Source: a virus
IMG/VR virus record: IMGVR_UViG_3300020391_000004
Location: 62,001 to 126,000 of that record
DNA: 64,000 nt
Direction: 5' to 3' (one strand)
Shown here one piece after another: positions 1 to 64,000 of the stretch. A model generated the notes under the pieces. That model searched no databases. It saw only the letters and a program-made list of their open reading frames with translations, and had not been told where the DNA came from. Every line of letters starts with the position of its first letter. The first letter of the stretch is position 1. A program made the position numbers and the translations under genes.

Positions 1-541
1 CACCAGCAAATATATTCAGTTCACCTTTATTCATACCACCAAACAGTTTACGATCCATTGCGGGCCAACCTGTAGTAATTTGTCCATTATTATCTTTCAA
101 TGCCATAAGTCTGCCTTTAGGATCTAAGAAATAATCTGTTCCCATATCTTTTGTTAGACTAATTTGTACTGCATCTTTTATAAGTTTCTCAACCGGATCA
201 TATGTTCCTTTTTCTAATAAGTCTGCCGCCTTAAGTATTGCACGTTCTAGTTCTTGTCGCTTTGTAAATCCCTCAAACTCTGCTAGGAACCAATCATTAT
301 GACTTTCATGTATATCTGGTACAGGCTTTAGTTCTACACCTGTCACTGCCTTTACTTGTTCATACGTAGGCAATGCACCATGTTCGTCACTATGTGTCTT
401 TATAAACTCTGCAGTATCATACAAACTCCTATCAAAGTTATCAATGTTGTAAATGTTCTGCACACGAACATAATTCTGTGCATCATTCATCATCATTTCT
501 AAAAATAGTTTTTGTAAATCTTTTGTATATTCTTTAGCCAT
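1..541 (-). CDS. 41: Replicative DNA helicase gp41 (partial, N-terminal part)
   Basis: The reading frame starts at 541 and runs off the left edge, giving about 180 residues. The N-terminal part is helical. The last visible residues, GGMNKGELNIFAGG, lead into the P-loop of a DnaB/RecA-type helicase core. In T4 the family is gp41, the hexameric 5'-3' replicative helicase that works with the gp61 primase, and a gp61 gene lies just upstream here. The start codon overlaps the stop of the upstream radical-SAM gene (TAATG). The catalytic Walker A lysine lies beyond the window, so activity cannot be judged from what is visible. Confidence 0.8.
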   Translation of the reverse strand, partial: MAKEYTKDLQKLFLEMMMNDAQNYVRVQNIYNIDNFDRSLYDTAEFIKTHSDEHGALPTYEQVKAVTGVELKPVPDIHESHNDWFLAEFEGFTKRQELERAILKAADLLEKGTYDPVEKLIKDAVQISLTKDMGTDYFLDPKGRLMALKDNNGQITTGWPAMDRKLFGGMNKGELNIFAG

Positions 542-1422
542 TAACACTTCCCACAATTAAACACACAATAGTCTGGCTTACTATCTTGTATTGTAGCATA
601 AAAATTATGAAAACGCCTAATACAATCTGTAAGACTGTTGTCCTTTATTGTTAATTTATTCTTCCACCATTCACTTTTATACCAAAAAGAATAATTTTTA
701 GTATAACAACAAGGTGCATAAAATCCATCTGCACTAATGTAATGACTTTTGCCATCAGCACATTCTGGATCTATTTCAAAGTTTTTAATATTACTTGTCA
801 TATATTTTTGTTGTACTTCGTCTCTAGGACCTATATAATTTTCTTTTGGTCGTAGATAGTCGTCTATCTCATATCTGTCACTCGGATCTAATTTAAAATT
901 ATCAATACCTAACTTTTTACTTAAACTTTTCGCTTCTTCTATGTCATTCTCATTAAAGGAAAAAGGAATATATTTCCATGTTGTTTCAACTTTACTTTTC
1001 ACACAAATATCTATACCTGTTTTAATACTGTCCCAATCGCCATTTATTCTATACTTTGTAAAATTATCAGGTGTACCATCAATACTAAAGTCTATTTTAT
1101 CATTATCATCTAATATAGAAACAAGTTTTTCCCACCATATTTTATTTTTTCTACTTGCATTTGTAGTAATAGTCACTGATTTGCATAATCCTTTAGATAC
1201 CTCTACTAATGCTAAAAAGTTTTTATGATATATTGGATCTCCTAAGTTTCCACAGAAGTTTATATGATCGACTTTATCATCAATAAAATTTTTAAAATCG
1301 TTTATGTTTAAATCATTAATTGAAAAATTATTTTTTCCAAACTTATCTATAAAAGTTGTTCGTTCGCATCTTGGACATGCCAGTGTGCATCTACTAGTAG
1401 CCTCAACATGTAAGCCTACCAT
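541..1422 (-). CDS. Radical SAM protein with SPASM-like C-terminus
   Basis: The N-terminus has CTLACPRC, the CxxxCxxC motif that binds the radical-SAM 4Fe-4S cluster. The C-terminal third has further cysteines (around PECADGK, APCC, then CVFNCGKC at the very end), as in SPASM-type auxiliary cluster domains. Length (293 aa) suits a compact family member. Such enzymes modify peptides, cofactors or sugars; the substrate cannot be read from sequence. It overlaps the primase end by 7 nt and the helicase start by 1 nt, so it is embedded in the replication operon. This is not part of the T4 replication core and is probably an acquired accessory gene. Confidence 0.8.
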   Translation of the reverse strand: MVGLHVEATSRCTLACPRCERTTFIDKFGKNNFSINDLNINDFKNFIDDKVDHINFCGNLGDPIYHKNFLALVEVSKGLCKSVTITTNASRKNKIWWEKLVSILDDNDKIDFSIDGTPDNFTKYRINGDWDSIKTGIDICVKSKVETTWKYIPFSFNENDIEEAKSLSKKLGIDNFKLDPSDRYEIDDYLRPKENYIGPRDEVQQKYMTSNIKNFEIDPECADGKSHYISADGFYAPCCYTKNYSFWYKSEWWKNKLTIKDNSLTDCIRRFHNFYATIQDSKPDYCVFNCGKC

Positions 1423-2369
1423 CTTTTTCTCTGCAAATTTATTTTAAGACTCATAGTCTGTTTTGCATCTAAAATACTTTTAAGTGTGAACAGTTTACCA
1501 TATCTTACTACTGCATCATTTACATCTTTAACATCTGGCTCCCACTCAGGAAAACTTACACTCCAACCAAACTCTAATGCATCATCAATAAGTCTTTGTC
1601 CAGCCTTATCTTTATCTGGAACTAGTATCACTTCTCTACCTAGTGTATCTATAATCTGTGCTTGTGTCTCACTACAACGGTTGTTCATTATTCCTATGCC
1701 ACCTATACATATAGCATCTAATAATCCTTCAGTTACAATTATAAACCTACTGTTAGGCAACTGATTATCAATGCCATAAACGAAACCACTATCATGACTA
1801 GTAAAATATTTGGGTTTGGTGTCATTATCTACACTCCTTGCACTAAATCCTATTGTACGTCTACCCCACTTGAATGGAATAATTATTCTTTTATGCATGC
1901 CAGCTGCTTTACTATCACTGTACATAATTTTTTCTAATGGCAATGCCCTACTTTCTGCATATAGTCTTATATGTTCAGGCAATTCGTTTGTACTATTATC
2001 AGGCAACTTTCTACTTTTAAAATCTACTTCAAACTTTTCTTCTTCTACTTGTTCCTGTACTGTATCTTTTATTCTTAATGCTTCTATATTCAGCATCTGT
2101 CTAGTATTCTCATCAACACCTAACCAAGTTAATAACTTACGTAACTTGAAACTAATATGTCTGCCTGGTTGCCACCCTGTTTTAAAATTACAATTAAAAC
2201 AATGATAACTTACTGCTTCACCATTTGTAATTACTCCGCCTCTACTGCGTTTGTCCTGACTCTCACCATTATGATGACAACAGACGGCGTTAAAACTAAC
2301 CCATCCATTAGTAGTTCTCTTTTGTTTGCCAGGCAAACTATCTATTATTGTTTGTTGAATACTATTCAA
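1416..2369 (-). CDS. 61: DNA primase gp61
   Basis: A 317-residue primase. Residues about 25-65 form a zinc-binding segment (CCHHNGE, then YHCFNCNFKTGW). Residues about 205-270 form a TOPRIM core with VTEGLLDAI (catalytic Glu) and LVPDKDKAG (DxD-type acid pair). This matches T4 gp61, which makes RNA primers for lagging-strand synthesis while bound to the gp41 helicase. It overlaps the radical-SAM gene downstream and the NqrM-like gene upstream by a few bases, showing tight co-transcription. Confidence 0.88.
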   Translation of the reverse strand: MNSIQQTIIDSLPGKQKRTTNGWVSFNAVCCHHNGESQDKRSRGGVITNGEAVSYHCFNCNFKTGWQPGRHISFKLRKLLTWLGVDENTRQMLNIEALRIKDTVQEQVEEEKFEVDFKSRKLPDNSTNELPEHIRLYAESRALPLEKIMYSDSKAAGMHKRIIIPFKWGRRTIGFSARSVDNDTKPKYFTSHDSGFVYGIDNQLPNSRFIIVTEGLLDAICIGGIGIMNNRCSETQAQIIDTLGREVILVPDKDKAGQRLIDDALEFGWSVSFPEWEPDVKDVNDAVVRYGKLFTLKSILDAKQTMSLKINLQRKRW

Positions 2370-2653
2370 AAGTCAACATCTCTGCCGTTTATATTGTATG
2401 TTCCATGTGTAAATCCTGCATCCATCTTTTCAACTTCAGTCATGTCATCACTATCAATCCTACGATGTGGATCTTTCTTCATTTGTTCAAGCCTACTTGG
2501 CTTTTTTGCATTGTCTTTGCCACATACAGAGCAAACGCCTGTAACACCACCGCAACTGCCGCTTACACGTCGGCCTCTCAGGAGGCCTATAGCCATGATA
2601 GCCGTAATTGCCAGAAATAATACCAAGCATAATCCAAATACCCCCAAATCCAT
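2366..2653 (-). CDS. NqrM-like small membrane protein with cysteine motif
   Basis: A 95-residue protein with one N-terminal membrane segment (about residues 4-24) directly followed by GRRVSGSCGGVTGVCSVCG. Bacterial NqrM (DUF539), which helps deliver iron to the sodium-pumping NADH:quinone reductase, has the same layout: one membrane helix, then SGSCGG, then closely spaced cysteines. The visible similarity is this architecture and motif; the rest is charged and not recognisable. The C-terminus overlaps the primase start. It could be an auxiliary gene acting on host Na+-NQR or a general membrane iron-binding protein. Confidence 0.6.
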   Translation of the reverse strand: MDLGVFGLCLVLFLAITAIMAIGLLRGRRVSGSCGGVTGVCSVCGKDNAKKPSRLEQMKKDPHRRIDSDDMTEVEKMDAGFTHGTYNINGRDVDF

Positions 2654-2905
2654 TTATTTCATTCTTTGTATATCTTTGTAAGTACATTCATCTTCAATAG
2701 TAATATCGCTATCTGTTTCTATCCACAGTTTAGCACCACAACTTAATGGCTTTTCAGGTCTGTAAACCATCTTGCTAGGTCCATGTATTTCTACTGCACT
2801 ACCATATCTAGCTTTGCTACCTTCTTGTACTCTACATACAGGCAAATCACGGTCGTGTTTTTCATTTTGTTGTATTATATTTCTATTAATATGAATGTAC
2901 TTCAA
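2654..2905 (-). CDS. Conserved-looking hypothetical protein, 83 aa
   Basis: A small hydrophilic protein rich in charged residues, with two cysteines and no recognised domain. The best start is a TTG codon at 2905, preceded by AAAGGAT as ribosome binding site. It lies between the PIG-L gene and the NqrM-like gene in one minus-strand operon. A second ORF across its end in another frame (2493-2687) is judged a shadow. No function can be assigned. Confidence 0.6.
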   Translation of the reverse strand: MKYIHINRNIIQQNEKHDRDLPVCRVQEGSKARYGSAVEIHGPSKMVYRPEKPLSCGAKLWIETDSDITIEDECTYKDIQRMK

Positions 2906-2909
2906 CTTT

Positions 2910-3683
2910 TTATCCTTTGAACATATTGTCCATATTGTGGCTTAGATACTGAAATTTTTCTGCGAACCTATTGTCTGTACCACCACCTCTTACTGCTGCA
3001 ATATGCTGCATAGTATTTACTACTTCCAAGTATTTTATTTTTTTATCACGCTTTGTGTTATCCAAAAAACTTTTACACCATTCATTTTTTGAATTTTGAA
3101 AAATATCAATACCAAGATAAGAATTAGGTGAAAATGTTTTTTTGTCATAACACCAGTTACTATTTGTGTATCTAGGAGATTCATAAAGGACTATACTATT
3201 TTTATAAGATCTTAATGCTGATAAACATGCCTGATTTACAAGTTTATGATCTCCATGATAATCGCTACTAGGCACTAGCACCATATCATAGTGTTTATTA
3301 GGTTCATTTTTAGGTGCATGAACTTCTTCAACTATCCTTTTTATTATGTCTTGTATTTGAGTATCGCCTCTGCTTGAAAGTCTTCTTATATAAGTTGGAC
3401 TATAGTCTTTACTAATATTTTCATTAAGCCAATTTGTATTGTAGAATTTTCCATCTGGGCATTGTAAAAACTTGTAATTGTATCCGTATTTTTTTGAATT
3501 AGCGTCAATTACCTCATGATTTTCTTTAACACAATAAAGTATATCTACACGCCATTGATTAGCCAATAACTTTAATATTAAGCCGCCGGCTCCTTCATTA
3601 ATATCATCGCAGTGAGGACTTATTGCCAGTATCCTACCACGTTTGTTATGTTTCCTACCACAACAATTTTCTGTTTCAATCAT
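2910..3683 (-). CDS. PIG-L/LmbE family deacetylase
   Basis: The N-terminus has SPHCDDINEGAGG, a version of the PHxDD zinc-binding signature of PIG-L/LmbE N-acetylglucosaminyl deacetylases. A second metal motif, SDYHGDH, appears near residue 150. These enzymes remove N-acetyl groups from amino sugars or glycoconjugates. The ORF can be extended to a GTG at 3725, but ATG at 3683 has AAGGGG upstream at normal spacing and is preferred. A perfect sigma70-like promoter lies just upstream inside the end of the neighbouring gene. With the SGNH neighbours it suggests glycan tailoring; the substrate is unknown. Confidence 0.85.
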   Translation of the reverse strand: MIETENCCGRKHNKRGRILAISPHCDDINEGAGGLILKLLANQWRVDILYCVKENHEVIDANSKKYGYNYKFLQCPDGKFYNTNWLNENISKDYSPTYIRRLSSRGDTQIQDIIKRIVEEVHAPKNEPNKHYDMVLVPSSDYHGDHKLVNQACLSALRSYKNSIVLYESPRYTNSNWCYDKKTFSPNSYLGIDIFQNSKNEWCKSFLDNTKRDKKIKYLEVVNTMQHIAAVRGGGTDNRFAEKFQYLSHNMDNMFKG

Positions 3684-3741
3684 TTTGTTAATCCCCTTTT
3701 CATAAAACAGTTGCATTTCTACCACAGAAATGTTTTTATAA

Positions 3742-4401
3742 TTAATCTATTATATGACTTTTTGCAAATTCTGTCAACCTAATTGTAAAGTATTCATGTC
3801 CTTGTTCATTTGGATGTCCACCAGATTTCATAAAATTTTTACGATTATCCTCTCTGACTGCTTGTTCTAACATATCTCGCATTGTACTACCATCTATAAA
3901 ATAATTAGGATAATTTGTAGTTTCATGATTTCCTAGTGAATTAAATTGCAGGATAGGAATATTTTTTGCTTTACATATACTATTAACTATTAATTTTGCA
4001 TTATCAGTATACATATCAAAACTTTCAGTTGTTGAATTTACAGTCCATTCTTTTGCACTTTTTGTCCACCCAGTTTGTGAGTTAACAAATCCATTATGAA
4101 TCCATGAAGATCCATACCAACTCATTCTTGTTTTTGCAGTCCAACCAATACAAATTATTATCTTTTCAGATTCATTATAATTTTTTAAAAAATATTGGGA
4201 AACTTGTTGTGCAATTGCAAAATTACTATTAGCAGGTTCACCACGATTATCGAATCCACAACCCAAACTATCTGCGAGGCGACCTAACCAAACATGCTTT
4301 TCTCTGTAAGGATCATTTAGTTTATTGTGTTCATTGCCAATTTCAGGATCTACAAGTTCACTTCCATAGGTAAAACTACACCCAAAACCTACTACACGCA
4401 T
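3742..4401 (-). CDS. SGNH-hydrolase-like protein (copy 1)
   Basis: The N-terminus reads VVGFGCSFTYGSEL, matching the GDSxTxG block I of SGNH/GDSL hydrolases with the nucleophile in the CSF position. Later blocks are GEPANSNF (oxyanion Asn), and near the C-terminus GGHPNEQGHEYF, matching the DxxH block V region. These enzymes are esterases or O-acyl transferases and deacetylases, often acting on polysaccharides. It is translationally coupled (TAATG) to the upstream structural gene. It closely resembles the copy at 16891-17379 in the opening motif (SFTYGSEL). Confidence 0.75.
   Translation of the reverse strand: MRVVGFGCSFTYGSELVDPEIGNEHNKLNDPYREKHVWLGRLADSLGCGFDNRGEPANSNFAIAQQVSQYFLKNYNESEKIIICIGWTAKTRMSWYGSSWIHNGFVNSQTGWTKSAKEWTVNSTTESFDMYTDNAKLIVNSICKAKNIPILQFNSLGNHETTNYPNYFIDGSTMRDMLEQAVREDNRKNFMKSGGHPNEQGHEYFTIRLTEFAKSHIID
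3749..3777 (-). promoter_or_regulatory. Sigma70-like promoter for the PIG-L gene
   Basis: On the minus strand there is TTGACA (3777-3772), a 17-bp spacer and TATAAT (3754-3749): both hexamers match consensus. It overlaps the last codons of the SGNH gene and would start transcription about 60 nt before the PIG-L start. Confidence 0.75.
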
Positions 4402-5156
4402 TATGGTCTATATAATACTTGACTCAATGTTCCTGAAGTAGTAGTACGAACAAAACGGACTGCACTATACACACCAGTAAAATTTATAAAAGCATTTTCT
4501 GTCTGCGATGTGTAATTTGTTGTAGATATAGTTGTAAAATCAGCGTTTTGAATACTATTGCTTGGATTAATCGAACCTTGTATTGCCAGGCTACCTGTAA
4601 ATGCACTACTGAAAAATACTTGTGCAGTATGCTGAGCAGTATTACGATTTATGTAAGGTGTAATTGCTATTGAACTGCCAGTATCTCCACCAGCAAATGA
4701 CTCTGTTGTACTTTCGATAAAAGCCGGATAGATTCCTTCTACTACTTCTAATGTACCATTTGCACCAAAATTATCATCAGCATATGCAGGACTTATTCTG
4801 CCTTCTGGTCCTGTAACTTTTAGACTATAATTGTAAAATTTGGCATCTAAATTAAGTAAGTCACCTTGTGTAATACTTGCTTCGAACAAGCCTTTACGAG
4901 GATCTAATGGAGTCAAAGCTCGCTCTGTATATGCCACACTATTTTCTTTGTCCATTAGGATAATTGTTGCAGTATGGTTGGTCATTACTATACGTTTTTG
5001 ATCTCTATTTTTAAACTCTATGCGTATAAAATTGTCTATACCTCTATAGACTTTAATATTAGGTGTGTAAAACATGCTCATCTGATTATTAACTCCAGTA
5101 TCAGTTACAACCGCAGTGTGTTTTTGTGCATATAAATATCCAGTAGTAACAGTCAT
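4401..5156 (-). CDS. Putative virion structural protein
   Basis: 251 residues with no cysteines and a Thr/Ser/Asn-rich beta-type composition typical of phage tail or baseplate proteins. The first about 110 residues (FIRIEFKNRDQKRI, then ILMDKENSVAYT) resemble the N-terminal baseplate-attachment type domain of phage fibre and baseplate-upper proteins. The C-terminal half looks like a beta sandwich. It is driven by a late promoter placed 4 nt before the start codon. Function is inferred from composition and late expression only. Confidence 0.5.
   Translation of the reverse strand: MTVTTGYLYAQKHTAVVTDTGVNNQMSMFYTPNIKVYRGIDNFIRIEFKNRDQKRIVMTNHTATIILMDKENSVAYTERALTPLDPRKGLFEASITQGDLLNLDAKFYNYSLKVTGPEGRISPAYADDNFGANGTLEVVEGIYPAFIESTTESFAGGDTGSSIAITPYINRNTAQHTAQVFFSSAFTGSLAIQGSINPSNSIQNADFTTISTTNYTSQTENAFINFTGVYSAVRFVRTTTSGTLSQVLYRP
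5131..5138 (+). promoter_or_regulatory. Late promoter element for plus-strand pair
   Basis: TATAAATA on the plus strand, 39 nt before the ATG at 5178, with AAAGG as ribosome binding site in the leader. It lies inside the divergent structural gene, so the two late transcripts would overlap. Confidence 0.5.
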
Positions 5157-5160
5157 ACTG

Positions 5161-5168
5161 TATTTATA
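5161..5168 (-). promoter_or_regulatory. Late promoter element, near-leaderless
   Basis: TATAAATA on the minus strand, ending 4 nt before the ATG at 5156, with no room for a ribosome binding site. With T4 late spacing, transcription would begin at about the start codon. Confidence 0.65.
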
Positions 5169-5177
5169 AAGGTTCGT

Positions 5178-5549
5178 ATGCCACCATTAGCAGAAGAAAT
5201 ATTTGAAAAATATCCGTTTTTAAGTCTAGTGACCTACGGTGGGCAAGAATATGTAGGAATCATACAAAATCAGGATGACGCTTTTTTAAGTATGTATGAT
5301 TATAGTAGACTAGATACTATATTGAAACCAAAATTTTTAGAACTAGGTGAAAGTTGGTGGTGGGAATCGAATAGGACAATTCCTATAAATTTGTTTTTAA
5401 AGAAAGATTTTAACGAATTTAGTAAATACTTAATAACATTTAACATAAAAGATACCGAAGTTGTAAAGGGTCCTAGTGTCAGTATTGCTGACCTAGCGAA
5501 AAAAAGAAGTAAGCGTCGAAATATTCAACTGGTAAAAAAAGTAAAGTAG
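5178..5549 (+). CDS. Hypothetical protein, 123 aa
   Basis: A plus-strand gene opening with MPPLAEEIFEKYPFLS and ending in a very basic tail (KKRSKRRN). The middle is acidic and aromatic (ESWWWESN). No domain is recognised. It has a good ribosome binding site (AAAGG) and a late promoter upstream, so it may be virion-related or a late host-takeover protein. It forms a two-gene plus-strand operon with the DUF3307-like gene 3 nt downstream. Confidence 0.65.
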   Translation: MPPLAEEIFEKYPFLSLVTYGGQEYVGIIQNQDDAFLSMYDYSRLDTILKPKFLELGESWWWESNRTIPINLFLKKDFNEFSKYLITFNIKDTEVVKGPSVSIADLAKKRSKRRNIQLVKKVK

Positions 5550-5552
5550 ATT

Positions 5553-5921
5553 ATGGACTTCTTTTTATTGCTTCTAATAAAGCATGCCTTAGTGGATCTT
5601 GGTATTCAATCACAACTTAAAGGTATTAATAAAAGTAATTATTTTGGTAATGGACATGTACATTACATTCATCATGGTATAGGCACTATTGTCGTAGCTG
5701 GATTGTTTTTACCTGCAGTACCTGCCATATTTTGTGCGATTGTAGATTATTTGATACATTGGCATATAGACTTTACTAAACATAAAGTAAATAAAATTTT
5801 AAAGATTGAAAGTAGAACTAGAGCTTGGTGGTGGACTAATGTTATGGATCAAATATTACACTTCACTACATATTATTATATTGTAATATACTTTAGTGCA
5901 ATGTCTTTTTGGTTGTCGTAG
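5553..5921 (+). CDS. DUF3307-like membrane protein
   Basis: 122 residues with three to four membrane segments and conserved polar residues inside or beside them: KHALVDLGIQ, HYIHHG, DYLIHWHIDFTKH, and MDQILHF. The His/Asp pattern within helices fits the DUF3307 family, which occurs in bacteria and in T4-like marine phages. The biochemical role is unknown; a metal-binding membrane enzyme is possible. Its 3' end overlaps the convergent minus-strand gene by 29 nt. Confidence 0.7.
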   Translation: MDFFLLLLIKHALVDLGIQSQLKGINKSNYFGNGHVHYIHHGIGTIVVAGLFLPAVPAIFCAIVDYLIHWHIDFTKHKVNKILKIESRTRAWWWTNVMDQILHFTTYYYIVIYFSAMSFWLS

Positions 5922-6141
5922 TAATTTCAAAGCCAGGATATTCTTCATCTAAGGTATCAATTACATGACCTAACATATTTTGAATTTCTTCATCTGTCAT
6001 CATTTTTTTATATAAAACTATTGAATGTTTTAATAACATTGTTGCCATATACAAAGGATCATCAGAATCTTTTATTTGCGAATCAATATGTTTCACTAGA
6101 CCTTCTTGTATCTGTGACATCCTTTTAAGATTACTTTTCAT
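5893..6141 (-). CDS. Hypothetical protein, 82 aa
   Basis: A small helical, charged protein with an acidic C-terminal half and a TTTT-K tail. No domain is recognised. Its start overlaps the end of the DnaE-like gene by 11 nt, which argues for a real, co-translated gene. The 3' end runs into the convergent DUF3307-like gene. Confidence 0.6.
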   Translation of the reverse strand: MKSNLKRMSQIQEGLVKHIDSQIKDSDDPLYMATMLLKHSIVLYKKMMTDEEIQNMLGHVIDTLDEEYPGFEITTTTKKTLH

Positions 6142-6703
6142 TTTGTTTCCTTAGTATGTTCATATGCACTACAACCAATTGTGCATAAGCTACTGCGTGT
6201 GCTTTCTTAAAACTATAACTATCTAATCCTGCTTTATCCCAAATAGTTTCTGCAACTTCACGCCATGTTTTTCCTATTAAGTGTCTTTTTGCAGGACGTA
6301 TGACTGCTAAAAACATCGCCATCCTTGGTATACTTGTTATATCTTCTGGCATTCTTGCCATAGTTTCAAAGTGTTTACCAACATGAATTAGTTGTTCAAA
6401 AAAATCTCTATCATGTAGCGTTGTCCAATCGGGCTCAGCCATCATTTCTATCAGATGTATTTCATTTTTTATGTGTTGATACACACCTACATTAAGTAAG
6501 TCTAGTTTAAAATATCCTAGTTGTTCTGCAGTCTTATGATCAATTGTTGCAAGTCCATCGTGTGCTATAGGAACTTTATTGAAGTAAACACCAGTATTAT
6601 GTTTGTTCCCATTTTCTAGTCTAGCACCTACACCTTTAATATGTCTTAGTAAATGTGTTCTATCAGCAAAGTCTATATCTACGTCCGGCATACTAAATGT
6701 CAT
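6131..6703 (-). CDS. Miniature DnaE-like protein (DNA polymerase III alpha motifs)
   Basis: 190 residues carrying, in the right order, condensed versions of C-family polymerase (DnaE) motifs. MPDVDIDFADR matches PDxDxDF, which holds two catalytic Asp residues. KHNTGVYFNKVPIA resembles the HAxGVVI region. GYFKLDLLNV matches KxDxLGL, the third catalytic Asp. SIPRMAMFLAVIRPA resembles the ALxRPGP region, and YSFKKAHAVAYA matches GYxFNKSHxxAYA. Genuine DnaE proteins exceed 1000 residues, so most palm, thumb and finger insertions and the PHP domain are missing. Function unknown: a minimal polymerase or primase-like enzyme, or a repurposed nucleic-acid-binding remnant. Confidence 0.7.
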   Translation of the reverse strand: MTFSMPDVDIDFADRTHLLRHIKGVGARLENGNKHNTGVYFNKVPIAHDGLATIDHKTAEQLGYFKLDLLNVGVYQHIKNEIHLIEMMAEPDWTTLHDRDFFEQLIHVGKHFETMARMPEDITSIPRMAMFLAVIRPAKRHLIGKTWREVAETIWDKAGLDSYSFKKAHAVAYAQLVVVHMNILRKQNEK

Positions 6704-7538
6704 AGCGTTTTCCCGCCCATGCTTGTGTAGGTTTGTAGTCTGCTATGTTTGTTGGGTAATACTGCCAATTTTCTATCTCATATCCTAAATATTTTTCAAT
6801 TAAATTGTCTAAGTATCCTTGCTGATACACACAAAAATTACTAATGTTAAGAGGTATATTATTAATATAACATATAAATGCATACTGTACAAGTTCTTTT
6901 GATTGCAATATTTTCTTTTTATTTTTTATAAAGTCTTCCCACTTTTTGTCTAAGCCAACACTGTATTCATATCCTAGATTCTTTAAACACAATTTACATT
7001 CTAGTAAGAATTTTTCTTTATTGTAAAACCATCCAAATTTAAAAATTCTTTGTATATCTTTATTTTTTGCATGTTCATTATGTTTCATTAAAAGACCGTT
7101 ATTTGGTCTGTGCATAAGTTTAAAAAATTCACGCATACCAGTCAGACCATCATTTTGAAAAACTTCTGCTTGTTTAAATATATTGCCAAGTGGTTTACTA
7201 TCACTACTTTCCCCTTTGAAGCTAATTTTATCTTTGAAGTCCCATAAATTTTTAAAACTATTAATTTTTAACAAATCTAAACCAAACTCGCCACCAGCAT
7301 AAAATAAGTGCCACATCAAAATATGTAGATCGTCTACATTAGCTTCAATATTACACCATATATCATTTTCTTCGCAACTATGAACATGATCTACAATTTT
7401 GTTGAAATTTCCATTAGCATGAGCACCTTTTTTATCCGCATAAAAATTAAAGTCTTGTTGTACTCCAGATGCTACACTAAGACTTCTAGACAAAAAATTT
7501 CCATGTGACCCAGCTGGAAATAACAACTTAGGTAACAT
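6693..7538 (-). CDS. Sulfotransferase-like P-loop protein (copy 1)
   Basis: Starting at the ATG at 7538, the protein opens with a strand and loop, KLLFPAGSHGNFLSRSL, like the 5'-phosphosulfate-binding loop of sulfotransferase-fold proteins. Position 7538 is preferred because the longer ORF start lies inside the endonuclease III gene. The remaining 260 residues are helical, Lys/Asn-rich and aromatic, with no other clear motif. The gene at 9840-10478 has the same opening pattern. It may modify glycans; a nucleotide-binding protein of unknown role is also possible. Confidence 0.5.
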   Translation of the reverse strand: MLPKLLFPAGSHGNFLSRSLSVASGVQQDFNFYADKKGAHANGNFNKIVDHVHSCEENDIWCNIEANVDDLHILMWHLFYAGGEFGLDLLKINSFKNLWDFKDKISFKGESSDSKPLGNIFKQAEVFQNDGLTGMREFFKLMHRPNNGLLMKHNEHAKNKDIQRIFKFGWFYNKEKFLLECKLCLKNLGYEYSVGLDKKWEDFIKNKKKILQSKELVQYAFICYINNIPLNISNFCVYQQGYLDNLIEKYLGYEIENWQYYPTNIADYKPTQAWAGKRYDI

Positions 7539-8217
7539 TACTAATTGCCTCCCGTAATTTATTCTTAGGCACATTAATATGGCGTTTATCGCAAACTTTT
7601 TCTATAACACACGTGTCACATTTAGGATTTCTACTTTTACAAATCCTTTTTGCATGTGTAATTAGTTGCATATGAGCCGCATACTTATATCTATCAGGAG
7701 TAGAATTATTTACAAGCACTGCACTTTTGCCTTCGTCTAAAGTGTCAGTCCAACCTAGTCTCCATAATAATCTGAACACATGAGTATCAACTGCAATGTG
7801 AGGCTGATTAAAAACAAAACGCATTACAATATCACTACTTTTTCTGCCTACGCCAGGAAGTTTCATTAGTTCTTTTTGTGTTTGAGGCACAACGCCATTG
7901 TATTGTTCAATTAATATTTTACTAGTCGCTAATATATTTTTTGACTTTGCGTTATATAAACCTGCAGGCTTTATTGCTTCTATAATATCTTCCTGTGTCA
8001 ATTTAATCATATCCCAAGCATTATCTGCTAAAGAAAATAGTTGTCTACACGCTACTGCAGTTCTTGCATCTTGACTTTGTGCTGATAACATTACACCAAT
8101 AAGACTAGTGTATGCATGTTTATGTATTTTAGCATCTGGTTTTTTATTCCTATACTTAGGCCAATAACTACTTAATTGTTCATATATGAAATCAATTTGT
8201 TCTTTATTTTTCATCAT
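7528..8217 (-). CDS. nth: Endonuclease III-like DNA glycosylase/AP lyase
   Basis: 229 residues with the full Nth signature: helix-hairpin-helix LPGVGRKSSDIV carrying the catalytic Lys, the VDTHVFRL segment carrying the catalytic Asp, and a C-terminal 4Fe-4S ligand set spaced C-x6-C-x2-C-x5-C (from CKSRNPKC onward). Length and domain order match bacterial endonuclease III, which removes oxidised pyrimidines and cleaves abasic sites. It overlaps the sulfotransferase-like gene by 11 nt. In a phage it may support DNA repair during infection or processing of host DNA. Confidence 0.92.
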   Translation of the reverse strand: MMKNKEQIDFIYEQLSSYWPKYRNKKPDAKIHKHAYTSLIGVMLSAQSQDARTAVACRQLFSLADNAWDMIKLTQEDIIEAIKPAGLYNAKSKNILATSKILIEQYNGVVPQTQKELMKLPGVGRKSSDIVMRFVFNQPHIAVDTHVFRLLWRLGWTDTLDEGKSAVLVNNSTPDRYKYAAHMQLITHAKRICKSRNPKCDTCVIEKVCDKRHINVPKNKLREAISNVT

Positions 8218-8224
8218 AGTCCCG

Positions 8225-9112
8225 TCATTTAACTTTCCCTAAAATTTGTAAATCATTTATTGCTAGTTTGTCTACATTTTGAGGCGATACTGCTAGTACC
8301 ATACCATAGCCACCATTAAAAATAGTTAAAAATTCTCGCATATTCATTTTATCTTGGCACTTAAAATATAAGTCAGACCACCATCCCTCTCTTTTAAAAT
8401 TAAGTCCATTGTCCAAAGTTACTTCTAAAGTGTGTTCTCTACCTTTTAACATTCTTGGAATATTCTCAATAAGACCACCACCAGTAATATGTGATACACC
8501 GTTAATGAACTGGTGGTTATTTAATATTTCATTTGTGTAAATTCTTGTGGGCGTAAGTGGTATTTCATTGAGTGGTAATATTTTTCTTAACATACTGAAC
8601 CCATTTGAATGTGGGCCACTTGAGGGGATACCGACAAGAATATCACCTTCTTGTACAATTCTAGGAAAATGTCTATCCACTACAGTACCTACCACGAACC
8701 CAGCAAGATCAAACTTTGATCCTTCATAAACTCCAGGCATCTCGGCAGTTTCACCACCCATAAGAGTACAACCAGCAAGTTCACAACCTTTTAATATTCC
8801 ATTAAGTATTTCTTTTGATTTATCTAGACATATTTCTCCTGTTGCATAATAATCAAGAAATCCTATAGGTTGTGCAAATTTACATAGGATATCGTTTACA
8901 CACATTGCTACAAGATCAATACCTATAGTATCAAACTTATCATGACCTTCTGCTACTAAAATCTTTGTACCAACTCCGTCTGTGGATATTACAACTTCCT
9001 CTCCACCAATCATTATAGAAGCACCGAAATCTTTGAATCCAAGATATTTTGCTATCTTATTTCCTTTTTCAATATTCACTCCAGCATCAGAATATGCGTT
9101 CGTTTTCATCAT
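8225..9112 (-). CDS. purM: Phosphoribosylformylglycinamidine cyclo-ligase (AIR synthetase)
   Basis: The protein has the PurM hallmarks: TDGVGTK near the N-terminus, DLVAMCVNDILC, LMGGETAEMPGVY, GIPSSGPHSNGFSMLRK and HITGGGLIENIPRML. It catalyses the fifth step of purine synthesis. About 295 residues is slightly short at the C-terminus for the family. The ORF extends to 9145, but ATG at 9112 forms an ATGA overlap with the stop of the upstream gene and is preferred. purM is a well-known auxiliary gene of marine T4-like phages and would raise purine supply for replication. Confidence 0.94.
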   Translation of the reverse strand: MMKTNAYSDAGVNIEKGNKIAKYLGFKDFGASIMIGGEEVVISTDGVGTKILVAEGHDKFDTIGIDLVAMCVNDILCKFAQPIGFLDYYATGEICLDKSKEILNGILKGCELAGCTLMGGETAEMPGVYEGSKFDLAGFVVGTVVDRHFPRIVQEGDILVGIPSSGPHSNGFSMLRKILPLNEIPLTPTRIYTNEILNNHQFINGVSHITGGGLIENIPRMLKGREHTLEVTLDNGLNFKREGWWSDLYFKCQDKMNMREFLTIFNGGYGMVLAVSPQNVDKLAINDLQILGKVK

Positions 9113-9843
9113 AGCCCTGCTTCTTTTAAAATGTGTTTTACCCATTCAGTATCTGCAAAGTAATCTACAAATTTACGTTTCCAAAAATCTGGATCAATAT
9201 ATGGAAATACCATTTCTATTTGTTCAGTACTTAGTTTGTTCAATGCATCTTGTCCGCTAGTACAATTATAAATTATCCAACTACTAATACGACCTGTAGT
9301 GATATCTTTAACAAGAACATTGCTACTAACATAATAAAAATAATGATTAAATATACTTTCCTTTTGTTCCGCCCATGCTTCCATAGTTTTTATACTGCGT
9401 TCTAATGCATCTTGTGTTGCTTCTGTACGTAAATGTTCAAACAAGTATTCTTGATATACAATATCTTTTGTCCAATAGTCTAGTTTCTTATTTTTTGCTA
9501 TAACCCAGTCAATAAATTTTTGTGTATTGATAGCACGAATGTTTACCATATGTCTGCCAAACTTTACAAATGCATTGTAGTATGGACTTGTACTAAAGTC
9601 AGTATATGTTTTAAACTTAGCACTGCCTTGTGTAAGTTCATAAAATCGGAGATAAGCAGTCATGCCTAATTTGACCCCGGGCTCATGTTCTTGCTGAGCA
9701 CGACGCTTAGGTTCGCAAAGGTGGGCAGCAAGTGTAGACTCCTTGCGAAACTCCTTGCCACAGTATTGGCATTTGTAATCTTTTGTTTCCATTTTACGAT
9801 TTATTATAGCATCTTTTATTATTTCTGTAAACTGTTGATTCAT
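9109..9843 (-). CDS. Zinc-finger protein, function unknown
   Basis: 244 residues with a C2H2-type zinc finger near residues 23-45 (YKCQYCGKEF, then a His and Cys in STLAAHLC). After it comes a long helical and aromatic region with no recognised domain. A nucleic-acid-binding role is likely from the finger alone. It overlaps both neighbours by 4 nt, between purM and the second sulfotransferase-like gene. It could be a T4-like transcription or replication accessory protein. Confidence 0.65.
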   Translation of the reverse strand: MNQQFTEIIKDAIINRKMETKDYKCQYCGKEFRKESTLAAHLCEPKRRAQQEHEPGVKLGMTAYLRFYELTQGSAKFKTYTDFSTSPYYNAFVKFGRHMVNIRAINTQKFIDWVIAKNKKLDYWTKDIVYQEYLFEHLRTEATQDALERSIKTMEAWAEQKESIFNHYFYYVSSNVLVKDITTGRISSWIIYNCTSGQDALNKLSTEQIEMVFPYIDPDFWKRKFVDYFADTEWVKHILKEAGL

Positions 9844-10478
9844 CTTATTTCATTTATCCACAGCTCGTAATATTTTTTAATCCATTCGGATACACTATCA
9901 AAGTCAGTGTATCCTAAACAATTGTAAAATGATCTTAGCCCGTTAACGGTAGTTGATATATCTTCATACCAATTTGTATTCCAAACTAAGTCTGTTTGGC
10001 TCCACCATTTTTCTTCTTTATGCATACTGTGACTAAATCTTTTACTTAAAAAAGTTTCACAATTTACAAAAATAATTTCTTTCGCATTAGGAAATACTTT
10101 TAAATTGGAATATCTAGTATGTTCATCATGACACACATAAAAGAAGTCATAATTTATTTGTTTTGTTAATTGTATAGCAGTATCATTAAATGGCAACCCT
10201 ACTTCTAACTCGCCTAATATTGCTCCATGTTCAAGTGTGCCACTTAATTTTAGATCACCAAATAATTCATTACATCCTAATCCTAAATCATTCCAAGGGC
10301 CACTATGTCCTTTTATTTTGTTAATAAGGAATGTCTTTTTTTGTTCCTGTGTATAATGGATTAAGTCCTGATGTTGTAAAACTGCATGATTACTAACTCC
10401 TAAACAATTAATAAGAAACTTACCTCCAGCACCTGGCGGATAACATACAAAAATAATTTTGTTAGTTTCGTAATTCAA
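9840..10478 (-). CDS. Sulfotransferase-like P-loop protein (copy 2)
   Basis: 212 residues. The N-terminus, IIFVCYPPGAGGKFLINCL, is a strand-loop-helix like the sulfonate-donor loop of sulfotransferases and parallels the protein at 6693-7538. It has several Trp and His residues downstream but no second diagnostic motif that I can identify. It overlaps the amidinotransferase end by 17 nt. Likely a glycan- or small-molecule-modifying enzyme; this is inferred from one motif. Confidence 0.5.
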   Translation of the reverse strand: MNYETNKIIFVCYPPGAGGKFLINCLGVSNHAVLQHQDLIHYTQEQKKTFLINKIKGHSGPWNDLGLGCNELFGDLKLSGTLEHGAILGELEVGLPFNDTAIQLTKQINYDFFYVCHDEHTRYSNLKVFPNAKEIIFVNCETFLSKRFSHSMHKEEKWWSQTDLVWNTNWYEDISTTVNGLRSFYNCLGYTDFDSVSEWIKKYYELWINEIR

Positions 10479-11529
10479 AGTAATCCTCTTGTTTTGTATT
10501 CCTGCGTAAGTCTAATGTTATACAATGTAATCCACCATCCCAGAAGTATCTATGACGCCATTGAATGTAAACTGGTTCTATATTATGTTTACGTAAAAAC
10601 TTATTTACTTGCATGTTGTTATTTTGACTGACGCAACAATGATTGCTATCCAACATTAGCACATTTACATCAAAGACAGTTTCCTCTACATAACCTACCC
10701 AGTCAGTTAGCCAGGTCTCTACAAATTCTGTAAAAGCATTGTTTTCTTCTTCACCAGGTAACCACCATTTACCATCATTCTTATGTTTCAATTGCAAAAA
10801 AGGACTCAATTTATTCCAACTTTGTTCAGGTAAATAACAAACCTCCCAGTCTGGAAAACTATCTTTATATTTTTGTACACCTTCTAAACTTATTATCGCT
10901 CCGGGTTTGACTGTATGAAATGAAGCATCATTGTGTCCACCTATGTCTAAAAAATAATTTCTAAACTTGTAATTAGTTGCACGATCTATACAATCACTTG
11001 CATACTGCCATTTATCTTTTTCGAGGTTAAAAATATCTACATAAATGTCTTTACCTACTACAGTAATATTTGGAGCATCAATAGGAAAGATATCATTATT
11101 ATTATTTTTAAAATATAATTTATTCAGGTCTACAATATTTTCATTATCGTATTTTTCTAGTGCCTGTATAATACTAAAATGATCTCCATTGCAATAAATT
11201 AATTTATCACTTGCTACAAACTGTCCGTCCCTAGGTTGTAACGGTGCTCTAGGTACACCTTGTTCTCCTTGTATACTGCCATCCTGTTCTAAAAAATCCG
11301 TAATCTTATCGCGAGGATTTACTATTGGTCTAATTACTTCACAACCAAATTGCTTAAGGACAGTTTCAAAATTTTGTAAATCTTCTTGTGTTTCATCAGC
11401 TATCTTTTGTAGATTAGATTTTACACTACTATTTGGCATACTTGAAAAAAAGTCTGCACTGTAACAATCACCTAGCATGACTGCTTCTAATTTATCCCAT
11501 TTATTATAATTAAGATACTTACTCACCAT
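10462..11529 (-). CDS. Amidinotransferase-family protein (glycine amidinotransferase-like)
   Basis: 355 residues with the penta-fold GME-superfamily catalytic pattern: acidic and His motif FLDIGGHNDASFH in the middle, DSNHCCVS late, and a C-terminal FWDGGLHCITLDL with the catalytic Cys and its GGxHC context. This arrangement fits L-arginine:glycine or inosamine amidinotransferases, which move an amidino group from arginine to an amine. A deiminase reading is less likely because the C-terminal Cys context fits transferases. Acceptor unknown. It overlaps neighbours at both ends. Confidence 0.8.
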   Translation of the reverse strand: MVSKYLNYNKWDKLEAVMLGDCYSADFFSSMPNSSVKSNLQKIADETQEDLQNFETVLKQFGCEVIRPIVNPRDKITDFLEQDGSIQGEQGVPRAPLQPRDGQFVASDKLIYCNGDHFSIIQALEKYDNENIVDLNKLYFKNNNNDIFPIDAPNITVVGKDIYVDIFNLEKDKWQYASDCIDRATNYKFRNYFLDIGGHNDASFHTVKPGAIISLEGVQKYKDSFPDWEVCYLPEQSWNKLSPFLQLKHKNDGKWWLPGEEENNAFTEFVETWLTDWVGYVEETVFDVNVLMLDSNHCCVSQNNNMQVNKFLRKHNIEPVYIQWRHRYFWDGGLHCITLDLRRNTKQEDYFELRN

Positions 11530-11959
11530 ACAACTTTGCTATCTCTTTTAAATCTTTGTCTGTATACATTTCTGCCAACATATCTATTTCATCGCTTTTA
11601 ACACGAGGATGTAAACGTTCTACTTCTTTACGTCTTTTACTACTATTATTTTTATCTTTCTTTTTGTGTCCTACCCATTGATGAAACTGTGTACCCATGC
11701 CTGGACTAACTGTGCATAACAACTGCCATACTAGTTTAGGATGTTTTGCTAGTTCAAAGTATGTACAATTTACACGTTGGTTACCTGCCATAAGATAATA
11801 TGTTTGTAATTCATTCGTGCCTTTTACTAAACTTACATATCGATTTAGTAAGAAAGGTGATAATTGCTTTTGATGCTCAGGCGTAAGCCGATCATAAAAA
11901 GTATAATCTTTTTTATCTATAGCCGATAGTACTGTATTAAGTTGTAGTTTATTAGACAT
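11519..11959 (-). CDS. Putative clamp-loader small subunit gp62-like
   Basis: 146 residues, helical and basic in the middle (KKKDKNNSSKRRKEVERL). The order of features resembles T4-like gp62: an N-terminal 'FYDRLTPEHQKQLSPFLLNRY' type helix pair (shown in part), then YYLMAG and a C-terminal helical tail. gp62 pairs with the gp44 ATPase to load the sliding clamp; gp44 is not in this window. The assignment rests on length, composition and placement near replication genes, so it is tentative. Confidence 0.4.
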   Translation of the reverse strand: MSNKLQLNTVLSAIDKKDYTFYDRLTPEHQKQLSPFLLNRYVSLVKGTNELQTYYLMAGNQRVNCTYFELAKHPKLVWQLLCTVSPGMGTQFHQWVGHKKKDKNNSSKRRKEVERLHPRVKSDEIDMLAEMYTDKDLKEIAKLYGE

Positions 11960-12614
11960 TTATATGTTCCATTAAAAAGTCTGCGTACACAGAATGTCCT
12001 TGTGTATCGGCATGCCCATGCCAACCGAAATGTTCGTAATCCCATGGTTTTAAATTAGCATCTTTTATTATACTATGCAAACTGTTTTTATAAAAGTTTA
12101 ATATTTTAGGTCTTGCATTTATCTGTTCCGCAACACCTTTGCCAAATTCAAAGTTAGAATCATAATGATAATCATTTCCAAGATTATGTAATAAAAAATT
12201 TATATTATTAGATTCTAAATAATCGTGTAATAGTATAATATTAAATAGTGCTTTGGTTTCACAATACTGCCATTCTGTTAGGTCCGCATAACGTAGTAAG
12301 TCTTCACCTTGTAATGGTATAACACAATGCTCTTCAGAAAAGGATTTATAAGGAAACTTAACAAAGTCACCTGGGTCATCTGTGTGTACTTCTAATACTT
12401 GGCTAGATCCAAATCCAATAAGCATAAATGCATCTTTGTTTATAAAACTGTAACGCATTGCACTTCTAATAATTTTTTCTACGCCCTTGCCATTATGTCC
12501 GTAGTGATCTAATTCTAATCCTAATTTTTCTGCAACATAATGTCCTGTATTTTTATTTTGCCCTGTTGGAAGTAAATGACTGAAACTACTACCATCGTAA
12601 TATAACTTATCCAT
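11952..12614 (-). CDS. SGNH-hydrolase-like protein (copy 2)
   Basis: 220 residues. Block I is YYDGSSFSHLLP with Ser in the nucleophile position. NGKGVEKI resembles the oxyanion block, IGFGSSQ follows the third strand, and FGWHGHADTQGHSVYADFL supplies the C-terminal Asp/His pair. It is divergent from copies 1 and 3 in length and loop content. It is translated with the clamp-loader-like gene (8-nt overlap). Likely an esterase or acyl-transfer enzyme; no substrate visible. Confidence 0.65.
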   Translation of the reverse strand: MDKLYYDGSSFSHLLPTGQNKNTGHYVAEKLGLELDHYGHNGKGVEKIIRSAMRYSFINKDAFMLIGFGSSQVLEVHTDDPGDFVKFPYKSFSEEHCVIPLQGEDLLRYADLTEWQYCETKALFNIILLHDYLESNNINFLLHNLGNDYHYDSNFEFGKGVAEQINARPKILNFYKNSLHSIIKDANLKPWDYEHFGWHGHADTQGHSVYADFLMEHINV

Positions 12615-12879
12615 ACCAATAACCTCCTGTTTCTAATACATCACTAAATGCTAACATAAACATACGTGCATCGTCAAGTTTTGCAAACTTTATAATTACA
12701 TGTGAACCTTCTTTTTGATAATCATATTTTAAACCACTACGGATTTTTAAATAATTGTTTACTCTATCTATAAGATCTGCAATAAGTGTTCCGCTATTCA
12801 CTCTTAAATAAAAATCAAGTTCTACAGTAAATTCAAAAGCACGATAATCAATTTGATATATTTTACCAGGCTCTATCAA
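12607..12879 (-). CDS. Hypothetical protein, start uncertain
   Basis: The C-terminal 90 residues (from KIYQIDYRAFEFTVELDFY) look coding and end in ETGGYWYG. The open frame extends to 13011, but that would overlap the upstream gene by about 149 nt, which no other pair here does. A TTG at 12879 gives a short overlap but has no clear ribosome binding site. No domain is recognised. Confidence 0.55.
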   Translation of the reverse strand: MIEPGKIYQIDYRAFEFTVELDFYLRVNSGTLIADLIDRVNNYLKIRSGLKYDYQKEGSHVIIKFAKLDDARMFMLAFSDVLETGGYWYG

Positions 12880-13366
12880 TGCTAACGATTTCGTTTTGCT
12901 TGTTGATTTCTTTGGCGCAGTAAACGCATTTTGGGTTCTCAACACCAGTTTCAATGGGTATTGCAAGTATCTGTCCTTGTTTAAGTTTGGGAAAGAACCA
13001 TTTAACATCACTATAAATATCCACTATATTTACAGGTAAGTAATCATGCCTAAAATCTCCAAGTGGATTGAATAAAAACGCATCAAATCCTCTATCGTTT
13101 AGACTACTAAACGCCAACATTTCTAAGTCTCCGCAATGTTTATCACCTATTAGTATTTTCCAATCAACAGGCATACGTATTTTATGTTTGCCTATTTCTA
13201 AAACTACTGCCGGACTGTTAAAACTTTCTAAAAATATAAGCGGAATAAAAAAGTAATCAGGATCTGCTGGATTGCTATTATCTAAAATAGCAAATCTAAG
13301 ATCATCAACCTCATCAGGTATATCATTCATTTCATATGCAGTATTTTCTAAAGTTAAAATCCGCAT
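12863..13366 (-). CDS. Hypothetical protein, 167 aa
   Basis: A beta-rich-looking protein with the stretch MPVDWKILIGDKHCGDLE and a C-terminal CVYCAKEIN that could bind metal. The central part ends in KQGQILAIPIETG. No family is recognised. It begins directly at the stop of the ClpP-like gene and probably shares its mRNA. Confidence 0.6.
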   Translation of the reverse strand: MRILTLENTAYEMNDIPDEVDDLRFAILDNSNPADPDYFFIPLIFLESFNSPAVVLEIGKHKIRMPVDWKILIGDKHCGDLEMLAFSSLNDRGFDAFLFNPLGDFRHDYLPVNIVDIYSDVKWFFPKLKQGQILAIPIETGVENPKCVYCAKEINKQNEIVSIDRAW

Positions 13367-13935
13367 TAATAAACTGCTTTTATCTTATCAGCAATACCAT
13401 ATTTTACTGCCTCTTTTGCACTCAACCATACATCTTCTGCAGGTAATAAAAGTTCTCTAATTTTCTTTTCCGTCATTCCTGTGCATTTTTTATAGTGTGC
13501 AATCATACGTTCTGTTGATAGTTCAAACTCTCTTACTCGGGCAAAAAGTTCATGCTCCTTACCACTGCTACCCCAACTATATTGGTGAGATAAGATACTT
13601 GTATTAGGCGTTAGTATACGTCTACCTTTTTCACCTGCCATAAATGTAAGTATACCACAACTTGCTATCAGTCCTAGTCCAACAGTTTTAATTGGAATTG
13701 CACTACCTTTCATTGTATCTATTAAAGCAAAGGCTGCATGAACACTACCACCTGGGCTATTAATAATTAGTGTTAGTTCTTTTGGTCGTTGCACAGATGG
13801 TAAAAGATTCTTTTCTATTATCCATTGTACAATAGGCTTAGTAGATTCAAATGTAAATCCATCAGCCATGTAATAAATTCCTGTTTCCCACATCATCATT
13901 CCTGGATCGGGAGTTCCTTGTTTTTTCTCAGCCAT
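13366..13935 (-). CDS. clpP: ClpP-like serine protease
   Basis: About 189 residues with the ClpP fold pattern: NSPGGSVHAAFALIDTM (substrate-groove strand and helix), GLIASCGILTFMAG with the nucleophile Ser, and SILSHQYSWG with the catalytic His. The usual third residue lies in the C-terminal helical part. ATG at 13935 is chosen; the ORF extends to a TTG upstream. Phage ClpP proteins may work with host Clp ATPases or act in prohead or regulatory proteolysis. It overlaps the PsiE-like gene by 8 nt. Confidence 0.88.
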   Translation of the reverse strand: MAEKKQGTPDPGMMMWETGIYYMADGFTFESTKPIVQWIIEKNLLPSVQRPKELTLIINSPGGSVHAAFALIDTMKGSAIPIKTVGLGLIASCGILTFMAGEKGRRILTPNTSILSHQYSWGSSGKEHELFARVREFELSTERMIAHYKKCTGMTEKKIRELLLPAEDVWLSAKEAVKYGIADKIKAVY

Positions 13936-14317
13936 TTTCTTCAACCTTATCTTTCTTTTTTAAATTTAAAATATAAACTGCGAGTGCTAGTATCAGTATT
14001 GCACCTGCACTACTCACCAGTACCCACGGCTCGCTTTCTTTTCCTTGAAGTATTAATAATCTACACAATGCAGTAATTGCAATTACAATAGGAAACGTAA
14101 CTGGTATTACATGTGTACTATAGTATGCGCCTACCATACCAATTATTTCTACGTATATAAACAACAAAAATAAATCAGCAAGATTAACGGACAATGACAA
14201 GTACATATTATAAACATCTAAAGATGCTGCGACAATTGTTAAACAACCTATTACACCCAACATAAACTTTTCAGTTATAAGTGTAGTCCAATGTAATTGT
14301 TTGGAAAAATCATCCAT
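13928..14317 (-). CDS. psiE: PsiE-like phosphate-starvation membrane protein
   Basis: 129 residues with four membrane segments. The central segments read LFLLFIYVEIIGMVGAYY then HVIPVTFPIVIAITALCRLLIL, matching the characteristic PsiE pattern (phosphate-starvation-inducible, PF06146-type). PsiE's molecular role is not established. Marine phages often carry phosphate-stress genes, so it may help cope with P limitation. The start overlaps the stop of the 46-residue gene (TAATG). Confidence 0.75.
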   Translation of the reverse strand: MDDFSKQLHWTTLITEKFMLGVIGCLTIVAASLDVYNMYLSLSVNLADLFLLFIYVEIIGMVGAYYSTHVIPVTFPIVIAITALCRLLILQGKESEPWVLVSSAGAILILALAVYILNLKKKDKVEENG

Positions 14318-14457
14318 TATTTCTTACCTTGTCCTCTATACATTTTCCATGATCTTTTTTTATGCTTGTTCATTTTACAAATAGAAGGCTTTCTGCCTAT
14401 ACTTGTCTTTACTTTTGTTGCTTCATGAACGGCAACCGTTCTATACATTTTTGCCAT
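14317..14457 (-). CDS. Small basic protein, 46 aa
   Basis: ATG at 14457 has AAGGAG upstream at ideal spacing, and the stop overlaps the PsiE-like start (TAATG). The product is strongly basic with KTSIGRKPS, NKHKKRSWK and a C-terminal MYRGQGKK. I recall similar very small basic proteins in T4-like cyanophages, but cannot confirm that here. It is probably a nucleic-acid- or ribosome-binding peptide. Confidence 0.7.
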   Translation of the reverse strand: MAKMYRTVAVHEATKVKTSIGRKPSICKMNKHKKRSWKMYRGQGKK

Positions 14458-14466
14458 ATTTACTCC

Positions 14467-15927
14467 TTAAATATTCCAATCAGCTTTTTCGACCGTGAAT
14501 GGATAGTTTGCTTCTTTATAGAATGCTTTACGTTTTGTTAAATGTCTTTTTGCAAATTTACAAGTGCTGGTTATGTCCCAGATTTGTACGAAGTCTTTGT
14601 CTTCTGCTTTTCTGATCCCTCTTCCAATACTTTGGATAACCCTAACAAAAGACTTGCCAGGCTCAACAAGCACAAGATTAAAAATACGAGGAATGTTAAT
14701 ACCCACCGCCGCCACCCCGTAGGTTGCAATGATAACCTTTCCTGTAGCAGTTGATATCTCGTCATATTCTGTTTTTCTATCTGCACCTTTTGTACTCCCC
14801 GATACAAAGACACTATCTGGTATACGACTTTCTAGTTCATTACCAGCCGCAATTCTATCAACTAAGATAAGTGTATTGCCTGTATCTTTTATACTATCAC
14901 ATAAACTACTTATATAATCTAATCGACCTTTATCTTCTAATAAGTATTTAAGTTCACTCTGATAGTTAGTATGGATAGCGGTATCGATCATTTGTACTAC
15001 GTTCACATGACACTCTGCAAGTACGCCTTTATCTTGTAATTCTTTTGCACTTATTTGATTTATTACAGGGCCAATACTACAAACTATTCCTACACTTTCA
15101 AACTTTTCTTTTGGCACTGTGCCTGTTAGTCCCCAACGGATAGGAATATGTGACATGACTCCGGTAAGTAGAGCAGTAAGTGCATCTGCTTTTGCCATGT
15201 GTACCTCATCAACCATAATACAAACTACATCTTCAATAAATTCGCCTATAGTAATTGGTGCTACACTATTTTTTGTATTCTTTAACAATATATTAAGACT
15301 TTGCCATGTACAGATTGTATGTGTTCTGCCAAACTCTTTACGGTCTCCAAAGTAAACACCAACATCTAATCCCATGTTTACATAATCTTCTTCTGTCTGT
15401 GTAACAAGACTTTTGTTTGGAACTATTACAATACTTCTACCATATTGTTCTACACTCTTACTGAGAGCCGCCGTCATTAAAGTTTTACCTGCACCTGTAG
15501 CAATTTCCTGTAGACTTTGTTGATTATTTAGAAAGCCATTAATAGTTTCTACTTGATAGTCTCTTAGTTTTATAGGAGTTCCTGCAACTGGGTGTCCTTC
15601 GGGCCATAGTATATCTGAAAATGTATCTTCGTCAACAGGTTCTAGTCTAAAGTCTGTTTCATATTCACGTAAGTCATTCAATGTAACGTCATACCCTTGG
15701 CTTTCTAATACAGGCAATATGTCAGGTAATAAATTTATATATGTGCTACCACCTAATTGAAAGAATGCTTTCTTGCCATCCCAACGTCCTAGTTTTACTG
15801 CTGGCAAATATCTGGCATAAGGTATCTCATACTTGAACATATTACTTAACTTACGTCTAGTGTCCAAGTCTAGTCCTTCTATCTTTACATTTACTTCATC
15901 TTTAACATGTAGCACTGCTGGCTTCAT
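14467..15927 (-). CDS. uvsW: RNA-DNA/DNA helicase UvsW
   Basis: 486 residues of an SF2 helicase. An N-terminal DNA-binding domain carries LGRWDGKKAFF. It is followed by RDYQVETINGF, Walker A EIATGAGKTLM, Walker B MVDEVHMAKAD (DEVH box), GLTGTVPK (motif III), and the C-terminal RecA domain with LVDRIA, ATYGVAAVGINIPR and QSIGRGIRK (motif VI). This matches T4 UvsW, which unwinds R-loops and branched DNA and switches replication from origin to recombination mode. It is co-transcribed with a glycosyltransferase-like gene (4-nt overlap). Confidence 0.93.
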   Translation of the reverse strand: MKPAVLHVKDEVNVKIEGLDLDTRRKLSNMFKYEIPYARYLPAVKLGRWDGKKAFFQLGGSTYINLLPDILPVLESQGYDVTLNDLREYETDFRLEPVDEDTFSDILWPEGHPVAGTPIKLRDYQVETINGFLNNQQSLQEIATGAGKTLMTAALSKSVEQYGRSIVIVPNKSLVTQTEEDYVNMGLDVGVYFGDRKEFGRTHTICTWQSLNILLKNTKNSVAPITIGEFIEDVVCIMVDEVHMAKADALTALLTGVMSHIPIRWGLTGTVPKEKFESVGIVCSIGPVINQISAKELQDKGVLAECHVNVVQMIDTAIHTNYQSELKYLLEDKGRLDYISSLCDSIKDTGNTLILVDRIAAGNELESRIPDSVFVSGSTKGADRKTEYDEISTATGKVIIATYGVAAVGINIPRIFNLVLVEPGKSFVRVIQSIGRGIRKAEDKDFVQIWDITSTCKFAKRHLTKRKAFYKEANYPFTVEKADWNI

Positions 15928-16913
15928 ACTATCAGTCCTTTACTAATAGTTTTATTATACACAAGTTCGTCTAATTTATCAATCATTTTAGGTGTGTTTA
16001 ATTTTTTAATTGCAATCTCTCTTATATTACGTTTTAGTAACAAAGATCTGTTGAACTCTAGGCGTTTTATAATATCATTTGTTAAAATTTCATGTGCATT
16101 TTTAAGTATATCTTTATTATCATTCAATAATCTAAAGGTTCGATCAAAAGGATTGGTTATAAATTCACTGGTATAATCTACTACGTCAGTAAACATATCA
16201 AATCCAATTCGTTCCATACTTGTAGCCATTCCGTAACCACTAATAATTGGAATATTATATGCTAAGAATGACCAAAATGTTTTTTCACTAAGATGACATC
16301 CATATTCCCAAAAACTTACATCATTAACAATGTTAAATACTGCGTCACTCGCGTGAGGATAAAATACATTTAAAAATGTATCAGCAGTTGGTGACTCAAA
16401 TGGATCTGAACCAATTAATTTCTTTGGTAATCCGGGATAAAGTTCATTTATAAAAAGTAAATGTTCTCCTATACCTTCGTCTTCTACATTAAATCCGGCA
16501 GTATAAAAATATTCTTTTGGTTCAAAATTTTGATTTATCCAACTACTAGCAATAATTCTATGAAATCTTGCTTTATTATTAAATGTAACAAATTTGTACT
16601 TGCGGGATAGTTTAGGTTTATCATCATTGTTGAATTGTTTTATATTAAGATCCATAATAGGTATATAAATTTTGTTAAAATTATCTTCAACATATATGTA
16701 ACTATCATACAACCAAATTGTATGCTCTGGATCTATACAGTTATCAATTAATTTATTTTGTCCAATATTTTGTAATAAAAGTTCCTGTTTAGTCTTTGAA
16801 TAGTCTATATCATAATAGGAAAAATGATCAACAACTAATACAAAATTACTGTCAATAGTTTCATTATTATAATCTGAGCCTTCTATTTCTTTAAATGTAC
16901 TTCGCAATTTCAC
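15924..16913 (-). CDS. Glycosyltransferase-like protein, exostosin/GT10-type C-terminus (copy 1)
   Basis: 329 residues. The C-terminal part has HLSEKTFWSFLAYNIPIISG then MERIGFDMFTDVVDY, the 'EKtf..la..iP...G..g....ll..lGF..F' pattern seen in exostosin- and fucosyltransferase-like GT-B enzymes. The gene at 29728-30759 has the same block. The N-terminal half is less conserved. Its product probably transfers a sugar to a surface or virion glycan; donor and acceptor are unknown. It overlaps the SGNH gene by 23 nt, linking the two functions. Confidence 0.6.
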   Translation of the reverse strand: MKLRSTFKEIEGSDYNNETIDSNFVLVVDHFSYYDIDYSKTKQELLLQNIGQNKLIDNCIDPEHTIWLYDSYIYVEDNFNKIYIPIMDLNIKQFNNDDKPKLSRKYKFVTFNNKARFHRIIASSWINQNFEPKEYFYTAGFNVEDEGIGEHLLFINELYPGLPKKLIGSDPFESPTADTFLNVFYPHASDAVFNIVNDVSFWEYGCHLSEKTFWSFLAYNIPIISGYGMATSMERIGFDMFTDVVDYTSEFITNPFDRTFRLLNDNKDILKNAHEILTNDIIKRLEFNRSLLLKRNIREIAIKKLNTPKMIDKLDELVYNKTISKGLIV

Positions 16914-17379
16914 TCGCTATCATTTGGTGTCCTTGTTCAAGAGGATGTCCATTAGGTCCTTTTGGTGCTTCGTAGCACCATTCTACTAGTCTACCTATAT
17001 AGCAATTTAAATTTATAGGCTCGTCCCAGGTTGTACAAAAATAATGTGGTATATCCAAAAATTTATCTAATGCAATCATTTGTGTAGCAAGTTTTTGTCT
17101 TGCCCATTCTTCGTCCCATTCAGTAAATAAGCCTGGACTAGTATTAGGAGTATGTTGATACCCATTTATTTCTATTCTGTTAGGAGTAGTCCATGCTACA
17201 ATAACTGTGTCAACAGTATGTTTATGCAGATAACCTATTGTATTTCTAAATATATAATCATTACTAGCTCCAGGCACTGCTAAGTTTACTACATCTTTAC
17301 CAAGCAAATAGGGCCAAGACAGTTTAGGATCGCTTAGTTCACTTCCATAAGTAAAACTATCACCTATAGTTAATATCAT
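16891..17379 (-). CDS. SGNH-hydrolase-like protein (copy 3)
   Basis: 162 residues. The start is MILTIGDSFTYGSELSD, a textbook GDSxTxG block I with the catalytic Ser. Then come NLAVPGASNDYIF (oxyanion Gly/Asn), WTTPNR, and GPNGHPLEQGHQ as block V, with the His but an atypical Asp position. This is the most canonical of the five copies. Usual role: O-acyl ester hydrolysis or transfer. It overlaps the glycosyltransferase-like gene downstream. Confidence 0.8.
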   Translation of the reverse strand: MILTIGDSFTYGSELSDPKLSWPYLLGKDVVNLAVPGASNDYIFRNTIGYLHKHTVDTVIVAWTTPNRIEINGYQHTPNTSPGLFTEWDEEWARQKLATQMIALDKFLDIPHYFCTTWDEPINLNCYIGRLVEWCYEAPKGPNGHPLEQGHQMIASEIAKYI

Positions 17380-17561
17380 TATCCTATCTCATCATTAAGC
17401 GGAAGTATTGTAATGATAACTTGCCAGTTATTTGGATCATCAAACTCAAACTTGTTAACTCCTGCTTCATCAGCACGTTCTTTTGAATCATATACTCCAA
17501 CTAACTTAGTATAACCTGATTTTTTGTTCTGTTTTTCCACCAAATAAATGCTAGTTGTCAT
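17379..17561 (-). CDS. Hypothetical protein, 60 aa
   Basis: A short protein (starts [11 protein letters not shown]) with a pattern like small phage 'GYTKLVGVYDSKERADE' beta-alpha modules. Start and stop overlap the neighbouring SufE and SGNH genes by 4 and 1 nt. No function assigned. Confidence 0.6.
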   Translation of the reverse strand: MTTSIYLVEKQNKKSGYTKLVGVYDSKERADEAGVNKFEFDDPNNWQVIITILPLNDEIG

Positions 17562-17953
17562 AATATTGCTATTCTTTTTTGAATATTATCTACAAGACTA
17601 CTTAGCCCGTTTCTCCGTTGTGCAGTAAGTAATTGTCTTATTCCTAGTAACTCTATATCCTGTTTTGTAATTGTTTTAGCTTCTTCTAAATTAATATCAG
17701 TAAAACAATCACAAATGATACTAGTGATACCTTTTGTGATCATTGCATCACTATCGTAATAAACTTTTACAAGATTGTCTACAACTCCAACATCAATCCA
17801 TATTTTACTCATACAACCTCTAACCAGTCTATCATCAGTTCTTAATTCTTTTGGCAATGATGTGATGTGTTTGGCTAAATCTATTATATAAAATAACCTA
17901 TCATTCTCATCTAAATATTCGAACTCTTCTTTCCACTTTTGTATCTTATTCAT
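17558..17953 (-). CDS. sufE: SufE-like sulfur acceptor protein
   Basis: 131 residues with the SufE hallmark loop [10 protein letters not shown], where the Cys accepts persulfide sulfur from the SufS desulfurase. The helical region around [16 protein letters not shown] is also family-typical. Length equals that of bacterial SufE (about 138). It sits 3 nt into the ferredoxin gene (ATGA-type overlap), so the pair would be made together and could boost Fe-S cluster assembly in the infected cell. Confidence 0.88.
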
Positions 17954-18312
17954 TCTTCTGGGCCTGGGTTAGGACTAAAATCTTTTGTCTTATCTTTATC
18001 ATATCCGTTTGCAGGATTAAGTGCGTCTGCATTAGGCAATGGCTCTAACTTTTTAGTAATGTTGGGCCAAGCATCAGGCCCTGTACTATGTTTTGTATTG
18101 ATGTCTAACCAATATTGTAATTCGCTTGTCATAACAGTGTCAGGCACTATTGCATCTGCAGGGCATTCAGGTTCACAAACTCCGCAATCTATACATTCGT
18201 CTGGATTAATCACAACTGTATTTTCGCCTACATAGAAACAATCTACGGGACAAACTTCAACACAGTCAGTGAATCTGCAATTAATGCATTTATCGTTTAC
18301 AATATATGTCAT
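17950..18312 (-). CDS. fdxA: FdxA-type 3Fe-4S/4Fe-4S ferredoxin
   Basis: 120 residues. The N-terminus has [18 protein letters not shown], the C-x7-C-x3-CP arrangement of 7-Fe ferredoxins, followed by [16 protein letters not shown] for the second cluster. The C-terminal half is a Pro/Asn-rich extension as in FdxA. It carries electrons for unidentified reductases. A late promoter (TATAAATA) 36 nt upstream predicts late expression together with SufE. Confidence 0.92.
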
Positions 18313-18330
18313 GAAATACTTTTCTATAGT

Positions 18331-18368
18331 AAAAAGAGCGAGTAACTATATTTATAATTACCCGCTCT
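18331..18368 (-). terminator. Rho-independent terminator after the AAA+ gene
   Basis: On the minus strand an 11-bp stem (18368-18358 with 18345-18335, one G-U pair) is followed by five T. The 12-nt loop contains the TATAAATA late promoter of the ferredoxin operon. Confidence 0.75.
18349..18356 (-). promoter_or_regulatory. Late promoter for ferredoxin-SufE operon
   Basis: TATAAATA on the minus strand, 36 nt before the ferredoxin start at 18312, located in the loop of the upstream terminator hairpin. Confidence 0.65.
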
Positions 18369-18386
18369 AGTAAATGAATCGCGATC

Positions 18387-18410
18387 GGAGGAGAGAGAGG
18401 AGAGAGAGTC
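18387..18410 (-). other. CU-rich tract complementary to phage ribosome binding sites
   Basis: In the minus-strand transcript this 3' untranslated segment is an uninterrupted pyrimidine run of C and T ending in CCTCC. It is complementary to the GGAGAGA sites that precede at least eight early genes in this window. It lies between the AAA+ stop and the terminator. A regulatory role is inference. Confidence 0.45.
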
Positions 18411-18426
18411 ACGCGATCCAAACTGT

Positions 18427-19473
18427 TTACACTCGCTTCATACAAGTGCTTTCTGCTAGTACCTTCCAATTGCTAGGACTAATCTTAGCAAGGTCGGCTA
18501 CTTTCAAAGCCATTCTTAAACTTACTTCCCTGAACTTGTTACAGTTATCAGCGATAAAGTCTATAACTTCTGTTTCTAATTCTTTACTCATATCGTAACC
18601 TTTAAATAGATCACCTTTATCTGCAATTTGTTTAACTCTAAGAATTTTATCTCTCATAGTATCTAATGTAAGATCCAAATAATGACATCTACTTTGTAGA
18701 GCTTCAAGATGATCTTGTAACTTCTTACTCCTAACATTCTCAAATTTAATGTTAGTAATAAAACAAGCACTGCCTTTAAATTCAAACTTATCTGGTATAC
18801 CTTCACTTCTTAATTTGTTACTTTCGGCATTCCAATATATCATTCTCTTCTTACCACTATCAAGTGCAGCCTTAAGAATGTTAAGTGCAAGATCATCCAT
18901 TAATACACTATCACAGTCATCAAACACTAAAACATTGCCTTTGTCTGAAAACTCATATAACTTTGCATAAAGTCCTAGTGCAGTCATTGCACCTTTAACA
19001 ACTTCGTACTTACGTCTGCTACCTGCCATATCACCAAACAAACTACTTTTGTTTAGTTCTTCTTCAACACCATAACTTTTACCAACCCCCGGAGGACCAG
19101 TAACAATTAATGCTCTTATATCACTGTTTACAAGAGACTTAGTCATCTGATCTAATATCTCAAATCTAGTGCCAATTTCTGCAATTCTTTTTGCATCTTG
19201 TTCTGCAGTAAACTTAGGCTCTGCTTTTGCAACTACATCTGCTTTTGCACCTTCTTGCACATTAAAACTATCTTGCTCAACAAACTTAATATCTTCAGGT
19301 GTGTTTACTGCAACACGAATTTTTGTAGCCATATCACCAAATCTACAACTACCGTTGACAGTAACAAAACCTCCACCATCTTTTTTACTTTGAAAATTCT
19401 TAATTAAAGGAAATACAGTATTCTGTACTGCTTGATTCCTGTAACTACCGTTCTTGACTAATACATATGACAT
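18427..19473 (-). CDS. AAA+ ATPase
   Basis: 348 residues. The first about 90 form a small variable domain. A AAA+ core follows with Walker A VTGPPGVGKSYG, Walker B VLVFDDCDSVLMDD, and sensor region ACFITNIKFEN. The arrangement resembles the small AAA+ proteins common in marine T4-like phages rather than the clamp loader gp44, since no RFC box is seen. Role unknown; moving or remodelling DNA-protein complexes is likely. It has its own strong early promoter upstream and a terminator downstream, so it is a single-gene unit. Confidence 0.82.
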   Translation of the reverse strand: MSYVLVKNGSYRNQAVQNTVFPLIKNFQSKKDGGGFVTVNGSCRFGDMATKIRVAVNTPEDIKFVEQDSFNVQEGAKADVVAKAEPKFTAEQDAKRIAEIGTRFEILDQMTKSLVNSDIRALIVTGPPGVGKSYGVEEELNKSSLFGDMAGSRRKYEVVKGAMTALGLYAKLYEFSDKGNVLVFDDCDSVLMDDLALNILKAALDSGKKRMIYWNAESNKLRSEGIPDKFEFKGSACFITNIKFENVRSKKLQDHLEALQSRCHYLDLTLDTMRDKILRVKQIADKGDLFKGYDMSKELETEVIDFIADNCNKFREVSLRMALKVADLAKISPSNWKVLAESTCMKRV

Positions 19474-19499
19474 TCATCTCTCCATTTATGTCTTTGTTT

Positions 19500-19781
19500 T
19501 TAACTATAATTAATAATAACATCTTTATTATCTGTGTCAACCTTAAAACCTAAATATTCTGCAGTTTCATAAATTAACTTTAATCTTTTTACACCTATAC
19601 CAGGGATTTTAAGTAATTCTTTTTGAGTAATAGTTAAATCATTATAATTACATTCAAACTGACTGGCAAAAAAATCCATCTTTCTAAGTTCACCTGGAGT
19701 TTTACCTAATACTGCAAAATCAGACTTTAATTTATTATAAGGTATACTTTCATATTTACGAGCAAAATCACCAAATGTCAT
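19500..19781 (-). CDS. Helix-hairpin-helix protein, 93 aa
   Basis: A small protein with LLKIPGIGVKRLKLIYE near residue 60, a helix-hairpin-helix type DNA-binding motif like those in RuvA or Nth. The N-terminal part is helical. It starts at the stop of the 79-residue gene. Probably binds DNA structures non-specifically. The promoter of the AAA+ gene lies inside its 3' end. Confidence 0.65.
   Translation of the reverse strand: MTFGDFARKYESIPYNKLKSDFAVLGKTPGELRKMDFFASQFECNYNDLTITQKELLKIPGIGVKRLKLIYETAEYLGFKVDTDNKDVIINYS
19513..19540 (-). promoter_or_regulatory. Early sigma70-like promoter for the AAA+ gene
   Basis: TTGACA (19540-19535), 16-bp spacer, TATTAT (19518-19513) with TG one base upstream of the -10. 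Located inside the 3' end of the HhH gene; a GGAGAGA ribosome binding site precedes the AAA+ start. Confidence 0.75.
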
Positions 19782-20020
19782 TATATCATCTCATCTTGTG
19801 AATATTTGTAAGTATTATATTGATCTTTGTAACATTCTACAAAATTGTAAATAGTTTTAACAAGTTTTATATCCTTAACACCACCAGTTGATTGGGCAAT
19901 ATCCATCATACTTAGTAGATCTTTTTCTGCACTACTTATTGAATCATGCTTACCAGTTTCATATTCAACTGTAACACTATCTTCTTTAACTACACCTGTT
20001 AATTGTATTTTCTTTTTCAT
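19781..20020 (-). CDS. Hypothetical early protein, 79 aa
   Basis: A small charged protein with no recognised domain (starts MKKKIQLTGVV). It has TTAGGAGAGA as ribosome binding site and a strong early promoter 33 nt upstream. First gene of an early operon with the HhH protein. Confidence 0.65.
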   Translation of the reverse strand: MKKKIQLTGVVKEDSVTVEYETGKHDSISSAEKDLLSMMDIAQSTGGVKDIKLVKTIYNFVECYKDQYNTYKYSQDEMI

Positions 20021-20052
20021 AAAGTTCTCTCCTAATTTCTAACTATGCTGTT

Positions 20053-20080
20053 ATAATAACATCGTTAGGATAGTTGTCAA
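20053..20080 (-). promoter_or_regulatory. Early sigma70-like promoter
   Basis: TTGACA (20080-20075), 16-bp spacer, TATTAT (20058-20053) preceded by TG. The segment from the -10 to the gene shares the 23-nt string around CTATGCTGTTATAATAACA with the promoter at 26042-26069. Confidence 0.78.
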
Positions 20081-20081
20081 C

Positions 20082-20513
20082 CTATGTACTGAACTTTTTA
20101 ATTCTTTTTTCATGTCTACCACCATCAAATTTTGTTTGTAAAAATGTATCTACAATATCTATTGTATCTGGTTCCAATGTTTGTAATGATCCGCCTAAAC
20201 ATAAAATATTACAATTACCATGTGATCTAGCCTGTTCTGCTAATTCAATATTAAAACATAATGCTGCTCTTATATTTCTATGTTTATTTGCAGTAATAGC
20301 CATTCCTTGTCCAGTTCCACAAACTAATATTCCATAATCATATCCATTATGTAGTACGTAGTGTACTACTTTTTCAGCATAGTCCGGATAATCAACACTG
20401 TCCTCACTATGAGTGCCTAAATCAACATAGGCATGTTCTGTACTATCTAAATGTTCTTTTATCCATTCTTTTAATTTATAACCACCGTGATCACTTGCTA
20501 TTGCTATTCTCAT
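20082..20513 (-). CDS. rpiB: Ribose-5-phosphate isomerase B
   Basis: 143 residues from the ATG at 20513, chosen because GGTATTTACAATGAG forms an ATGA overlap with the upstream stop. Motifs are those of RpiB: IASDHGGYKLKEW at the N-terminus, DYPDYAEKV, and LVCGTGQGMAITANKH with the active-site Cys and phosphate-binding loop. It interconverts ribose-5-phosphate and ribulose-5-phosphate, feeding PRPP and nucleotide synthesis during infection. A related hexose-phosphate isomerase (LacAB) is possible but less likely given the intact Cys-Gly-Thr-Gly loop. Confidence 0.9.
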   Translation of the reverse strand: MRIAIASDHGGYKLKEWIKEHLDSTEHAYVDLGTHSEDSVDYPDYAEKVVHYVLHNGYDYGILVCGTGQGMAITANKHRNIRAALCFNIELAEQARSHGNCNILCLGGSLQTLEPDTIDIVDTFLQTKFDGGRHEKRIKKFST

Positions 20514-21595
20514 TGTAAATACCTTTTTGTACAAAGCCAACCAATTAATCTTTTATTTAAACCTGTAAATTTTTTATTATAAAGCAAAGGTCTCCATTGT
20601 TCTACTAAGTCATTATAAGACTCCGAACCTTCCCAATTGGGCCATTCTTTTGCCCACTTATAATGAGTCACTTCATCATTCCATTTATGAGATCCAAAAT
20701 AATTATCTACTATATAGTTTAAATCTCTCATATTAGGTTTTATCAAAAATCTTTCATGCATAAAGATTCTACCTAAACTTTCATTTAAACTTTTAAATGC
20801 TCCGTTATTATTAGTTTTGTATACTATATCTGTGCCTGTAAATTGTTTATTTTTTATTAGCCATTTTTTTGCAAGATGTGATTGTTTAATAATTAACGGA
20901 GCACTTCCAATATAAAACATTTCTAAGTTTGATTCGCCCCAAGACTCATCATCTTGGTCATAAAAAAGAGAATGGTATCCTTTTTCATCTTTGTAAATAA
21001 AAGGTTTGTTTCCTCCTGTTAGGATACAACCATTTTTTAATATCTTTTGATATAAAGCAGGATGCCTAATTTGCACTGTTGATTCATACCCTATATGATG
21101 CATTACTAATAGATAATTTGTTTTAGAAATATCATTGCCTGGCTTATGATTAAAAATACTATTCCCTTCATAATTATCTAATTTACGATCGTATAAAACT
21201 TTTGCTCCCATAAGTTTATCTTTATTTTCATTTAAATATTTTATAGAAAGTTGTGTATCTAAATTCCATTTTGTATCTGGATTACGCCCAACATACCATA
21301 CACAAATATAATCTAATGGTATTTTATATTTTATAAAAGTTTGTAATAATGTATGACAATCAGTTCCGCCACCATAACACAACACAATTGTATCATATTT
21401 TTCCCGTAATTGTATTGCACGTTGTCTTTGTAATTCTTCAACAGTTTCATCTGGTTCAATTGTCCAATCATATCCATCTAAGTATTCATCTAAAAGATAA
21501 GCATTAAATGATAATAATGGATTATCAATTGCATATTTAACTGCTATAAATTTATTATTAAAATATTGATCGCCTACTCTCCATCCCCACTGCAT
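20510..21595 (-). CDS. PP-loop (ATP pyrophosphatase) family protein
   Basis: 361 residues. Residues about 70-85 are VLCYGGGTDCHTLLQTF, a version of the SGGxDS pyrophosphate loop of N-type ATP pyrophosphatases (asparagine synthetase, QueC, ThiI, NAD synthetase). The C-terminal half is Trp/Tyr-rich (YKWAKEWPNW). The substrate cannot be deduced; amide, nucleobase or sugar modification are all possible. It is coupled to rpiB by ATGA overlap and abuts the TctA gene. Confidence 0.65.
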   Translation of the reverse strand: MQWGWRVGDQYFNNKFIAVKYAIDNPLLSFNAYLLDEYLDGYDWTIEPDETVEELQRQRAIQLREKYDTIVLCYGGGTDCHTLLQTFIKYKIPLDYICVWYVGRNPDTKWNLDTQLSIKYLNENKDKLMGAKVLYDRKLDNYEGNSIFNHKPGNDISKTNYLLVMHHIGYESTVQIRHPALYQKILKNGCILTGGNKPFIYKDEKGYHSLFYDQDDESWGESNLEMFYIGSAPLIIKQSHLAKKWLIKNKQFTGTDIVYKTNNNGAFKSLNESLGRIFMHERFLIKPNMRDLNYIVDNYFGSHKWNDEVTHYKWAKEWPNWEGSESYNDLVEQWRPLLYNKKFTGLNKRLIGWLCTKRYLQ

Positions 21596-22918
21596 TTAGT
21601 TCGCTCCTGCATAATATTCATTTATCATTAAAAATGTATAAAAGTGATCTAAAAGGATATGTCCTACTACCATCCAAAATATAAAAGGAATATAATTAAC
21701 TTGAGGAGTTTTCCAGGCAATAAATGTTGCAATACAAAATAAGACCATATTGAATAGTCCTTGTCCTTGTGTTGTTTCCCCTACCAAATAAGTTGTAAAA
21801 CAAAGAATAAAAAATACTACAATTTTAAGTATAGTATTATTATTAGGAACAATTTTTACAAAATGTTTTGCAAATTTAATTGCTAATGTTAGTGCTATTA
21901 GGTTTACAAGTAATAATAAATGCCACTGATTTGAAAGTAATCCTAATACTTCATTAGCACTATTTTCCCAACCTTTAATATCAAGCATTGCATAAATTAT
22001 TGCTTCACTGCCTGTTATAGGTATTCCAAACATCAATAATGGAAATAATTGTGTAATACTTCCTGCATTATTTGCAGTTTCACTGCTTGTTAAACAATAA
22101 GTATTACCAGGCTTATAATTATTTTGAATTCTTTTTTCTGCAAGATAAGATAAATGTGATGCACTAATAGTTGTTAGTCCGGGCAATAGCCCTCCTAAAC
22201 TACCTATTAAAGACCCTCTTAGTATACACCATTTATGTGCAAATAACGACTTTATTCTTAGAAACTTTTCGCGACTTAATAGTTCTTTTTGGGAATGATC
22301 TTCAGCTGAAAGCACCTCCTTCATACTTAAAAGACCTGCACATAAAGGAAAAAAATGAATACCTTGACTAAAAATTAAAATATCAAAATATGTTAATGGA
22401 ATATTTGTATTCCCACTATATCCAATATGGCATAATCCTATTGCTAAAATTATTAAAAAAACATCTAACATAAGTTTATTTTTAGTAGTCCATATTAAAC
22501 TAATTCCTACAATGGCAAACAAAACAGACTTTTCAAAACTTGTCAATGATAAACTTATAGTAGCTAATGCCATCAAACCAATAGCAATTAATCCAAATGT
22601 TGTACCTATAAAACTACCTACACCTGTCAAAAAAATTGCTTTTTGACCTTGGCCTTGTTTAGATAAATTATAACCTTCAACCACTGCAGGAAAGCTACTT
22701 GCTTCTCCTGCTATGCCGAGATATATAGCAGTTACACTTCCAAAGTATTGGGCACTACATACCATACATGTGTAGAACATTAATAGTTCAACAGGTTGTA
22801 AATCAAGCAGAAGAGGATATAGAATAGCACATGCCACAAACATTCCTACTCCAGGAACACAACCGCATATAATTCCTACTGTGCTTCCTATTAAGGCTGC
22901 TTGTAAAATTTCATACAT
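21596..22918 (-). CDS. tctA: Tripartite tricarboxylate transporter large subunit TctA
   Basis: 440 residues with about ten to twelve membrane helices. The N-terminus IGSTVGIICGCVPGVG and the loop region YLGIAGEASSFPAVVEGY match the conserved Gly/Pro-rich re-entrant signatures of TctA; a second copy of the GxLPGLTT type appears mid-protein (GSLGGLLPGLTT). TctA is the main permease of TTT systems for tricarboxylates and related acids. It is shorter than typical TctA (about 500). No TctB small membrane subunit is present next to it. Start ATG at 22918 lacks a clear ribosome binding site. Confidence 0.88.
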   Translation of the reverse strand: MYEILQAALIGSTVGIICGCVPGVGMFVACAILYPLLLDLQPVELLMFYTCMVCSAQYFGSVTAIYLGIAGEASSFPAVVEGYNLSKQGQGQKAIFLTGVGSFIGTTFGLIAIGLMALATISLSLTSFEKSVLFAIVGISLIWTTKNKLMLDVFLIILAIGLCHIGYSGNTNIPLTYFDILIFSQGIHFFPLCAGLLSMKEVLSAEDHSQKELLSREKFLRIKSLFAHKWCILRGSLIGSLGGLLPGLTTISASHLSYLAEKRIQNNYKPGNTYCLTSSETANNAGSITQLFPLLMFGIPITGSEAIIYAMLDIKGWENSANEVLGLLSNQWHLLLLVNLIALTLAIKFAKHFVKIVPNNNTILKIVVFFILCFTTYLVGETTQGQGLFNMVLFCIATFIAWKTPQVNYIPFIFWMVVGHILLDHFYTFLMINEYYAGAN

Positions 22919-22929
22919 TTAATTGTATA

Positions 22930-23817
22930 TTAGTACTGATCCCAGCCTAATTCTTTTTCCATTGTAATTTGTGTACTTTTATCAAAAGTTAATCTTAGTT
23001 TCTTTTTGTTAGTGTACACTCCGATATTGCCTGTGTTATTTTTTACATCTTCTTTCATAGAATTAGATATAGTTTTAGCAATATCATTTTTATCGTTAAA
23101 AACAAACCATGTACTTAACCATGCCCTTGTCAACTTAGAATTATTAAAATAATCTGCTAACTTAGGAATACCTTTAACTTTATCTTGTTCAATAGTTTTT
23201 AATATAATGGTATATTCATTTTTAATTTTTTGTAATCTTAAAAAGTGTCTATATGATGTCCAAACTGCATCAATTTCTTCCGATGCCATTCCTGCCCTCA
23301 TTTTTGAACTACCATTGTAACCAACGAATACATGATCAGAACCCCATGAATTATTCATTTGATTATGCCATTCTCTTTCTACAGAGCTACTGCCTGAGTA
23401 ACCAATCTTTAATCTTTTATTTTTAAAATCTTCTATTGATAATCCTTTGGTCTTTATTACCAAATATAATCCACCTACTTTACTAACTATAGGAGTTGCA
23501 CCTTTAAAACTTACATATGGACAAGCTGGATCATTTTTTAATTTACTTACCAACTGATAATAGTTTTCATAATGTGTTAAAAATGTACTGCCTTTGGCTT
23601 GTTTACTAACGACTGCAAAGCCTTTACATGCACTGCCAGGAACAATCGCATCAAGTGTAATTTTGCCATACTTACCTTGCTTACTGTCCTTAGCCATTAG
23701 TTGTGCAAAAGCATTAGTACCACCACCTGTGGATCCTGTAACAATCATTGGAATAGTTTCAGAAAAAACTTTAGTTGTAAACATAAACAAAAAAATTGCA
23801 AAAAATATTTTTTTCAT
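22930..23817 (-). CDS. tctC: TctC-like periplasmic solute-binding protein
   Basis: 295 residues with a clear signal peptide (MKKIFFAIFLFMF, cleavage near VFSETIP). The mature start IVTGSTGGGTNAFAQLMA and the later LKIGYSGSSS and GMASEEIDAVW fit the TTT-family periplasmic binding protein, which captures the ligand and hands it to TctA. It lies 12 nt upstream of tctA with a sigma70-like promoter of its own. A phage-encoded binding protein and permease together suggest increased uptake of an organic acid during infection. Confidence 0.85.
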   Translation of the reverse strand: MKKIFFAIFLFMFTTKVFSETIPMIVTGSTGGGTNAFAQLMAKDSKQGKYGKITLDAIVPGSACKGFAVVSKQAKGSTFLTHYENYYQLVSKLKNDPACPYVSFKGATPIVSKVGGLYLVIKTKGLSIEDFKNKRLKIGYSGSSSVEREWHNQMNNSWGSDHVFVGYNGSSKMRAGMASEEIDAVWTSYRHFLRLQKIKNEYTIILKTIEQDKVKGIPKLADYFNNSKLTRAWLSTWFVFNDKNDIAKTISNSMKEDVKNNTGNIGVYTNKKKLRLTFDKSTQITMEKELGWDQY

Positions 23818-23852
23818 AGATTAATCCTTTACCTTAAAATATTATTATGTTG

Positions 23853-23882
23853 ATTATACATAAAATTATAATGCACTGTCAA
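23853..23882 (-). promoter_or_regulatory. Sigma70-like promoter for tctC-tctA
   Basis: TTGACA (23882-23877), 18-bp spacer, TATAAT (23858-23853), about 35 nt before the tctC start. Spacer is one to two bases longer than in the other early promoters. Confidence 0.65.
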
Positions 23883-24003
23883 CTTTAAAATTTGTTTGAA
23901 TATCGACTTATTAATTAGGATAGGGCGTTCTTGTAAGTAAAGAGTATAACTCAGGCGTCCATTTTTGTATCCACGTCTAAGAAAGGCGTTGTCGACTATA
24001 TAT
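23883..24003. other. Noncoding stretch upstream of tctC
   Basis: No ORF with a ribosome binding site is visible. On the minus strand the pentamer ACGCC occurs three times (AACGCCTTT, GACGCCTGA, AACGCCCTA). An AATAAATA late-type element sits at 24008-24001, which would give a leader of about 175 nt before tctC or a separate small RNA. Confidence 0.35.
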
Positions 24004-24633
24004 TTATTTTGCTAAACTAAGCACTCTATTTGCTTTTGGTTTTCCTCTGACGTTTGCTAACCATCTTTCAGTTGGTCCACAATTCACTGCACCGTGAGGA
24101 GTTACAGTGCCAGTTATTTTATAGCAATCGCCACTTTTCCAATTAGTAATTGCATCTTCACCCCATAGCACAACCTGACCTAATCCCCAATCATTTAAGA
24201 AAACAAAATATCTTTCCCAATCGTCGTCAGCAGTAAAGTCATAGTGCATCCATAACATATCACCTGGCAACTGCTTGTTAATTTTTACAGGACTATATAT
24301 TGAATCATTAGGCATTTCAAGCCCTAAGTCATCCATAATTTTTTTAAAAGGAGAATAGTTAATACAATACTTACTAGGAGATTCTCTGTACATGTATTGT
24401 GATTTGTTTACATATCTTGTACTATCTGTTGTAGGAAAAATACCTTCGTCACGTTCTTGTTTTACTCTCCAGTTCCATGCAAACCAGTCAGTGTTAGTCC
24501 AATCAATATCTTTGAAATCATTATGAATTTCTGTAAAGTTTACATTTAATCTACCTATGTATTCATATTCAGTTCTTATAGGTTGATTATCTAACCCTCT
24601 TAGTTTACGAGCACGATCCCATCTATTGTCCAT
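24004..24633 (-). CDS. Putative 2-oxoglutarate/Fe(II)-type oxygenase
   Basis: 209 residues. The C-terminal half has MHYDFTADDDW (HxD metal pair), a strand YFVFLNDW, then GDCYKITGTVTPHGAVNCG (distal His) and TERWLANVRG (2OG-binding Arg). This order matches the double-stranded beta-helix oxygenases, as in aspartyl or prolyl hydroxylases. Substrate unknown. It is followed closely by a small exported-looking protein gene in the same direction. Confidence 0.6.
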   Translation of the reverse strand: MDNRWDRARKLRGLDNQPIRTEYEYIGRLNVNFTEIHNDFKDIDWTNTDWFAWNWRVKQERDEGIFPTTDSTRYVNKSQYMYRESPSKYCINYSPFKKIMDDLGLEMPNDSIYSPVKINKQLPGDMLWMHYDFTADDDWERYFVFLNDWGLGQVVLWGEDAITNWKSGDCYKITGTVTPHGAVNCGPTERWLANVRGKPKANRVLSLAK

Positions 24634-24636
24634 AAA

Positions 24637-24849
24637 TTATTTGGCTTCTTTTTGACTTATTGCAAGTTTAGTACAAACGTAACTTTTTCCGTTTGGTGAG
24701 TCAATTGTAATAGCAGGTAATCCAGGTGTAGCTTCTCTACAAGGAACACTATACCACCAGTTACCTTCTTTAATTTGTTTACTGCTTGTATCTATAAATT
24801 CTTTATTGTCAATTCCAAACAATGCTAAAATTGCTATTGCTAGTGCCAT
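24637..24849 (-). CDS. Small protein with N-terminal hydrophobic segment, 70 aa
   Basis: The first about 12 residues (MALAIAILALFG) are hydrophobic, as in a short signal or membrane anchor. The rest has two Cys (VPCREATPG and SYVCTKLA) that could form a disulfide in the periplasm. A TAGGAG site precedes the start. Function unknown. Confidence 0.6.
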   Translation of the reverse strand: MALAIAILALFGIDNKEFIDTSSKQIKEGNWWYSVPCREATPGLPAITIDSPNGKSYVCTKLAISQKEAK

Positions 24850-24880
24850 TTTTAATCTCCTATTTAATAACTATTTACAA

Positions 24881-25054
24881 TTAATCTTCTTTTTTATTTG
24901 AAGCCTTAGGTCTACCTGGACCTTTTTTCCAAACACTAAGAACTGCACCTTCGGTTACTGCACCAGTGTCACACTTTTTTATTTCGCCACCTTTTTCAAG
25001 GAATTCAGTAATTTGTCTTTCATGTTCTTCAGCTTCACGTCTTGTCATTGCCAT
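24881..25054 (-). CDS. Small AT-hook-like protein, 57 aa
   Basis: ATG at 25054 has TAGGAG upstream. The product is helical and charged at the N-terminus (TRREAEEHERQ) and ends in KKGPGRPKASNKK, with a GRP core flanked by basic residues as in AT-hook DNA-binding motifs. It lies directly downstream of a leader with a strong terminator, so its expression may depend on readthrough. Likely a minor-groove-binding host-takeover or regulatory protein. Confidence 0.65.
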   Translation of the reverse strand: MAMTRREAEEHERQITEFLEKGGEIKKCDTGAVTEGAVLSVWKKGPGRPKASNKKED

Positions 25055-25081
25055 TTATATACTCCTAATTTACTAACAATT

Positions 25082-25134
25082 CAAAAAAAAATCCATAAGC
25101 CTTCTAATACGGAGTTATTAGTTGACTTATGGAT
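25082..25134 (-). terminator. Leader terminator / possible attenuator
   Basis: Minus strand: 9-bp outer stem ATCCATAAG/CTTATGGAT (25134-25126 with 25099-25091), a symmetric 4x4 internal loop, then inner 6-bp stem CTAATA/TATTAG, followed by nine T. It lies about 42 nt after the promoter start and 28 nt before the 57-residue gene. Confidence 0.8.
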
Positions 25135-25176
25135 TATCCATTTCGTATCCCCGAATACTTAATGAATTCTAATTAT
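25082..25176 (-). ncRNA. Candidate small RNA with antisense loop
   Basis: A strong promoter (25183-25211) and a strong terminator bound an approximately 95-nt transcript without an ORF. Between them is TTCGGGGATACGA (25155-25143), perfectly complementary over 13 nt to the loop of a hairpin in the leader of the gene at 34203-34436. Ends are inferred from promoter and terminator positions. Confidence 0.5.
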
Positions 25177-25182
25177 AAAAAC

Positions 25183-25211
25183 ATTATAGTGTATTTAGAG
25201 GATAAAGTCAA
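25183..25211 (-). promoter_or_regulatory. Early sigma70-like promoter
   Basis: TTGACT (25211-25206), 17-bp spacer, TATAAT (25188-25183). It drives the leader/small RNA and, by readthrough, the AT-hook-like gene. Confidence 0.75.
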
Positions 25212-25246
25212 CCTTTATGTAAAGATAATTTACATATTACCTTACA

Positions 25247-25459
25247 TTAGATAAGCATAGGTAACTTGGGCCATGGCGTATTGATGCCGTTCTTATGATC
25301 CAAGTAAGTCATAACTAATTCTAATTCAAATGACTCATTCATTGCTAAAAAATCAATTAAAGCATCAAAGCCAATTGCACCTTCAAAAATAAAGTCATCT
25401 ACAGGATTATCCTGTATAAACATTTCAGCCGCTGTGCGGTAAGTTTCATTTGAAAACAT
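25247..25459 (-). CDS. Hypothetical early protein, 70 aa
   Basis: An acidic helical protein (starts MFSNETYRTAAEMF) with TAGGAGAGA before the start. Third gene of the early operon behind the promoter at 26042-26069. No domain recognised. Confidence 0.6.
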   Translation of the reverse strand: MFSNETYRTAAEMFIQDNPVDDFIFEGAIGFDALIDFLAMNESFELELVMTYLDHKNGINTPWPKLPMLI

Positions 25460-25467
25460 ATTCTCTC

Positions 25468-25707
25468 CTATCTTAATTCTATACCTTCATCAAATAGTTT
25501 CCAGGCATCACCATCTTTTTGAAATCCATATTCACTGGCAAAATCCATTGAACTACTATGACATAAATGTGGACCTATACCTTTTGTTTTTAATATGTAA
25601 GCAACCATTTTAGGTGTCTTAGCAAATCCAACACAATTACCAGCCCTTCCAGCAAAAAACTTTATACCTGATTCATCCGCTGCAATAAAATTAATTTTAT
25701 TTTTCAT
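25468..25707 (-). CDS. Hypothetical early protein, 79 aa
   Basis: A small protein with FFAGRAGNCVGFAKTPKMVA in the middle and two or three Cys/His residues (GPHLCHSS). It has TAGGAGAGA as ribosome binding site. Second gene of the early operon; function unknown. Confidence 0.6.
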   Translation of the reverse strand: MKNKINFIAADESGIKFFAGRAGNCVGFAKTPKMVAYILKTKGIGPHLCHSSSMDFASEYGFQKDGDAWKLFDEGIELR

Positions 25708-25718
25708 TTACTTCTCTC

Positions 25719-26006
25719 CTAGTTTCCGCCTAAGTTAAATTCATAATTAATATCTTTATAAAGTTTATCCATTATGTAATTACATTGTCCTGCAGTTTTA
25801 GCATTTAATAAAATAGTTTTGCTTCTTTTAAGATTAGCAAGACATTCTTGGTGAATCTCGTTGTAAGGATCTCTTCTTACTCTCTGTGCTACTTTATTAA
25901 TTTCATTTGGAAGATAGTAGTAAGCATAAGTTGCTTTATACTTTGCAGTTGAATAATCTAAACCTTCTTTAACGAACTTATCTCTGGATCTACTTGAACA
26001 AATCAT
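25719..26006 (-). CDS. Hypothetical early protein, 95 aa
   Basis: A basic, Tyr-rich helical protein (starts MICSSRSRDKF, includes YAYYYLPNEI). First gene after the early promoter at 26042-26069, with a GAGAGAGA purine-rich site upstream. No domain recognised. Confidence 0.6.
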   Translation of the reverse strand: MICSSRSRDKFVKEGLDYSTAKYKATYAYYYLPNEINKVAQRVRRDPYNEIHQECLANLKRSKTILLNAKTAGQCNYIMDKLYKDINYEFNLGGN

Positions 26007-26041
26007 TTATTTTCTCTCTCTTGTTTTCTAACTATGCTGTT

Positions 26042-26069
26042 ATAATAACATAATAATATGACTTGTCAA
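26042..26069 (-). promoter_or_regulatory. Early sigma70-like promoter
   Basis: TTGACA (26069-26064), 16-bp spacer, TATTAT (26047-26042) with TG upstream. The downstream part is nearly identical to the promoter at 20053-20080. Confidence 0.78.
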
Positions 26070-26293
26070 CCCCCATTGCTCATTACTTTTAATAATTGTA
26101 ATTCTTTTCCTGTAATCTCCCTAAGGGTCAATCCTTTGCCTCCTGGGTCCATACTTTCATATTTTATAAGACAAGCACGGGCATGAATATCTTTCCAAAT
26201 TTCTTTTTTACCATCTGGCCAGGCAATCTCATAAGTACGTGGTGTTTTATCCCAACTTTTAGGAGCACCTTCTTTCATATAAGTTACAGTCAT
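26066..26293 (-). CDS. Hypothetical protein, 75 aa
   Basis: A small charged protein (starts MTVTYMKEGAPKSW, includes WPDGKKEIWKDIHARACLI). It begins at the stop of the DoxX-like gene. No function assigned; it belongs to the membrane-protein operon that runs from 27044 downward. Confidence 0.6.
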   Translation of the reverse strand: MTVTYMKEGAPKSWDKTPRTYEIAWPDGKKEIWKDIHARACLIKYESMDPGGKGLTLREITGKELQLLKVMSNGG

Positions 26294-26715
26294 TATTTAA
26301 GATATATCCTGTTGCCTCTTAGTGCAAAAAATAAGCCTCCACAGTATAGCATTACATGGAAGTTATCATATAATAACACATCTACAAAACTTTCAGGCTC
26401 ACCAATAAGAATTACCCCTGTCATTATTCCACAAATAGTTACTCCACTAAAACGTGTAAGTAGGTCTCCTAATGTAGGTAATAATTTAGGAAAAATTAAT
26501 ATTGCACCAATAATTAATCCTATGCCTGCAAATAATTCTCCCCAAACTACAAAGAACCATACTGTCATTGGTAATCCATAGCCTTCTGCATCTTCTATGT
26601 TTACCGGTAGCTTTGCTAGTCCTTGTAAAATAAAGACTATTGCTAATGGCATTCTTATTAATAAATTACTTCCTTTAAATTCAGGAATTTTATCTAAATA
26701 GTTTGAAATAGTCAT
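26293..26715 (-). CDS. DoxX-like membrane protein
   Basis: 140 residues with four membrane helices. IRMPLAIVFILQGLAKL, WGELFAGIGLIIGA and the late helix VMLYCGGLFFALRG follow the DoxX/DUF4870-like pattern of a small quinone- or redox-linked membrane protein. The role in phage is unknown; a respiratory or thiosulfate-related function is possible by family. It overlaps the next gene by 4 nt. Confidence 0.6.
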   Translation of the reverse strand: MTISNYLDKIPEFKGSNLLIRMPLAIVFILQGLAKLPVNIEDAEGYGLPMTVWFFVVWGELFAGIGLIIGAILIFPKLLPTLGDLLTRFSGVTICGIMTGVILIGEPESFVDVLLYDNFHVMLYCGGLFFALRGNRIYLK

Positions 26716-27044
26716 GAAATAAACCTATATAAAATTAAAAATAAAATACTTGTTAAACCTGCACTGCCTATTAGTGCAATCCAGAAATTAAAATAAAGAA
26801 AACCTGTAGCAAATAAAGGGAAGAATATTAAACTAAGTCCAACAAAATAAACTGTTTGGTAACTAAATGTTTTAAATGTTTGATAATCAACTCCTGTATA
26901 ATACATAATAATTAATGTGACAAAACTTACCATAGGTATGCCCATTACAACTGCACCAAATGTTGCATTTTTTTGTGCTACGGTGCTAACTATTCCAATA
27001 ATTAATCCGCCTAGCAATGCTTTCCAGATTATATCAAGATACAT
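26712..27044 (-). CDS. DUF3147-like membrane protein
   Basis: 110 residues with four membrane helices. AQKNATFGAVVMGIPMVSFV resembles the cytoplasmic loop and second helix of DUF3147 proteins. Function unknown. It is co-translated with the DoxX-like gene (4-nt overlap). Confidence 0.55.
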   Translation of the reverse strand: MYLDIIWKALLGGLIIGIVSTVAQKNATFGAVVMGIPMVSFVTLIIMYYTGVDYQTFKTFSYQTVYFVGLSLIFFPLFATGFLYFNFWIALIGSAGLTSILFLILYRFIS

Positions 27045-27201
27045 TATAATTTTCCTTTACTACTAATATTTGCCAATTAGGATGTTGCTCCTGAAGTAAT
27101 TCTGCTTTGTAGTCTAATTGTGCTTTACTTTCATTCCATTCAAGAATTTCCATCTTATCCTGTGCTGATTTTCTAACAACTAATTTATATTCTATTTTCA
27201 T
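27034..27201 (-). CDS. Hypothetical protein, 55 aa
   Basis: A short ORF between the SGNH gene and the DUF3147-like gene: ATG at 27201 directly after the SGNH stop, end overlapping the next start by 11 nt. The product is charged (starts MKIEYKLVVRKSAQ, ends ILVVKENYNVS) with no domain. The tight packing supports it as a real gene. Confidence 0.6.
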   Translation of the reverse strand: MKIEYKLVVRKSAQDKMEILEWNESKAQLDYKAELLQEQHPNWQILVVKENYNVS

Positions 27202-27918
27202 TTAACTTTCCTTAATAAAATTTAGTATTTTTTTACACCAAATTGCATAACAACTATGATTAGGATGAGCATCATCTCTTGCTATTTTAAAATTATTATT
27301 ACTATCTACTAAATCCTGAATACCATGCATGGGTTGAAAATAATTAACGTAATTAATTTGATCTTTAATACATAGTAATTCTTTTAATTTTGTTTTATAT
27401 TGCATTTGTCCATATACACTATTATATATCACAAATTTTAAATTTAATTCTCGTAATCTTTTTTGAATTAATAGTATATTGAACCAACTATTATAAATTA
27501 ATGTCTCTTCTAAATTAATTGCTTTTAATCTTCCACTTAAATAATTATGTGTGCGGAACCAGTCCTCTTCTATTACAGGCCCATTCATAAATGCTTTAGC
27601 TTTATGTTCCGTGCCCTTGTAGTAACTTCTATCTCTATGCTGGTCTCTTGGTCTTTCTCCTATAGTTTGAAATCTATTTTCAGGAGGTATTCCAATTAAT
27701 AAAAAACTATCCACTTCCTCAAAGTTAGTAGTATATAATCTCCTTAATACACCATCAGGGGATAATCCTGGACTTGCTAGATTTATGTGTTCATAACCTA
27801 ATTCATCTGAAATAATATCTCCTGGACCTAAGTGCTTGTAGTTATCTGCAAAGTTTTCATAACTTTGTACACAATTACCATAACTAAAACTATCGCCAAT
27901 ATTATATAATTTAGGCAT
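27202..27918 (-). CDS. SGNH-hydrolase-like protein (copy 4)
   Basis: 238 residues. Block I is LYNIGDSFSYGNCV with the catalytic Ser. LASPGLSPDGVLRRL resembles the oxyanion block with Gly, LIGIPPENRF follows the third strand, and ARDDAHPNHSCYAIW gives the DxxH block V with both Asp and His. It is the best-preserved copy for the C-terminal catalytic pair. It overlaps the PyrD-like gene by 8 nt. Confidence 0.78.
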   Translation of the reverse strand: MPKLYNIGDSFSYGNCVQSYENFADNYKHLGPGDIISDELGYEHINLASPGLSPDGVLRRLYTTNFEEVDSFLLIGIPPENRFQTIGERPRDQHRDRSYYKGTEHKAKAFMNGPVIEEDWFRTHNYLSGRLKAINLEETLIYNSWFNILLIQKRLRELNLKFVIYNSVYGQMQYKTKLKELLCIKDQINYVNYFQPMHGIQDLVDSNNNFKIARDDAHPNHSCYAIWCKKILNFIKES

Positions 27919-28615
27919 TTATTATCTTTTTTATTTTCCAAGGTGTAAAACATATACTGCCTAAACTAATATGATCTGCACCAGCACCTTTATATATTTT
28001 TACATCTTTAGTTGTTGTTACTCCACCACCAGCAATTACTTCTACATGAGGATGTTTACGTTTAATATAACGTATAATACCTAGTGTATGTGGCATTAAT
28101 ATTTTCCCACTAAGTCCACCTTGCGGTGTTGGCAGTGTATTACTTGCATGTATTTGTTTATAGCCCATATCAACTATATTATCTATAAATTGTTCAGTTG
28201 CATTAGGTGGGATTTTGACTATACACCATCTTTGTCTCATCTTACGTGGAAACTTATCAAAGTTTTGCCAAGTTGTAGTATCATTATGCGAGTCTAAATT
28301 AGGACAACTTACATTTAATTCTATGTTACGATCCATACTAATTGAATTAAATATACTTGTCCAATCTGTTTCGTGTATTGCGGCAAGACTAAGTATTTTA
28401 TCAAAGTTTACGGTTCTTTGTGCAACACTTAATCCAGGATTTCGTAATCCTAATTTATTTCTCCAGCTCCAGCCCGCATCAGTTTTTATATACCGTAGTG
28501 TTTTTAATATTTGTTTAAGTCTGCCTTTACGTGGCAATACAGTAAAAGTTCCTGCAACACTTATAGCATTATTAAAATTTAAATAATTTCCAAATGGTGC
28601 AGCAATAAAATACAT
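27911..28615 (-). CDS. Dihydroorotate dehydrogenase-like TIM-barrel protein
   Basis: 234 residues with PyrD signatures: IELNVSCPNLDSH, IHASNTLPTPQGGLSGK, VIAGGGVTTTKD and GADHISLGS, which bind FMN phosphate. The Asn of SCPN and the Lys of IVKIPP match active-site positions. It is much shorter than PyrD (about 310-340), with the N-terminal part condensed. The proposed reaction is dihydroorotate oxidation in pyrimidine synthesis; a related flavin enzyme is possible. Confidence 0.75.
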   Translation of the reverse strand: MYFIAAPFGNYLNFNNAISVAGTFTVLPRKGRLKQILKTLRYIKTDAGWSWRNKLGLRNPGLSVAQRTVNFDKILSLAAIHETDWTSIFNSISMDRNIELNVSCPNLDSHNDTTTWQNFDKFPRKMRQRWCIVKIPPNATEQFIDNIVDMGYKQIHASNTLPTPQGGLSGKILMPHTLGIIRYIKRKHPHVEVIAGGGVTTTKDVKIYKGAGADHISLGSICFTPWKIKKIINA

Positions 28616-28749
28616 TAGAAAAACTTTGCATTATCATTATTTAAAAATGCTAAAACACCAGCCATAATTAGAAATCCCCAAATAATACAATTAATTTTAA
28701 TTAAATATCCAAAGTGAGAATATCTAATTAAATAATAAATTTTAGTCAT
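28615..28749 (-). CDS. Small membrane protein, 44 aa
   Basis: ATG at 28749 overlaps the upstream gene end; the stop overlaps the PyrD-like start as TAATG. One membrane helix (CIIWGFLIMAGVLAFL). Function unknown. Confidence 0.55.
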   Translation of the reverse strand: MTKIYYLIRYSHFGYLIKINCIIWGFLIMAGVLAFLNNDNAKFF

Positions 28750-28930
28750 GATACCCATCATCTTCATCCAATACTTTTATTACAGGTTTTTTGGCATGAC
28801 TTATTTCATTATCTACGTCTTTAGTAACACTTATTTCATTATCTACAAAAGGAAGCATTAATTGCTCTTCATTAATACCATATTTGTCTTCCATTTGTTT
28901 AGCCCATTCAAATAAATCTTCTTGTGTCAT
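28742..28930 (-). CDS. Hypothetical acidic protein, 62 aa
   Basis: A small acidic protein (starts MTQEDLFEWAKQME) with two near-identical VDNEIS repeats. GGAGTAAAT precedes the start. Located right after the structured noncoding region 28931-29131. Function unknown. Confidence 0.6.
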   Translation of the reverse strand: MTQEDLFEWAKQMEDKYGINEEQLMLPFVDNEISVTKDVDNEISHAKKPVIKVLDEDDGYHD

Positions 28931-29131
28931 ATTTACTCCATTTAATTAAAATTAATGGGAAGATTGCGACAGTTCCTAATTTCATTATCCATTAGTTGTT
29001 GTAGAATCTTCCCTTACTTGGTTGTATGAGTACATGCCCTCGATAAGTTTTTATATATCGTTTCAATCCACTTATCTTATGCTTCAATCATTAGGTACTA
29101 CTCTAACTAGTCTTTCGACGTGTTTAATAAA
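28931..29131. other. Noncoding region around the structured element
   Basis: No convincing ORF on either strand. Besides the stem-loop at 28957-29013 I see no promoter with both hexamers and no terminator. Confidence 0.4.
28957..29013 (-). ncRNA. Candidate structured RNA element
   Basis: Minus strand: 9-bp outer stem GGGAAGATT/AATCTTCCC (29013-29005 with 28965-28957) enclosing an inner 5-bp stem CTAAT/ATTAG. It lies in the 200-nt gap before the 62-residue gene, about 27 nt upstream of its start. No promoter or T-run is clear. The outer stem mimics a tRNA acceptor stem, but there is no T-loop. Confidence 0.4.
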
Positions 29132-29206
29132 TTAATAATAATAGACCATTTCAATAAAAAAAATACAAATTATGGCTACAACTGCTAAAAAGATTGCATT
29201 ATTCAT
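29132..29206 (-). CDS. Tiny membrane protein, 24 aa
   Basis: ATG at 29206 with AGGAG immediately upstream, formed over the stop of the exonuclease gene. The product is a single hydrophobic helix (NAIFLAVVAIICIFF) ending in VYYY. Function unknown. Confidence 0.5.
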   Translation of the reverse strand: MNNAIFLAVVAIICIFFIEMVYYY

Positions 29207-29207
29207 A

Positions 29208-29726
29208 TTATACTCCTAGTTGTTTATAACACCATTGTAAACATCGTGCTTGGTGATGAGCATCTGCTAATGCATTATGTGCCGCCACTTTGGGTATTGC
29301 ATTTACTGGATCTGTTGGCATCATTTTAAATACTGTTCTACTGTCACGTAAGTTCCAAAAGTTCCACGGCTTATTAACACCAGATTGTAGATAAAGATTT
29401 TCTATAATAGTCATATCAAAACCATATCCTTGTCCCCATATTTGTTCGCACCCAACAATAAATTTATTTAATTTATTAATTGCGTCTGCAACAGGAGTCC
29501 TATTGTGTTCTCCCATTGCTTCATCCTGTATCTTTTGGGGTTGTGTTGCCCACCATGCAACTGTTCCGTCATCTACAGTTCTACCTAGAGCGATTTGTTC
29601 ATCCACATCTAGTCTAATATATAATTCATCAACTATGCTTGTTCTGTTAAACTTAACCGCACCTACTGTTAGCACTACTGCACTAGGACTAGTATCTAAT
29701 GTTTCTAAATCTATCATACAATCCAT
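29208..29726 (-). CDS. DEDDh 3'-5' exonuclease
   Basis: 172 residues with DnaQ-like exonuclease motifs: MIDLETLD (ExoI with Asp and Glu), GQGYGFDMTII (ExoII Asp) and AHNALADAHHQ (ExoIII with His and Asp). The arrangement resembles T4 DexA-type or RNase T-like enzymes. It probably degrades host or nicked DNA, or processes RNA. It lies 1 nt after the upstream glycosyltransferase-like gene. Confidence 0.82.
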   Translation of the reverse strand: MDCMIDLETLDTSPSAVVLTVGAVKFNRTSIVDELYIRLDVDEQIALGRTVDDGTVAWWATQPQKIQDEAMGEHNRTPVADAINKLNKFIVGCEQIWGQGYGFDMTIIENLYLQSGVNKPWNFWNLRDSRTVFKMMPTDPVNAIPKVAAHNALADAHHQARCLQWCYKQLGV

Positions 29727-29727
29727 A

Positions 29728-30759
29728 TTAACGTCCCCATATATCTAATAAATCCATTCTTAATTCACTAATTAATTGGTCACCAAATTGATTAAAAAAA
29801 TAATCTCTATTATAATCTGTAATACCTTGACAGTCTTCTGCTAACCGCTGCATTTCAGTTCTAGTTAATGGCTCTTTTATATAACTACTGTTACTTTCAA
29901 TCATATCTTTTATTCTTATTTGATTATCCAATTCATCATATGTTTCATCAAACACACTACCCCAACGGTTATCACCATCACTGACACCACCAAAAGTTTT
30001 AAATCCATATTGTTGCACATGTTGTACTGCTCCTTGATGAGCAACTAATAAAAATGGTATCCCCGCCACTATGCTATTAAATGTCTTTTCTGTTATTATA
30101 CCGTACTGTTCATGATATTGACTTTCACTTACAATACTAAATGCCGCAGTATTATAATTCTTTTTCATTGCTAATAAATTTACTAAGTTATCATATTGTT
30201 GTTCATATTCATCAAACGATAAATTACTGTAAGCCAACTCTATGCCTTTACTTTGTAAACTTATATTTGCATGTCGATACTGTTTTAATACACTGTGTAA
30301 TGCTGCTCTATGTGGTTTATATATTCTCTGCGGACAAACAAAATTATATTTAAAATCTTTTTTATCTGCACTAAATGCATCACGTAGTACGTCTTCATTA
30401 TCTTTATAACTGCACCAAGTTTCATATTGATGACTACTAAACTGTATAATATTAAATGAACGTTCAGGTAATATTTGTTGTATACCACGAGGCCATACTA
30501 GAACACTAATACGATGCATGGGAAATCCATTCGCTCGAAAATGATCGTGTAGACGAATTAATTCTTTTCCGTCTAGCATATCCTGTAAATTAACAAATAA
30601 ATGATAATCAGGATCATCAAAATTGCATTCTATAACTGTTTGCGGCGATGTAATATCCCAACCTGTGCTAGTAATTGGATATTCTAAAGCACTGTCTAAT
30701 ATATCTGCACGAGGAAATATTTCTCGTACTACGGTTGTCCACAGTTTATGACCAGGCAT
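29728..30759 (-). CDS. Glycosyltransferase-like protein, exostosin/GT10-type C-terminus (copy 2)
   Basis: 343 residues. It shares with copy 1 (15924-16913) the block IITEKTFNSIVAGIPFLLVA then VQQYGFKTFGG, the GT-B C-terminal pattern of fucosyltransferase/exostosin-like proteins. The N-terminal half contains LVWPRGIQQI and VCPQRIYKPHR. Sugar and acceptor unknown. It overlaps the upstream 40-residue membrane-protein gene by 14 nt. Confidence 0.6.
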   Translation of the reverse strand: MPGHKLWTTVVREIFPRADILDSALEYPITSTGWDITSPQTVIECNFDDPDYHLFVNLQDMLDGKELIRLHDHFRANGFPMHRISVLVWPRGIQQILPERSFNIIQFSSHQYETWCSYKDNEDVLRDAFSADKKDFKYNFVCPQRIYKPHRAALHSVLKQYRHANISLQSKGIELAYSNLSFDEYEQQYDNLVNLLAMKKNYNTAAFSIVSESQYHEQYGIITEKTFNSIVAGIPFLLVAHQGAVQHVQQYGFKTFGGVSDGDNRWGSVFDETYDELDNQIRIKDMIESNSSYIKEPLTRTEMQRLAEDCQGITDYNRDYFFNQFGDQLISELRMDLLDIWGR

Positions 30760-30868
30760 TATATAATATAGCTCCTGCAGTTACTAATAGTGTGCAATAA
30801 ATTATTGCAAAGGCTATTTGACCTAAAAAATTTCTAAACTCTTGTCTTTCACGTTGCCAACGTTTCAT
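30746..30868 (-). CDS. Small membrane protein, 40 aa
   Basis: The start overlaps the preceding gene stop (TAATG). A basic amphipathic N-terminus (MKRWQRERQEF) precedes one membrane helix (IAFAIIYCTLLVTAGAIL). Function unknown. Confidence 0.55.
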   Translation of the reverse strand: MKRWQRERQEFRNFLGQIAFAIIYCTLLVTAGAILYNAWS

Positions 30869-30966
30869 TAAAAAGGATTATGTGCTATCGCAATAATTGC
30901 AAATAATGCAACTATGCCCACCACACCCCATAAGCACGATTTAATTAATTCATTAATGTAAAACAT
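30868..30966 (-). CDS. Small membrane protein, 32 aa
   Basis: ATG at 30966, shortly after the stop of the regulator gene, with a GGAGATTAGA site. One membrane helix (WGVVGIVALFAIIAIA). Coupled by TAATG to the next gene. Function unknown. Confidence 0.55.
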   Translation of the reverse strand: MFYINELIKSCLWGVVGIVALFAIIAIAHNPF

Positions 30967-30971
30967 TACTT

Positions 30972-31529
30972 CTAATCTCCGGATTTAGTGTTAATTTTAT
31001 TGCCATTTTTATCTAATGGAGTATATTCATATCTATAATCAGGATGTATATCTGATAATTCTCTTACTAATTGATGAGCTCTAAACAAACTTTTATCCAT
31101 TAAGTCATAAAAAAATCTTGAATATTTACACATTTCACTAATTAATAAACTTGTACCACTATAAGTCTTTTCTCTGCCACGAATTTCAACTAATTTAATC
31201 CAATTATTTTCTAAACAATCTTGTACTATACCGTGAATTGCTTGCCTACTAGTTAATAATTTATGTGCTAGTTGTGTAATCGATATAGGCTTACCTTGTA
31301 GTCGACTAATAACCATTACACGAGCAAAAGCATTTTTTAGTGGCGATGAATTAAAATATACTTGTGTAGATGTATCCATACGTAATAGTCTACTTTTATA
31401 TATTTTAAGTTCTGATTCACATAGTGTAACTAAGTAATCTTCCATTACACGGTCAAACATAGCATTTTCTAAAGTACCGCAGTCAGGACACGTACAATCA
31501 AATTCGTGTTCTGTATTATCCACAGACAT
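30972..31529 (-). CDS. Winged-helix (MarR-like) transcriptional regulator
   Basis: 185 residues. An N-terminal zinc-binding-type pair, CTCPDCG, is followed by a helical region and a winged helix: SITQLAHKLLTSRQAIHGIV (helix-turn-helix) and VEIRGREKTYSGTS (wing). This fits a MarR-like regulator. Targets unknown; the early promoters in this region are candidates. Coupled by TAATG to a 27-residue gene upstream. Confidence 0.7.
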   Translation of the reverse strand: MSVDNTEHEFDCTCPDCGTLENAMFDRVMEDYLVTLCESELKIYKSRLLRMDTSTQVYFNSSPLKNAFARVMVISRLQGKPISITQLAHKLLTSRQAIHGIVQDCLENNWIKLVEIRGREKTYSGTSLLISEMCKYSRFFYDLMDKSLFRAHQLVRELSDIHPDYRYEYTPLDKNGNKINTKSGD

Positions 31530-31612
31530 TAAACAACGCCTGAGGCTATAGTTACAGTAATTACACCTAAACTAACAATAATAATATTACTAAACCAAGT
31601 TAAATCATCCAT
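31529..31612 (-). CDS. Tiny membrane protein, 27 aa
   Basis: ATG at 31612 with AGGAGC upstream; the stop overlaps the regulator start (TAATG). One membrane helix (NIIIVSLGVITVTIASGVV). Function unknown. Confidence 0.5.
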   Translation of the reverse strand: MDDLTWFSNIIIVSLGVITVTIASGVV

Positions 31613-31764
31613 TATTTCGCTCCTGTATAGATTTTATATGCTTCAATAGTACGATTAGGAAAAGCATAAGGATTTCTTTTAATCATAATAAACAATGAAC
31701 TCATACTTAATCCTAAAAATTCACATTCTTTTTTTAATACTGTTAATGATGCTCGAATACCCAT
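31612..31764 (-). CDS. Small helix-turn-helix-like protein, 50 aa
   Basis: Start and stop both overlap neighbours by one base (TAATG). The product reads like a short HTH protein: ECEFLGLSMSSLFIMIKR as a helix-turn-helix, then PYAFPNRTIEAYKIY. It may be an early repressor of its own operon; inferred from the pattern only. Confidence 0.5.
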   Translation of the reverse strand: MGIRASLTVLKKECEFLGLSMSSLFIMIKRNPYAFPNRTIEAYKIYTGAK

Positions 31765-32060
31765 TATGCAGCCACCTTACCAGTAATTAAACTTTTATCT
31801 ACTTTAGTTCTTGTTGCACCAAATGGTGTTGCACCTGTATTAACTACTTCAACACTTACTCTATTTACTTTAACTACACGACCAGTCTTTTCTAAACCAC
31901 CATAACGCCATACAATAGTATCGCCTAATACAACACTTCGACCTTTAGACTTTCTTAAAAAATTAACATGACGATTATATTCTGAAGCTAATACATGCAT
32001 ATCTTCTGTATCCATAATAGCCCTCATTGCATCTATTGCAGTTTGTAATTTATTATTCAT
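31764..32060 (-). CDS. Early protein with KOW/SH3-like beta barrel, 98 aa
   Basis: An N-terminal helix precedes a beta segment, GDTIVWRYGGLEKTGRVVKV, like a small SH3/KOW-type barrel. It has a strong early promoter and AAGGAGAGA upstream. First gene of an operon with the HTH-like, membrane and MarR-like genes. Role unknown. Confidence 0.6.
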   Translation of the reverse strand: MNNKLQTAIDAMRAIMDTEDMHVLASEYNRHVNFLRKSKGRSVVLGDTIVWRYGGLEKTGRVVKVNRVSVEVVNTGATPFGATRTKVDKSLITGKVAA

Positions 32061-32091
32061 TTAATCTCTCCTTAAACTTTAATTATTACTA

Positions 32092-32119
32092 ATAATAACA
32101 TGTATATACACAGTGTCAA
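32092..32119 (-). promoter_or_regulatory. Early sigma70-like promoter
   Basis: TTGACA (32119-32114), 16-bp spacer, TATTAT (32097-32092) preceded by TG. Confidence 0.78.
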
Positions 32120-32120
32120 C

Positions 32121-32342
32121 CTATACAGCGATGTGCTCAAAATTATTATCATACCAAGCATCACAAACCATATCTTCTACTGCAGTATAACCACCTAAAT
32201 AGGATAATAAATTCATATCCTGTGCTAATACTATTACACGATTAACTGCTTCAGCTTCAAATTCCGAGGATTTAACTATAGCATCTGCACGAGTATAAAA
32301 TAAATCTTCCTGAGCTAGTACATAATCTTTAAACTTATTCAT
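32121..32342 (-). CDS. Hypothetical early protein, 73 aa
   Basis: An acidic helical protein (starts MNKFKDYVLAQEDL). Preceded by AAGGAGAGA, which lies inside the end of the 32-residue gene upstream, with ATGA coupling. No domain recognised. Confidence 0.6.
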   Translation of the reverse strand: MNKFKDYVLAQEDLFYTRADAIVKSSEFEAEAVNRVIVLAQDMNLLSYLGGYTAVEDMVCDAWYDNNFEHIAV

Positions 32343-32437
32343 TTAATCTCTCCTTGTTGTCTAATATCATCAACTACGATAATAGCTACTAGTACGACTA
32401 CAGCTATTAAACTATAATAAAATAATTCAAAAGTCAT
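32339..32437 (-). CDS. Tiny membrane protein, 32 aa
   Basis: ATG at 32437 with AGGAGAC upstream, directly behind the promoter at 32469-32496. One membrane helix (LIAVVVLVAIIVV) then DDIRQQGEIK. The stop TGA overlaps the next ATG. First gene of an early operon. Confidence 0.6.
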   Translation of the reverse strand: MTFELFYYSLIAVVVLVAIIVVDDIRQQGEIK

Positions 32438-32468
32438 TTTGTCTCCTATTACGTTTTAATTATTATTA

Positions 32469-32496
32469 ATAATAACATGTATATAATAAGTGTCAA
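32469..32496 (-). promoter_or_regulatory. Early sigma70-like promoter
   Basis: TTGACA (32496-32491), 16-bp spacer, TATTAT (32474-32469) preceded by TG. Confidence 0.78.
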
Positions 32497-32591
32497 CCCC
32501 GATAATAAAAAAGAACTGTTAATTCACGTTAAATAGACTATTAAAATAATACCTTAATATTTTTCTAAACCATGTCTCCGACACTCCGCGG

Positions 32592-32622
32592 AAAAAAAAT
32601 CATGCAATACGATTCATATTGC
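32592..32622 (-). terminator. Rho-independent terminator
   Basis: Minus strand: GCAATA/TATTGC stem (32622-32617 with 32609-32604), 7-nt loop, then ATGA and eight T. It ends the chain of small genes that runs from 33524 to 32640. Confidence 0.6.
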
Positions 32623-32639
32623 CCAGTTTACACTACCGT

Positions 32640-32834
32640 TTATAACCTAGTTTTTTGTGGTAAATCTTTATATACACGAGCGACACGTTCTAAATAATCA
32701 GTTTCTGTACGTGCTAATGCAATAAGTTTATGTTCATATATACGACGAAAATCTGGATCTATGCCAGGTTCTAGTATAGCAGTACCTAATGCCGCTGCTC
32801 GACGGTACTGACGGTCTTCACTATAAGGTCCCAT
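32640..32834 (-). CDS. Hypothetical early protein, 64 aa
   Basis: A basic helical protein (starts MGPYSEDRQYRRAA). Last of five chained small genes; its start overlaps the previous stop (TAATG). Function unknown. Confidence 0.6.
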   Translation of the reverse strand: MGPYSEDRQYRRAAALGTAILEPGIDPDFRRIYEHKLIALARTETDYLERVARVYKDLPQKTRL

Positions 32835-32995
32835 TATAACTCCTCTACTATGCCTAAGCCTTCGGCTGCTATTAAAAAGAAACCAGCTAATACTACATTA
32901 CCCATGCATAACATTATACCGGCTACTATACGTACAGCACTCTTTGCTAGACTAACATAAAAATGTTTACGTGAATTGCTTGCCACAGGTTCCAT
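32834..32995 (-). CDS. Small membrane protein, 53 aa
   Basis: Start and stop both overlap neighbours as TAATG. A basic N-terminus (SNSRKHFY) precedes one or two membrane segments (VRIVAGIMLCMG, VVLAGFFLIAAEG). Function unknown. Confidence 0.55.
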   Translation of the reverse strand: MEPVASNSRKHFYVSLAKSAVRIVAGIMLCMGNVVLAGFFLIAAEGLGIVEEL

Positions 32996-33162
32996 TATGT
33001 ATACCTCGGATTTGGATTCTTCAAGCAGATCTTTGCTGCTAGAAGTCTTCTTTTTTCTTGGGGAGTATGAATAGCCGTAAACATACTCAGTGCTTTTACC
33101 ATATTCTTAATTGCCCAGCTAGGCTGATTACCTATGATCTTCCATGCTTGAATAACTGACAT
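32995..33162 (-). CDS. Hypothetical basic protein, 55 aa
   Basis: Both ends overlap neighbours as TAATG. The product has WKIIGNQPSWAIKNMVKAL and a basic tail (EKRRLLAAKICLKNP). Function unknown; the chain arrangement is the main support. Confidence 0.55.
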   Translation of the reverse strand: MSVIQAWKIIGNQPSWAIKNMVKALSMFTAIHTPQEKRRLLAAKICLKNPNPRYT

Positions 33163-33524
33163 TATGCTATCTCCTGATCTTTACGCCATAAAACTTCTTT
33201 ATAACCGATTCTATCCACGAACCATAAACCTTCATTATCCTGTAGTACATCCCCAACGGATACACTGTGCATCTTTGTGCCTTCAACAGGAATGACTCTA
33301 TCACTAGGACCAATGTTACCTGCTTCAAAAGCATGGTCAATATCGTCTGCAACTATGTCAGCGACATGTGTATAACACTCATTAGCAATAGCTAAACGCG
33401 GATCACCATTCATAGCAGCCAATTTACTTTTGGCGGTTGAATGACAATCCCAACCTTCTGAATTAATTAAATCACTTAGGTGACGGTCAATAACAATCTG
33501 GTAAAGTTTAATCATTTGCGGCAT
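33162..33524 (-). CDS. Hypothetical early protein, about 120 aa
   Basis: ATG at 33524 is preceded by AAAGGAGAGA and lies after the promoter at 33554-33581; the longer ORF start at 33581 would be upstream of transcription. The C-terminal part, SVGDVLQDNEGLWFVDRIG, looks like a small beta barrel. First of the five-gene chain. Function unknown. Confidence 0.65.
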   Translation of the reverse strand: MPQMIKLYQIVIDRHLSDLINSEGWDCHSTAKSKLAAMNGDPRLAIANECYTHVADIVADDIDHAFEAGNIGPSDRVIPVEGTKMHSVSVGDVLQDNEGLWFVDRIGYKEVLWRKDQEIA

Positions 33525-33553
33525 ACATCTCTCCTTTGCTGTATTGTGCTTAC

Positions 33554-33581
33554 AGCATAACACATATATAGGATGTGTCAA
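33554..33581 (-). promoter_or_regulatory. Early sigma70-like promoter
   Basis: TTGACA (33581-33576), 16-bp spacer, TATGCT (33559-33554). Confidence 0.7.
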
Positions 33582-33606
33582 CCTGGTTGCGAATCTTTTT
33601 AAACAA

Positions 33607-33693
33607 TCAGTACCGCTTTCGCCTACGGTACCGGGAACAATCTAGTTTTCGGTCTATGGGTTCCCTGAGTAGTTCCTCACTTGTAAACCCCAT
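33607..33693 (-). CDS. Possible tiny basic protein, 28 aa
   Basis: ATG at 33693 with GGGAGAAG upstream; the product ends in an Arg/Lys-rich tail (YRRRKRY). It fills a 200-nt gap that is less AT-rich than its surroundings. An overlapping 13-residue GTG frame precedes it. Coding is uncertain. A 6-bp palindromic hairpin (GTACCG/CGGTAC) lies within it. Confidence 0.35.
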   Translation of the reverse strand: MGFTSEELLREPIDRKLDCSRYRRRKRY

Positions 33694-33781
33694 ACAGCTT
33701 CTCCCGCAGGTCCGTCACTGTATCCTAACCGTTACATTATCGCCGCATTGTATAATCCTTTAACATTGTTAACTACCATTT

Positions 33782-34159
33782 TTAAGCCGCCGCCTTAAAC
33801 GCTGTCTGCACATAAGGCTTATTCCATTTACCTATATTAATATCATTATAGTAAGCAGTATGAAAGTAATCACTTTGATAATCTGATTTATCAAACCATT
33901 TAGTACCTTTCATAGCTGTAATTAATTCTAATAAAAACTGTCTAGCATCTCCTGAATACCAACTGTCTATATGATATACATTAACCTGTGTATAACCATC
34001 TCCATGTGAATGATCGAACTCTATAGGACCTGATTGTATGTTAACAACCAAACTCATATGATGCTTAATAGCAATAGAACCTTTCATGCCATACTTCTTA
34101 AGTACTGCCTTAATGCCAGGTGCTAGTTCTGCTTTATCTTTTTGACTTATATATGCCAT
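33782..34159 (-). CDS. Hypothetical early protein, 125 aa
   Basis: An alpha/beta protein opening with AYISQKDKAELAPGIKAVLK and including GTKWFDKSDYQSDYFHTAYY. It resembles the small conserved modules found in phages and large mobile-element polyproteins (LPD-type), but I cannot name one with certainty. It has TAGGAGAGA and a strong promoter just upstream. Single-gene early unit. Confidence 0.65.
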   Translation of the reverse strand: MAYISQKDKAELAPGIKAVLKKYGMKGSIAIKHHMSLVVNIQSGPIEFDHSHGDGYTQVNVYHIDSWYSGDARQFLLELITAMKGTKWFDKSDYQSDYFHTAYYNDINIGKWNKPYVQTAFKAAA

Positions 34160-34191
34160 GTAGTTCTCTCCTAAACTCTAATTATGTATAT

Positions 34192-34219
34192 ACTATAGCA
34201 CACTATATGCTTTTGTCAA
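34192..34219 (-). promoter_or_regulatory. Early sigma70-like promoter
   Basis: TTGACA (34219-34214), 16-bp spacer, TATAGT (34197-34192). It overlaps the 3' end of the upstream gene. Confidence 0.75.
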
Positions 34220-34436
34220 CCCCTCGCATATCAGCATACTCTCTACGATAGCTGTGTATACGATCTTCAGTCTCCTTGTTAGCGAAGACTCCGACATCGT
34301 TCGCAGGATCGTACTCTACATAACTACGGCGGTCATGTACTGGATGTACAAAGTCCGGCTTGCCCCATACCCGTACTGCTGATACATACTCTGTGCTGCG
34401 AAAGCCAAAGAAGTGTACTAGTCGTCCTCTATACAT
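34203..34436 (-). CDS. Hypothetical early protein, 77 aa
   Basis: ATG at 34436 has AAGGAGG upstream and is chosen over 34478, whose region is the structured leader. The product is basic with many Tyr, Arg and Asp (starts MYRGRLVHFFGFRS). Its GC content is higher than that of neighbouring early genes. Its leader contains two hairpins, one bearing the 13-nt complement of the candidate small RNA at 25 kb. Confidence 0.65.
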   Translation of the reverse strand: MYRGRLVHFFGFRSTEYVSAVRVWGKPDFVHPVHDRRSYVEYDPANDVGVFANKETEDRIHSYRREYADMRGVDKSI

Positions 34437-34522
34437 AACCGCCTCCTTGTGTAGTGCAGCACTGTGCTGGTTAAACACAGTGCCTAGTCAATCGACTTCG
34501 GGGATACGATTACGGATTGACT
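34437..34522 (-). promoter_or_regulatory. Structured 5' leader with two hairpins
   Basis: Hairpin 1: AGTCAATC/GATTGACT (34522-34515 with 34493-34486), 21-nt loop carrying TCGTATCCCCGAA. Hairpin 2: GCACTGTG/CACAGTGC (34483-34476 with 34466-34459), 9-nt loop. The ribosome binding site follows 13 nt later. Transcription should start about at the first base of hairpin 1. Confidence 0.6.
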
Positions 34523-34528
34523 ATATAC

Positions 34529-34556
34529 ATAATAGCATAATCTATATATTTGTCAA
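34529..34556 (-). promoter_or_regulatory. Early sigma70-like promoter
   Basis: TTGACA (34556-34551), 16-bp spacer, TATTAT (34534-34529), the same layout as the other early promoters. Confidence 0.75.
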
Positions 34557-34783
34557 TATCAAATTTTGATTTTATCAAAAAATATTTTTTTAGAAAAACC
34601 AAAACCAAACCAGGGTGGGGGCAGCATATAGCGCCAGCACATCAGATTCGGTGACCCTTGCAAAAATTGTAGCAACTTTTTCGCCATCCGACACTAGACC
34701 CAAAAAATTTTCTGCGTATATTTTTTTCTCAACCTAGCACAAACCCCCAACTAAATACACACAGTAATTTCAAGGAGTACGCA
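34557..34783. other. Intergenic region at strand switch
   Basis: About 225 bp between the leftward early operon and the rightward glycosyltransferase operon. It is A-rich at first (AAAAATATTTTTTT), then has a G-rich patch (GGTGGGGGCAGC) and C-rich ends. The plus-strand start has AAGGAG but no convincing sigma70 promoter; AACTAAATA at 34749-34757 is a degenerate late-type element. It could hold an origin or regulator site. Confidence 0.4.
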
Positions 34784-35464
34784 GTGCATAACATATACGT
34801 CGGCTGGGACAGTCGAGAAGATATAGCCTATCAAGTATGCGAACATTCAATACGCCGTCGCACACGTTCAAACATTAACGTAATACCACTTAAACAAACG
34901 TCACTGCGTGAGCAGGGCATATACACACGTGACATAGACGTACTAGCTAGTACGGAGTTTACGTTTACACGTTTCCTAGTACCACACTTAAATAGTTTCC
35001 AAGGATGGGCAATATTCTGTGACAGTGATATGGTGTTTCTCACAGACGCTAAACACTTGTTCGACAACCTGGACACTACAAAAGCTGTATACTGTGTACA
35101 ACATGACTATAATCCACCAGAAGGATTGAAAATGGATGGACAAGCACAACTACAGTATCCACGTAAGAACTGGTCGAGCATGATGATATTCAACTGTTCA
35201 CATGCTAGTTGTAAGCAACTTACTGTACAACGTGTGAACACTGCAACGGGTGCTTATTTACATCGTTTTGAATGGTGTGATGATAGTGAAATAGGAGTAC
35301 TAGGTTGTGAATACAATTGGCTAGTAGGACACTATACAGAAGGAGTAGATGGTACACCGCAAATACTACACTATACTGAAGGTGGTCCATGGTTTGAAAA
35401 CATGCGTAACTGTGCATATGATCACGTATGGAAACGTGAAGTAATTAACTTGTATTCATCATAA
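34784..35464 (+). CDS. GT-A glycosyltransferase (GT8-like)
   Basis: 226 residues, GTG start preceded by AAGGAG. The N-terminus IYVGWDSREDIAYQVCEHSI and the metal-binding FCDSDMVFL (DxD motif) define a GT-A fold like GT8-type lipopolysaccharide transferases. ILHYTEGGPWFENM near the end is the typical C-terminal His block. It begins the rightward part of the glycan cassette and is coupled (ATAATG) to a 31-residue membrane protein. Confidence 0.8.
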   Translation: MHNIYVGWDSREDIAYQVCEHSIRRRTRSNINVIPLKQTSLREQGIYTRDIDVLASTEFTFTRFLVPHLNSFQGWAIFCDSDMVFLTDAKHLFDNLDTTKAVYCVQHDYNPPEGLKMDGQAQLQYPRKNWSSMMIFNCSHASCKQLTVQRVNTATGAYLHRFEWCDDSEIGVLGCEYNWLVGHYTEGVDGTPQILHYTEGGPWFENMRNCAYDHVWKREVINLYSS

Positions 35465-35559
35465 TGTTACGCCCTAGGGATTACATAGCACTACATTTAT
35501 TAAACTGCGTAGTATGTTGCATAGCAGTAGCAGTACTGTATGAGATATACTTTGGATAA
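35464..35559 (+). CDS. Tiny membrane protein, 31 aa
   Basis: Start overlaps the glycosyltransferase stop (TAATG); the end overlaps the next gene by 20 nt. One membrane helix (LLNCVVCCIAVAVLYEI) with three Cys. It could anchor the flanking glycosyltransferases to the membrane; this is inference. Confidence 0.5.
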   Translation: MLRPRDYIALHLLNCVVCCIAVAVLYEIYFG

Positions 35560-36616
35560 CGGTTTACAACACGTAGCACAACGACTTGTGAATGGTACTA
35601 CTACATTTGACTGTGTACAAATACTAGACTTAGCACGTACTCGTATAGAAGTGTTCATAGAAAACAATACATATTGGTTAATACACTATGGTAAGAACAG
35701 TCATAAGATACTAGCCGCACACCCTAAAAATTTGGCGTGGGCAGAGCCCACTACCGTATCTAAGGAGGGGTTGTATTACTACTGGTACACCATACCACTG
35801 GTAAATTACTATCACACCTTGTTAGACGGTGTAGGTAGTTTAACGCACTACATGCGACTGCGTGAGCATAATCCCAACATAACACTGTTACTAAACTGTA
35901 GCCCACGTCCCAAGGGTGGTGTTATTAAACATCCTCCTTTTGTTACGGAACTGTTAGACCTATTGGATATTAAGTATGAATTTACTAATCCGCATGCTGT
36001 ATATGAACGTGTTGTATACGGTGCACCACTAGGTATAGCTAACGGCAAACGTTGCAGACCACCTCTAGAACAGTATGACTTATTGCGTGAATGTATTAGG
36101 GTGGCTAAAATGCGGGCGCCTGCGGCGCCTAGTCTCAGTGAGGGTAAGGTATACATAAGCAGACGGGCCCATGCAAATCCTCTACGCAATCGTAAAAATA
36201 TAATAGGCGAAGATAATACTGTGCGTCGTGGATTGACTAATGAAGACAGTGTAGTAGAGATACTTACACAACTAGGATATGATGAAATATTCGGAGAAAA
36301 TCTAACACTAGCAGAAAAGATTGTAGTGTTTAATAGTATGCGTAAGTATATCAGTACTGCGGGTGCAGGAGTAGCTAATATACTATGGACTATGCCTAAC
36401 GAGTGTAGTGTAGGTGGTATACATACCCCGGGCTTTCCTTTTCCTAGCAATGAACATAAAACACACATCTGTACAGGACCCGAAGTACGTGCTACGATAG
36501 ATTGTTATAAAGGTCGAGTTTTATTTGAAGATCCTACAGCAGGTGCTAAGAATTATAATAGCCCATGGTATATTAATAACTTATCAGCATTTCGTGAATG
36601 GGCTGAACGTATCTAA
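35540..36616 (+). CDS. GT61-family glycosyltransferase (DUF563-like)
   Basis: 358 residues. Family marks are NYYHTLLDGVGSLTHYM near residue 95, VYISRRAHANPLRN after the middle, and KYISTAGAGVANILWTMP in the C-terminal part, as in DUF563/GT61 transferases. These add xylose, GlcNAc or similar sugars. The gene is unusually GC-rich in the middle, including GGCGCCTGCGGCGCC (from 36115). It ends head-on with the next minus-strand gene, overlapping 4 nt. Confidence 0.75.
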   Translation: MRYTLDNGLQHVAQRLVNGTTTFDCVQILDLARTRIEVFIENNTYWLIHYGKNSHKILAAHPKNLAWAEPTTVSKEGLYYYWYTIPLVNYYHTLLDGVGSLTHYMRLREHNPNITLLLNCSPRPKGGVIKHPPFVTELLDLLDIKYEFTNPHAVYERVVYGAPLGIANGKRCRPPLEQYDLLRECIRVAKMRAPAAPSLSEGKVYISRRAHANPLRNRKNIIGEDNTVRRGLTNEDSVVEILTQLGYDEIFGENLTLAEKIVVFNSMRKYISTAGAGVANILWTMPNECSVGGIHTPGFPFPSNEHKTHICTGPEVRATIDCYKGRVLFEDPTAGAKNYNSPWYINNLSAFREWAERI

Positions 36617-37344
36617 TAGGTATATACTGTGCCAAATTGTGTATCATAAGGACTAGGTTTGCCATGATATACTACTACACTACAATCTTGAGGTATTACC
36701 CAATTTACATCTGGTTGATAATAATCGTTGGGCCATGTAACTTCTGTGCAACCATGCTTAACACCTCCGTGTAGTATTTCCCATTTATAACTCATGCACC
36801 AGTTACGAGGCCACCAAGTTTTTCCTGGATTGTGTTTGAAGTAGTGCGTAATAAAATCTTGGTCTCCGCGAAATTGTTTTATGAACCTGCCACCATCGTC
36901 GTTAAAACTACGATATAAATCACTGTATACACCTGGTGTAAAACGCATAACACTACTGTTACTAACTGGATAGTCCGCTATAAACTTACGATTAAAATCC
37001 TGGCATATCATAAATCTACCGGGCTCGTGTGTCCAAAAGTGTGCTATATCATTTACTATTATTGTATCTAAATCTAAATAAAGTACATCACCCATCCATT
37101 TTATTCTATCGCTAAACATAAACATTTTATGCCACCATAACTGTCTGTCAGTAAAGTTCCATGCACTTTCAACTAGCACTGCACGAGTATCTCGTAAGCC
37201 TAGTCCCATTATAGTTGCAGGATCATCTGTTAACACTGTGAGTTCTGTAGGTACACTACATTTTGTATCTAGTTGTTGCCGCTTTTGTACAACGTGTTTA
37301 GTAGAAAACTTATTGCCTACAAATAATATGCATACATCTTTCAT
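36613..37344 (-). CDS. GT-A glycosyltransferase
   Basis: 243 residues. LYLDLDTIIVNDIAHF carries a DxD metal motif, preceded by LWWHKMFMFSD. CSVVVYHGKPSP near the C-terminus is the conserved His block of GT8-like enzymes. It belongs to a leftward block of six consecutive genes for glycan synthesis. Donor sugar unknown. Confidence 0.75.
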   Translation of the reverse strand: MKDVCILFVGNKFSTKHVVQKRQQLDTKCSVPTELTVLTDDPATIMGLGLRDTRAVLVESAWNFTDRQLWWHKMFMFSDRIKWMGDVLYLDLDTIIVNDIAHFWTHEPGRFMICQDFNRKFIADYPVSNSSVMRFTPGVYSDLYRSFNDDGGRFIKQFRGDQDFITHYFKHNPGKTWWPRNWCMSYKWEILHGGVKHGCTEVTWPNDYYQPDVNWVIPQDCSVVVYHGKPSPYDTQFGTVYTY

Positions 37345-37345
37345 A

Positions 37346-38374
37346 CTAAAATCCGTATTGTTTTAAATGATTCCATGCAGTACCGTCACGTATTTCTTTA
37401 CGACTCCATTGTGTGTAGCTAAGATTATACAGAACTTGTTCACGATTTATGTTATGCACTTGTGAAATGTTTCCTATCTGACTTGGATCTAAACACATAG
37501 GTGCAGCCATACTACGGATATCCCAACATATAGCAGGCTTACCTGCGATTGCACATTGAGTAAGAACATTACTGTTATAACTTACTACGAATCTTGCCTG
37601 TGATAGATCATGTAATAATCCATCACCTCCTTCGAAGAAGTTACGCTCTTGCCATGTATCACTAATCTTTATTAATCCAAATTTTTCTAATGCGAATTCA
37701 TAATTACCGGCTTTAGTTCTTAAGTGTGGTCTAATTACAATTGGCATTTGTGGATAATGGTTACGTATTTGGTTTATTACTAGAAGTAACCAATGCTTGT
37801 ACTTGCCATGAGTTTCATGCATAGGTATCATAGTACTGTCGTTTACTTTTTGTAAACAAATTAATGCATAGTCATTGCCTTTGTTTATTCCACTATTCCA
37901 AGGTTTTATTGAGATGTTTTGATGTTTTGCTATCTTTGTCCATCTGTCTGGATTACAATTATTGTTATGAAAATATCCTTGTCTTAAAAAATGGAACCAC
38001 CCTAGTGTAAAGTACCACTCATCCGGATCACCTCTATAACTATTTTGTCTAAAGCAACTAAGTTCGCATACAAGATATGGTTTGCCTGTGTTTTTAATAT
38101 ATCTATGCGTTTCGTCAGTTTTATTATCTGGCTTTTCAACATTTACTTGTAAATAATAATCTGTTTTATATTTGTTTCTATCATTAAAATCAATAATTAC
38201 CCACCCTTCTACATCAAACTCTAAAGGAAATGCTTTGGTCATTTGATGCTTAAATGCTATAAGTGTAACTTTTTTTCTAGAATCTTTTATTACACTATCT
38301 ATACTTTCGCTTTTGGCAACACGCTTGATTGTTTTCCATTTACGAGCTAGTACTTGATTAGGTGGGTTTGCCAC
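37346..38374 (-). CDS. KpsS/CDP-glycerol-transferase-like protein (paralogue A)
   Basis: 342 residues of GT-B character. The C-terminal half has QARFVVSYNSNVLTQCAIAGKPAICW, the SNsv..a...G.P pattern of capsule (KpsS/KpsC) and CDP-glycerol transferases. The last residues, LSYTQWSRKEIRDGTAWNHL, are repeated in the next two genes. IVIRPHLRTK supplies the conserved RPH phosphate-binding site. Probably a surface polysaccharide or teichoic-like polymer transferase. Confidence 0.65.
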   Translation of the reverse strand: MANPPNQVLARKWKTIKRVAKSESIDSVIKDSRKKVTLIAFKHQMTKAFPLEFDVEGWVIIDFNDRNKYKTDYYLQVNVEKPDNKTDETHRYIKNTGKPYLVCELSCFRQNSYRGDPDEWYFTLGWFHFLRQGYFHNNNCNPDRWTKIAKHQNISIKPWNSGINKGNDYALICLQKVNDSTMIPMHETHGKYKHWLLLVINQIRNHYPQMPIVIRPHLRTKAGNYEFALEKFGLIKISDTWQERNFFEGGDGLLHDLSQARFVVSYNSNVLTQCAIAGKPAICWDIRSMAAPMCLDPSQIGNISQVHNINREQVLYNLSYTQWSRKEIRDGTAWNHLKQYGF

Positions 38375-39309
38375 TAATTATTCTCCTGTAACCTCTTCCA
38401 TGCAGTACCGTCTTCTATTTCTCTTTTTTTGTATTGATTATGTGCAAGCCAATATAGTAACGGTTTTCTATTGATAGGTTCTGTGTTAAATTCTTCTGGC
38501 TTTGCTGAATTTTTAAAAATGTCTATATCGTAACTTACTCTTACACAACAACTTTGTTCACTTGTTATTACAGGTATTCCTAGTAATGTAGCTTCTAGAG
38601 CAACCATACTGTTATAAGCTATTACGCATTGTGCATCTAGTAGTGCTTGGCTCAAAGGTTGATCATTAGCACTGCTATCATATGTTTTAAGTTCTAGTAA
38701 GTTTCCATCTCCATCTACTACAGGTTCATTAGGCTTACGTCTTACTACAATACGATAGTGTTCATCAGGAGGCAAGTACTGTTTTAATTTATGAACTATT
38801 CCGTCTAACCAATCGTCTGGTCCTTGATCCATAAACCAACTTACTGCACCTGTGGGAGGAAGTATTAATATATTTTCACCTCTTTGGCTATTGTGTTGCC
38901 ATTTATTACATTGATATCCATAGTGTTTATGAAATCCGTTCCAACGATCTTTAGATACATCACGTAGTGATATGCAAGTATGACTGTTCTTACTAATACG
39001 CATCCACCCTTTACCTCCATATCCAGGACTAAAGTATGCATGATCCATGTAATAATAATCTATACCTTTTTGTTTTGCTTCTTTAAGCATTTTGCCTGTG
39101 CCACGTAATATACCTAATGTAGCTACTGCATCTACGCCGGGTAAAATATCACTAGGTAATCCATTTTTTTTATAATTTTCTATTTGCATATGTTTAACTT
39201 GCCATGCACCATTTACACTATTATTATATCTAATTACACCTCTTGCGAAAGCAATAGTAATGTTTGTTGTAATTCTTCTACTTGTATCATATACATATAA
39301 TCTAGGCAT
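38374..39309 (-). CDS. KpsS/CDP-glycerol-transferase-like protein (paralogue B)
   Basis: 311 residues. It shares with paralogue A the QCVIAYNSMVALEATLLGIPV block and the ending LAHNQYKKREIEDGTAW. IVVRRKPNEP replaces the RPH site. The start is at the end of the upstream gene. Likely a product of tandem duplication and divergence. Sugar unknown. Confidence 0.65.
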   Translation of the reverse strand: MPRLYVYDTSRRITTNITIAFARGVIRYNNSVNGAWQVKHMQIENYKKNGLPSDILPGVDAVATLGILRGTGKMLKEAKQKGIDYYYMDHAYFSPGYGGKGWMRISKNSHTCISLRDVSKDRWNGFHKHYGYQCNKWQHNSQRGENILILPPTGAVSWFMDQGPDDWLDGIVHKLKQYLPPDEHYRIVVRRKPNEPVVDGDGNLLELKTYDSSANDQPLSQALLDAQCVIAYNSMVALEATLLGIPVITSEQSCCVRVSYDIDIFKNSAKPEEFNTEPINRKPLLYWLAHNQYKKREIEDGTAWKRLQENN

Positions 39310-40054
39310 TCAGTATCCCCTCTGCTAGTCCTGATTCTATTTCCTTGTGTGTAAATTGACTGTATGCTAAATTATAAAACCATTGCATACGATCTACACG
39401 TTTAGGATTGTTAATTGATTCTATATGCCAACTACTTATATCACTAGCAAAACTATCTTTATGACATATTGTAGGTATGCCTAATAGTTGTGCTTCAAGG
39501 GCACATAGACTTATACAAGTTACGACGCAATGCGTATCTTGTGCTTGTTGGGCAAATGGAATTTCCGCTACACTAGGACCACTAGTGCCATTTGCTCTAG
39601 GCTTATGTCTAATCTCATAAGGTCTATCTGTATAAAATTCTAATTCTTTAATAATAAACTCTAACCATTGTTGTACACTTAAACCTGTTACATATCTAGT
39701 CATAGTTTCACTACTTGGGCATACAAGTATCTTTGTACCTTTGCCGTATTCTTTTGGTGTAACATTCCATTTTTTAAATCTATCACTAGGATAATCTAAG
39801 GTATGTCGATAATGAATATGATTTTTTCCGACACGCCAATAAAAATCTTCTTTTGTTTTATCATACCATCTGCCGTAGTATGGCATATCCCAGAAGTACC
39901 AAGGTCTTTTAGTTGCTTTGCATACTTTTATATTTGTTTGATTACTTCCTATAAATCCCCAGAAGTGATCTTCAGTGCCTTTCCATCCTTTTGCCAGGCT
40001 ATCCATTACCCAATTACATTTACTGTCAGTTTTTGTAGGATGTCTATGCAACAT
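39302..40054 (-). CDS. KpsS/CDP-glycerol-transferase-like protein (paralogue C)
   Basis: 250 residues, shortest of the tandem three. It keeps IRHKPRANG, HCVVTCISLCALEAQLLGIPT and the ending LAYSQFTHKEIESGLAEG. The N-terminal domain is shorter, so it may be a partial enzyme or need a partner. It overlaps the neighbours by 1 and 8 nt. Confidence 0.65.
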   Translation of the reverse strand: MLHRHPTKTDSKCNWVMDSLAKGWKGTEDHFWGFIGSNQTNIKVCKATKRPWYFWDMPYYGRWYDKTKEDFYWRVGKNHIHYRHTLDYPSDRFKKWNVTPKEYGKGTKILVCPSSETMTRYVTGLSVQQWLEFIIKELEFYTDRPYEIRHKPRANGTSGPSVAEIPFAQQAQDTHCVVTCISLCALEAQLLGIPTICHKDSFASDISSWHIESINNPKRVDRMQWFYNLAYSQFTHKEIESGLAEGILNA

Positions 40055-40869
40055 TAGTAGGTTGCACTCTTATGATCTGATTGACGTAAATCTATATTAT
40101 CTTTACTATATTCACTTTTAAGTTCATCTACAATATCGTTTACGTAACGTCCTTGAAAAGGTATCTGGAATGGTACATCTTTAGTTTTAGTGTATGCAGT
40201 TACTATACTAATGTTTTGTGATGCGCCATCTCTATCATGTAATTCATCGTATGCTTTCTCAAGTTGACTTAATGGCTTACGCGGCTTCTTTTGTTCGTAA
40301 TGTGTCCAGCTATCTATGTCTGTAGGACAATCTATATATTTGCCTGTATTCCTTGCTAACCACATAAACTTCCATTTATATCCATTAGCCGCGGCTATGT
40401 CTCTGAACAATCCAGGATGAAAACTATAAAAGCAGTGATTAAACCACGGAGCAAATGGCAATACATTTATCATAGTACCGCCCACTTTGCATAAGTTGTG
40501 CATGTTCTCAAAAACTGTGCGTTGGTCAAATATATGTTCGCCGGTACCATTGTTTGTTACATAATCAAATTGTCTTGTATAGTTGTATTTGTCTTTTAGT
40601 ATAAAGTTTAAATCCATTGCTATACTACGTAGTTCTGTATTAATATCTATTGCAAGGTAATCACTGAAGCCTAAGTCCTCAAAGTATTCCCATACATATT
40701 GTGTTGGTTTACGTAATGTTCGGCCACTTACTTGTTCGCATTTGTTTAACCAATCTTCGCCATAACGGAAACGTTGATTACCCCACTCTACTACAGTCGC
40801 TCCTGAGGTAAAAGACTCTTGCTTTACTAGTGTAGCAGTCGCAAGTTGCATTATATTATTAAAAGCCAT
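40054..40869 (-). CDS. Methyltransferase-like protein
   Basis: 271 residues. VVEWGNQRF near residue 25 is a degenerate SAM-binding motif I, YLAIDINTELRSIAMDLN supplies motif II-like acid, and FDYVTNNGTGEHIFDQ then MHNLCKVGGTMINVLPF form motifs IV and post-motif strand of class I methyltransferases. The glycine-rich loop is atypical. It may methylate a sugar in the polymer made by neighbouring genes. Confidence 0.65.
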   Translation of the reverse strand: MAFNNIMQLATATLVKQESFTSGATVVEWGNQRFRYGEDWLNKCEQVSGRTLRKPTQYVWEYFEDLGFSDYLAIDINTELRSIAMDLNFILKDKYNYTRQFDYVTNNGTGEHIFDQRTVFENMHNLCKVGGTMINVLPFAPWFNHCFYSFHPGLFRDIAAANGYKWKFMWLARNTGKYIDCPTDIDSWTHYEQKKPRKPLSQLEKAYDELHDRDGASQNISIVTAYTKTKDVPFQIPFQGRYVNDIVDELKSEYSKDNIDLRQSDHKSATY

Positions 40870-40870
40870 A

Positions 40871-42106
40871 TTACGCCTCTTTTAAAAAATGATAGTATTC
40901 TCGTTTTCCACCAGCTCTAGCAGGGCCATGGTCAATTTGTTTAAACTTTTCTTTAAATGCAGTAATCATTTTATTTGTATGATCTATGTTATTAGGTCTA
41001 TTTTCTAGCTTCTGCGTTTCATGAACTACAATACCATTAGGTGCTACTATGTCATAATAGTAATCTACTATTTGGTCTTCTGTTAATCCTCCAAAGTCAC
41101 GTAATTGAATACTTACTGCTAAACTAAGTAGTATATCATATTGCTTAGTATTATTTTGCACAAATTCATTAAATGTTTGTTTTATCCACTTTACTGTGTT
41201 AGTATTTGGTAATTCTACATGTGGCTCAACACCTGTAGCACTTTCTACCATAGGTGCTACTAGTTCTGTAATATAACCATCATTACAACCTATATCAACT
41301 AATTTATGATATTCTTTGCATATTTGATCTAGTTTCATATTCTTTACACGATTTATTGCATCATCTATTCCGAAACGTTTTTGATATTTTTTCCATGCTT
41401 CTACATATTTTGGATTTGGTATGTTGTATTGTGTCATTGATTTAAATGCCTCTCTTGGGTTCATTTCTTTCATACGTTTCCATATTTTTTCTTTATGGTC
41501 ACTAGGAGGTATCTTCCTCCACATTTCTTTTTCAAAACTTTCTTTCGGATATTTTAATCCTGTTAATAAAAATTTTCTAAAATTATCTGGATCATATCTA
41601 CTAAACAATTGCTTAACTTTAGGATGCATTGTATCTTCTAAAAATCCTTTTGGATTTGCCATTTCAAAGTCTATCAAATGTAATTCACCATCTTTAATGC
41701 ATAAATTACTTAGCGGTACATCACTGCGAGGATTGTATGCAATAGGGGGTTTTAAGGGTTCCTTATTTAATCCTGCAAAGAAGTATTGTATGTTTGCTTT
41801 TTCAAGTCCATCGCATATACGATTTGCTTGATCTAAGTATAACATAAGATTATGCTCATGCCAAGTACTAAACAAATGTTCTCCACAATTCTCCATTTCC
41901 ACAATCATTTCTTTATCTCTTGCGGCATGTAGTATTGGAAATCCTGGATATCCTTGTAGTCTACGTAAGCACTCTACTTCGCGTTCGTAACATTCACGTA
42001 GTGTGCCACGTGTAGGTTTAACACCTTTTTTACGTAGTCCAAAAAACTTAATTGCTTTTTCAGGACCGATGAATACGCCACTTACTTTGCCAATGGCATA
42101 TCTCAT
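40871..42106 (-). CDS. Kinase-like / methyltransferase fusion
   Basis: 411 residues in two domains. Residues about 1-200 look like a small protein-kinase-fold enzyme: KAIKFFGLRKKG with the ATP Lys, RSDVPLSNLCIKDGELHLIDFEMANP with catalytic Asp-Asn and DFG-like DFE. Residues about 270-411 are a class I methyltransferase: KLVDIGCNDGYITELVAP (motif I), TGVEPH, and YDILLSLAVSIQL. The kinase may act on sugar or lipid A-like heptose, as WaaP does. The fusion suggests linked phosphorylation and methylation at a glycan end. Confidence 0.75.
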   Translation of the reverse strand: MRYAIGKVSGVFIGPEKAIKFFGLRKKGVKPTRGTLRECYEREVECLRRLQGYPGFPILHAARDKEMIVEMENCGEHLFSTWHEHNLMLYLDQANRICDGLEKANIQYFFAGLNKEPLKPPIAYNPRSDVPLSNLCIKDGELHLIDFEMANPKGFLEDTMHPKVKQLFSRYDPDNFRKFLLTGLKYPKESFEKEMWRKIPPSDHKEKIWKRMKEMNPREAFKSMTQYNIPNPKYVEAWKKYQKRFGIDDAINRVKNMKLDQICKEYHKLVDIGCNDGYITELVAPMVESATGVEPHVELPNTNTVKWIKQTFNEFVQNNTKQYDILLSLAVSIQLRDFGGLTEDQIVDYYYDIVAPNGIVVHETQKLENRPNNIDHTNKMITAFKEKFKQIDHGPARAGGKREYYHFLKEA

Positions 42107-42870
42107 CGCTTAATTTCTTTTACTTTCCACATCTTACCATTGCCATTAAATTCGCCAATGATATTGATACTACGTCTACGTTCAGTAGGTTCTATTCTTG
42201 GAGTGACACTGTGTATACTGCCCATAACATTTAAAAACATACAAAAGCTATTTTGCTTATAAGGCACTTGTGTAACTTCCTCATGTACATTGTCCTCTAC
42301 TTGTCTACCTAAACTTTTGTTTACTTGTTTTATTTCGTTTATTTGTCTATGGATTGTAAAGTTTCCGCCTGTTGCATTATCTTCAGGTTTTTTCATATAT
42401 AACAAACCAGCATATATTTCCACAGGATTGTCAACATGCGGTGTTCTACTTGTACCTGTTTGATCTACAGGCTCATGTACAACAAATTGGCAATCAGTTA
42501 CATACTGTCCACTGTTATCTACATCTCTGGTAGTAACATTGTCTGCATTTAGTAAGTATTGATATTGTGGATAAGATTTCATTATGCTTGGTTCGAATAA
42601 TTTAATACATTCTTTGAAATATTCTTGACTCGTATGATATGCAAAAAAATCCTGCCATATGGGCGGAGGTGCTTCAACTGCACATTCTTTACTTTTATAT
42701 CTATAAGTTATACCACCATCATGCGGTGATGTACTACAAACCAAATCCTCTGGAAATGAATCTGCAAGTTCTTTATATAAATTTTCTGGTAGTGCATCTT
42801 CAACACAAACAAAAGGATAAGGGTCTTGTTCTACTACTTTTACATTTTGTATAACGCTAAGATTATTCAT
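42103..42870 (-). CDS. 2-oxoglutarate/Fe(II)-dependent oxygenase-like protein
   Basis: 255 residues. HVDNPVEIYAGLLYMKKPED gives the HxD metal pair and following strand; CMFLNVMGSIHSVTPRIEPTERRRSINIIGE gives the distal His and the Arg that binds 2-oxoglutarate (shown in overlap of two windows). This is the double-stranded beta-helix oxygenase pattern. Likely hydroxylates a glycan or peptide. It overlaps both neighbours. Confidence 0.72.
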   Translation of the reverse strand: MNNLSVIQNVKVVEQDPYPFVCVEDALPENLYKELADSFPEDLVCSTSPHDGGITYRYKSKECAVEAPPPIWQDFFAYHTSQEYFKECIKLFEPSIMKSYPQYQYLLNADNVTTRDVDNSGQYVTDCQFVVHEPVDQTGTSRTPHVDNPVEIYAGLLYMKKPEDNATGGNFTIHRQINEIKQVNKSLGRQVEDNVHEEVTQVPYKQNSFCMFLNVMGSIHSVTPRIEPTERRRSINIIGEFNGNGKMWKVKEIKR

Positions 42871-43279
42871 AATATGTTCCTTGTATACTTTTTATTTCAA
42901 GCATGTTATAATTTGGATCTTCAACAAAAAATGTTTCTTGTTGTGTATCCTTACCTTCAAATCTAATGTAAGGATTATCGTAAAATCCAATAGATGCTTC
43001 AATTTTACTTTTTACTTTTACATATATATCCCATGGTAAATGCACACCAAAATGTGGCACACAGACTGCTCCCATATCAACATTATGTCTTTCTCTAGTT
43101 TCAGACTTCGTAGCTCTTGGTGTAGTTTCATGTAATGTTAATTCATTACCCCAAAAGTCTATATCTTGCCATTTGCCTTCTTCTTTTGGTCCTAGTTCAC
43201 AACCTAATACATCTGTATAAAATGGTAAAGTTGTTTCTAAGTTTCCTCCTTCAATTGCTAAATGAAAGCAATTAGTCAT
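42863..43279 (-). CDS. VOC (glyoxalase/dioxygenase) superfamily protein
   Basis: 138 residues in two beta-alpha-beta modules: FHLAIEGGNLETTLPFYTDVLGCELG at the start (in part) and the second module GVHLPWDIY through FFVEDPNYNMLEIKS. The metal ligands His (FHLAI, FGVHL) and Glu (NMLEIK) are present. Reaction unknown; lyase, isomerase and resistance roles all occur in this family. Overlaps both neighbours by a few bases. Confidence 0.8.
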   Translation of the reverse strand: MTNCFHLAIEGGNLETTLPFYTDVLGCELGPKEEGKWQDIDFWGNELTLHETTPRATKSETRERHNVDMGAVCVPHFGVHLPWDIYVKVKSKIEASIGFYDNPYIRFEGKDTQQETFFVEDPNYNMLEIKSIQGTYYE

Positions 43280-43635
43280 GACTTCTCTCCTAATTGGGTC
43301 CAGTCATCACCGTATCCAATTATACATATACTATCATATGAGGGATGATATTCGGTAATACTAAACGTCTTTGTCTTTATATTTACAAATATCTGTAAAG
43401 GAATGTGTGCTGGAATATCTGATAATCCATCTTTATCACGTACCTTTGTACTTTGTATTCCTGTAATTATAGGTATCTCGCCTTTAGCATGTATGGCTTC
43501 TAATGCTACATCTTTATTTTCACACATAACAGGTTTTTCATTCCATTCGCCTGCTTGTACATTTTTAAACATTCCTAGTCCAAAAATAGCCAAATAAACT
43601 GCCACTAATATTCCTATAGGTAAATATGATCTCAT
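43276..43635 (-). CDS. Exported protein, 119 aa
   Basis: N-terminal signal peptide or anchor (LPIGILVAVYLAIFGLGMF) with a VQA-GEW cleavage-like site. The mature part has two Cys (VMCENKD, DSICIIG). GGGAGAC precedes the start. It lies downstream of the ExbB/ExbD-like pair and may act with it in the periplasm. No family recognised. Confidence 0.6.
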   Translation of the reverse strand: MRSYLPIGILVAVYLAIFGLGMFKNVQAGEWNEKPVMCENKDVALEAIHAKGEIPIITGIQSTKVRDKDGLSDIPAHIPLQIFVNIKTKTFSITEYHPSYDSICIIGYGDDWTQLGEKS

Positions 43636-43647
43636 GTTTTGTCTCCC

Positions 43648-44115
43648 TTATTTTTTTAAAAACTTAGTGTGCGGAAAATCATAGTATATTAGTTCAGTTT
43701 TATCTGTACTTTGTCCATGTCCTTCTTTTTTTGTCTTAAATTGGCCCATCTGTTGAACACCAGTTTCTGATTGACGTTTAGACATTTTTTCAAGTTGTTC
43801 TCTATTTTCCTTTGTATGTTTGATACTATATAATCTTGTGCCTTGCTTATCTAACACTAAAAGTTCAATACTCTTCGAAGTTTCTGTATGATATAGATAT
43901 GACCATTCACCTTTAGGTAAAGCAGGATAAGGTCTTCCAAATATTTTTTCAATATCAATTGTTAAAAATGCAAGAGCAATAAAACTTGCTGGTAGTAAAA
44001 TTATTGCAATCTTCCAATTTACTCTAATCCATATACATATGCATAGTAATAAAATTAGCACAGGCCATCCTATAATATGATATATCCAAGTATCAAACCA
44101 GTCTAGATTAAACAT
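43648..44115 (-). CDS. Membrane protein, 155 aa
   Basis: Two close membrane helices near the N-terminus (IIGWPVLILLLCICIWI, IAIILLPASFIALAFLT) followed by a soluble domain (about 100 aa) with GEWSYLYHTETSKSIEL. It starts at the stop of the ExbD-like gene (TAATG). Topology suggests a periplasmic or cytoplasmic partner of the channel. No family recognised. Confidence 0.6.
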   Translation of the reverse strand: MFNLDWFDTWIYHIIGWPVLILLLCICIWIRVNWKIAIILLPASFIALAFLTIDIEKIFGRPYPALPKGEWSYLYHTETSKSIELLVLDKQGTRLYSIKHTKENREQLEKMSKRQSETGVQQMGQFKTKKEGHGQSTDKTELIYYDFPHTKFLKK

Positions 44116-44726
44116 TACATTGGATCTCCTACCATACTACGATTAATAATCGATATATTATTCTGCCATACTGTTTTTACAATATTTCCTTTATCATCAA
44201 CATAAAAAGCCATAACACCTGCTTCTTGTCCTTTTTTAGATAAAGGTATAATAATGTCTCCTAAATACTTATATCTTTTTACAGTCATAAATCTTACAAT
44301 AACATCAGCAGGCAAAACTCCACCATGTGTTGCATACATATGTAAATTAACGAGATACTTCCCTTCAAATAAATTAGTAAAGTGTACTACTTCTTGATTT
44401 TTAGTATAAACAATTTTTCCTTGAAATGTATCATTTCCTCCACCTATATCATCTTTTTCTAAATGCATACCCGGATGTGTTTTTTTCGTAAAACTTAATA
44501 TATTTCCTTTAGGATCCTTAACCCAAATGTCTACATCTAGTTTACTATTATCATCCCAATCTATTACTAACATTGCTACATCGGGTGGGTCAATTTTTCC
44601 ATCTTCTGCTATTGGATTTATTAATATATAAGCAATAAAAAATAAAAACACAAAACCTACTAGCATATTAAAAAGTAGATCTATAAATCCAAAGGTTGTT
44701 AAGTAACGTTTAGTGTTTCTTGGCAT
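44115..44726 (-). CDS. ExbD/TolR/MotB-like protein with beta domain
   Basis: Start at 44726, with GAAGG upstream. A short basic N-terminus precedes one membrane helix, FIDLLFNMLVGFVFLFFIAY, with a membrane Asp at the place of the proton-binding Asp of ExbD/TolR. The periplasmic part has VIDWDDNSKLDVDIWVKDPKG, like the beta domain of YfaP/DUF2135-type proteins. It follows the ExbB-like gene with overlap, as in genuine exbB-exbD or tolQ-tolR pairs. No peptidoglycan-binding OmpA domain is seen. Confidence 0.65.
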   Translation of the reverse strand: MPRNTKRYLTTFGFIDLLFNMLVGFVFLFFIAYILINPIAEDGKIDPPDVAMLVIDWDDNSKLDVDIWVKDPKGNILSFTKKTHPGMHLEKDDIGGGNDTFQGKIVYTKNQEVVHFTNLFEGKYLVNLHMYATHGGVLPADVIVRFMTVKRYKYLGDIIIPLSKKGQEAGVMAFYVDDKGNIVKTVWQNNISIINRSMVGDPM

Positions 44727-45165
44727 AATGACCTTCATATATCATTAATTGACATTTTAAATTTAAACTACTTCCTAAACCAACTAAAGTGGTTGTTAAA
44801 GCTGTACTCATTCCTGTTGCCATTTGTCCTAATGATTGGGTTAAGGATTCTGTACTAGTTACATCTATTCCTTCAAAGGATGAATATAGCATGATTAAAA
44901 AACCACTTACCGTACCGATAAGACCTAAAGTGATCATGCTTTCAGCAGTAAACCATAGCATCTCGTCATAAACTTCTTTAGGTTTAAATATTTTATATAA
45001 TACAAATGCTGAACTTATTAACCATACTAATATAACTAAAAAACTAATTTTTGTTTTATCAGCATCATATAATGCAGTCCATAAGTCGAACATATGTAAT
45101 ATAAAAAATCCAAAAAAAGTAACTGTTATTAATGCTACCCATTTGTAAAGTAATGATTGCTCCAT
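44710..45165 (-). CDS. ExbB/TolQ/MotA-like proton channel protein
   Basis: 151 residues starting at ATG 45165 (TAATG overlap). Two N-terminal helices are followed by the family core: ITLGLIGTVSGFLIMLYSSF and LGQMATGMSTALTTTLVGLG, matching the GLxGTVxGxxxxF and the A-L-xTT-xxGL helices of MotA/TolQ/ExbB channels. The family's cytoplasmic domain is short. With the ExbD-like gene it forms a minimal ion-driven motor unit. Confidence 0.82.
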   Translation of the reverse strand: MEQSLLYKWVALITVTFFGFFILHMFDLWTALYDADKTKISFLVILVWLISSAFVLYKIFKPKEVYDEMLWFTAESMITLGLIGTVSGFLIMLYSSFEGIDVTSTESLTQSLGQMATGMSTALTTTLVGLGSSLNLKCQLMIYEGHYAKKH

Positions 45166-46067
45166 TATTTGTCCTTCCATTTTATTACACCATTAGACTT
45201 TTGTTGTTGTGCCGCGTCATATTCATGTGGATTTTTTAGTTTTTCTGCACGAATCTGTTGCTTTGTGACTTGTCTTAAATCATGCCAATGCGGATTGCTA
45301 TGATGTGCAAATCCTCCTACTAAGTCGCCTGCAAGGCTTTTTCCAACTTCTTTTCTAAAGCCTTTTAGATGATCCATATAGGCTCCTAGTGGACTGTTTA
45401 TAAAAATATGTCCGCCTTTATCAGGACCTCCAAGGTCATTCATTTGCACACCCATTGATTTAAAATCCTCAATTAGTTCGCCAAATATAAAACTATCGTG
45501 ATATTCTACGTGATTAAATATATCATCACTTTCATATATCCAACGCCATTGATTCATGAATTCATCAAATTTTGAGTGGTGTCTGTTAAACATCATCCAT
45601 CCACATTCTGGCCATGTCCTACGTCCTAAATATGTTGCTAGTTGATCTTCATTTGGTGCTAGACTATGTAGAAAGTCAACATTCATTGGAGTATGTGTTC
45701 TAACATCACCATCACACCAAATAAAAATATCTGTACCACAGTTTTTTGCAAAGTGCCATAGTGCAAAAGTTTTATTTGCAAATCGACTTGCGTCCCATAA
45801 AAAACTTTTTTTACTCTTATCTTTGTTATATCCATGTGCATGTGGATTGTCTTTATGTCGTTCTTGCCATGCCTTAAGATCCGGTAGTGTATTTCTTTGA
45901 TCTAAAATAGTAATGTCATTATTATTAGTTTCAGGTACGTGATCCTCTGCATATATTGTAAGAGGCACCTCTTTGGGCCAGAAATTATTATATCCTTCAA
46001 TAAATGCTTTTCCATATTTTTTGTATCCCGTCTTGTGCCAGGAGGTAAATACTGATAAAGTACGCAT
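45165..46067 (-). CDS. GT-A glycosyltransferase-like protein
   Basis: 300 residues. TDIFIWCDGDVRTHTPM carries a DxD motif, and CGWMMFNRHHSKFDEFM is the acceptor-side helix. FAHHSNPHWHDLRQV near the end supplies His residues. It has a late promoter placed 5 nt before the start. It is translated ahead of the ExbB-like gene, so channel and glycan functions share an mRNA. Confidence 0.7.
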   Translation of the reverse strand: MRTLSVFTSWHKTGYKKYGKAFIEGYNNFWPKEVPLTIYAEDHVPETNNNDITILDQRNTLPDLKAWQERHKDNPHAHGYNKDKSKKSFLWDASRFANKTFALWHFAKNCGTDIFIWCDGDVRTHTPMNVDFLHSLAPNEDQLATYLGRRTWPECGWMMFNRHHSKFDEFMNQWRWIYESDDIFNHVEYHDSFIFGELIEDFKSMGVQMNDLGGPDKGGHIFINSPLGAYMDHLKGFRKEVGKSLAGDLVGGFAHHSNPHWHDLRQVTKQQIRAEKLKNPHEYDAAQQQKSNGVIKWKDK

Positions 46068-46072
46068 ATAAC

Positions 46073-46080
46073 TATTTATA
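46073..46080 (-). promoter_or_regulatory. Late promoter element, leaderless
   Basis: TATAAATA on the minus strand ending 5 nt before the ATG at 46067; no ribosome binding site between. Confidence 0.65.
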
Positions 46081-46095
46081 AGGATTTAATCTGCA

Positions 46096-46950
46096 ATGAA
46101 AATATCTCACTTTCCAAATAATTTACCAAGCAACGCAGACGAAGTTTATCCACAATTAATAGAAGCAATAGGCAAAACAGACGAACTAGTAACCAGTTCG
46201 ATGGATGCTGATGTTGCTCTTATATGGAGTGTACTATGGTATGGCAAGATGGCTGGTAATAAGAGAGTATGGGATCATTATAGAGAACAAAATAAACCTG
46301 TAGTAGTCATTGAGGTAGGGGGCCTTATACGTAATGGTACTTGGAAATTAGGTATAAATGGTATCAACAGAGATGCAGACTTTGCAGTAGAAGACTATAT
46401 GCCTAGCGACAGATTAAGTAAATTTGGAATAGTACTACAACGTTGGAAAGAAGAAGGAGAATATGTATTAATATGCGGTCAACACGGACATAGTCAACAA
46501 TGGATTGGTATGCCAGACATGGATACATATTATAAAAATACTATTACTGAAGTAAGAAAATATACAGACAAACCAATAGTAGTACGTAGTCATCCTCGAT
46601 TTAGAGAAGGATTACATTGGGCATGTGATAGTGAATGGTACAAAAAACAAGGCGTTACGTGGAATATACCTAAGCACATACAACAAACTTATGATAGTTT
46701 TGACTTAGAACATATGTTAAAGCATACTCATTGTACTATAAGTTATAGTAGTAATGCAGGAATTAGTAGTGTAATAGCGGGTGTGCCAGCAATTGTAAGC
46801 GAACATAGTTTGGCATACGAAGTGGGTACTGAAATGAATGAATGGTTAAGTAAACCAGATAGGGCAAATTGGATTAACAAAATGAGTTATATAGAATGGT
46901 TTCCACATGAAATTGGAACACAATGGCTAAGGATAAGGGAAAAACTTTAA
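46096..46950 (+). CDS. KpsS/CDP-glycerol-transferase-like protein (paralogue D)
   Basis: 284 residues. IVVRSHPRFREG supplies the RxHP site, CTISYSSNAGISSVIAGVPA the SN..v..G.P block, and the ending MSYIEWFPHEIGTQWLR matches the end block of the three tandem paralogues on the other strand. AAGGA precedes the start. Coupled (TAATG) to the nucleotidyltransferase-cupin gene. Confidence 0.68.
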   Translation: MKISHFPNNLPSNADEVYPQLIEAIGKTDELVTSSMDADVALIWSVLWYGKMAGNKRVWDHYREQNKPVVVIEVGGLIRNGTWKLGINGINRDADFAVEDYMPSDRLSKFGIVLQRWKEEGEYVLICGQHGHSQQWIGMPDMDTYYKNTITEVRKYTDKPIVVRSHPRFREGLHWACDSEWYKKQGVTWNIPKHIQQTYDSFDLEHMLKHTHCTISYSSNAGISSVIAGVPAIVSEHSLAYEVGTEMNEWLSKPDRANWINKMSYIEWFPHEIGTQWLRIREKL

Positions 46951-47750
46951 TGACAACATGCGTATTAGTTACAGGAGGATTTGATCCATTACATAGTGGA
47001 CATATTGCATATTTTAAAGCAGCTAAAGAATTAGCAAAGTATGGAGGTAAACTGTATGTTGGTGTTAATAGTGATGATTGGTTACAACGTAAAAAAGGTA
47101 GACCGTTTATGCCATTTAAAGAACGTAGCAATATTGTTCAAGAACTAAGTTGTGTAGATAGATGTATTAGTTTTGATGATAACGATGATACTGCTAACGG
47201 AGCAATTCTTAAAATGGTTACACAGTACAACTTTCGTAAAATTATATTTGCAAATGGTGGTGATCGTGTACAAGGTAATTGTCCTGAACACAAAGAGTGG
47301 ATCAAAGATAAAAGGATAGAATTTGCTTATGGTGTAGGTGGAGATAATAAGGCGAATAGTAGTAGTTGGATCTTAAAGGACTGGACTGCTCCTAAAGTTA
47401 CAAGAGAGTGGGGGCATTATAGAAATTTATATAATGGCGATGGCTTTCGTGTAAAAGAATTAGTAATAAATCCAAATAGTAAACTATCAATGCAAAAGCA
47501 TGAAAACAGAAGTGAAACCTGGAATTTAGTATCCGGCACAGCAAAAATATTAACTAGTCATAGGAGCATGCCAATTGATCCAGCAGTGCATACATTACAA
47601 GTACAAAATCCTATAGATATTCCTTTAGGTACTTGGCATCGTGGCTATAATGATAGTAATCAACCAGCACATATAATTGAAATTTGGAAAGGGCCTAGCG
47701 AGTTGCTATCTGAGGAAGATATACGTCGTTGGGATCCATTAGCTAGTTAA
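46950..47750 (+). CDS. Nucleotidyltransferase-cupin fusion
   Basis: 266 residues from ATG 46950 (TAATG overlap). Residues about 1-140 are a cytidylyltransferase-like (RfaE/HldE C-terminal type) domain: VTGGFDPLHSGHIAYFKAAK with the GxxxPxHxGH motif and a late 'DRVQG' loop. Residues about 165-266 are a cupin: KLSMQKHENRSETWNLVSG and DIPLGTWHRGYN, as in mannose-6-phosphate isomerase type II. It may activate a sugar phosphate and isomerise or epimerise it to feed the transferases. Confidence 0.8.
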   Translation: MTTCVLVTGGFDPLHSGHIAYFKAAKELAKYGGKLYVGVNSDDWLQRKKGRPFMPFKERSNIVQELSCVDRCISFDDNDDTANGAILKMVTQYNFRKIIFANGGDRVQGNCPEHKEWIKDKRIEFAYGVGGDNKANSSSWILKDWTAPKVTREWGHYRNLYNGDGFRVKELVINPNSKLSMQKHENRSETWNLVSGTAKILTSHRSMPIDPAVHTLQVQNPIDIPLGTWHRGYNDSNQPAHIIEIWKGPSELLSEEDIRRWDPLAS

Positions 47751-47979
47751 GACTGTGTACTAGATTGTAACATAATCTCGGCGGTAACCACTGTAATAAA
47801 AAAGCATGTAATCTATATCGTAAGTAAGTTTCTTCAACTAATTTTTCATCTACAGTTTTTAGTGTTTTTTTCCAGTAAGGGTATTCAGCGCCAGATAAGA
47901 CTACTTCATAATTTTTTGTTGTTTTCAGTACTTTGACATGTAGGTATTTACATCTTTTATTTTTTAAAATTTTCTTCAC
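47743..47979 (-). CDS. Hypothetical basic protein, 78 aa
   Basis: GTG start at 47979 with GGAGAAG upstream and an AATAAATA late element further up. Lys-rich N-terminus (KKILKNKRCKYLHVKVLK). Converges on the plus-strand fusion gene with 8-nt overlap. Function unknown. Confidence 0.55.
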   Translation of the reverse strand: MKKILKNKRCKYLHVKVLKTTKNYEVVLSGAEYPYWKKTLKTVDEKLVEETYLRYRLHAFLLQWLPPRLCYNLVHSLN

Positions 47980-48007
47980 CTAGCTTCTCCATTAGAAAAT
48001 TTAAATA

Positions 48008-48015
48008 TATTTATT
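48008..48015 (-). promoter_or_regulatory. Late promoter element
   Basis: AATAAATA on the minus strand, 28 nt before the GTG at 47979, with a ribosome binding site in between. Confidence 0.5.
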
Positions 48016-48784
48016 AAGTATGCCACCTATAATCATATACTGTTCCATCTAACCATCTAGTCACTATGCCTTGATCAGACAGTATATTGTTACTCATTAC
48101 TATTTCTTTTAAATTATCGTTAAGTAATCCTAAATCAGCAATTTCGTACCAGGAAGTCTTGTAGTCTAATATATCTCTTTCTTTATATGTTAGCACTTGT
48201 ATTATATCACTATACTTTTCTTTTTGTAAATAAAAATCATTTACGTCGAATCCATTTAATGCTAACAAATACAAAATTTGTGTAACTGTAAAAGTATTGT
48301 AATTTTGTGAAGGAGTATAATTTTGAAATCTATTATGGTACATACTTACTGTACTTGGTACACATAAATATAACATACTACCTATAGACATTGATTTATT
48401 AACACGCCCTAGGAATTCTAAGGGACTATATATATGTTGCATTAGATTATGACACCAAACCACATCAAAAGGTACACTCCAAATTGTATCACTTGTATTA
48501 AAATCGTGGCTCTTATACTGTATATTTTTGCGACTTGGCACATTGTTTTTCGTATGTAAATCAAAACCTACACAATTAAAATTTAGTTTTGGACCCGGAG
48601 TTCCGTCTTCTTCCCACGTATGCATATTAGCCCAAAACTCAAGGTCTTGTCCATTTCCACAACCAAAGTCAGCCATATGTTTTATACTTACTTTAAAGTC
48701 ATCAAATTGATCTAGTAAATTTAATGCATTTAGACTATGTTGATGACTTAGTTTGTTATCCCAATTTGCTACTTGATTAGTCAA
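48014..48784 (-). CDS. Class I SAM-dependent methyltransferase
   Basis: 256 residues. MADFGCGNGQDLEFWA is motif I, FNCVGFDLHTKN motif II, PFDVVWCHNLMQHIYSP motif IV-V, and SMLYLCVPST the following strand. Typical of small-molecule or glycan methyltransferases. It lies between the glycan cassette and UvsY and overlaps uvsY by 8 nt. Confidence 0.82.
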   Translation of the reverse strand: MTNQVANWDNKLSHQHSLNALNLLDQFDDFKVSIKHMADFGCGNGQDLEFWANMHTWEEDGTPGPKLNFNCVGFDLHTKNNVPSRKNIQYKSHDFNTSDTIWSVPFDVVWCHNLMQHIYSPLEFLGRVNKSMSIGSMLYLCVPSTVSMYHNRFQNYTPSQNYNTFTVTQILYLLALNGFDVNDFYLQKEKYSDIIQVLTYKERDILDYKTSWYEIADLGLLNDNLKEIVMSNNILSDQGIVTRWLDGTVYDYRWHT

Positions 48785-49238
48785 TTCGAATATCTTCCAT
48801 ACCAGCAGTACGTAATCTTACTACGTGACCCATTTGCCATTGTTTAGTATCTAAGCCTTTCATTATGCCTAACCATCTATTCCTTAGTAGTGCAACTTCA
48901 TTAATTATAGTTTCAAAGTCAATTACTTCGTCTTCTCCGTCCACATACTTTTCTGCGTCTCGGCTAGTCAATGCACGAGCATATCCTTCTAAATATTTTT
49001 GAAAATGCTTCCGCCTTATCTTACGTAATTGTATATTTAAAAAATTAAGCACTGCTTCTATTTCTTGTAACTGATTAAATCTATGTTCTGTAATACCAGG
49101 CAACGCAGTAATATTTTTTTCTACGATCCCTTTAACATTGCATTCACGTTTTGCTTCTTCCAATTCGCTTTCATAGAAGTTTATAAAGCCTGGTATATCA
49201 GCAATATTATTTACAACTCTATTGTACCACTGGCTCAA
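48777..49238 (-). CDS. uvsY: Recombination mediator UvsY
   Basis: 153 residues, helical, with many basic residues (LRKIRRKHFQKYLEGYARAL) and a C-terminal ALLRNRWLGIMKGLDTKQW-type amphipathic segment. Length, the helical layout and the position next to uvsX match T4-like UvsY, which loads UvsX on gp32-covered ssDNA. I recognise the pattern from marine T4-like phages. Confidence 0.7.
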   Translation of the reverse strand: MSQWYNRVVNNIADIPGFINFYESELEEAKRECNVKGIVEKNITALPGITEHRFNQLQEIEAVLNFLNIQLRKIRRKHFQKYLEGYARALTSRDAEKYVDGEDEVIDFETIINEVALLRNRWLGIMKGLDTKQWQMGHVVRLRTAGMEDIRID

Positions 49239-49465
49239 TACAAATCCTCTTCCTCGTAATCATCATATTCGTCTTCGTCAACTTCACCAACAATTTCGTC
49301 TACACTATTTTTCATGTATTCATCTATACCACCAAGTTTAATAAGATCTTCTTCATCTAAAACCTCTTGTAAATCGTCTACAAGTTGATCAGTTGCATGT
49401 TGAAGTTCTTTTGCAGGGATATATTGTTTTAAAATTTCATATATAAGTTTAACTGATGCTTCCAT
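49235..49465 (-). CDS. Acidic hypothetical protein, 76 aa
   Basis: A helical protein with a very acidic C-terminus (GEVDEDEYDDYEEEDLY). It lies between uvsX and uvsY, overlapping both. The acidic tail could mimic DNA or bind recombination proteins. Function unknown. Confidence 0.6.
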   Translation of the reverse strand: MEASVKLIYEILKQYIPAKELQHATDQLVDDLQEVLDEEDLIKLGGIDEYMKNSVDEIVGEVDEDEYDDYEEEDLY

Positions 49466-50561
49466 TTTCTTTCTCTACTTCTGAGTCTGCTTGTTTTATA
49501 TTCTCATGGACATCTCCGTGTCCGTCAACTACTTCATCTATACTTAGTCCATCTTGTGCAGAAACGTCCTGCATAATTACTTCAAGTTTATCTCCTGTCC
49601 ATGCTTTTCGGAACTCTAGCATTTCTACACCTGTAGTTGTTGTATACTTCAAACGATTACCTTGTTTTGTAAGTAAGCCTTTTGCCTCAAACAGTTCAAG
49701 TAATCCGCTATACTTATTCATTCCTGTTTCGTAAGGAATCTTAACTTGTACACCTTCAAACGGCTTTGCATATCTAGTCTTCATTACTTTACATGCCGCT
49801 CTTATTCCGTTTACAGTTGTTGTTTTATTTCCGTCTTCATCTTCTTTTAGTTTTAATTTTCTCATAGCAATAACAATACTACTTGCATATATAAAGCCTT
49901 GTCCACCACTAATTTTATCATCTGGATCAAACATATCCTGCGAAGCATATGTATGGTTTGTACATACCATACCTACGTTGTAACTACCAATCATGTTTAC
50001 TGTGTTACGAACAAGTGCAGTAAGTGCCTTAGGCTTTCTACCCATATCACCTTTCATGTTACCTGCTTCAAATTGATCTACATCAGTTGGCGTTAATAAC
50101 ATACCTAAACTATCAATTACAAATAATACCTTAGGTCTTTCTTCTTCAGGCATTGCTTTATAGTCTTTCATAAATGTGCTGATAGTTTTCGCTACATCAT
50201 CTATCATACTCATACTAAGTTTAAGTAATTTGCTTTCGTCAGTATCTACACCAAGTGCTTGTAACCAACTTTCATCTAATGCATTTTCACTATCAATAAG
50301 CACAACAAAGATACCTTGTTCTTGTGCATTCTTTACAATGTTTCCAGACGCAAAATAACTTTTGCCTGCACCAGATTCACCTGCAAACACTGTAACTTTA
50401 CCCATAGGTACACCACGGTGGAAATCACCACTTACTAGATAGTTTAGTGCATAACTTCCTGTACTAATCCAATCGGTTGGATCGTGAAATCCTATACTTA
50501 ATCCATCTATACTTTTTGTTATGTCTTTTCTAAATTTACTTACGTCAAAGGGTTTGCCCAT
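49449..50561 (-). CDS. uvsX: Recombinase UvsX (RecA-like)
   Basis: 370 residues. Walker A VFAGESGAGKSYFASGN, a Walker B-like segment VLFVIDSLGML, and the NMIGSYNVGMVCTNHTY strand fit RecA/UvsX. The C-terminal end is Asp/Glu-rich, as in T4 UvsX. It forms ssDNA filaments for strand exchange and recombination-dependent replication. It has its own sigma70-like promoter and a leader carrying the AATAGGCACA motif. Confidence 0.93.
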   Translation of the reverse strand: MGKPFDVSKFRKDITKSIDGLSIGFHDPTDWISTGSYALNYLVSGDFHRGVPMGKVTVFAGESGAGKSYFASGNIVKNAQEQGIFVVLIDSENALDESWLQALGVDTDESKLLKLSMSMIDDVAKTISTFMKDYKAMPEEERPKVLFVIDSLGMLLTPTDVDQFEAGNMKGDMGRKPKALTALVRNTVNMIGSYNVGMVCTNHTYASQDMFDPDDKISGGQGFIYASSIVIAMRKLKLKEDEDGNKTTTVNGIRAACKVMKTRYAKPFEGVQVKIPYETGMNKYSGLLELFEAKGLLTKQGNRLKYTTTTGVEMLEFRKAWTGDKLEVIMQDVSAQDGLSIDEVVDGHGDVHENIKQADSEVEKENGSIS

Positions 50562-50573
50562 ATTATACTCCTG

Positions 50574-50583
50574 TGTGCCTATT
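50574..50583 (-). repeat. AATAGGCACA motif, copy 1 (uvsX leader)
   Basis: A 10-nt string found four times in the window on the minus strand; here at the very 5' end of the predicted uvsX mRNA, directly upstream of its ribosome binding site. Confidence 0.6.
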
Positions 50584-50588
50584 CTTTT

Positions 50589-50617
50589 ATTATACTACTA
50601 TTTTTAATTCTTTGCAA
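50589..50617 (-). promoter_or_regulatory. Sigma70-like promoter for uvsX
   Basis: TTGCAA (50617-50612), 17-bp spacer, TATAAT (50594-50589), overlapping the 3' end of the 263-residue gene. Confidence 0.65.
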
Positions 50618-51381
50618 CCTGTTTTCATATTCCTATACAAGATGTCTTGTACTATTTCAATTTGTTGAGTAAAATTTCCAAATCCAATTGTGCTACCTAT
50701 AACTGATAAATTGTTATTTTTACAATAGGATACATAATCATCAGGTGCAGATTGTTTATATGTTTTAGTTATACTCAAAATTAATTCACCGCTTAAAGTT
50801 GTAAAATCGTCTGTGTCAATATCATTAATATTCTCATCATAATGTTTCCATTTTTCATATGTTTGTCTGCCTAGATCATTAAATTTTATATTAACATTGT
50901 ATCTATTGAAATCAGTTATTTTACTACCAAATATATTTTCGCATGACCATATATTCTTTGCGTCAAAATTTCTAATCTTAAACTTAAAATTTTCTATATT
51001 ATGTAAGATTTGATTAATATCACGAAATTTTTGACAAAGGACTGGATTTATCTTATGGAGAATTGTATTAATTTTTGCATGTTGCAATTGAAACTTGACC
51101 CAAACCATATGTAATTTGTTTAACACGTCTTGATTATATAATCTAATATTTACAAATTCGGTGAAATGACTAAAGTTAAACTTGTCCACAAAGTATTCAT
51201 TTATTTCTAACAAACACTCTCCAAGATATTCTAAACTAGTCATTAAATTATCACAACTAATATTAAATTTATTTTTGCTAGACTTAGTGATAGATTCAAA
51301 ATAATATTCTACTAAAGGTGGATTATGAGTATTAAGTTCAATCATATCACCGCTTTTAGTAAAAACTAAATTAAAGTTCAT
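50590..51381 (-). CDS. Hypothetical protein, 263 aa
   Basis: A helical, Asn/Lys/Phe-rich protein with no recognised domain (starts MNFNLVFTKSGDMI, ends TGCKELKIVV). AAGGA precedes the start at good spacing. It lies between gp32 and uvsX, so a role in replication or recombination is possible. Very AT-rich codon use suggests a phage-specific gene. Confidence 0.65.
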   Translation of the reverse strand: MNFNLVFTKSGDMIELNTHNPPLVEYYFESITKSSKNKFNISCDNLMTSLEYLGECLLEINEYFVDKFNFSHFTEFVNIRLYNQDVLNKLHMVWVKFQLQHAKINTILHKINPVLCQKFRDINQILHNIENFKFKIRNFDAKNIWSCENIFGSKITDFNRYNVNIKFNDLGRQTYEKWKHYDENINDIDTDDFTTLSGELILSITKTYKQSAPDDYVSYCKNNNLSVIGSTIGFGNFTQQIEIVQDILYRNMKTGCKELKIVV

Positions 51382-51401
51382 TACATAGTCCTTTTAATAT
51401 A

Positions 51402-51420
51402 GGGGTGACATTGCCACCCC
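51402..51420 (-). terminator. Hairpin just after gp32 stop
   Basis: Minus strand stem GGGGTG/CACCCC with a 7-nt loop, 7 nt after the gp32 stop codon. It is not followed by a T-run, so it may stabilise mRNA rather than terminate. Confidence 0.45.
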
Positions 51421-51427
51421 TTAATTA

Positions 51428-52459
51428 TTAAGATTGTCTATTACGGATCATTGCTAAAATGTCTTCTGCTCTTTTGCTTTCACCGCCCTCTGCTACTGGC
51501 GCTGGGGGAGCCGTTACTGTTTCAGTCTGCGGAGCAGGAATAGGTGTAGCACCCATCTCTGCTGGTGTTGCTACTGGAGCCGGAGCAGTTTCTATAATCG
51601 GTGCTGCCGGAGCAGGTGTTACAGTAGTAGGTGCTGTCGCAGTTGACGTACTAGAGGTTGAGGAACCAGCTGGAGCATCTATACCATATGGACGATAATA
51701 CTGACCCCAACGTTCAACGTCATAGGCCTGTCCATTTACACTTGCTTCGAACATTTCTTTAATGCACTGCAATTCTACTTCTGTAGGTTTTTTAGGAAGA
51801 TAGTCTGATAATGTATTAAGACCATAGGTCTCAATGGCTGACATTTGCGACTCTGTTAGTGCTGTCTCTTTACGAGCCCATTTACTTGTACTATAATCTG
51901 CATACTGTCCTTTTGTAGTCTTAGTAATACGAAAGTCTAAACCAGCAGTATAGTCTGTTGGCATTTCTTGTATGTCTGGGTCCATAAGTGCATCTTTAAT
52001 TAAGTTAAAGATACTAGGTGAGATTACAAATCTTCTTATTGGGTTTTCAGGTGAGTCCTCTTGTAGAGGATTTTCGTTCACAAAACCTTGAAAGATGTAA
52101 CTACGTTTCTTCCAATATTTTCTACCCATTTCCTCGAGACTTGAATCTTTAAACCAACCACGTACTTCTGTTAATACAGGACAAGTTTCTCCAAACATTT
52201 CAACACATGGTACTTGTACTACCACAGGTTTACTATTTAAATCGTTCTTTACACCACTAAATGGTAAACGAATCATAAGCCTTTCAGCCCAAAAAAATGT
52301 GTTATTAGGATCGTTATCAGGTAAGAAACGAACTGCTGTCGTTGCTCCTTCAGGTATGTTCCAATGTGGGAAAATTGCGTTGTCGCCGCCGCCGGATCTC
52401 TCACTACGAGATTCTTGTGATTTTAGTTTTGCTCTAATTTCTGCCAAAGATGTTGCCAT
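51428..52459 (-). CDS. 32: Single-stranded DNA-binding protein gp32
   Basis: 343 residues. The N-terminal part (SLAEIRAKLKSQES) is the basic B-type self-interaction region. The OB-type core has FPHWNIPEGATTAVRFLPD and CVEMFGETCPV with the zinc-type Cys pair. The C-terminal about 70 residues are an Ala/Pro/Thr-rich linker ending in RAEDILAMIRN. This is the T4 gp32 layout: ssDNA binding during replication and recombination. It has an early promoter with an embedded late element and two AATAGGCACA copies in its leader. Confidence 0.92.
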   Translation of the reverse strand: MATSLAEIRAKLKSQESRSERSGGGDNAIFPHWNIPEGATTAVRFLPDNDPNNTFFWAERLMIRLPFSGVKNDLNSKPVVVQVPCVEMFGETCPVLTEVRGWFKDSSLEEMGRKYWKKRSYIFQGFVNENPLQEDSPENPIRRFVISPSIFNLIKDALMDPDIQEMPTDYTAGLDFRITKTTKGQYADYSTSKWARKETALTESQMSAIETYGLNTLSDYLPKKPTEVELQCIKEMFEASVNGQAYDVERWGQYYRPYGIDAPAGSSTSSTSTATAPTTVTPAPAAPIIETAPAPVATPAEMGATPIPAPQTETVTAPPAPVAEGGESKRAEDILAMIRNRQS

Positions 52460-52474
52460 TATTTTCTCCTTAAA

Positions 52475-52484
52475 TGTGCCTATT
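52475..52484 (-). repeat. AATAGGCACA motif, copy 2 (gp32 leader)
   Basis: Lies 16 nt before the gp32 start codon, followed by T-rich spacer and AAGGAG. Confidence 0.6.
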
Positions 52485-52497
52485 GTTTAGCCTTGTA

Positions 52498-52507
52498 TGT
52501 GCCTATT
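52498..52507 (-). repeat. AATAGGCACA motif, copy 3 (gp32 leader)
   Basis: Lies 23 nt upstream of copy 2 in the same leader, just after the predicted transcription start. Confidence 0.6.
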
Positions 52508-52524
52508 CACATACTATATTACAT

Positions 52525-52553
52525 AGTATATGCTACTTTATTTATCAAGTCAA
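52525..52553 (-). promoter_or_regulatory. Sigma70-like promoter for gp32 with embedded late element
   Basis: TTGACT (52553-52548), 17-bp spacer, TATACT (52530-52525). The spacer contains GATAAATA (52546-52539), a late promoter-type element. Confidence 0.7.
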
Positions 52554-52555
52554 TA

Positions 52556-52585
52556 AAAAAAGGCATACAAAGTGATGCCTTTTTT
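52556..52585 (-). terminator. Bidirectional rho-independent terminator
   Basis: GGCAT/ATGCC stem (52579-52575 with 52566-52562) extended by A/T pairs, with a T-run on either strand. It separates the 686-residue structural gene from gp32. Confidence 0.8.
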
Positions 52586-52597
52586 ATAAATTTTTTA

Positions 52598-52607
52598 TGT
52601 GCCTATT
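52598..52607 (-). repeat. AATAGGCACA motif, copy 4
   Basis: Overlaps the stop codon of the 686-residue gene (TAG within the motif), upstream of the terminator. Confidence 0.55.
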
Positions 52608-54663
52608 TGCTTCGGTCGATGTCTTGTAGTTTACGCATCTGTCTTGCTACTATACTTCTCGGTGTTATTTGATAGCCTTGTTCGCCTTCATGTATGCCGT
52701 GGTTGCTCCTCGCCTTTGACCCTACGCCTGCCATTGCTTTCATTTTTGCAATGCTTTCCGCCACTTCATCTACTTCTTCTACTGATTCTTTTTTATCTTC
52801 TTTGTCATCTTCTTTATCATCAGAATCTTTGCCTTTTTTCTTATCTAAAAATGCCTGAAGTCCTGGATTAAGTTTACCTTCTTCTACTGCTTCTTGTTCA
52901 ATACCTTCCGGAGTATTATCATAATCTAGATCTAATTCCATTTGTCCCGGTCTGTTTGCATCTGCTATAGCAGACAAGTATTTGTCATATTCGACACCAA
53001 AAGTTCCTTTTACAGTATCTAAGTATTTCTGTATGACTGGTCTGGCATCTCCAGCTGGATCTTTATCACCGGCATCTCCTAAATCGTCATACAATGTATC
53101 ATCACCAAATGCAAAAGCAATTGCGTTAATAGCATCTTCCCCGCCATCACCTAATGGTATAGGATTTTGCATCAACTTATTCATCTTGGCTACTTCTTCA
53201 TCAGTAGTTGGTAAAGCCCATGTGCCTTCTGTAATCATATTGAGTCCTTGCTCGTATGCTTCAAATGTTACATCTTCTTTTTTCTCTTTACCATATAAAT
53301 CTTTTTTAGCAGCTCTGTCAACTATATCTACTTTACCTTGTAAATACTTCTTAGTAATTTTTATTGCGGCTGCGTATTGTTTTTCATCATCATAGTTTAT
53401 GCCACCTAGTACATTACCCATTGCATCATCTACATGATTATTAGAAATATATTCTATAACATTAATCACCAAATTACGATTTTTGTTAGCAGTTGGCATA
53501 TCACTATTTTTCATTATGTTAAAATAATTTTTTAGTTCTTGTTCGTCTGTTTCATTTTTAAATACTTTTATATTTTCAGAACTATTTGCTAAAGATGCAA
53601 CATCGTTCGCCCTACCGGCCACTTCAGAATCTAGATCCTTTTCGCTACGTTTTTCTATATCCTGAGGATAATCATCTGGGTTGTAGTTATCCTTATCCAT
53701 CTTTGCTTCCTTTTTTAAACTTAGTGCTCTGTGTACTGCTGGTAAACTATCTACCATACGATCATCAAATACTTGACGTGTAAGTTTTGTTTTTAAATCT
53801 TCAATATCATTTTCTTCTACTTCGATTACATCGGGTACCCAATTTTCAAAATATTTGTTGTAACCATTTGCACTACTAATTGCTTTAAGTGTATCTTTTA
53901 GTCCATAGTATCTATCTGTAGCTGCTTCTATAACTTCTTTTGCGTCTTCACTAACGTAATTATTGGATTTTGCACTACGTACAAACTGTTTTAATTGTTG
54001 CATTTCTTGCATAATTTCTACAATATGTGTACCACGCTCGTCACGTGTATAGCCTTCATTTGAGATATGTCTCGCCATTGCTCTTGCGCCAGGTAGATAA
54101 TTATTTGCAAATTTAAAGCGTTCGCCTTGACTATTTTCAATGTAGATAGCACTTATGTTTCTGCTTCTTGCACCCATTTTTGTTTCATCTACTGTTTTGT
54201 TATGCTTAATAATGAGCTTTGCTTTTCCTTGTTCTAGGAAACTTTTTTGGCTAGTGCCATGTAGTCTGTTTTCCATAACTTCGTCCTGGTTACGTTGTGT
54301 TAAAAACTTGTAATCTTTTTTATCAAGTCTCTCTTTTGTTACATTATGTGTTTCATAGTTTAACATATTTCTTGCACTAAATTTGCTTAGTTCTTTTAAA
54401 AATCCATACCAAGCATCTGCAGTACTACTATCAGCATCTTCTACTATGCTATTAGGAAAATAAACTTGTAATTTTCCTTCTTCATTTAAACTAATAGTTA
54501 CTGCACCAACTGGCAAATCTCTGTGCTTAAAATTAAATTCAAAAAATCTTGCTTGATTAGGATCTGTAGTAACATTGCCTTCACTGTCCCCTAATTTAAT
54601 GTTAGCCACACGACTACGTATCTTATCAAACAGTTCTTCTGATATGTTTTCTATACTTCGCAT
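52603..54663 (-). CDS. Large putative virion protein, 686 aa
   Basis: A long, charged, Lys/Glu/Asp-rich protein with coiled-coil-like stretches (EIMQEMQQLKQFV). The C-terminal region is highly acidic and Lys-rich (KGKDSDDKEDDKEDKKE) and ends in basic residues. No enzyme motif is seen. It is driven by a late element 5 nt before the start. Position next to gp17 suggests a head or packaging-associated structural protein; function unknown. Confidence 0.6.
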   Translation of the reverse strand: MRSIENISEELFDKIRSRVANIKLGDSEGNVTTDPNQARFFEFNFKHRDLPVGAVTISLNEEGKLQVYFPNSIVEDADSSTADAWYGFLKELSKFSARNMLNYETHNVTKERLDKKDYKFLTQRNQDEVMENRLHGTSQKSFLEQGKAKLIIKHNKTVDETKMGARSRNISAIYIENSQGERFKFANNYLPGARAMARHISNEGYTRDERGTHIVEIMQEMQQLKQFVRSAKSNNYVSEDAKEVIEAATDRYYGLKDTLKAISSANGYNKYFENWVPDVIEVEENDIEDLKTKLTRQVFDDRMVDSLPAVHRALSLKKEAKMDKDNYNPDDYPQDIEKRSEKDLDSEVAGRANDVASLANSSENIKVFKNETDEQELKNYFNIMKNSDMPTANKNRNLVINVIEYISNNHVDDAMGNVLGGINYDDEKQYAAAIKITKKYLQGKVDIVDRAAKKDLYGKEKKEDVTFEAYEQGLNMITEGTWALPTTDEEVAKMNKLMQNPIPLGDGGEDAINAIAFAFGDDTLYDDLGDAGDKDPAGDARPVIQKYLDTVKGTFGVEYDKYLSAIADANRPGQMELDLDYDNTPEGIEQEAVEEGKLNPGLQAFLDKKKGKDSDDKEDDKEDKKESVEEVDEVAESIAKMKAMAGVGSKARSNHGIHEGEQGYQITPRSIVARQMRKLQDIDRSK

Positions 54664-54668
54664 ACACG

Positions 54669-54676
54669 TATTTATC
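54669..54676 (-). promoter_or_regulatory. Late promoter element, leaderless
   Basis: GATAAATA on the minus strand ending 5 nt before the ATG at 54663; no ribosome binding site between. Confidence 0.6.
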
Positions 54677-56242
54677 CTATATCATAATAAATGGCATAGG
54701 CTCTTGGTCAAAGTCGTCTCCGTCTCGTATATGATTTTCAAGTTCTGGATGATAGTTTTTTAGTGTTTGAGCCATACGCATTACAAGTAAAGTACTCATT
54801 ACCAAGTCATCTGTGTCGCCTGCTTTAGCTTTAAAACTATTACCGGCTGCTATGAAACTTTTCATTTCACTTAGTAACATTTTACTGTTTACTTTGACTT
54901 TATCTGTTTCTACAAGTGTTTTAAACTTACTACATATACTAATTTTACTACGGTGTGTTGTGTTAAATCCTCTACGATACATTCGACTGTTACCATGGAT
55001 TTTTGGCTCGCTTAAAAAGATACCTGGAATATTTTCTTCCCCTATCTCTGCCACACTTTGTAAAGCGGCTTCTCCTATTGTGTTATTTTCCATACTATAG
55101 TATATGTTCATAGTATCTACACCTTCGTCCAACAAATATTTGTTAATATCTACCATTATACGTATTTGTTGTGGAATAGGTGTTTTATTGTGGCTCCATT
55201 CTCCTACCTGCTCCATACTAGGTATTTCAAATATTTCTATTGCCGCAGGATCTCCTCCGGTGCCTAAGCTAGGATCTAGCCCTACAAGATAAGTCATTTT
55301 TGGATTTATTTTTTTATACCAACGTACTGTACCATGTCTATATAATGGTTCCATACCTCGTAAATTTGTTAATGCTAAACTGTCAATTAGTGTTTCATCG
55401 TAAATAATAAATTCACATTCATGTTCACGTCTAAAACGTTCTTCGCCAATCCGTTGTAATTCTTCTGCTTTCCATTCCTCATCTCTATCTGGATGTTCCC
55501 ACCAATAACTTTGAAAATGTTTAAATCCATTTACACCTAAATCTTGCTCAACACCATTTTGATCATATGTCTTATTTGCATCTCTCCATATAGTTGCAAA
55601 CTGATCCTCATCACTGTTAGGTGTACTTGTAATAATTGCAGATCCACCTGTTGCTAGTGTAGGTGATATACTTGTCCAAAATTCCTTAGCAATGCTAGGT
55701 CTAACAAATGCAAACTCATCACAGTATAGTAATGTAATAGACATACCTCTTCCTGTATTGTCTGTGGTTGCTTGTGCTATAATTCTACTACCATTATCAA
55801 AGTCTATACTCCCTTTATTATAACTAGTAACACCGGCACGTATATGATCCGGACAAAGTTCATAAGCATAGCGTATACGTTGCATAATTTCCTGAGCTCC
55901 AGCGTATTTGTGTGCCGCAATTAGTATTACACTATCTGGTACAAACATTGCATACCATAATAAGTAACCTGCAGCAGTTGTACTTTTACCTGTCTGCCTT
56001 GGCAACATGTTTATGTTGAATCTGTAATTATGATATATATCTAATAATTTATGTTGATACTCATATGCTTTATATTGCATACGTCCTTGAGTCGGATGTT
56101 GAATAGCAAAATGATTATTCAAAAAATAGAATACACCAGTCTTAGGATGAGCACATTTTGCAAATTCAGCTAATTGTTCTTTTGAAAACTTTTCTTTTTT
56201 GTATGCTTTTTTTGTTAAATTTTGATCTAGTGGTTTAACCAT
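54677..56242 (-). CDS. 17: Terminase large subunit gp17
   Basis: 521 residues. The N-terminal ATPase has LPRQTGKSTTAAGYLL (Walker A-type), LLYCDEFAFV (Walker B) and IITSTPN (coupling motif). The C-terminal nuclease has VGLDPSLGTGGDP, SMENNTIGEA and TDDLVMS, the three acid clusters of the RNase H-like nuclease. This matches T4 gp17, the DNA-packaging motor and headful nuclease. Its start overlaps the 141-residue gene by 16 nt. Confidence 0.94.
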   Translation of the reverse strand: MVKPLDQNLTKKAYKKEKFSKEQLAEFAKCAHPKTGVFYFLNNHFAIQHPTQGRMQYKAYEYQHKLLDIYHNYRFNINMLPRQTGKSTTAAGYLLWYAMFVPDSVILIAAHKYAGAQEIMQRIRYAYELCPDHIRAGVTSYNKGSIDFDNGSRIIAQATTDNTGRGMSITLLYCDEFAFVRPSIAKEFWTSISPTLATGGSAIITSTPNSDEDQFATIWRDANKTYDQNGVEQDLGVNGFKHFQSYWWEHPDRDEEWKAEELQRIGEERFRREHECEFIIYDETLIDSLALTNLRGMEPLYRHGTVRWYKKINPKMTYLVGLDPSLGTGGDPAAIEIFEIPSMEQVGEWSHNKTPIPQQIRIMVDINKYLLDEGVDTMNIYYSMENNTIGEAALQSVAEIGEENIPGIFLSEPKIHGNSRMYRRGFNTTHRSKISICSKFKTLVETDKVKVNSKMLLSEMKSFIAAGNSFKAKAGDTDDLVMSTLLVMRMAQTLKNYHPELENHIRDGDDFDQEPMPFIMI

Positions 56243-56652
56243 GTAACATCCTTAAAATATAGTTTTGCAGGTCTAGTACTTATACGTATTACTTTTACTA
56301 CTGTCTCAAAATTATTTGAAATATCTTCAAACATAGTCATACGTAATTGCCTACTTGCATTATCATAACTACTTTTTCCTATGGTAGTAAGATAGTTTTT
56401 ATCACCATATTTAGGAAATACTCCTCTTACAAATAAACAAACATCTGCTAAATCTTTAGGTGGCATTGTTCCTTTTATGTATGCTTCAGTAAAAGTAGGA
56501 CTGGGTAAAAAGTCCGGATCGTCTATAAACGAGCCGAGGAGAATAGCTACATATGCTTCTATATCTTCAGGCAATGTAAAGCCTTCTTGTCGACTAGTTT
56601 CGATTAAACATTCACGAAAAACCGTTACATACTCGTCCCTTATAAATCTCAT
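56227..56652 (-). CDS. Hypothetical protein, 141 aa
   Basis: A helical protein with ALLG-type and aromatic segments (LCLFVRGVFPKYGDKN in part). No domain recognised. Driven by a late element 5 nt before the start. It is co-transcribed with gp17, so a packaging or head-completion role is possible. Confidence 0.6.
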   Translation of the reverse strand: MRFIRDEYVTVFRECLIETSRQEGFTLPEDIEAYVAILLGSFIDDPDFLPSPTFTEAYIKGTMPPKDLADVCLFVRGVFPKYGDKNYLTTIGKSSYDNASRQLRMTMFEDISNNFETVVKVIRISTRPAKLYFKDVTWLNH

Positions 56653-56665
56653 ATAAATATTTATG
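56652..56665. promoter_or_regulatory. Overlapping divergent late promoters
   Basis: A near-palindrome holds TATAAATA on the plus strand (56652-56659) and CATAAATA on the minus strand (56665-56658). The plus element serves the SGNH gene at 56689; the minus element ends 5 nt before the ATG at 56652. Confidence 0.65.
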
Positions 56666-56688
56666 TCTCAATTAAAGTAGTATGTAAT

Positions 56689-57264
56689 ATGAAACTTTTT
56701 CAATATGGTTGTAGTGTAAGTTTAGGCGAAGAAGCTGATATTTGTTATGGACAACTAATAGCAGAACAGTTTAATTTTGAGTTTATACAACTTAGTGAAA
56801 GTAGTGCAAGTAATCCTCATATTGCTTTAAAATTTTGTGAAACATATAAAGATATCACGCCAAAGGATTTTATTATTTTCGGATGGAGTCACCCAAACAG
56901 ACAAAGTTGGTTCAACAATAGAACACAACAATGGGAGCATATGAATTATATACAAGGGAAAAAACCTGGTAGTGCATTGCTAGATAGTTGTAGAGATTAT
57001 CTAGTCAATCAACATGAACGTGATGGATATGTTGAAAAACTACACACATGGTATCCAAGACACATAGTTGAAATGACTTGTAAAGTAAATAGTTTAAGAT
57101 ATATCCACGTTGATTGTGTGCCAGGTATGTGTGAGAAATTAGGTGCTACAGGAACTAATGAAAACGCTAAGTCAAAATATATAGCGGATCACTTACATCC
57201 TAATAATGACGGACACCGCTATATTCATAAATTATTACAGGAAGAACTTAGTCTTTATTTGTAA
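56689..57264 (+). CDS. SGNH-hydrolase-like protein (copy 5)
   Basis: 191 residues. Block I is LFQYGCSVSLGEE with Ser in the nucleophile place, but with SVS in place of SFS. SESSASNPHIAL is the oxyanion block, and HLHPNNDGHRYIH gives a DxxH-like end block with His. It lies inside the structural module on the opposite strand, with its own late promoter. It may act on virion or surface glycans. Confidence 0.65.
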   Translation: MKLFQYGCSVSLGEEADICYGQLIAEQFNFEFIQLSESSASNPHIALKFCETYKDITPKDFIIFGWSHPNRQSWFNNRTQQWEHMNYIQGKKPGSALLDSCRDYLVNQHERDGYVEKLHTWYPRHIVEMTCKVNSLRYIHVDCVPGMCEKLGATGTNENAKSKYIADHLHPNNDGHRYIHKLLQEELSLYL

Positions 57265-58318
57265 TTTCTGCTTCTTCTAAGAAATCTTTGTAACTTTTGT
57301 AAAGTTTTTCTTCTACTGCTTCCATAGTTTCTTCAACTTCACGTGGTTCTTGATCCATTGGATTATCACCAGGTGCACTTGCTGGATAACTTTTCTTAGG
57401 TCTATTTAATCCGCCACTTAATCCAATAAGTTGATCTTCTGGACTCATATAATCTTCTGCAGGCTCATTGGCATACTCAGCAATTTTTTCTGCGTAGTTT
57501 TCATAACCTGCTAGTTGTAATATATCTTGTAGTTCTTGTACTGGTACTGATACCATTGCGTCTACTGCTTCTTGGTCGCATCCACAATCTTCTTCTACTT
57601 CTATATCTATATTTTCAGTTGTATCACTTTCAATAAACATTTCAATTGTCTCTGCATTGTCTTCTATATCGTCAGTGCCTGTAATTTTTACTAATTCATT
57701 CATATATGCTTTAGTAATAGGCATTTCATCAATAAATGCCATTGGGTCTTCTTCAAATTTATCTTCACCGTATTTTTTCATCATAGCATCGACTTCATTT
57801 GTTTCCATAGCATCGGTTGTTATTCCGCTATTAGTTGCCCATTGGACATAACCTTGAGGTAACGGATCTCCGTTGTTTCCTATATAGTTTGAATACTTTT
57901 CAGTCCAAGCCATCATCATATCTTTTACTTTGCCTTCGTCTACTACTTCTTCTGTTGTAGTATCTTCGTCTTGTCTGTCCATAATTTCTTTTTTAATTTT
58001 ATCATACTGGCTACCCATACCCGGATATGCTTTTTCAAACTCTTCTTTAGTCATACCCTCTTCAACATCCTGCATCATATCTTTGACTGAGCCTTCATCA
58101 AGCGTATCCTCTTCTATATCATCAAGTATATCCATGTACTCACGCATGTCCTCCATCTTGCCTGCCATTTTGTTCATTTTCTTTTTTAGTGTAGGATTTT
58201 TTTCTATTCCTGGTTTATCGTAATCTTGGCGATTAAGAGAAGGTGTACGACCAATGTCCATTCCGCCGGCTCCCATTTTGTCCATTTTACTCATTTTTGG
58301 TTTAATTACTATAGGCAT
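57248..58318 (-). CDS. Acidic putative head or scaffold protein, 356 aa
   Basis: A Met/Asp/Glu-rich, low-complexity protein with helical repeats (MAGKMEDMREYMDILDD, DEGSVKDMMQDVEEG, DEGKVKDMMMAWTEK). Two similar segments around 'VKDMM' suggest an internal repeat. Such acidic helical proteins often form phage scaffolds or internal head proteins. Its end overlaps the convergent SGNH gene by 17 nt. Function is inferred from composition and location. Confidence 0.5.
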   Translation of the reverse strand: MPIVIKPKMSKMDKMGAGGMDIGRTPSLNRQDYDKPGIEKNPTLKKKMNKMAGKMEDMREYMDILDDIEEDTLDEGSVKDMMQDVEEGMTKEEFEKAYPGMGSQYDKIKKEIMDRQDEDTTTEEVVDEGKVKDMMMAWTEKYSNYIGNNGDPLPQGYVQWATNSGITTDAMETNEVDAMMKKYGEDKFEEDPMAFIDEMPITKAYMNELVKITGTDDIEDNAETIEMFIESDTTENIDIEVEEDCGCDQEAVDAMVSVPVQELQDILQLAGYENYAEKIAEYANEPAEDYMSPEDQLIGLSGGLNRPKKSYPASAPGDNPMDQEPREVEETMEAVEEKLYKSYKDFLEEAEITNKD

Positions 58319-58327
58319 TTTCTTTCC

Positions 58328-58981
58328 TTACGTGTTAGCACCTGTGATGCGTTTAATCATATTTTTATTTGCTGTTTTGTTAGATGTCTTAGGATTAATC
58401 TTTTGATCAAGTCCGCCATATTTCTTTTGTTGGTCCTTACCTATCTTGTCAAATTGAGGATCATTTTTCAAATTACCTACAAATTTATTAAACCCTTTTT
58501 GCATTCTATCTAAAAATGAAGGTTTATTATTTTTATCAGGTTGTAAGTTAGGTGTTATAGGTTTGTAAGTATTGTCCTTGTTTAAAGCATACCTGTTTAA
58601 AGGCGTAATAGGCATTAATCTTTTATCAATACTAGGTTTAATCTTTTTATCAGGACTAAATGGATTGCCTGGAGAATTCTTTTGAGATATTGTCTCCGGT
58701 GGAGCCATAGGATTATCTATTTTAGGTTCTTTTTTTGGTTGTTTTTTTATTTCTTTATTAAGTAATCTATATTTTTCTGCGATACCACTTAGTGTATCAC
58801 CTTTTTTTACAGTATAGCTTTTGCCGTTTGGCAGTTTTACTTTTTGTCCAATGCTTATCTTATTCGGGTCTTTTATTCCACTAAGTTTTGCAAGAGTACG
58901 GTAAGTTACACGTTCGTCTACCTTTTCAACTTCTTCATTAATTTTGCGTAATGATTCTATTGCTTTATATAAATCTAGCAT
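58328..58981 (-). CDS. LysM-domain protein
   Basis: 217 residues. YTVKKGDTLSGIAEKYRLLN is a LysM peptidoglycan-binding motif, preceded by a shorter LysM-like stretch (SGIKDPNKISIGQKVKL). The rest is Pro/Lys/Asn-rich and likely disordered. In a structural operon it may bind cell wall in a tail or baseplate setting. Confidence 0.8.
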   Translation of the reverse strand: MLDLYKAIESLRKINEEVEKVDERVTYRTLAKLSGIKDPNKISIGQKVKLPNGKSYTVKKGDTLSGIAEKYRLLNKEIKKQPKKEPKIDNPMAPPETISQKNSPGNPFSPDKKIKPSIDKRLMPITPLNRYALNKDNTYKPITPNLQPDKNNKPSFLDRMQKGFNKFVGNLKNDPQFDKIGKDQQKKYGGLDQKINPKTSNKTANKNMIKRITGANT

Positions 58982-59488
58982 TTACTTTCCTTTTGCTTCA
59001 AACTCATACTTACGAGTCTCTAAACCCTTTAGCATATTGCCATTGTATTCGTCACCAAAAGAATCCGATGCTTTTACATCTTTGGCATCTTTGTAATCAG
59101 GATCTTCTAATTTAGAAATATATTCTGCATCCTGCTCTTTTATTGCTTCTTCTCTTGCAATTTCTTCAGGATGATCGCTATTAATTACTACCAAATGGCT
59201 TGCTGGAACTCCAACTACTTGAGTAATATATTCATACAAAGAATTTGCAGTTACTGGATATTTTAGTTCTGCATCCATAATAAACACTTCAGCATTATTA
59301 AGTGTTTGAAAATCCATGGGGTGTTCTTGTATTGGAGTTTTTTTAGGTTTGCTAATACTTGCAACTTCATACTTTTCAAGTGCAGATTCTAGAGCGTCCA
59401 TTCTTTCATCATCTAACATCTCTGCAATTTTTAAACGAAACTTATATGTTTGTTCATTTTCTACTAGATAACTCTTAAAACTTTTCAT
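58982..59488 (-). CDS. Hypothetical structural-operon protein, 168 aa
   Basis: Starts MKSFKSYLVENEQ, a form seen at the N-terminus of marine T4-like head-associated proteins, with LVE followed by NE as a possible protease processing site. No domain recognised. Its leader has a late element and AAGGAT. It lies between gp16 and the LysM gene. Confidence 0.6.
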   Translation of the reverse strand: MKSFKSYLVENEQTYKFRLKIAEMLDDERMDALESALEKYEVASISKPKKTPIQEHPMDFQTLNNAEVFIMDAELKYPVTANSLYEYITQVVGVPASHLVVINSDHPEEIAREEAIKEQDAEYISKLEDPDYKDAKDVKASDSFGDEYNGNMLKGLETRKYEFEAKGK

Positions 59489-59512
59489 CTTACAATCCTT
59501 TTTATATGTGTG

Positions 59513-59520
59513 TATTTATT
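59513..59520 (-). promoter_or_regulatory. Late promoter element
   Basis: AATAAATA on the minus strand, 24 nt before the ATG at 59488, with ribosome binding site between. It overlaps the gp16 stop codon. Confidence 0.6.
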
Positions 59521-60031
59521 CCTTTTCGTGTGTATCACGTCCTAGTATTTCTTGTAATAGTTGGGTACGATCTATAGCATGACCTTGTCCATCTTCCGTA
59601 TCTTCCCCTCGATCATATGCTTGTTTTGCAAGTTTTGCATCAAGTGTTGCTTTTTTTATTTGTAAATCCACCATACGTAATTTCTTATTTACTTTATGTT
59701 GTTTTGCATTTAGTGCAGTATCTAACATACGACTTGCATTGTTAAAAATTTCTCCGCTAAAACGTGCTTCAACATTCATACCGAGGTCCATCAGATCCTT
59801 AAACGTATCTTTTGCTAAGTCAGCAATATCATCCATCTCTTTATCACTAGTGCCAAGTTCTCTTACACTAGGCAAAGCTGCATCAATTTTATCTACATTT
59901 TCCATTGCCGTTTGTAGTTCAGGAATATCATCTGCAGTAATAGTATCTACTACTTTAGCATTTTCTTCTTTTGTTAAAGGCATTTCTTCGTTGACTTCAA
60001 CATTGAATAATTCTTCAAGTTTTTTTGTCAT
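59516..60031 (-). CDS. 16: Terminase small subunit gp16-like
   Basis: 171 residues. The central helical region (GEIFNNASRMLDTALNAKQ, then MVDLQIKKATLDAKLAKQ) resembles the oligomerising helices of T4 gp16, and the ends are acidic and flexible. gp16 binds DNA at the packaging site and regulates gp17. Position two late operons upstream of gp17 is consistent. Assignment is from pattern and place. Confidence 0.6.
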   Translation of the reverse strand: MTKKLEELFNVEVNEEMPLTKEENAKVVDTITADDIPELQTAMENVDKIDAALPSVRELGTSDKEMDDIADLAKDTFKDLMDLGMNVEARFSGEIFNNASRMLDTALNAKQHKVNKKLRMVDLQIKKATLDAKLAKQAYDRGEDTEDGQGHAIDRTQLLQEILGRDTHEKE

Positions 60032-60059
60032 TAGATTTCCTAATTTTATTAATACTTAG

Positions 60060-60500
60060 TTATCGTTTACCGTTATGAAAAATATCTTCTTCAGTGACAA
60101 CTCTAAAACGTAAACCTTTATGCTTGGCCCATTTAGCCGCTGCTTCCCATTTTGCGTGGTTTACTGCTATTGCAATTTTCTCCTGTTTGCGGGTTTTTTC
60201 AGTCAACACTGTCTGCGATTTTGGTTTTACCTCAATTAATTCAGCATGTTTTTTACCATTTTTATCTTGATACATTACAACAAAATCTGGCACATATACA
60301 GTACCTTTTCCCGTTAGCGGATTGCGGTAAGGTATTTGTATTGCTTCACTTGCCCAATTTACTACGCTAGGATGATTGTCACAAAAACGCATAAATGCAT
60401 GTTCCCATCCACTTCTATATCGAGGAGATTTATTACCACTATACTTTTGTGGATTTTTCATTTCGTATAAGCCGTTAGCAAATTTGTTACGACTAAACAT
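60060..60500 (-). CDS. 4: Head-completion protein gp4-like (TnsA-type nuclease fold)
   Basis: 146 residues. RYRSGWEHAFMRFCD and VYVPDFVVMY then AELIEVKPKSQTV give the E...D...ExK acid and Lys pattern of a PD-(D/E)XK nuclease, as in TnsA and T4 gp4. gp4 finishes the packaged head, probably trimming DNA. It lies between the tail-tube-like and gp16 genes. Confidence 0.75.
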   Translation of the reverse strand: MFSRNKFANGLYEMKNPQKYSGNKSPRYRSGWEHAFMRFCDNHPSVVNWASEAIQIPYRNPLTGKGTVYVPDFVVMYQDKNGKKHAELIEVKPKSQTVLTEKTRKQEKIAIAVNHAKWEAAAKWAKHKGLRFRVVTEEDIFHNGKR

Positions 60501-60869
60501 TTATGCCTCCACTTGGCGGGCTATATTCTCATTAGGTTTAATATTTTGTTCGTATCCTAGTAAACTTGATGTACGTCTACTAAGATTTAAAAATGTAGGA
60601 ATTGCACTTTTTAAATTTGAATCGTCAAATTCTTTTATTATATCTATGATGTTTATGTTCAATTCATTTGCTGCTTCTATAACGGCTGCAGTAAGTGCTG
60701 CTGCCGCATCTGGATTTTTTGTCCTAGCAATAAAAAAACTTTTTGCTGCTTCAAACTCATTGTCTGTCATACTAATTTGATTAGTAAAATAGTTTGTAAA
60801 ATAATCTTGAACTCTCTGATCAAAATTATCTACTGGATTTATTAATGGTAAGTTAGTATCTTGTGACAT
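60501..60869 (-). CDS. Hypothetical structural-operon protein, 122 aa
   Basis: A helical Asn/Ala-rich protein (FTNYFTNQISMTDNEFEAAK, then AALTAAVIEAANELN). It directly follows the tail-tube-like gene (1-nt overlap) and precedes the gp4-like gene. No domain recognised. A neck or baseplate role is possible from place. Confidence 0.6.
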   Translation of the reverse strand: MSQDTNLPLINPVDNFDQRVQDYFTNYFTNQISMTDNEFEAAKSFFIARTKNPDAAAALTAAVIEAANELNINIIDIIKEFDDSNLKSAIPTFLNLSRRTSSLLGYEQNIKPNENIARQVEA

Positions 60870-62143
60870 TAAATTATTCCGTCTAATGGAGTTTGTAGTC
60901 TACTTTTTTTACTATACTGTTTTAAATCGCTTATATGTATTGGCTTACTGACTGTTCCAGTACCTGCAGGAATTTTGGTTGTATTTCCACCGACATTAAC
61001 AGAATTTACACGTCTAGTGTTATTTGCATTACCTATATTGACGCCTCCACTAGTAACTACATTATCGGTAATAACTCTATTACTGTTTGTATTATTTTGT
61101 ATGTTTTGATTTTTTCCAGTAATAGTGCTAATAATTCCTTTTTCGATAGACAGAGCATAGTTGTTTGCAATTTTTTCAGCCTCGCCTGTTATAGGAACTA
61201 GTATATTACTTGTTGGCTTTTTACCTGATATTAAATTATTAGCAAAAATATTAAGTGTCTCTTCGAACACATTTAGTCCATTTGGATTTTTTGTTTGATT
61301 GAATATTATTTCTGCATCTGTAATTGTGCCTATAACATTTCCATCAAATAAATCAGTAGCACGTTGCGATGTAACACTGGTTAGTGTGCCGTCTATAAAT
61401 GCAGTATCATCAGCTATTGTTGTAGCACTTAAATCACTTTTTTCTACATCATAATGTATATCACCAAATCCTCTTGGATTTATGTTATTTACAAAACCAG
61501 TAGCATATTTTACAGTTTCATATGCTAATTGCATTGTATTTTCCATTAATCCGCCATTAGCATAAGCATGTTGATCATGTGAAAAACTAGTAATAATTGG
61601 ATTTACAAGCGTGTATTCACCAAACTTATGATTTTGCATACTATAAATTTTAATGTTTTTAAAAAATCTTTTGTTTCCGCGTTGTAGTCCCCATTGTTGT
61701 TGAGTCCTATTTGCATACTTGTCACTTGTAGTGTACGCATTTCCATCTAAACTATATGTGGGATCTGCATTATAGTAAATGTAATACTTATGCCACATTT
61801 CTCTAATTACTTCTTTTGTATCATCGTGGAAACGTATTGTTATAGGCTGGTAATTAAATTTATGATGACTTTGTGTTTGTCTATTATATTGATTATGTGT
61901 TTGTACGTCTAAGGTATAGGCAGGTAAATCCGCACTTTTAACTAGTAATGGAATCTCTAATTGTGCTATTGTGTCAAATAAAGTCGCGGCCTCTGGAGTA
62001 AATTCAAATACTACATGAAATAAATTAGAATATTTAGGTTGGAGCTCATAGTTATTATCAACAAAAGTTTTAGATGCGTGTTTGTAATCACGCATCGTAT
62101 CACCTGTTGAAAATTGTGTGAGTAAAGGATTTACACTAGCCAT
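60869..62143 (-). CDS. Tail-tube-like baseplate protein (gp48/gp54 type)
   Basis: 424 residues. The N-terminal part, YSNLFHVVFEFTPEAA and KSADLPAYTLDVQTHNQYN, follows the tail-tube fold pattern also seen in gp19 (below). The C-terminal part is a long Asn/Thr/Gly-rich extension. In T4, gp48 and gp54 start the tail tube on the baseplate and share the tube fold. The C-terminal extension has no recognised domain. Confidence 0.6.
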   Translation of the reverse strand: MASVNPLLTQFSTGDTMRDYKHASKTFVDNNYELQPKYSNLFHVVFEFTPEAATLFDTIAQLEIPLLVKSADLPAYTLDVQTHNQYNRQTQSHHKFNYQPITIRFHDDTKEVIREMWHKYYIYYNADPTYSLDGNAYTTSDKYANRTQQQWGLQRGNKRFFKNIKIYSMQNHKFGEYTLVNPIITSFSHDQHAYANGGLMENTMQLAYETVKYATGFVNNINPRGFGDIHYDVEKSDLSATTIADDTAFIDGTLTSVTSQRATDLFDGNVIGTITDAEIIFNQTKNPNGLNVFEETLNIFANNLISGKKPTSNILVPITGEAEKIANNYALSIEKGIISTITGKNQNIQNNTNSNRVITDNVVTSGGVNIGNANNTRRVNSVNVGGNTTKIPAGTGTVSKPIHISDLKQYSKKSRLQTPLDGII

Positions 62144-62157
62144 TAGAACTTATCCTA

Positions 62158-62775
62158 TTAGCCGGTTACTGTTTGACCAATTGTTCTATCTATTGAAGAA
62201 CCTATTCCTTCGCCTAGTGGAGTTTGTACTGCATTATCAAATCTTACAGCCATTGTAATATTTGCTGGATCTTGTGATGCATAATCTAGTTCGTTATAAT
62301 TTATATTTTGTACGAAACAACCATATAACTCCCAAGTTTCAAGTACGTTTGGAGTATTTGCACCATTTCCACCGTCTAGTATTTCAAAACGTGTTATAAA
62401 TTTATAATCTATACCCGAAGCAGCACTGGATTGTTCCATGAAGTCAAATTGCTTTTGGATTTGCTCACCGCATAGTCTTGATATAGCACCGTTTACATCA
62501 TCACGTAAATTTACTGTTATTGGATCCCAATTATGTTTTCCTATAAGATAAACTTTACTGTTATAGATATCAATCATATTTTCTTCAAATGTTACTGCTG
62601 GACGAGTAATATTCATTATTTGCTTTGTCATTTCAGTTCTAGGTGTACTGACGCCAAAGTTTTCAAAACTGGCTCTAAAGCGGTATTTTAGTTTTGGCAT
62701 TAGCAAGCCTTGACTTGCCGCACTCTGATCACCGTCTATAGGTACTGTGAACTTTGTTAATGATGAAACTGACAT
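62158..62775 (-). CDS. 19: Tail tube protein gp19
   Basis: 205 residues. MPKLKYRFRASFENFG at the N-terminus and NVLETWELYGCFVQNINYNELDYAS-like strands (in part) are the tube fold; the order behind gp18 matches T4. It builds the inner tail tube. A late element (GATAAATA) and AGGAGC lie upstream. Confidence 0.88.
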   Translation of the reverse strand: MSVSSLTKFTVPIDGDQSAASQGLLMPKLKYRFRASFENFGVSTPRTEMTKQIMNITRPAVTFEENMIDIYNSKVYLIGKHNWDPITVNLRDDVNGAISRLCGEQIQKQFDFMEQSSAASGIDYKFITRFEILDGGNGANTPNVLETWELYGCFVQNINYNELDYASQDPANITMAVRFDNAVQTPLGEGIGSSIDRTIGQTVTG

Positions 62776-62806
62776 TTAATTCTGCTCCTAATAGTAATTA
62801 TAAAAG

Positions 62807-62814
62807 TATTTATC
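62807..62814 (-). promoter_or_regulatory. Late promoter for gp19
   Basis: GATAAATA on the minus strand, 31 nt before the ATG at 62775, with AGGAGC in between. It lies just after the gp18 terminator. Confidence 0.6.
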
Positions 62815-62827
62815 AGTTTAAAGCCAT

Positions 62828-62853
62828 AAAAAATGGGGGTATAAACCCCCATT
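62828..62853 (-). terminator. Rho-independent terminator after gp18
   Basis: Minus strand stem AATGGGGG/CCCCCATT (62853-62846 with 62839-62832), 6-nt loop, then a run of six T. It separates gp18 from gp19 transcription. Confidence 0.85.
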
Positions 62854-62869
62854 GTAATTTTTATTATAT

Positions 62870-64000
62870 TTAAACTGTACTTGCGGCTGCAACGTTTCCA
62901 CTTGCAATTTCGCCTGTATTTTTTAGTCTTATCGGAATGAAAATAAATTCAGCTGATTTAACAGGTTCTATAGCAACATCAACATACAACTCGTTTCTGT
63001 CTATTCTATCTGATGTATTATTTGTATCATCACATACTACTAAGTAGTCGAATACTCCACGTTTTGCGACTAAATCATTAAGTGTTTGTTCGATTTGTTG
63101 TTTTAGCTCGTCTCTAGTTATTTTATCATTTGGTTCAAATACAAATCCTGTTGCAATTGTTTGTAGCTGACGTCTTAAATATCCTGTCAAGCGTGATATG
63201 TTTATACGGTCTAAAGCACTTGTACTTGCTGCTCTAGTCTTGTTACCATAATTTAAAATTCCGCTTCCTGCAAAGAAAGCAATTGGATTTACTCTATTTG
63301 TATATAATGTATCTCTAACACTTTCACGTATGTTATCTGTAACAAAAGTTCCAGTTGTTGAATCTATATATCCGATACTTGCTATGTTATCAACTAGTCC
63401 ACGACGTGTACCTGCAGGTGCAAACCATGGAAAACTAATATCATCACTCCTTGCAATAGTCCTTAACATTGCATGACTTGGCGGTACTACAATTGTATTA
63501 CCGTTTAAATCATTTGTTGTGGCACTTGGATAAAATACTGCTAGATAAGGATCACTAGTTACTAATCCATCTTCATTATTATCACTGGCATTTGCTGTAT
63601 TAGTTGTATAGTTTTCTAATGCAGTGCTTGTTGCGGCTAATCTTAACGGTGTATCACCTATAACAAATGCAGTTTGTCTTCTATCATTATTTAGACTGAC
63701 CATATTGCTAATTAGCTCTGGATAACCGGGAGATGCAATTACATTAAAAGTTCTTGCATCTTCACGTAATTCTGCACTTGCATCTAAAGCAGACTTCATA
63801 GCATTTACTACTACTGTTCTTACTGCTTTACGTCCAAAAGTAGTACCACTTTCTGTTACCCATGCATCCTTCTCAGTAGGTAGTGTTGGATATAAAGTTG
63901 TATCACTAAAATTTGTTCTACTAAAGTAATCAGCTCTAAATTTCTTTACATTGTATGTACTGCGTCTTGTATTAAACAATAACATACCACGTGGATAAAT
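62870..64000 (-). CDS. 18: Tail sheath protein gp18 (partial, C-terminal part)
   Basis: The frame stays open to the window edge (five more codons before the Met at 63985), so the gene is cut at its 5' end. The visible 376 residues include FPWFAPAGTRRGLVDN, NPIAFFAGSGILNYGNKTR, INISRLTGYLRRQL and KSAEFIFIPIRL, the C-terminal core and strand-exchange parts of T4-like contractile sheaths. Position before gp19 agrees. Confidence 0.93.
   Translation of the reverse strand: MYPRGMLLFNTRRSTYNVKKFRADYFSRTNFSDTTLYPTLPTEKDAWVTESGTTFGRKAVRTVVVNAMKSALDASAELREDARTFNVIASPGYPELISNMVSLNNDRRQTAFVIGDTPLRLAATSTALENYTTNTANASDNNEDGLVTSDPYLAVFYPSATTNDLNGNTIVVPPSHAMLRTIARSDDISFPWFAPAGTRRGLVDNIASIGYIDSTTGTFVTDNIRESVRDTLYTNRVNPIAFFAGSGILNYGNKTRAASTSALDRINISRLTGYLRRQLQTIATGFVFEPNDKITRDELKQQIEQTLNDLVAKRGVFDYLVVCDDTNNTSDRIDRNELYVDVAIEPVKSAEFIFIPIRLKNTGEIASGNVAAASTV

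Follow-up and report, generated by a model that had tools for sequence, protein, structure and literature searches.

Where phage small RNAs target genes of phages, they are in most cases cis-antisense RNAs encoded by temperate phages. The P4 CI RNA, the P1/P7 c4 RNA and the CopA/CopT kissing RNAs pair with leaders via complementary hairpins and serve in immunity or copy-number control, acting on the same locus. The phage antisense RNAs lambda OOP, P22 sar and lambda aQ pair with phage mRNAs, and VpdS of phage VP882 is a trans-acting sRNA which affects both phage and host mRNAs and is Hfq-dependent in Vibrio (PMC12197685). The nearest working model that we found for the locus described here is, by analogy, IsrK of prophage Gifsy-1. 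Its short form ends at a terminator, while a longer read-through form is an mRNA; the short form works in trans and switches on translation from an inactive transcript (PMC4825925).

We identified a candidate small RNA of comparable design in a virus record of 131,614 bp (IMG/VR record IMGVR_UViG_3300020391_000004), of which positions 62,001 to 126,000 (64,000 nucleotides) make up the window described here. The phage looks marine and T4-like. The RNA locus and the gene downstream of it are composed of the following features:

25183-25211, minus strand: early-type sigma-70-like promoter, TTGACT-17-TATAAT, matching 11 of 12 consensus positions
25083-25176, minus strand: predicted small RNA or terminated leader of about 94 nt, its 5' end placed 7 nt past the -10 box
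25136-25155, minus strand: pairing region UUCGGGGAUACGA-A-AUGGAU as obtained by cofolding; the exact 13-mer is 25143-25155
25082-25135, minus strand: intrinsic terminator with a 12-bp and a 6-bp stem and a U9 tract, fold of -19.1 kcal/mol
24881-25054, minus strand: 57-aa ORF downstream of the terminator, with weak similarity to the SutA RNAP-binding domain, below the Pfam cut-off

The early promoter, the strong two-tier terminator and the ORF-free predicted transcript of about 95 nt between them had been described in an earlier note on this DNA, and all three were found; ATG, GTG or TTG frames within the predicted small RNA span 4 codons at most. The minimum free energy (MFE) of the RNA is -27.5 kcal/mol (z -4.95 for 25082-25176), with the terminator contributing most. 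The UCGGGG-loop hairpin proposed in the same note exists as GUAU-UCGGGG-AUAC, and in the MFE structure the loop is closed further to GUAUU-CGGG-GAUAC, nested in a second 7-bp stem, with the C-G-G-G loop predicted to be unpaired. With its own promoter, an intrinsic terminator and no ORF, the 25083-25176 RNA has the anatomy of a trans-encoded phage sRNA. A simple fold-based scan of the 160 nt downstream of early promoters was performed on this record and on the comparison phage Melnitz, for which tmRNA and riboswitch genes as well as 31 early promoters have been described (PMC9004378); the promoter at 25211 was the only early promoter with a strong terminator within that distance. Over the whole record, GTTGACA marks early promoters, and ATAAATA shows an approximately 10-fold enrichment ahead of start sites, which fits a late promoter of the T4 type. 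Late transcription of the small RNA from the CTAAATA within its promoter was considered and rejected, the enriched late motif here being ATAAATA. A riboswitch or known RNA family was also rejected for both the RNA locus and the leader described below, as Rfam covariance models, among them those for OOP-like RNA, C4 antisense RNA and the glutamine riboswitch, gave no match at either locus even at E-values up to 5.

The 13-mer TTCGGGGATACGA (25155-25143) is perfectly complementary to TCGTATCCCCGAA, a segment of the leader that precedes a 77-aa gene (34203-34436). This antisense match was claimed earlier together with the location of both sites on minus-strand transcripts, and the coordinates bear out both claims. 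In the complete record the 13-mer occurs only twice, at the RNA locus and inverted in the leader, and both copies lie just downstream of early-type promoters. The target locus contains:

34529-34556, minus strand: early promoter TTGACA-16-TATTAT with an extended -10 TG, assigned by promoter consensus
34437-34523, minus strand: structured leader of the 77-aa gene, 86-87 nt, with the Shine-Dalgarno sequence AAGGAGG
34485-34523, minus strand: 5' stem UAGUCAAUC/GAUUGACUA with an apical UCG-UAUCCC-CGA loop, from folding
34497-34517, minus strand: target region AUCCGU-AA-UCGUAUCCCCGAA; the exact 13-mer is 34497-34509
34458-34484, minus strand: second leader hairpin GGCACUGUGUU/AGCACAGUGCU
34203-34436, minus strand: 77-aa gene, the putative target, its start backed by homologues aligned from residue 1

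The promoter of the 77-aa gene is a strong early promoter, and its leader is long compared to the 13-59 nt of most other intergenic early leaders. The protein has no Pfam or PHROG match. Folding of the leader gave two competing structures. In one, a 9-bp 5' stem (-10.9 kcal/mol; 14 of 1000 mononucleotide shuffles were as stable) carries UCG-UAUCCC-CGA at its tip, with the UAUCCC loop predicted to be unpaired; in the other, CGUAAUCGUAUCC, which is covered by the small-RNA site, pairs with the Shine-Dalgarno sequence and the start codon. Cofolding of the two RNAs extended the 13 bp by a second 6-bp helix (AUGGAU/AUCCGU), for a total of 19 base pairs interrupted by a small internal loop, and both pairing sites can sit in hairpin loops. 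RNA-RNA interaction prediction, proposed earlier as a check, placed the leader of the 77-aa gene first among the 167 gene starts (interaction energy -32.2; next -22.2), and none of 100 shuffled small RNAs found any equally good start site. After correction for internal structure the net energy was -12.4 kcal/mol, compared to -8.1 for the next start and a background of -1.9 ± 1.9, and this value was reached by none of 300 shuffled leaders. The leader appears twice in the net-energy list, its two equal values being read as two overlapping Shine-Dalgarno patterns. These pairing statistics are somewhat optimistic, since testing began only after the match had been spotted. Our preferred interpretation, with a probability of roughly 0.42, is a predicted trans-acting phage antisense RNA or terminated leader which would pair with the 5' end of the 77-aa mRNA, possibly unmasking its start codon.

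Such an RNA would resemble IsrK in being a short terminated RNA with possible read-through and activation in trans, all of which are predictions from sequence in the present case. IsrK targets the read-through form of its own RNA, whereas the top-ranked predicted partner here is another leader at a distance of 9.3 kb. IsrK also originates from a lambdoid prophage and the phage studied here looks T4-like; the two are likened by design. With OOP, sar and aQ the predicted RNA would share that a phage-made small RNA pairs with a phage mRNA, but these RNAs are transcribed from loci opposite or adjacent to those of their targets and have long complementarity, in contrast to the trans-encoded RNA and short pairing region here. 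Trans action would be shared with VpdS, of which Hfq dependence is a feature. By analogy the RNA is a probable, unproven member of the known class of phage antisense RNAs.

Relatives were searched by protein, and 2.9 million viral contigs were scanned with exact 16-mers of both sites. The neighbourhood of the RNA locus recurs in a single contig (L026); the flanking 70-aa and 57-aa genes are kept at approximately 75% identity, and a short ORF takes the place of promoter, RNA and terminator. The 57-aa protein and its homologue in L026 weakly resemble the RNA-polymerase-binding domain of SutA (E 1.6e-4, which falls short of the Pfam cut-off). The 77-aa gene has relatives at 22 loci, none of which has this leader, the upstream sequences being different. 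Protein searches with other genes gave one locus for the 70-aa upstream gene and the 57-aa gene (L026), two for the 209-aa gene and 80 for the 125-aa gene, which adjoins the target and is also present in Melnitz-type methylophages; among phage records, only Melnitz was found for the 125-aa gene and nothing for the RNA locus. The 16-mers of the RNA site gave two hits, inside coding ORFs of unrelated phages, and those of the leader site gave five, in stretches of unrelated phages with 52-66% GC. No relative with both pairing sites was found among the contigs searched in these ways. Since the RNA locus is absent from L026, the leaders differ and the 16-mers hit elsewhere, the element looks recent or fast-evolving. 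The trans-pairing interpretation of the earlier note finds partial support, in anatomy and energy ranking, with a pairing longer than 13 nt; conservation lends it none.

Several neighbouring elements were observed in the course of these searches. Four of the contigs contain glutamine riboswitches (RF01739) upstream of the 77-aa-gene homologues on the opposite strand (L004 4874-4922, L005 and L006 4875-4923, L007 994-1042, all minus strand). The window also encodes an auxiliary transporter pair, TctA (PF01970, E 1.4e-64) with a neighbouring TctC-like protein (21596-23817, minus strand), which is present in contig L119 as well. Near these phage TctC/TctA genes a noncoding element with the pattern ACGCYTGAG-n-CTCTTTACT-n-GAACGCCC is conserved in three phage lineages (window 23913-23995, minus strand; L026 4843-4925; L119 2880-2957). 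It follows the end of a gene, precedes the next promoter and contains a GAG(C/U)/(G/A)CUC hairpin with one compensated pair; no Rfam family matched it at the gathering threshold, and an exact search for the pattern in GTDB genomes found nothing.

The bare 13-mer match is weak, no more than chance in this record, which contains 653 inverted 13-mer pairs separated by more than 200 nt; 10 of these pairs have 7 or more G/C. As inverted 13-mers are this common, the evidence lies in placement, extension and ranking and not in the match itself. Complementarity arising by chance between two structured but unrelated leaders, with no regulation in trans, would fit these counts as well as the lack of conservation in L026 and in the 22 relatives of the 77-aa gene. 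Among predicted early leaders the longest other complement is 8 nt, compared to 13 nt here, and shuffling produced at least 13 nt in 5 of 400 leader sets. The same script applied to Melnitz yielded one 13-nt pair, all others being at most 9 nt; that pair joins two promoter-like strings which lie inside genes on opposite strands according to the deposited annotation, showing that a chance 13-mer can arise between spurious sites. Coincidence, which we consider unlikely, though a serious competitor, is opposed by the location of the sites in both leaders, by the additional helix and by the rank of the pairing energy. By energy rank the pairing with the distant leader is better than chance, moderated by the shuffle and 13-mer counts. 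It is improbable that the sites instead form a DNA operator, an imperfect palindrome TTCG-N6-CGA(A) at +13 to +34 of both promoters that binds a phage regulator. The distance from both promoters is similar and the stem portion is palindromic, so that inverted copies would read alike. However, the window holds no further copy with up to two mismatches, the complete record holds one site with two mismatches, away from the listed early promoters, and neither TTCGN6CGAA nor TCGN6CGA is enriched in the record, which disfavours this idea; the non-palindromic centre is moreover conserved in the inverted sense, as RNA pairing requires. Least probable of all is a host mRNA as the real target, with the phage leader as a predicted sponge or decoy, even if many phage sRNAs act on host genes, such as PreS on dnaN (PMC12197685).

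Somewhat less doubtful than coincidence, but still unlikely, is that promoter and terminator serve the 57-aa operon as an attenuated leader with fixed or regulated read-through, its complementarity to the other leader being coincidental or secondary. The stretch from the terminator to the start of the 57-aa gene shows no further promoter, and the predicted transcript may equally be an attenuated leader of this gene; in IsrK, too, a terminated sRNA is joined with a read-through mRNA (PMC4825925). A 4-codon frame (MDNP*) ends at the terminator base, and a ribosome there could therefore hinder the terminator, but the only SD-like element of this micro-ORF is a weak GGGGA. Folding revealed no competing antiterminator, the mutually exclusive partner expected of an attenuator: the terminator forms whether the upstream pairing region is free or blocked. 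Control of the 57-aa gene by the partner RNA is for that reason unlikely according to the folding model, and the unit may be a fixed attenuator. Attenuation also leaves the top-ranked pairing unexplained.

For the preferred interpretation, pairing of the small RNA with the leader of the 77-aa gene, the promoter, the terminator, the complementarity, the pairing rank and the two leader folds come from sequence and computation. Early in infection, the promoter at 25211 would produce the terminated RNA of about 94 nt. Its GC-rich loop would meet the apical UAUCCC loop at the extreme 5' end of the 77-aa mRNA in a kissing start, after which pairing would spread to the 13 bp and the 6-bp second helix. 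As the target segment pairs with the Shine-Dalgarno sequence and start codon in one of the leader folds, the most plausible outcome of binding would be a freed start codon and increased translation. Predicted start-codon accessibility rose upon occupation of the site for 3 of 8 RNA lengths (from 0.56 to 0.99, 0.15 to 0.74 and 0.12 to 0.60); the effect was absent at the other lengths, and accessibility of the Shine-Dalgarno sequence was hardly altered. The 5'-end stability of the 77-aa mRNA could also shift, and repression, through cleavage of the duplex or a change in 5'-end stability, is almost equally plausible. Part of the RNA may read through the terminator, resulting in expression of the 57-aa gene. 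The most specific version, a two-locus early RNA switch in which a stand-alone terminated RNA activates one of the phage's own early genes in trans by kissing loops that unmask its start codon, we regard as doubtful, slightly more so than attenuation.

The two-loop design lends itself to a clean test by compensatory mutations. If the interpretation is true, the two loci would constitute a trans-acting pair operating among early genes, in a T4-like phage of streamlined marine bacteria, and RNA pairing would be used for timing within lytic infection.
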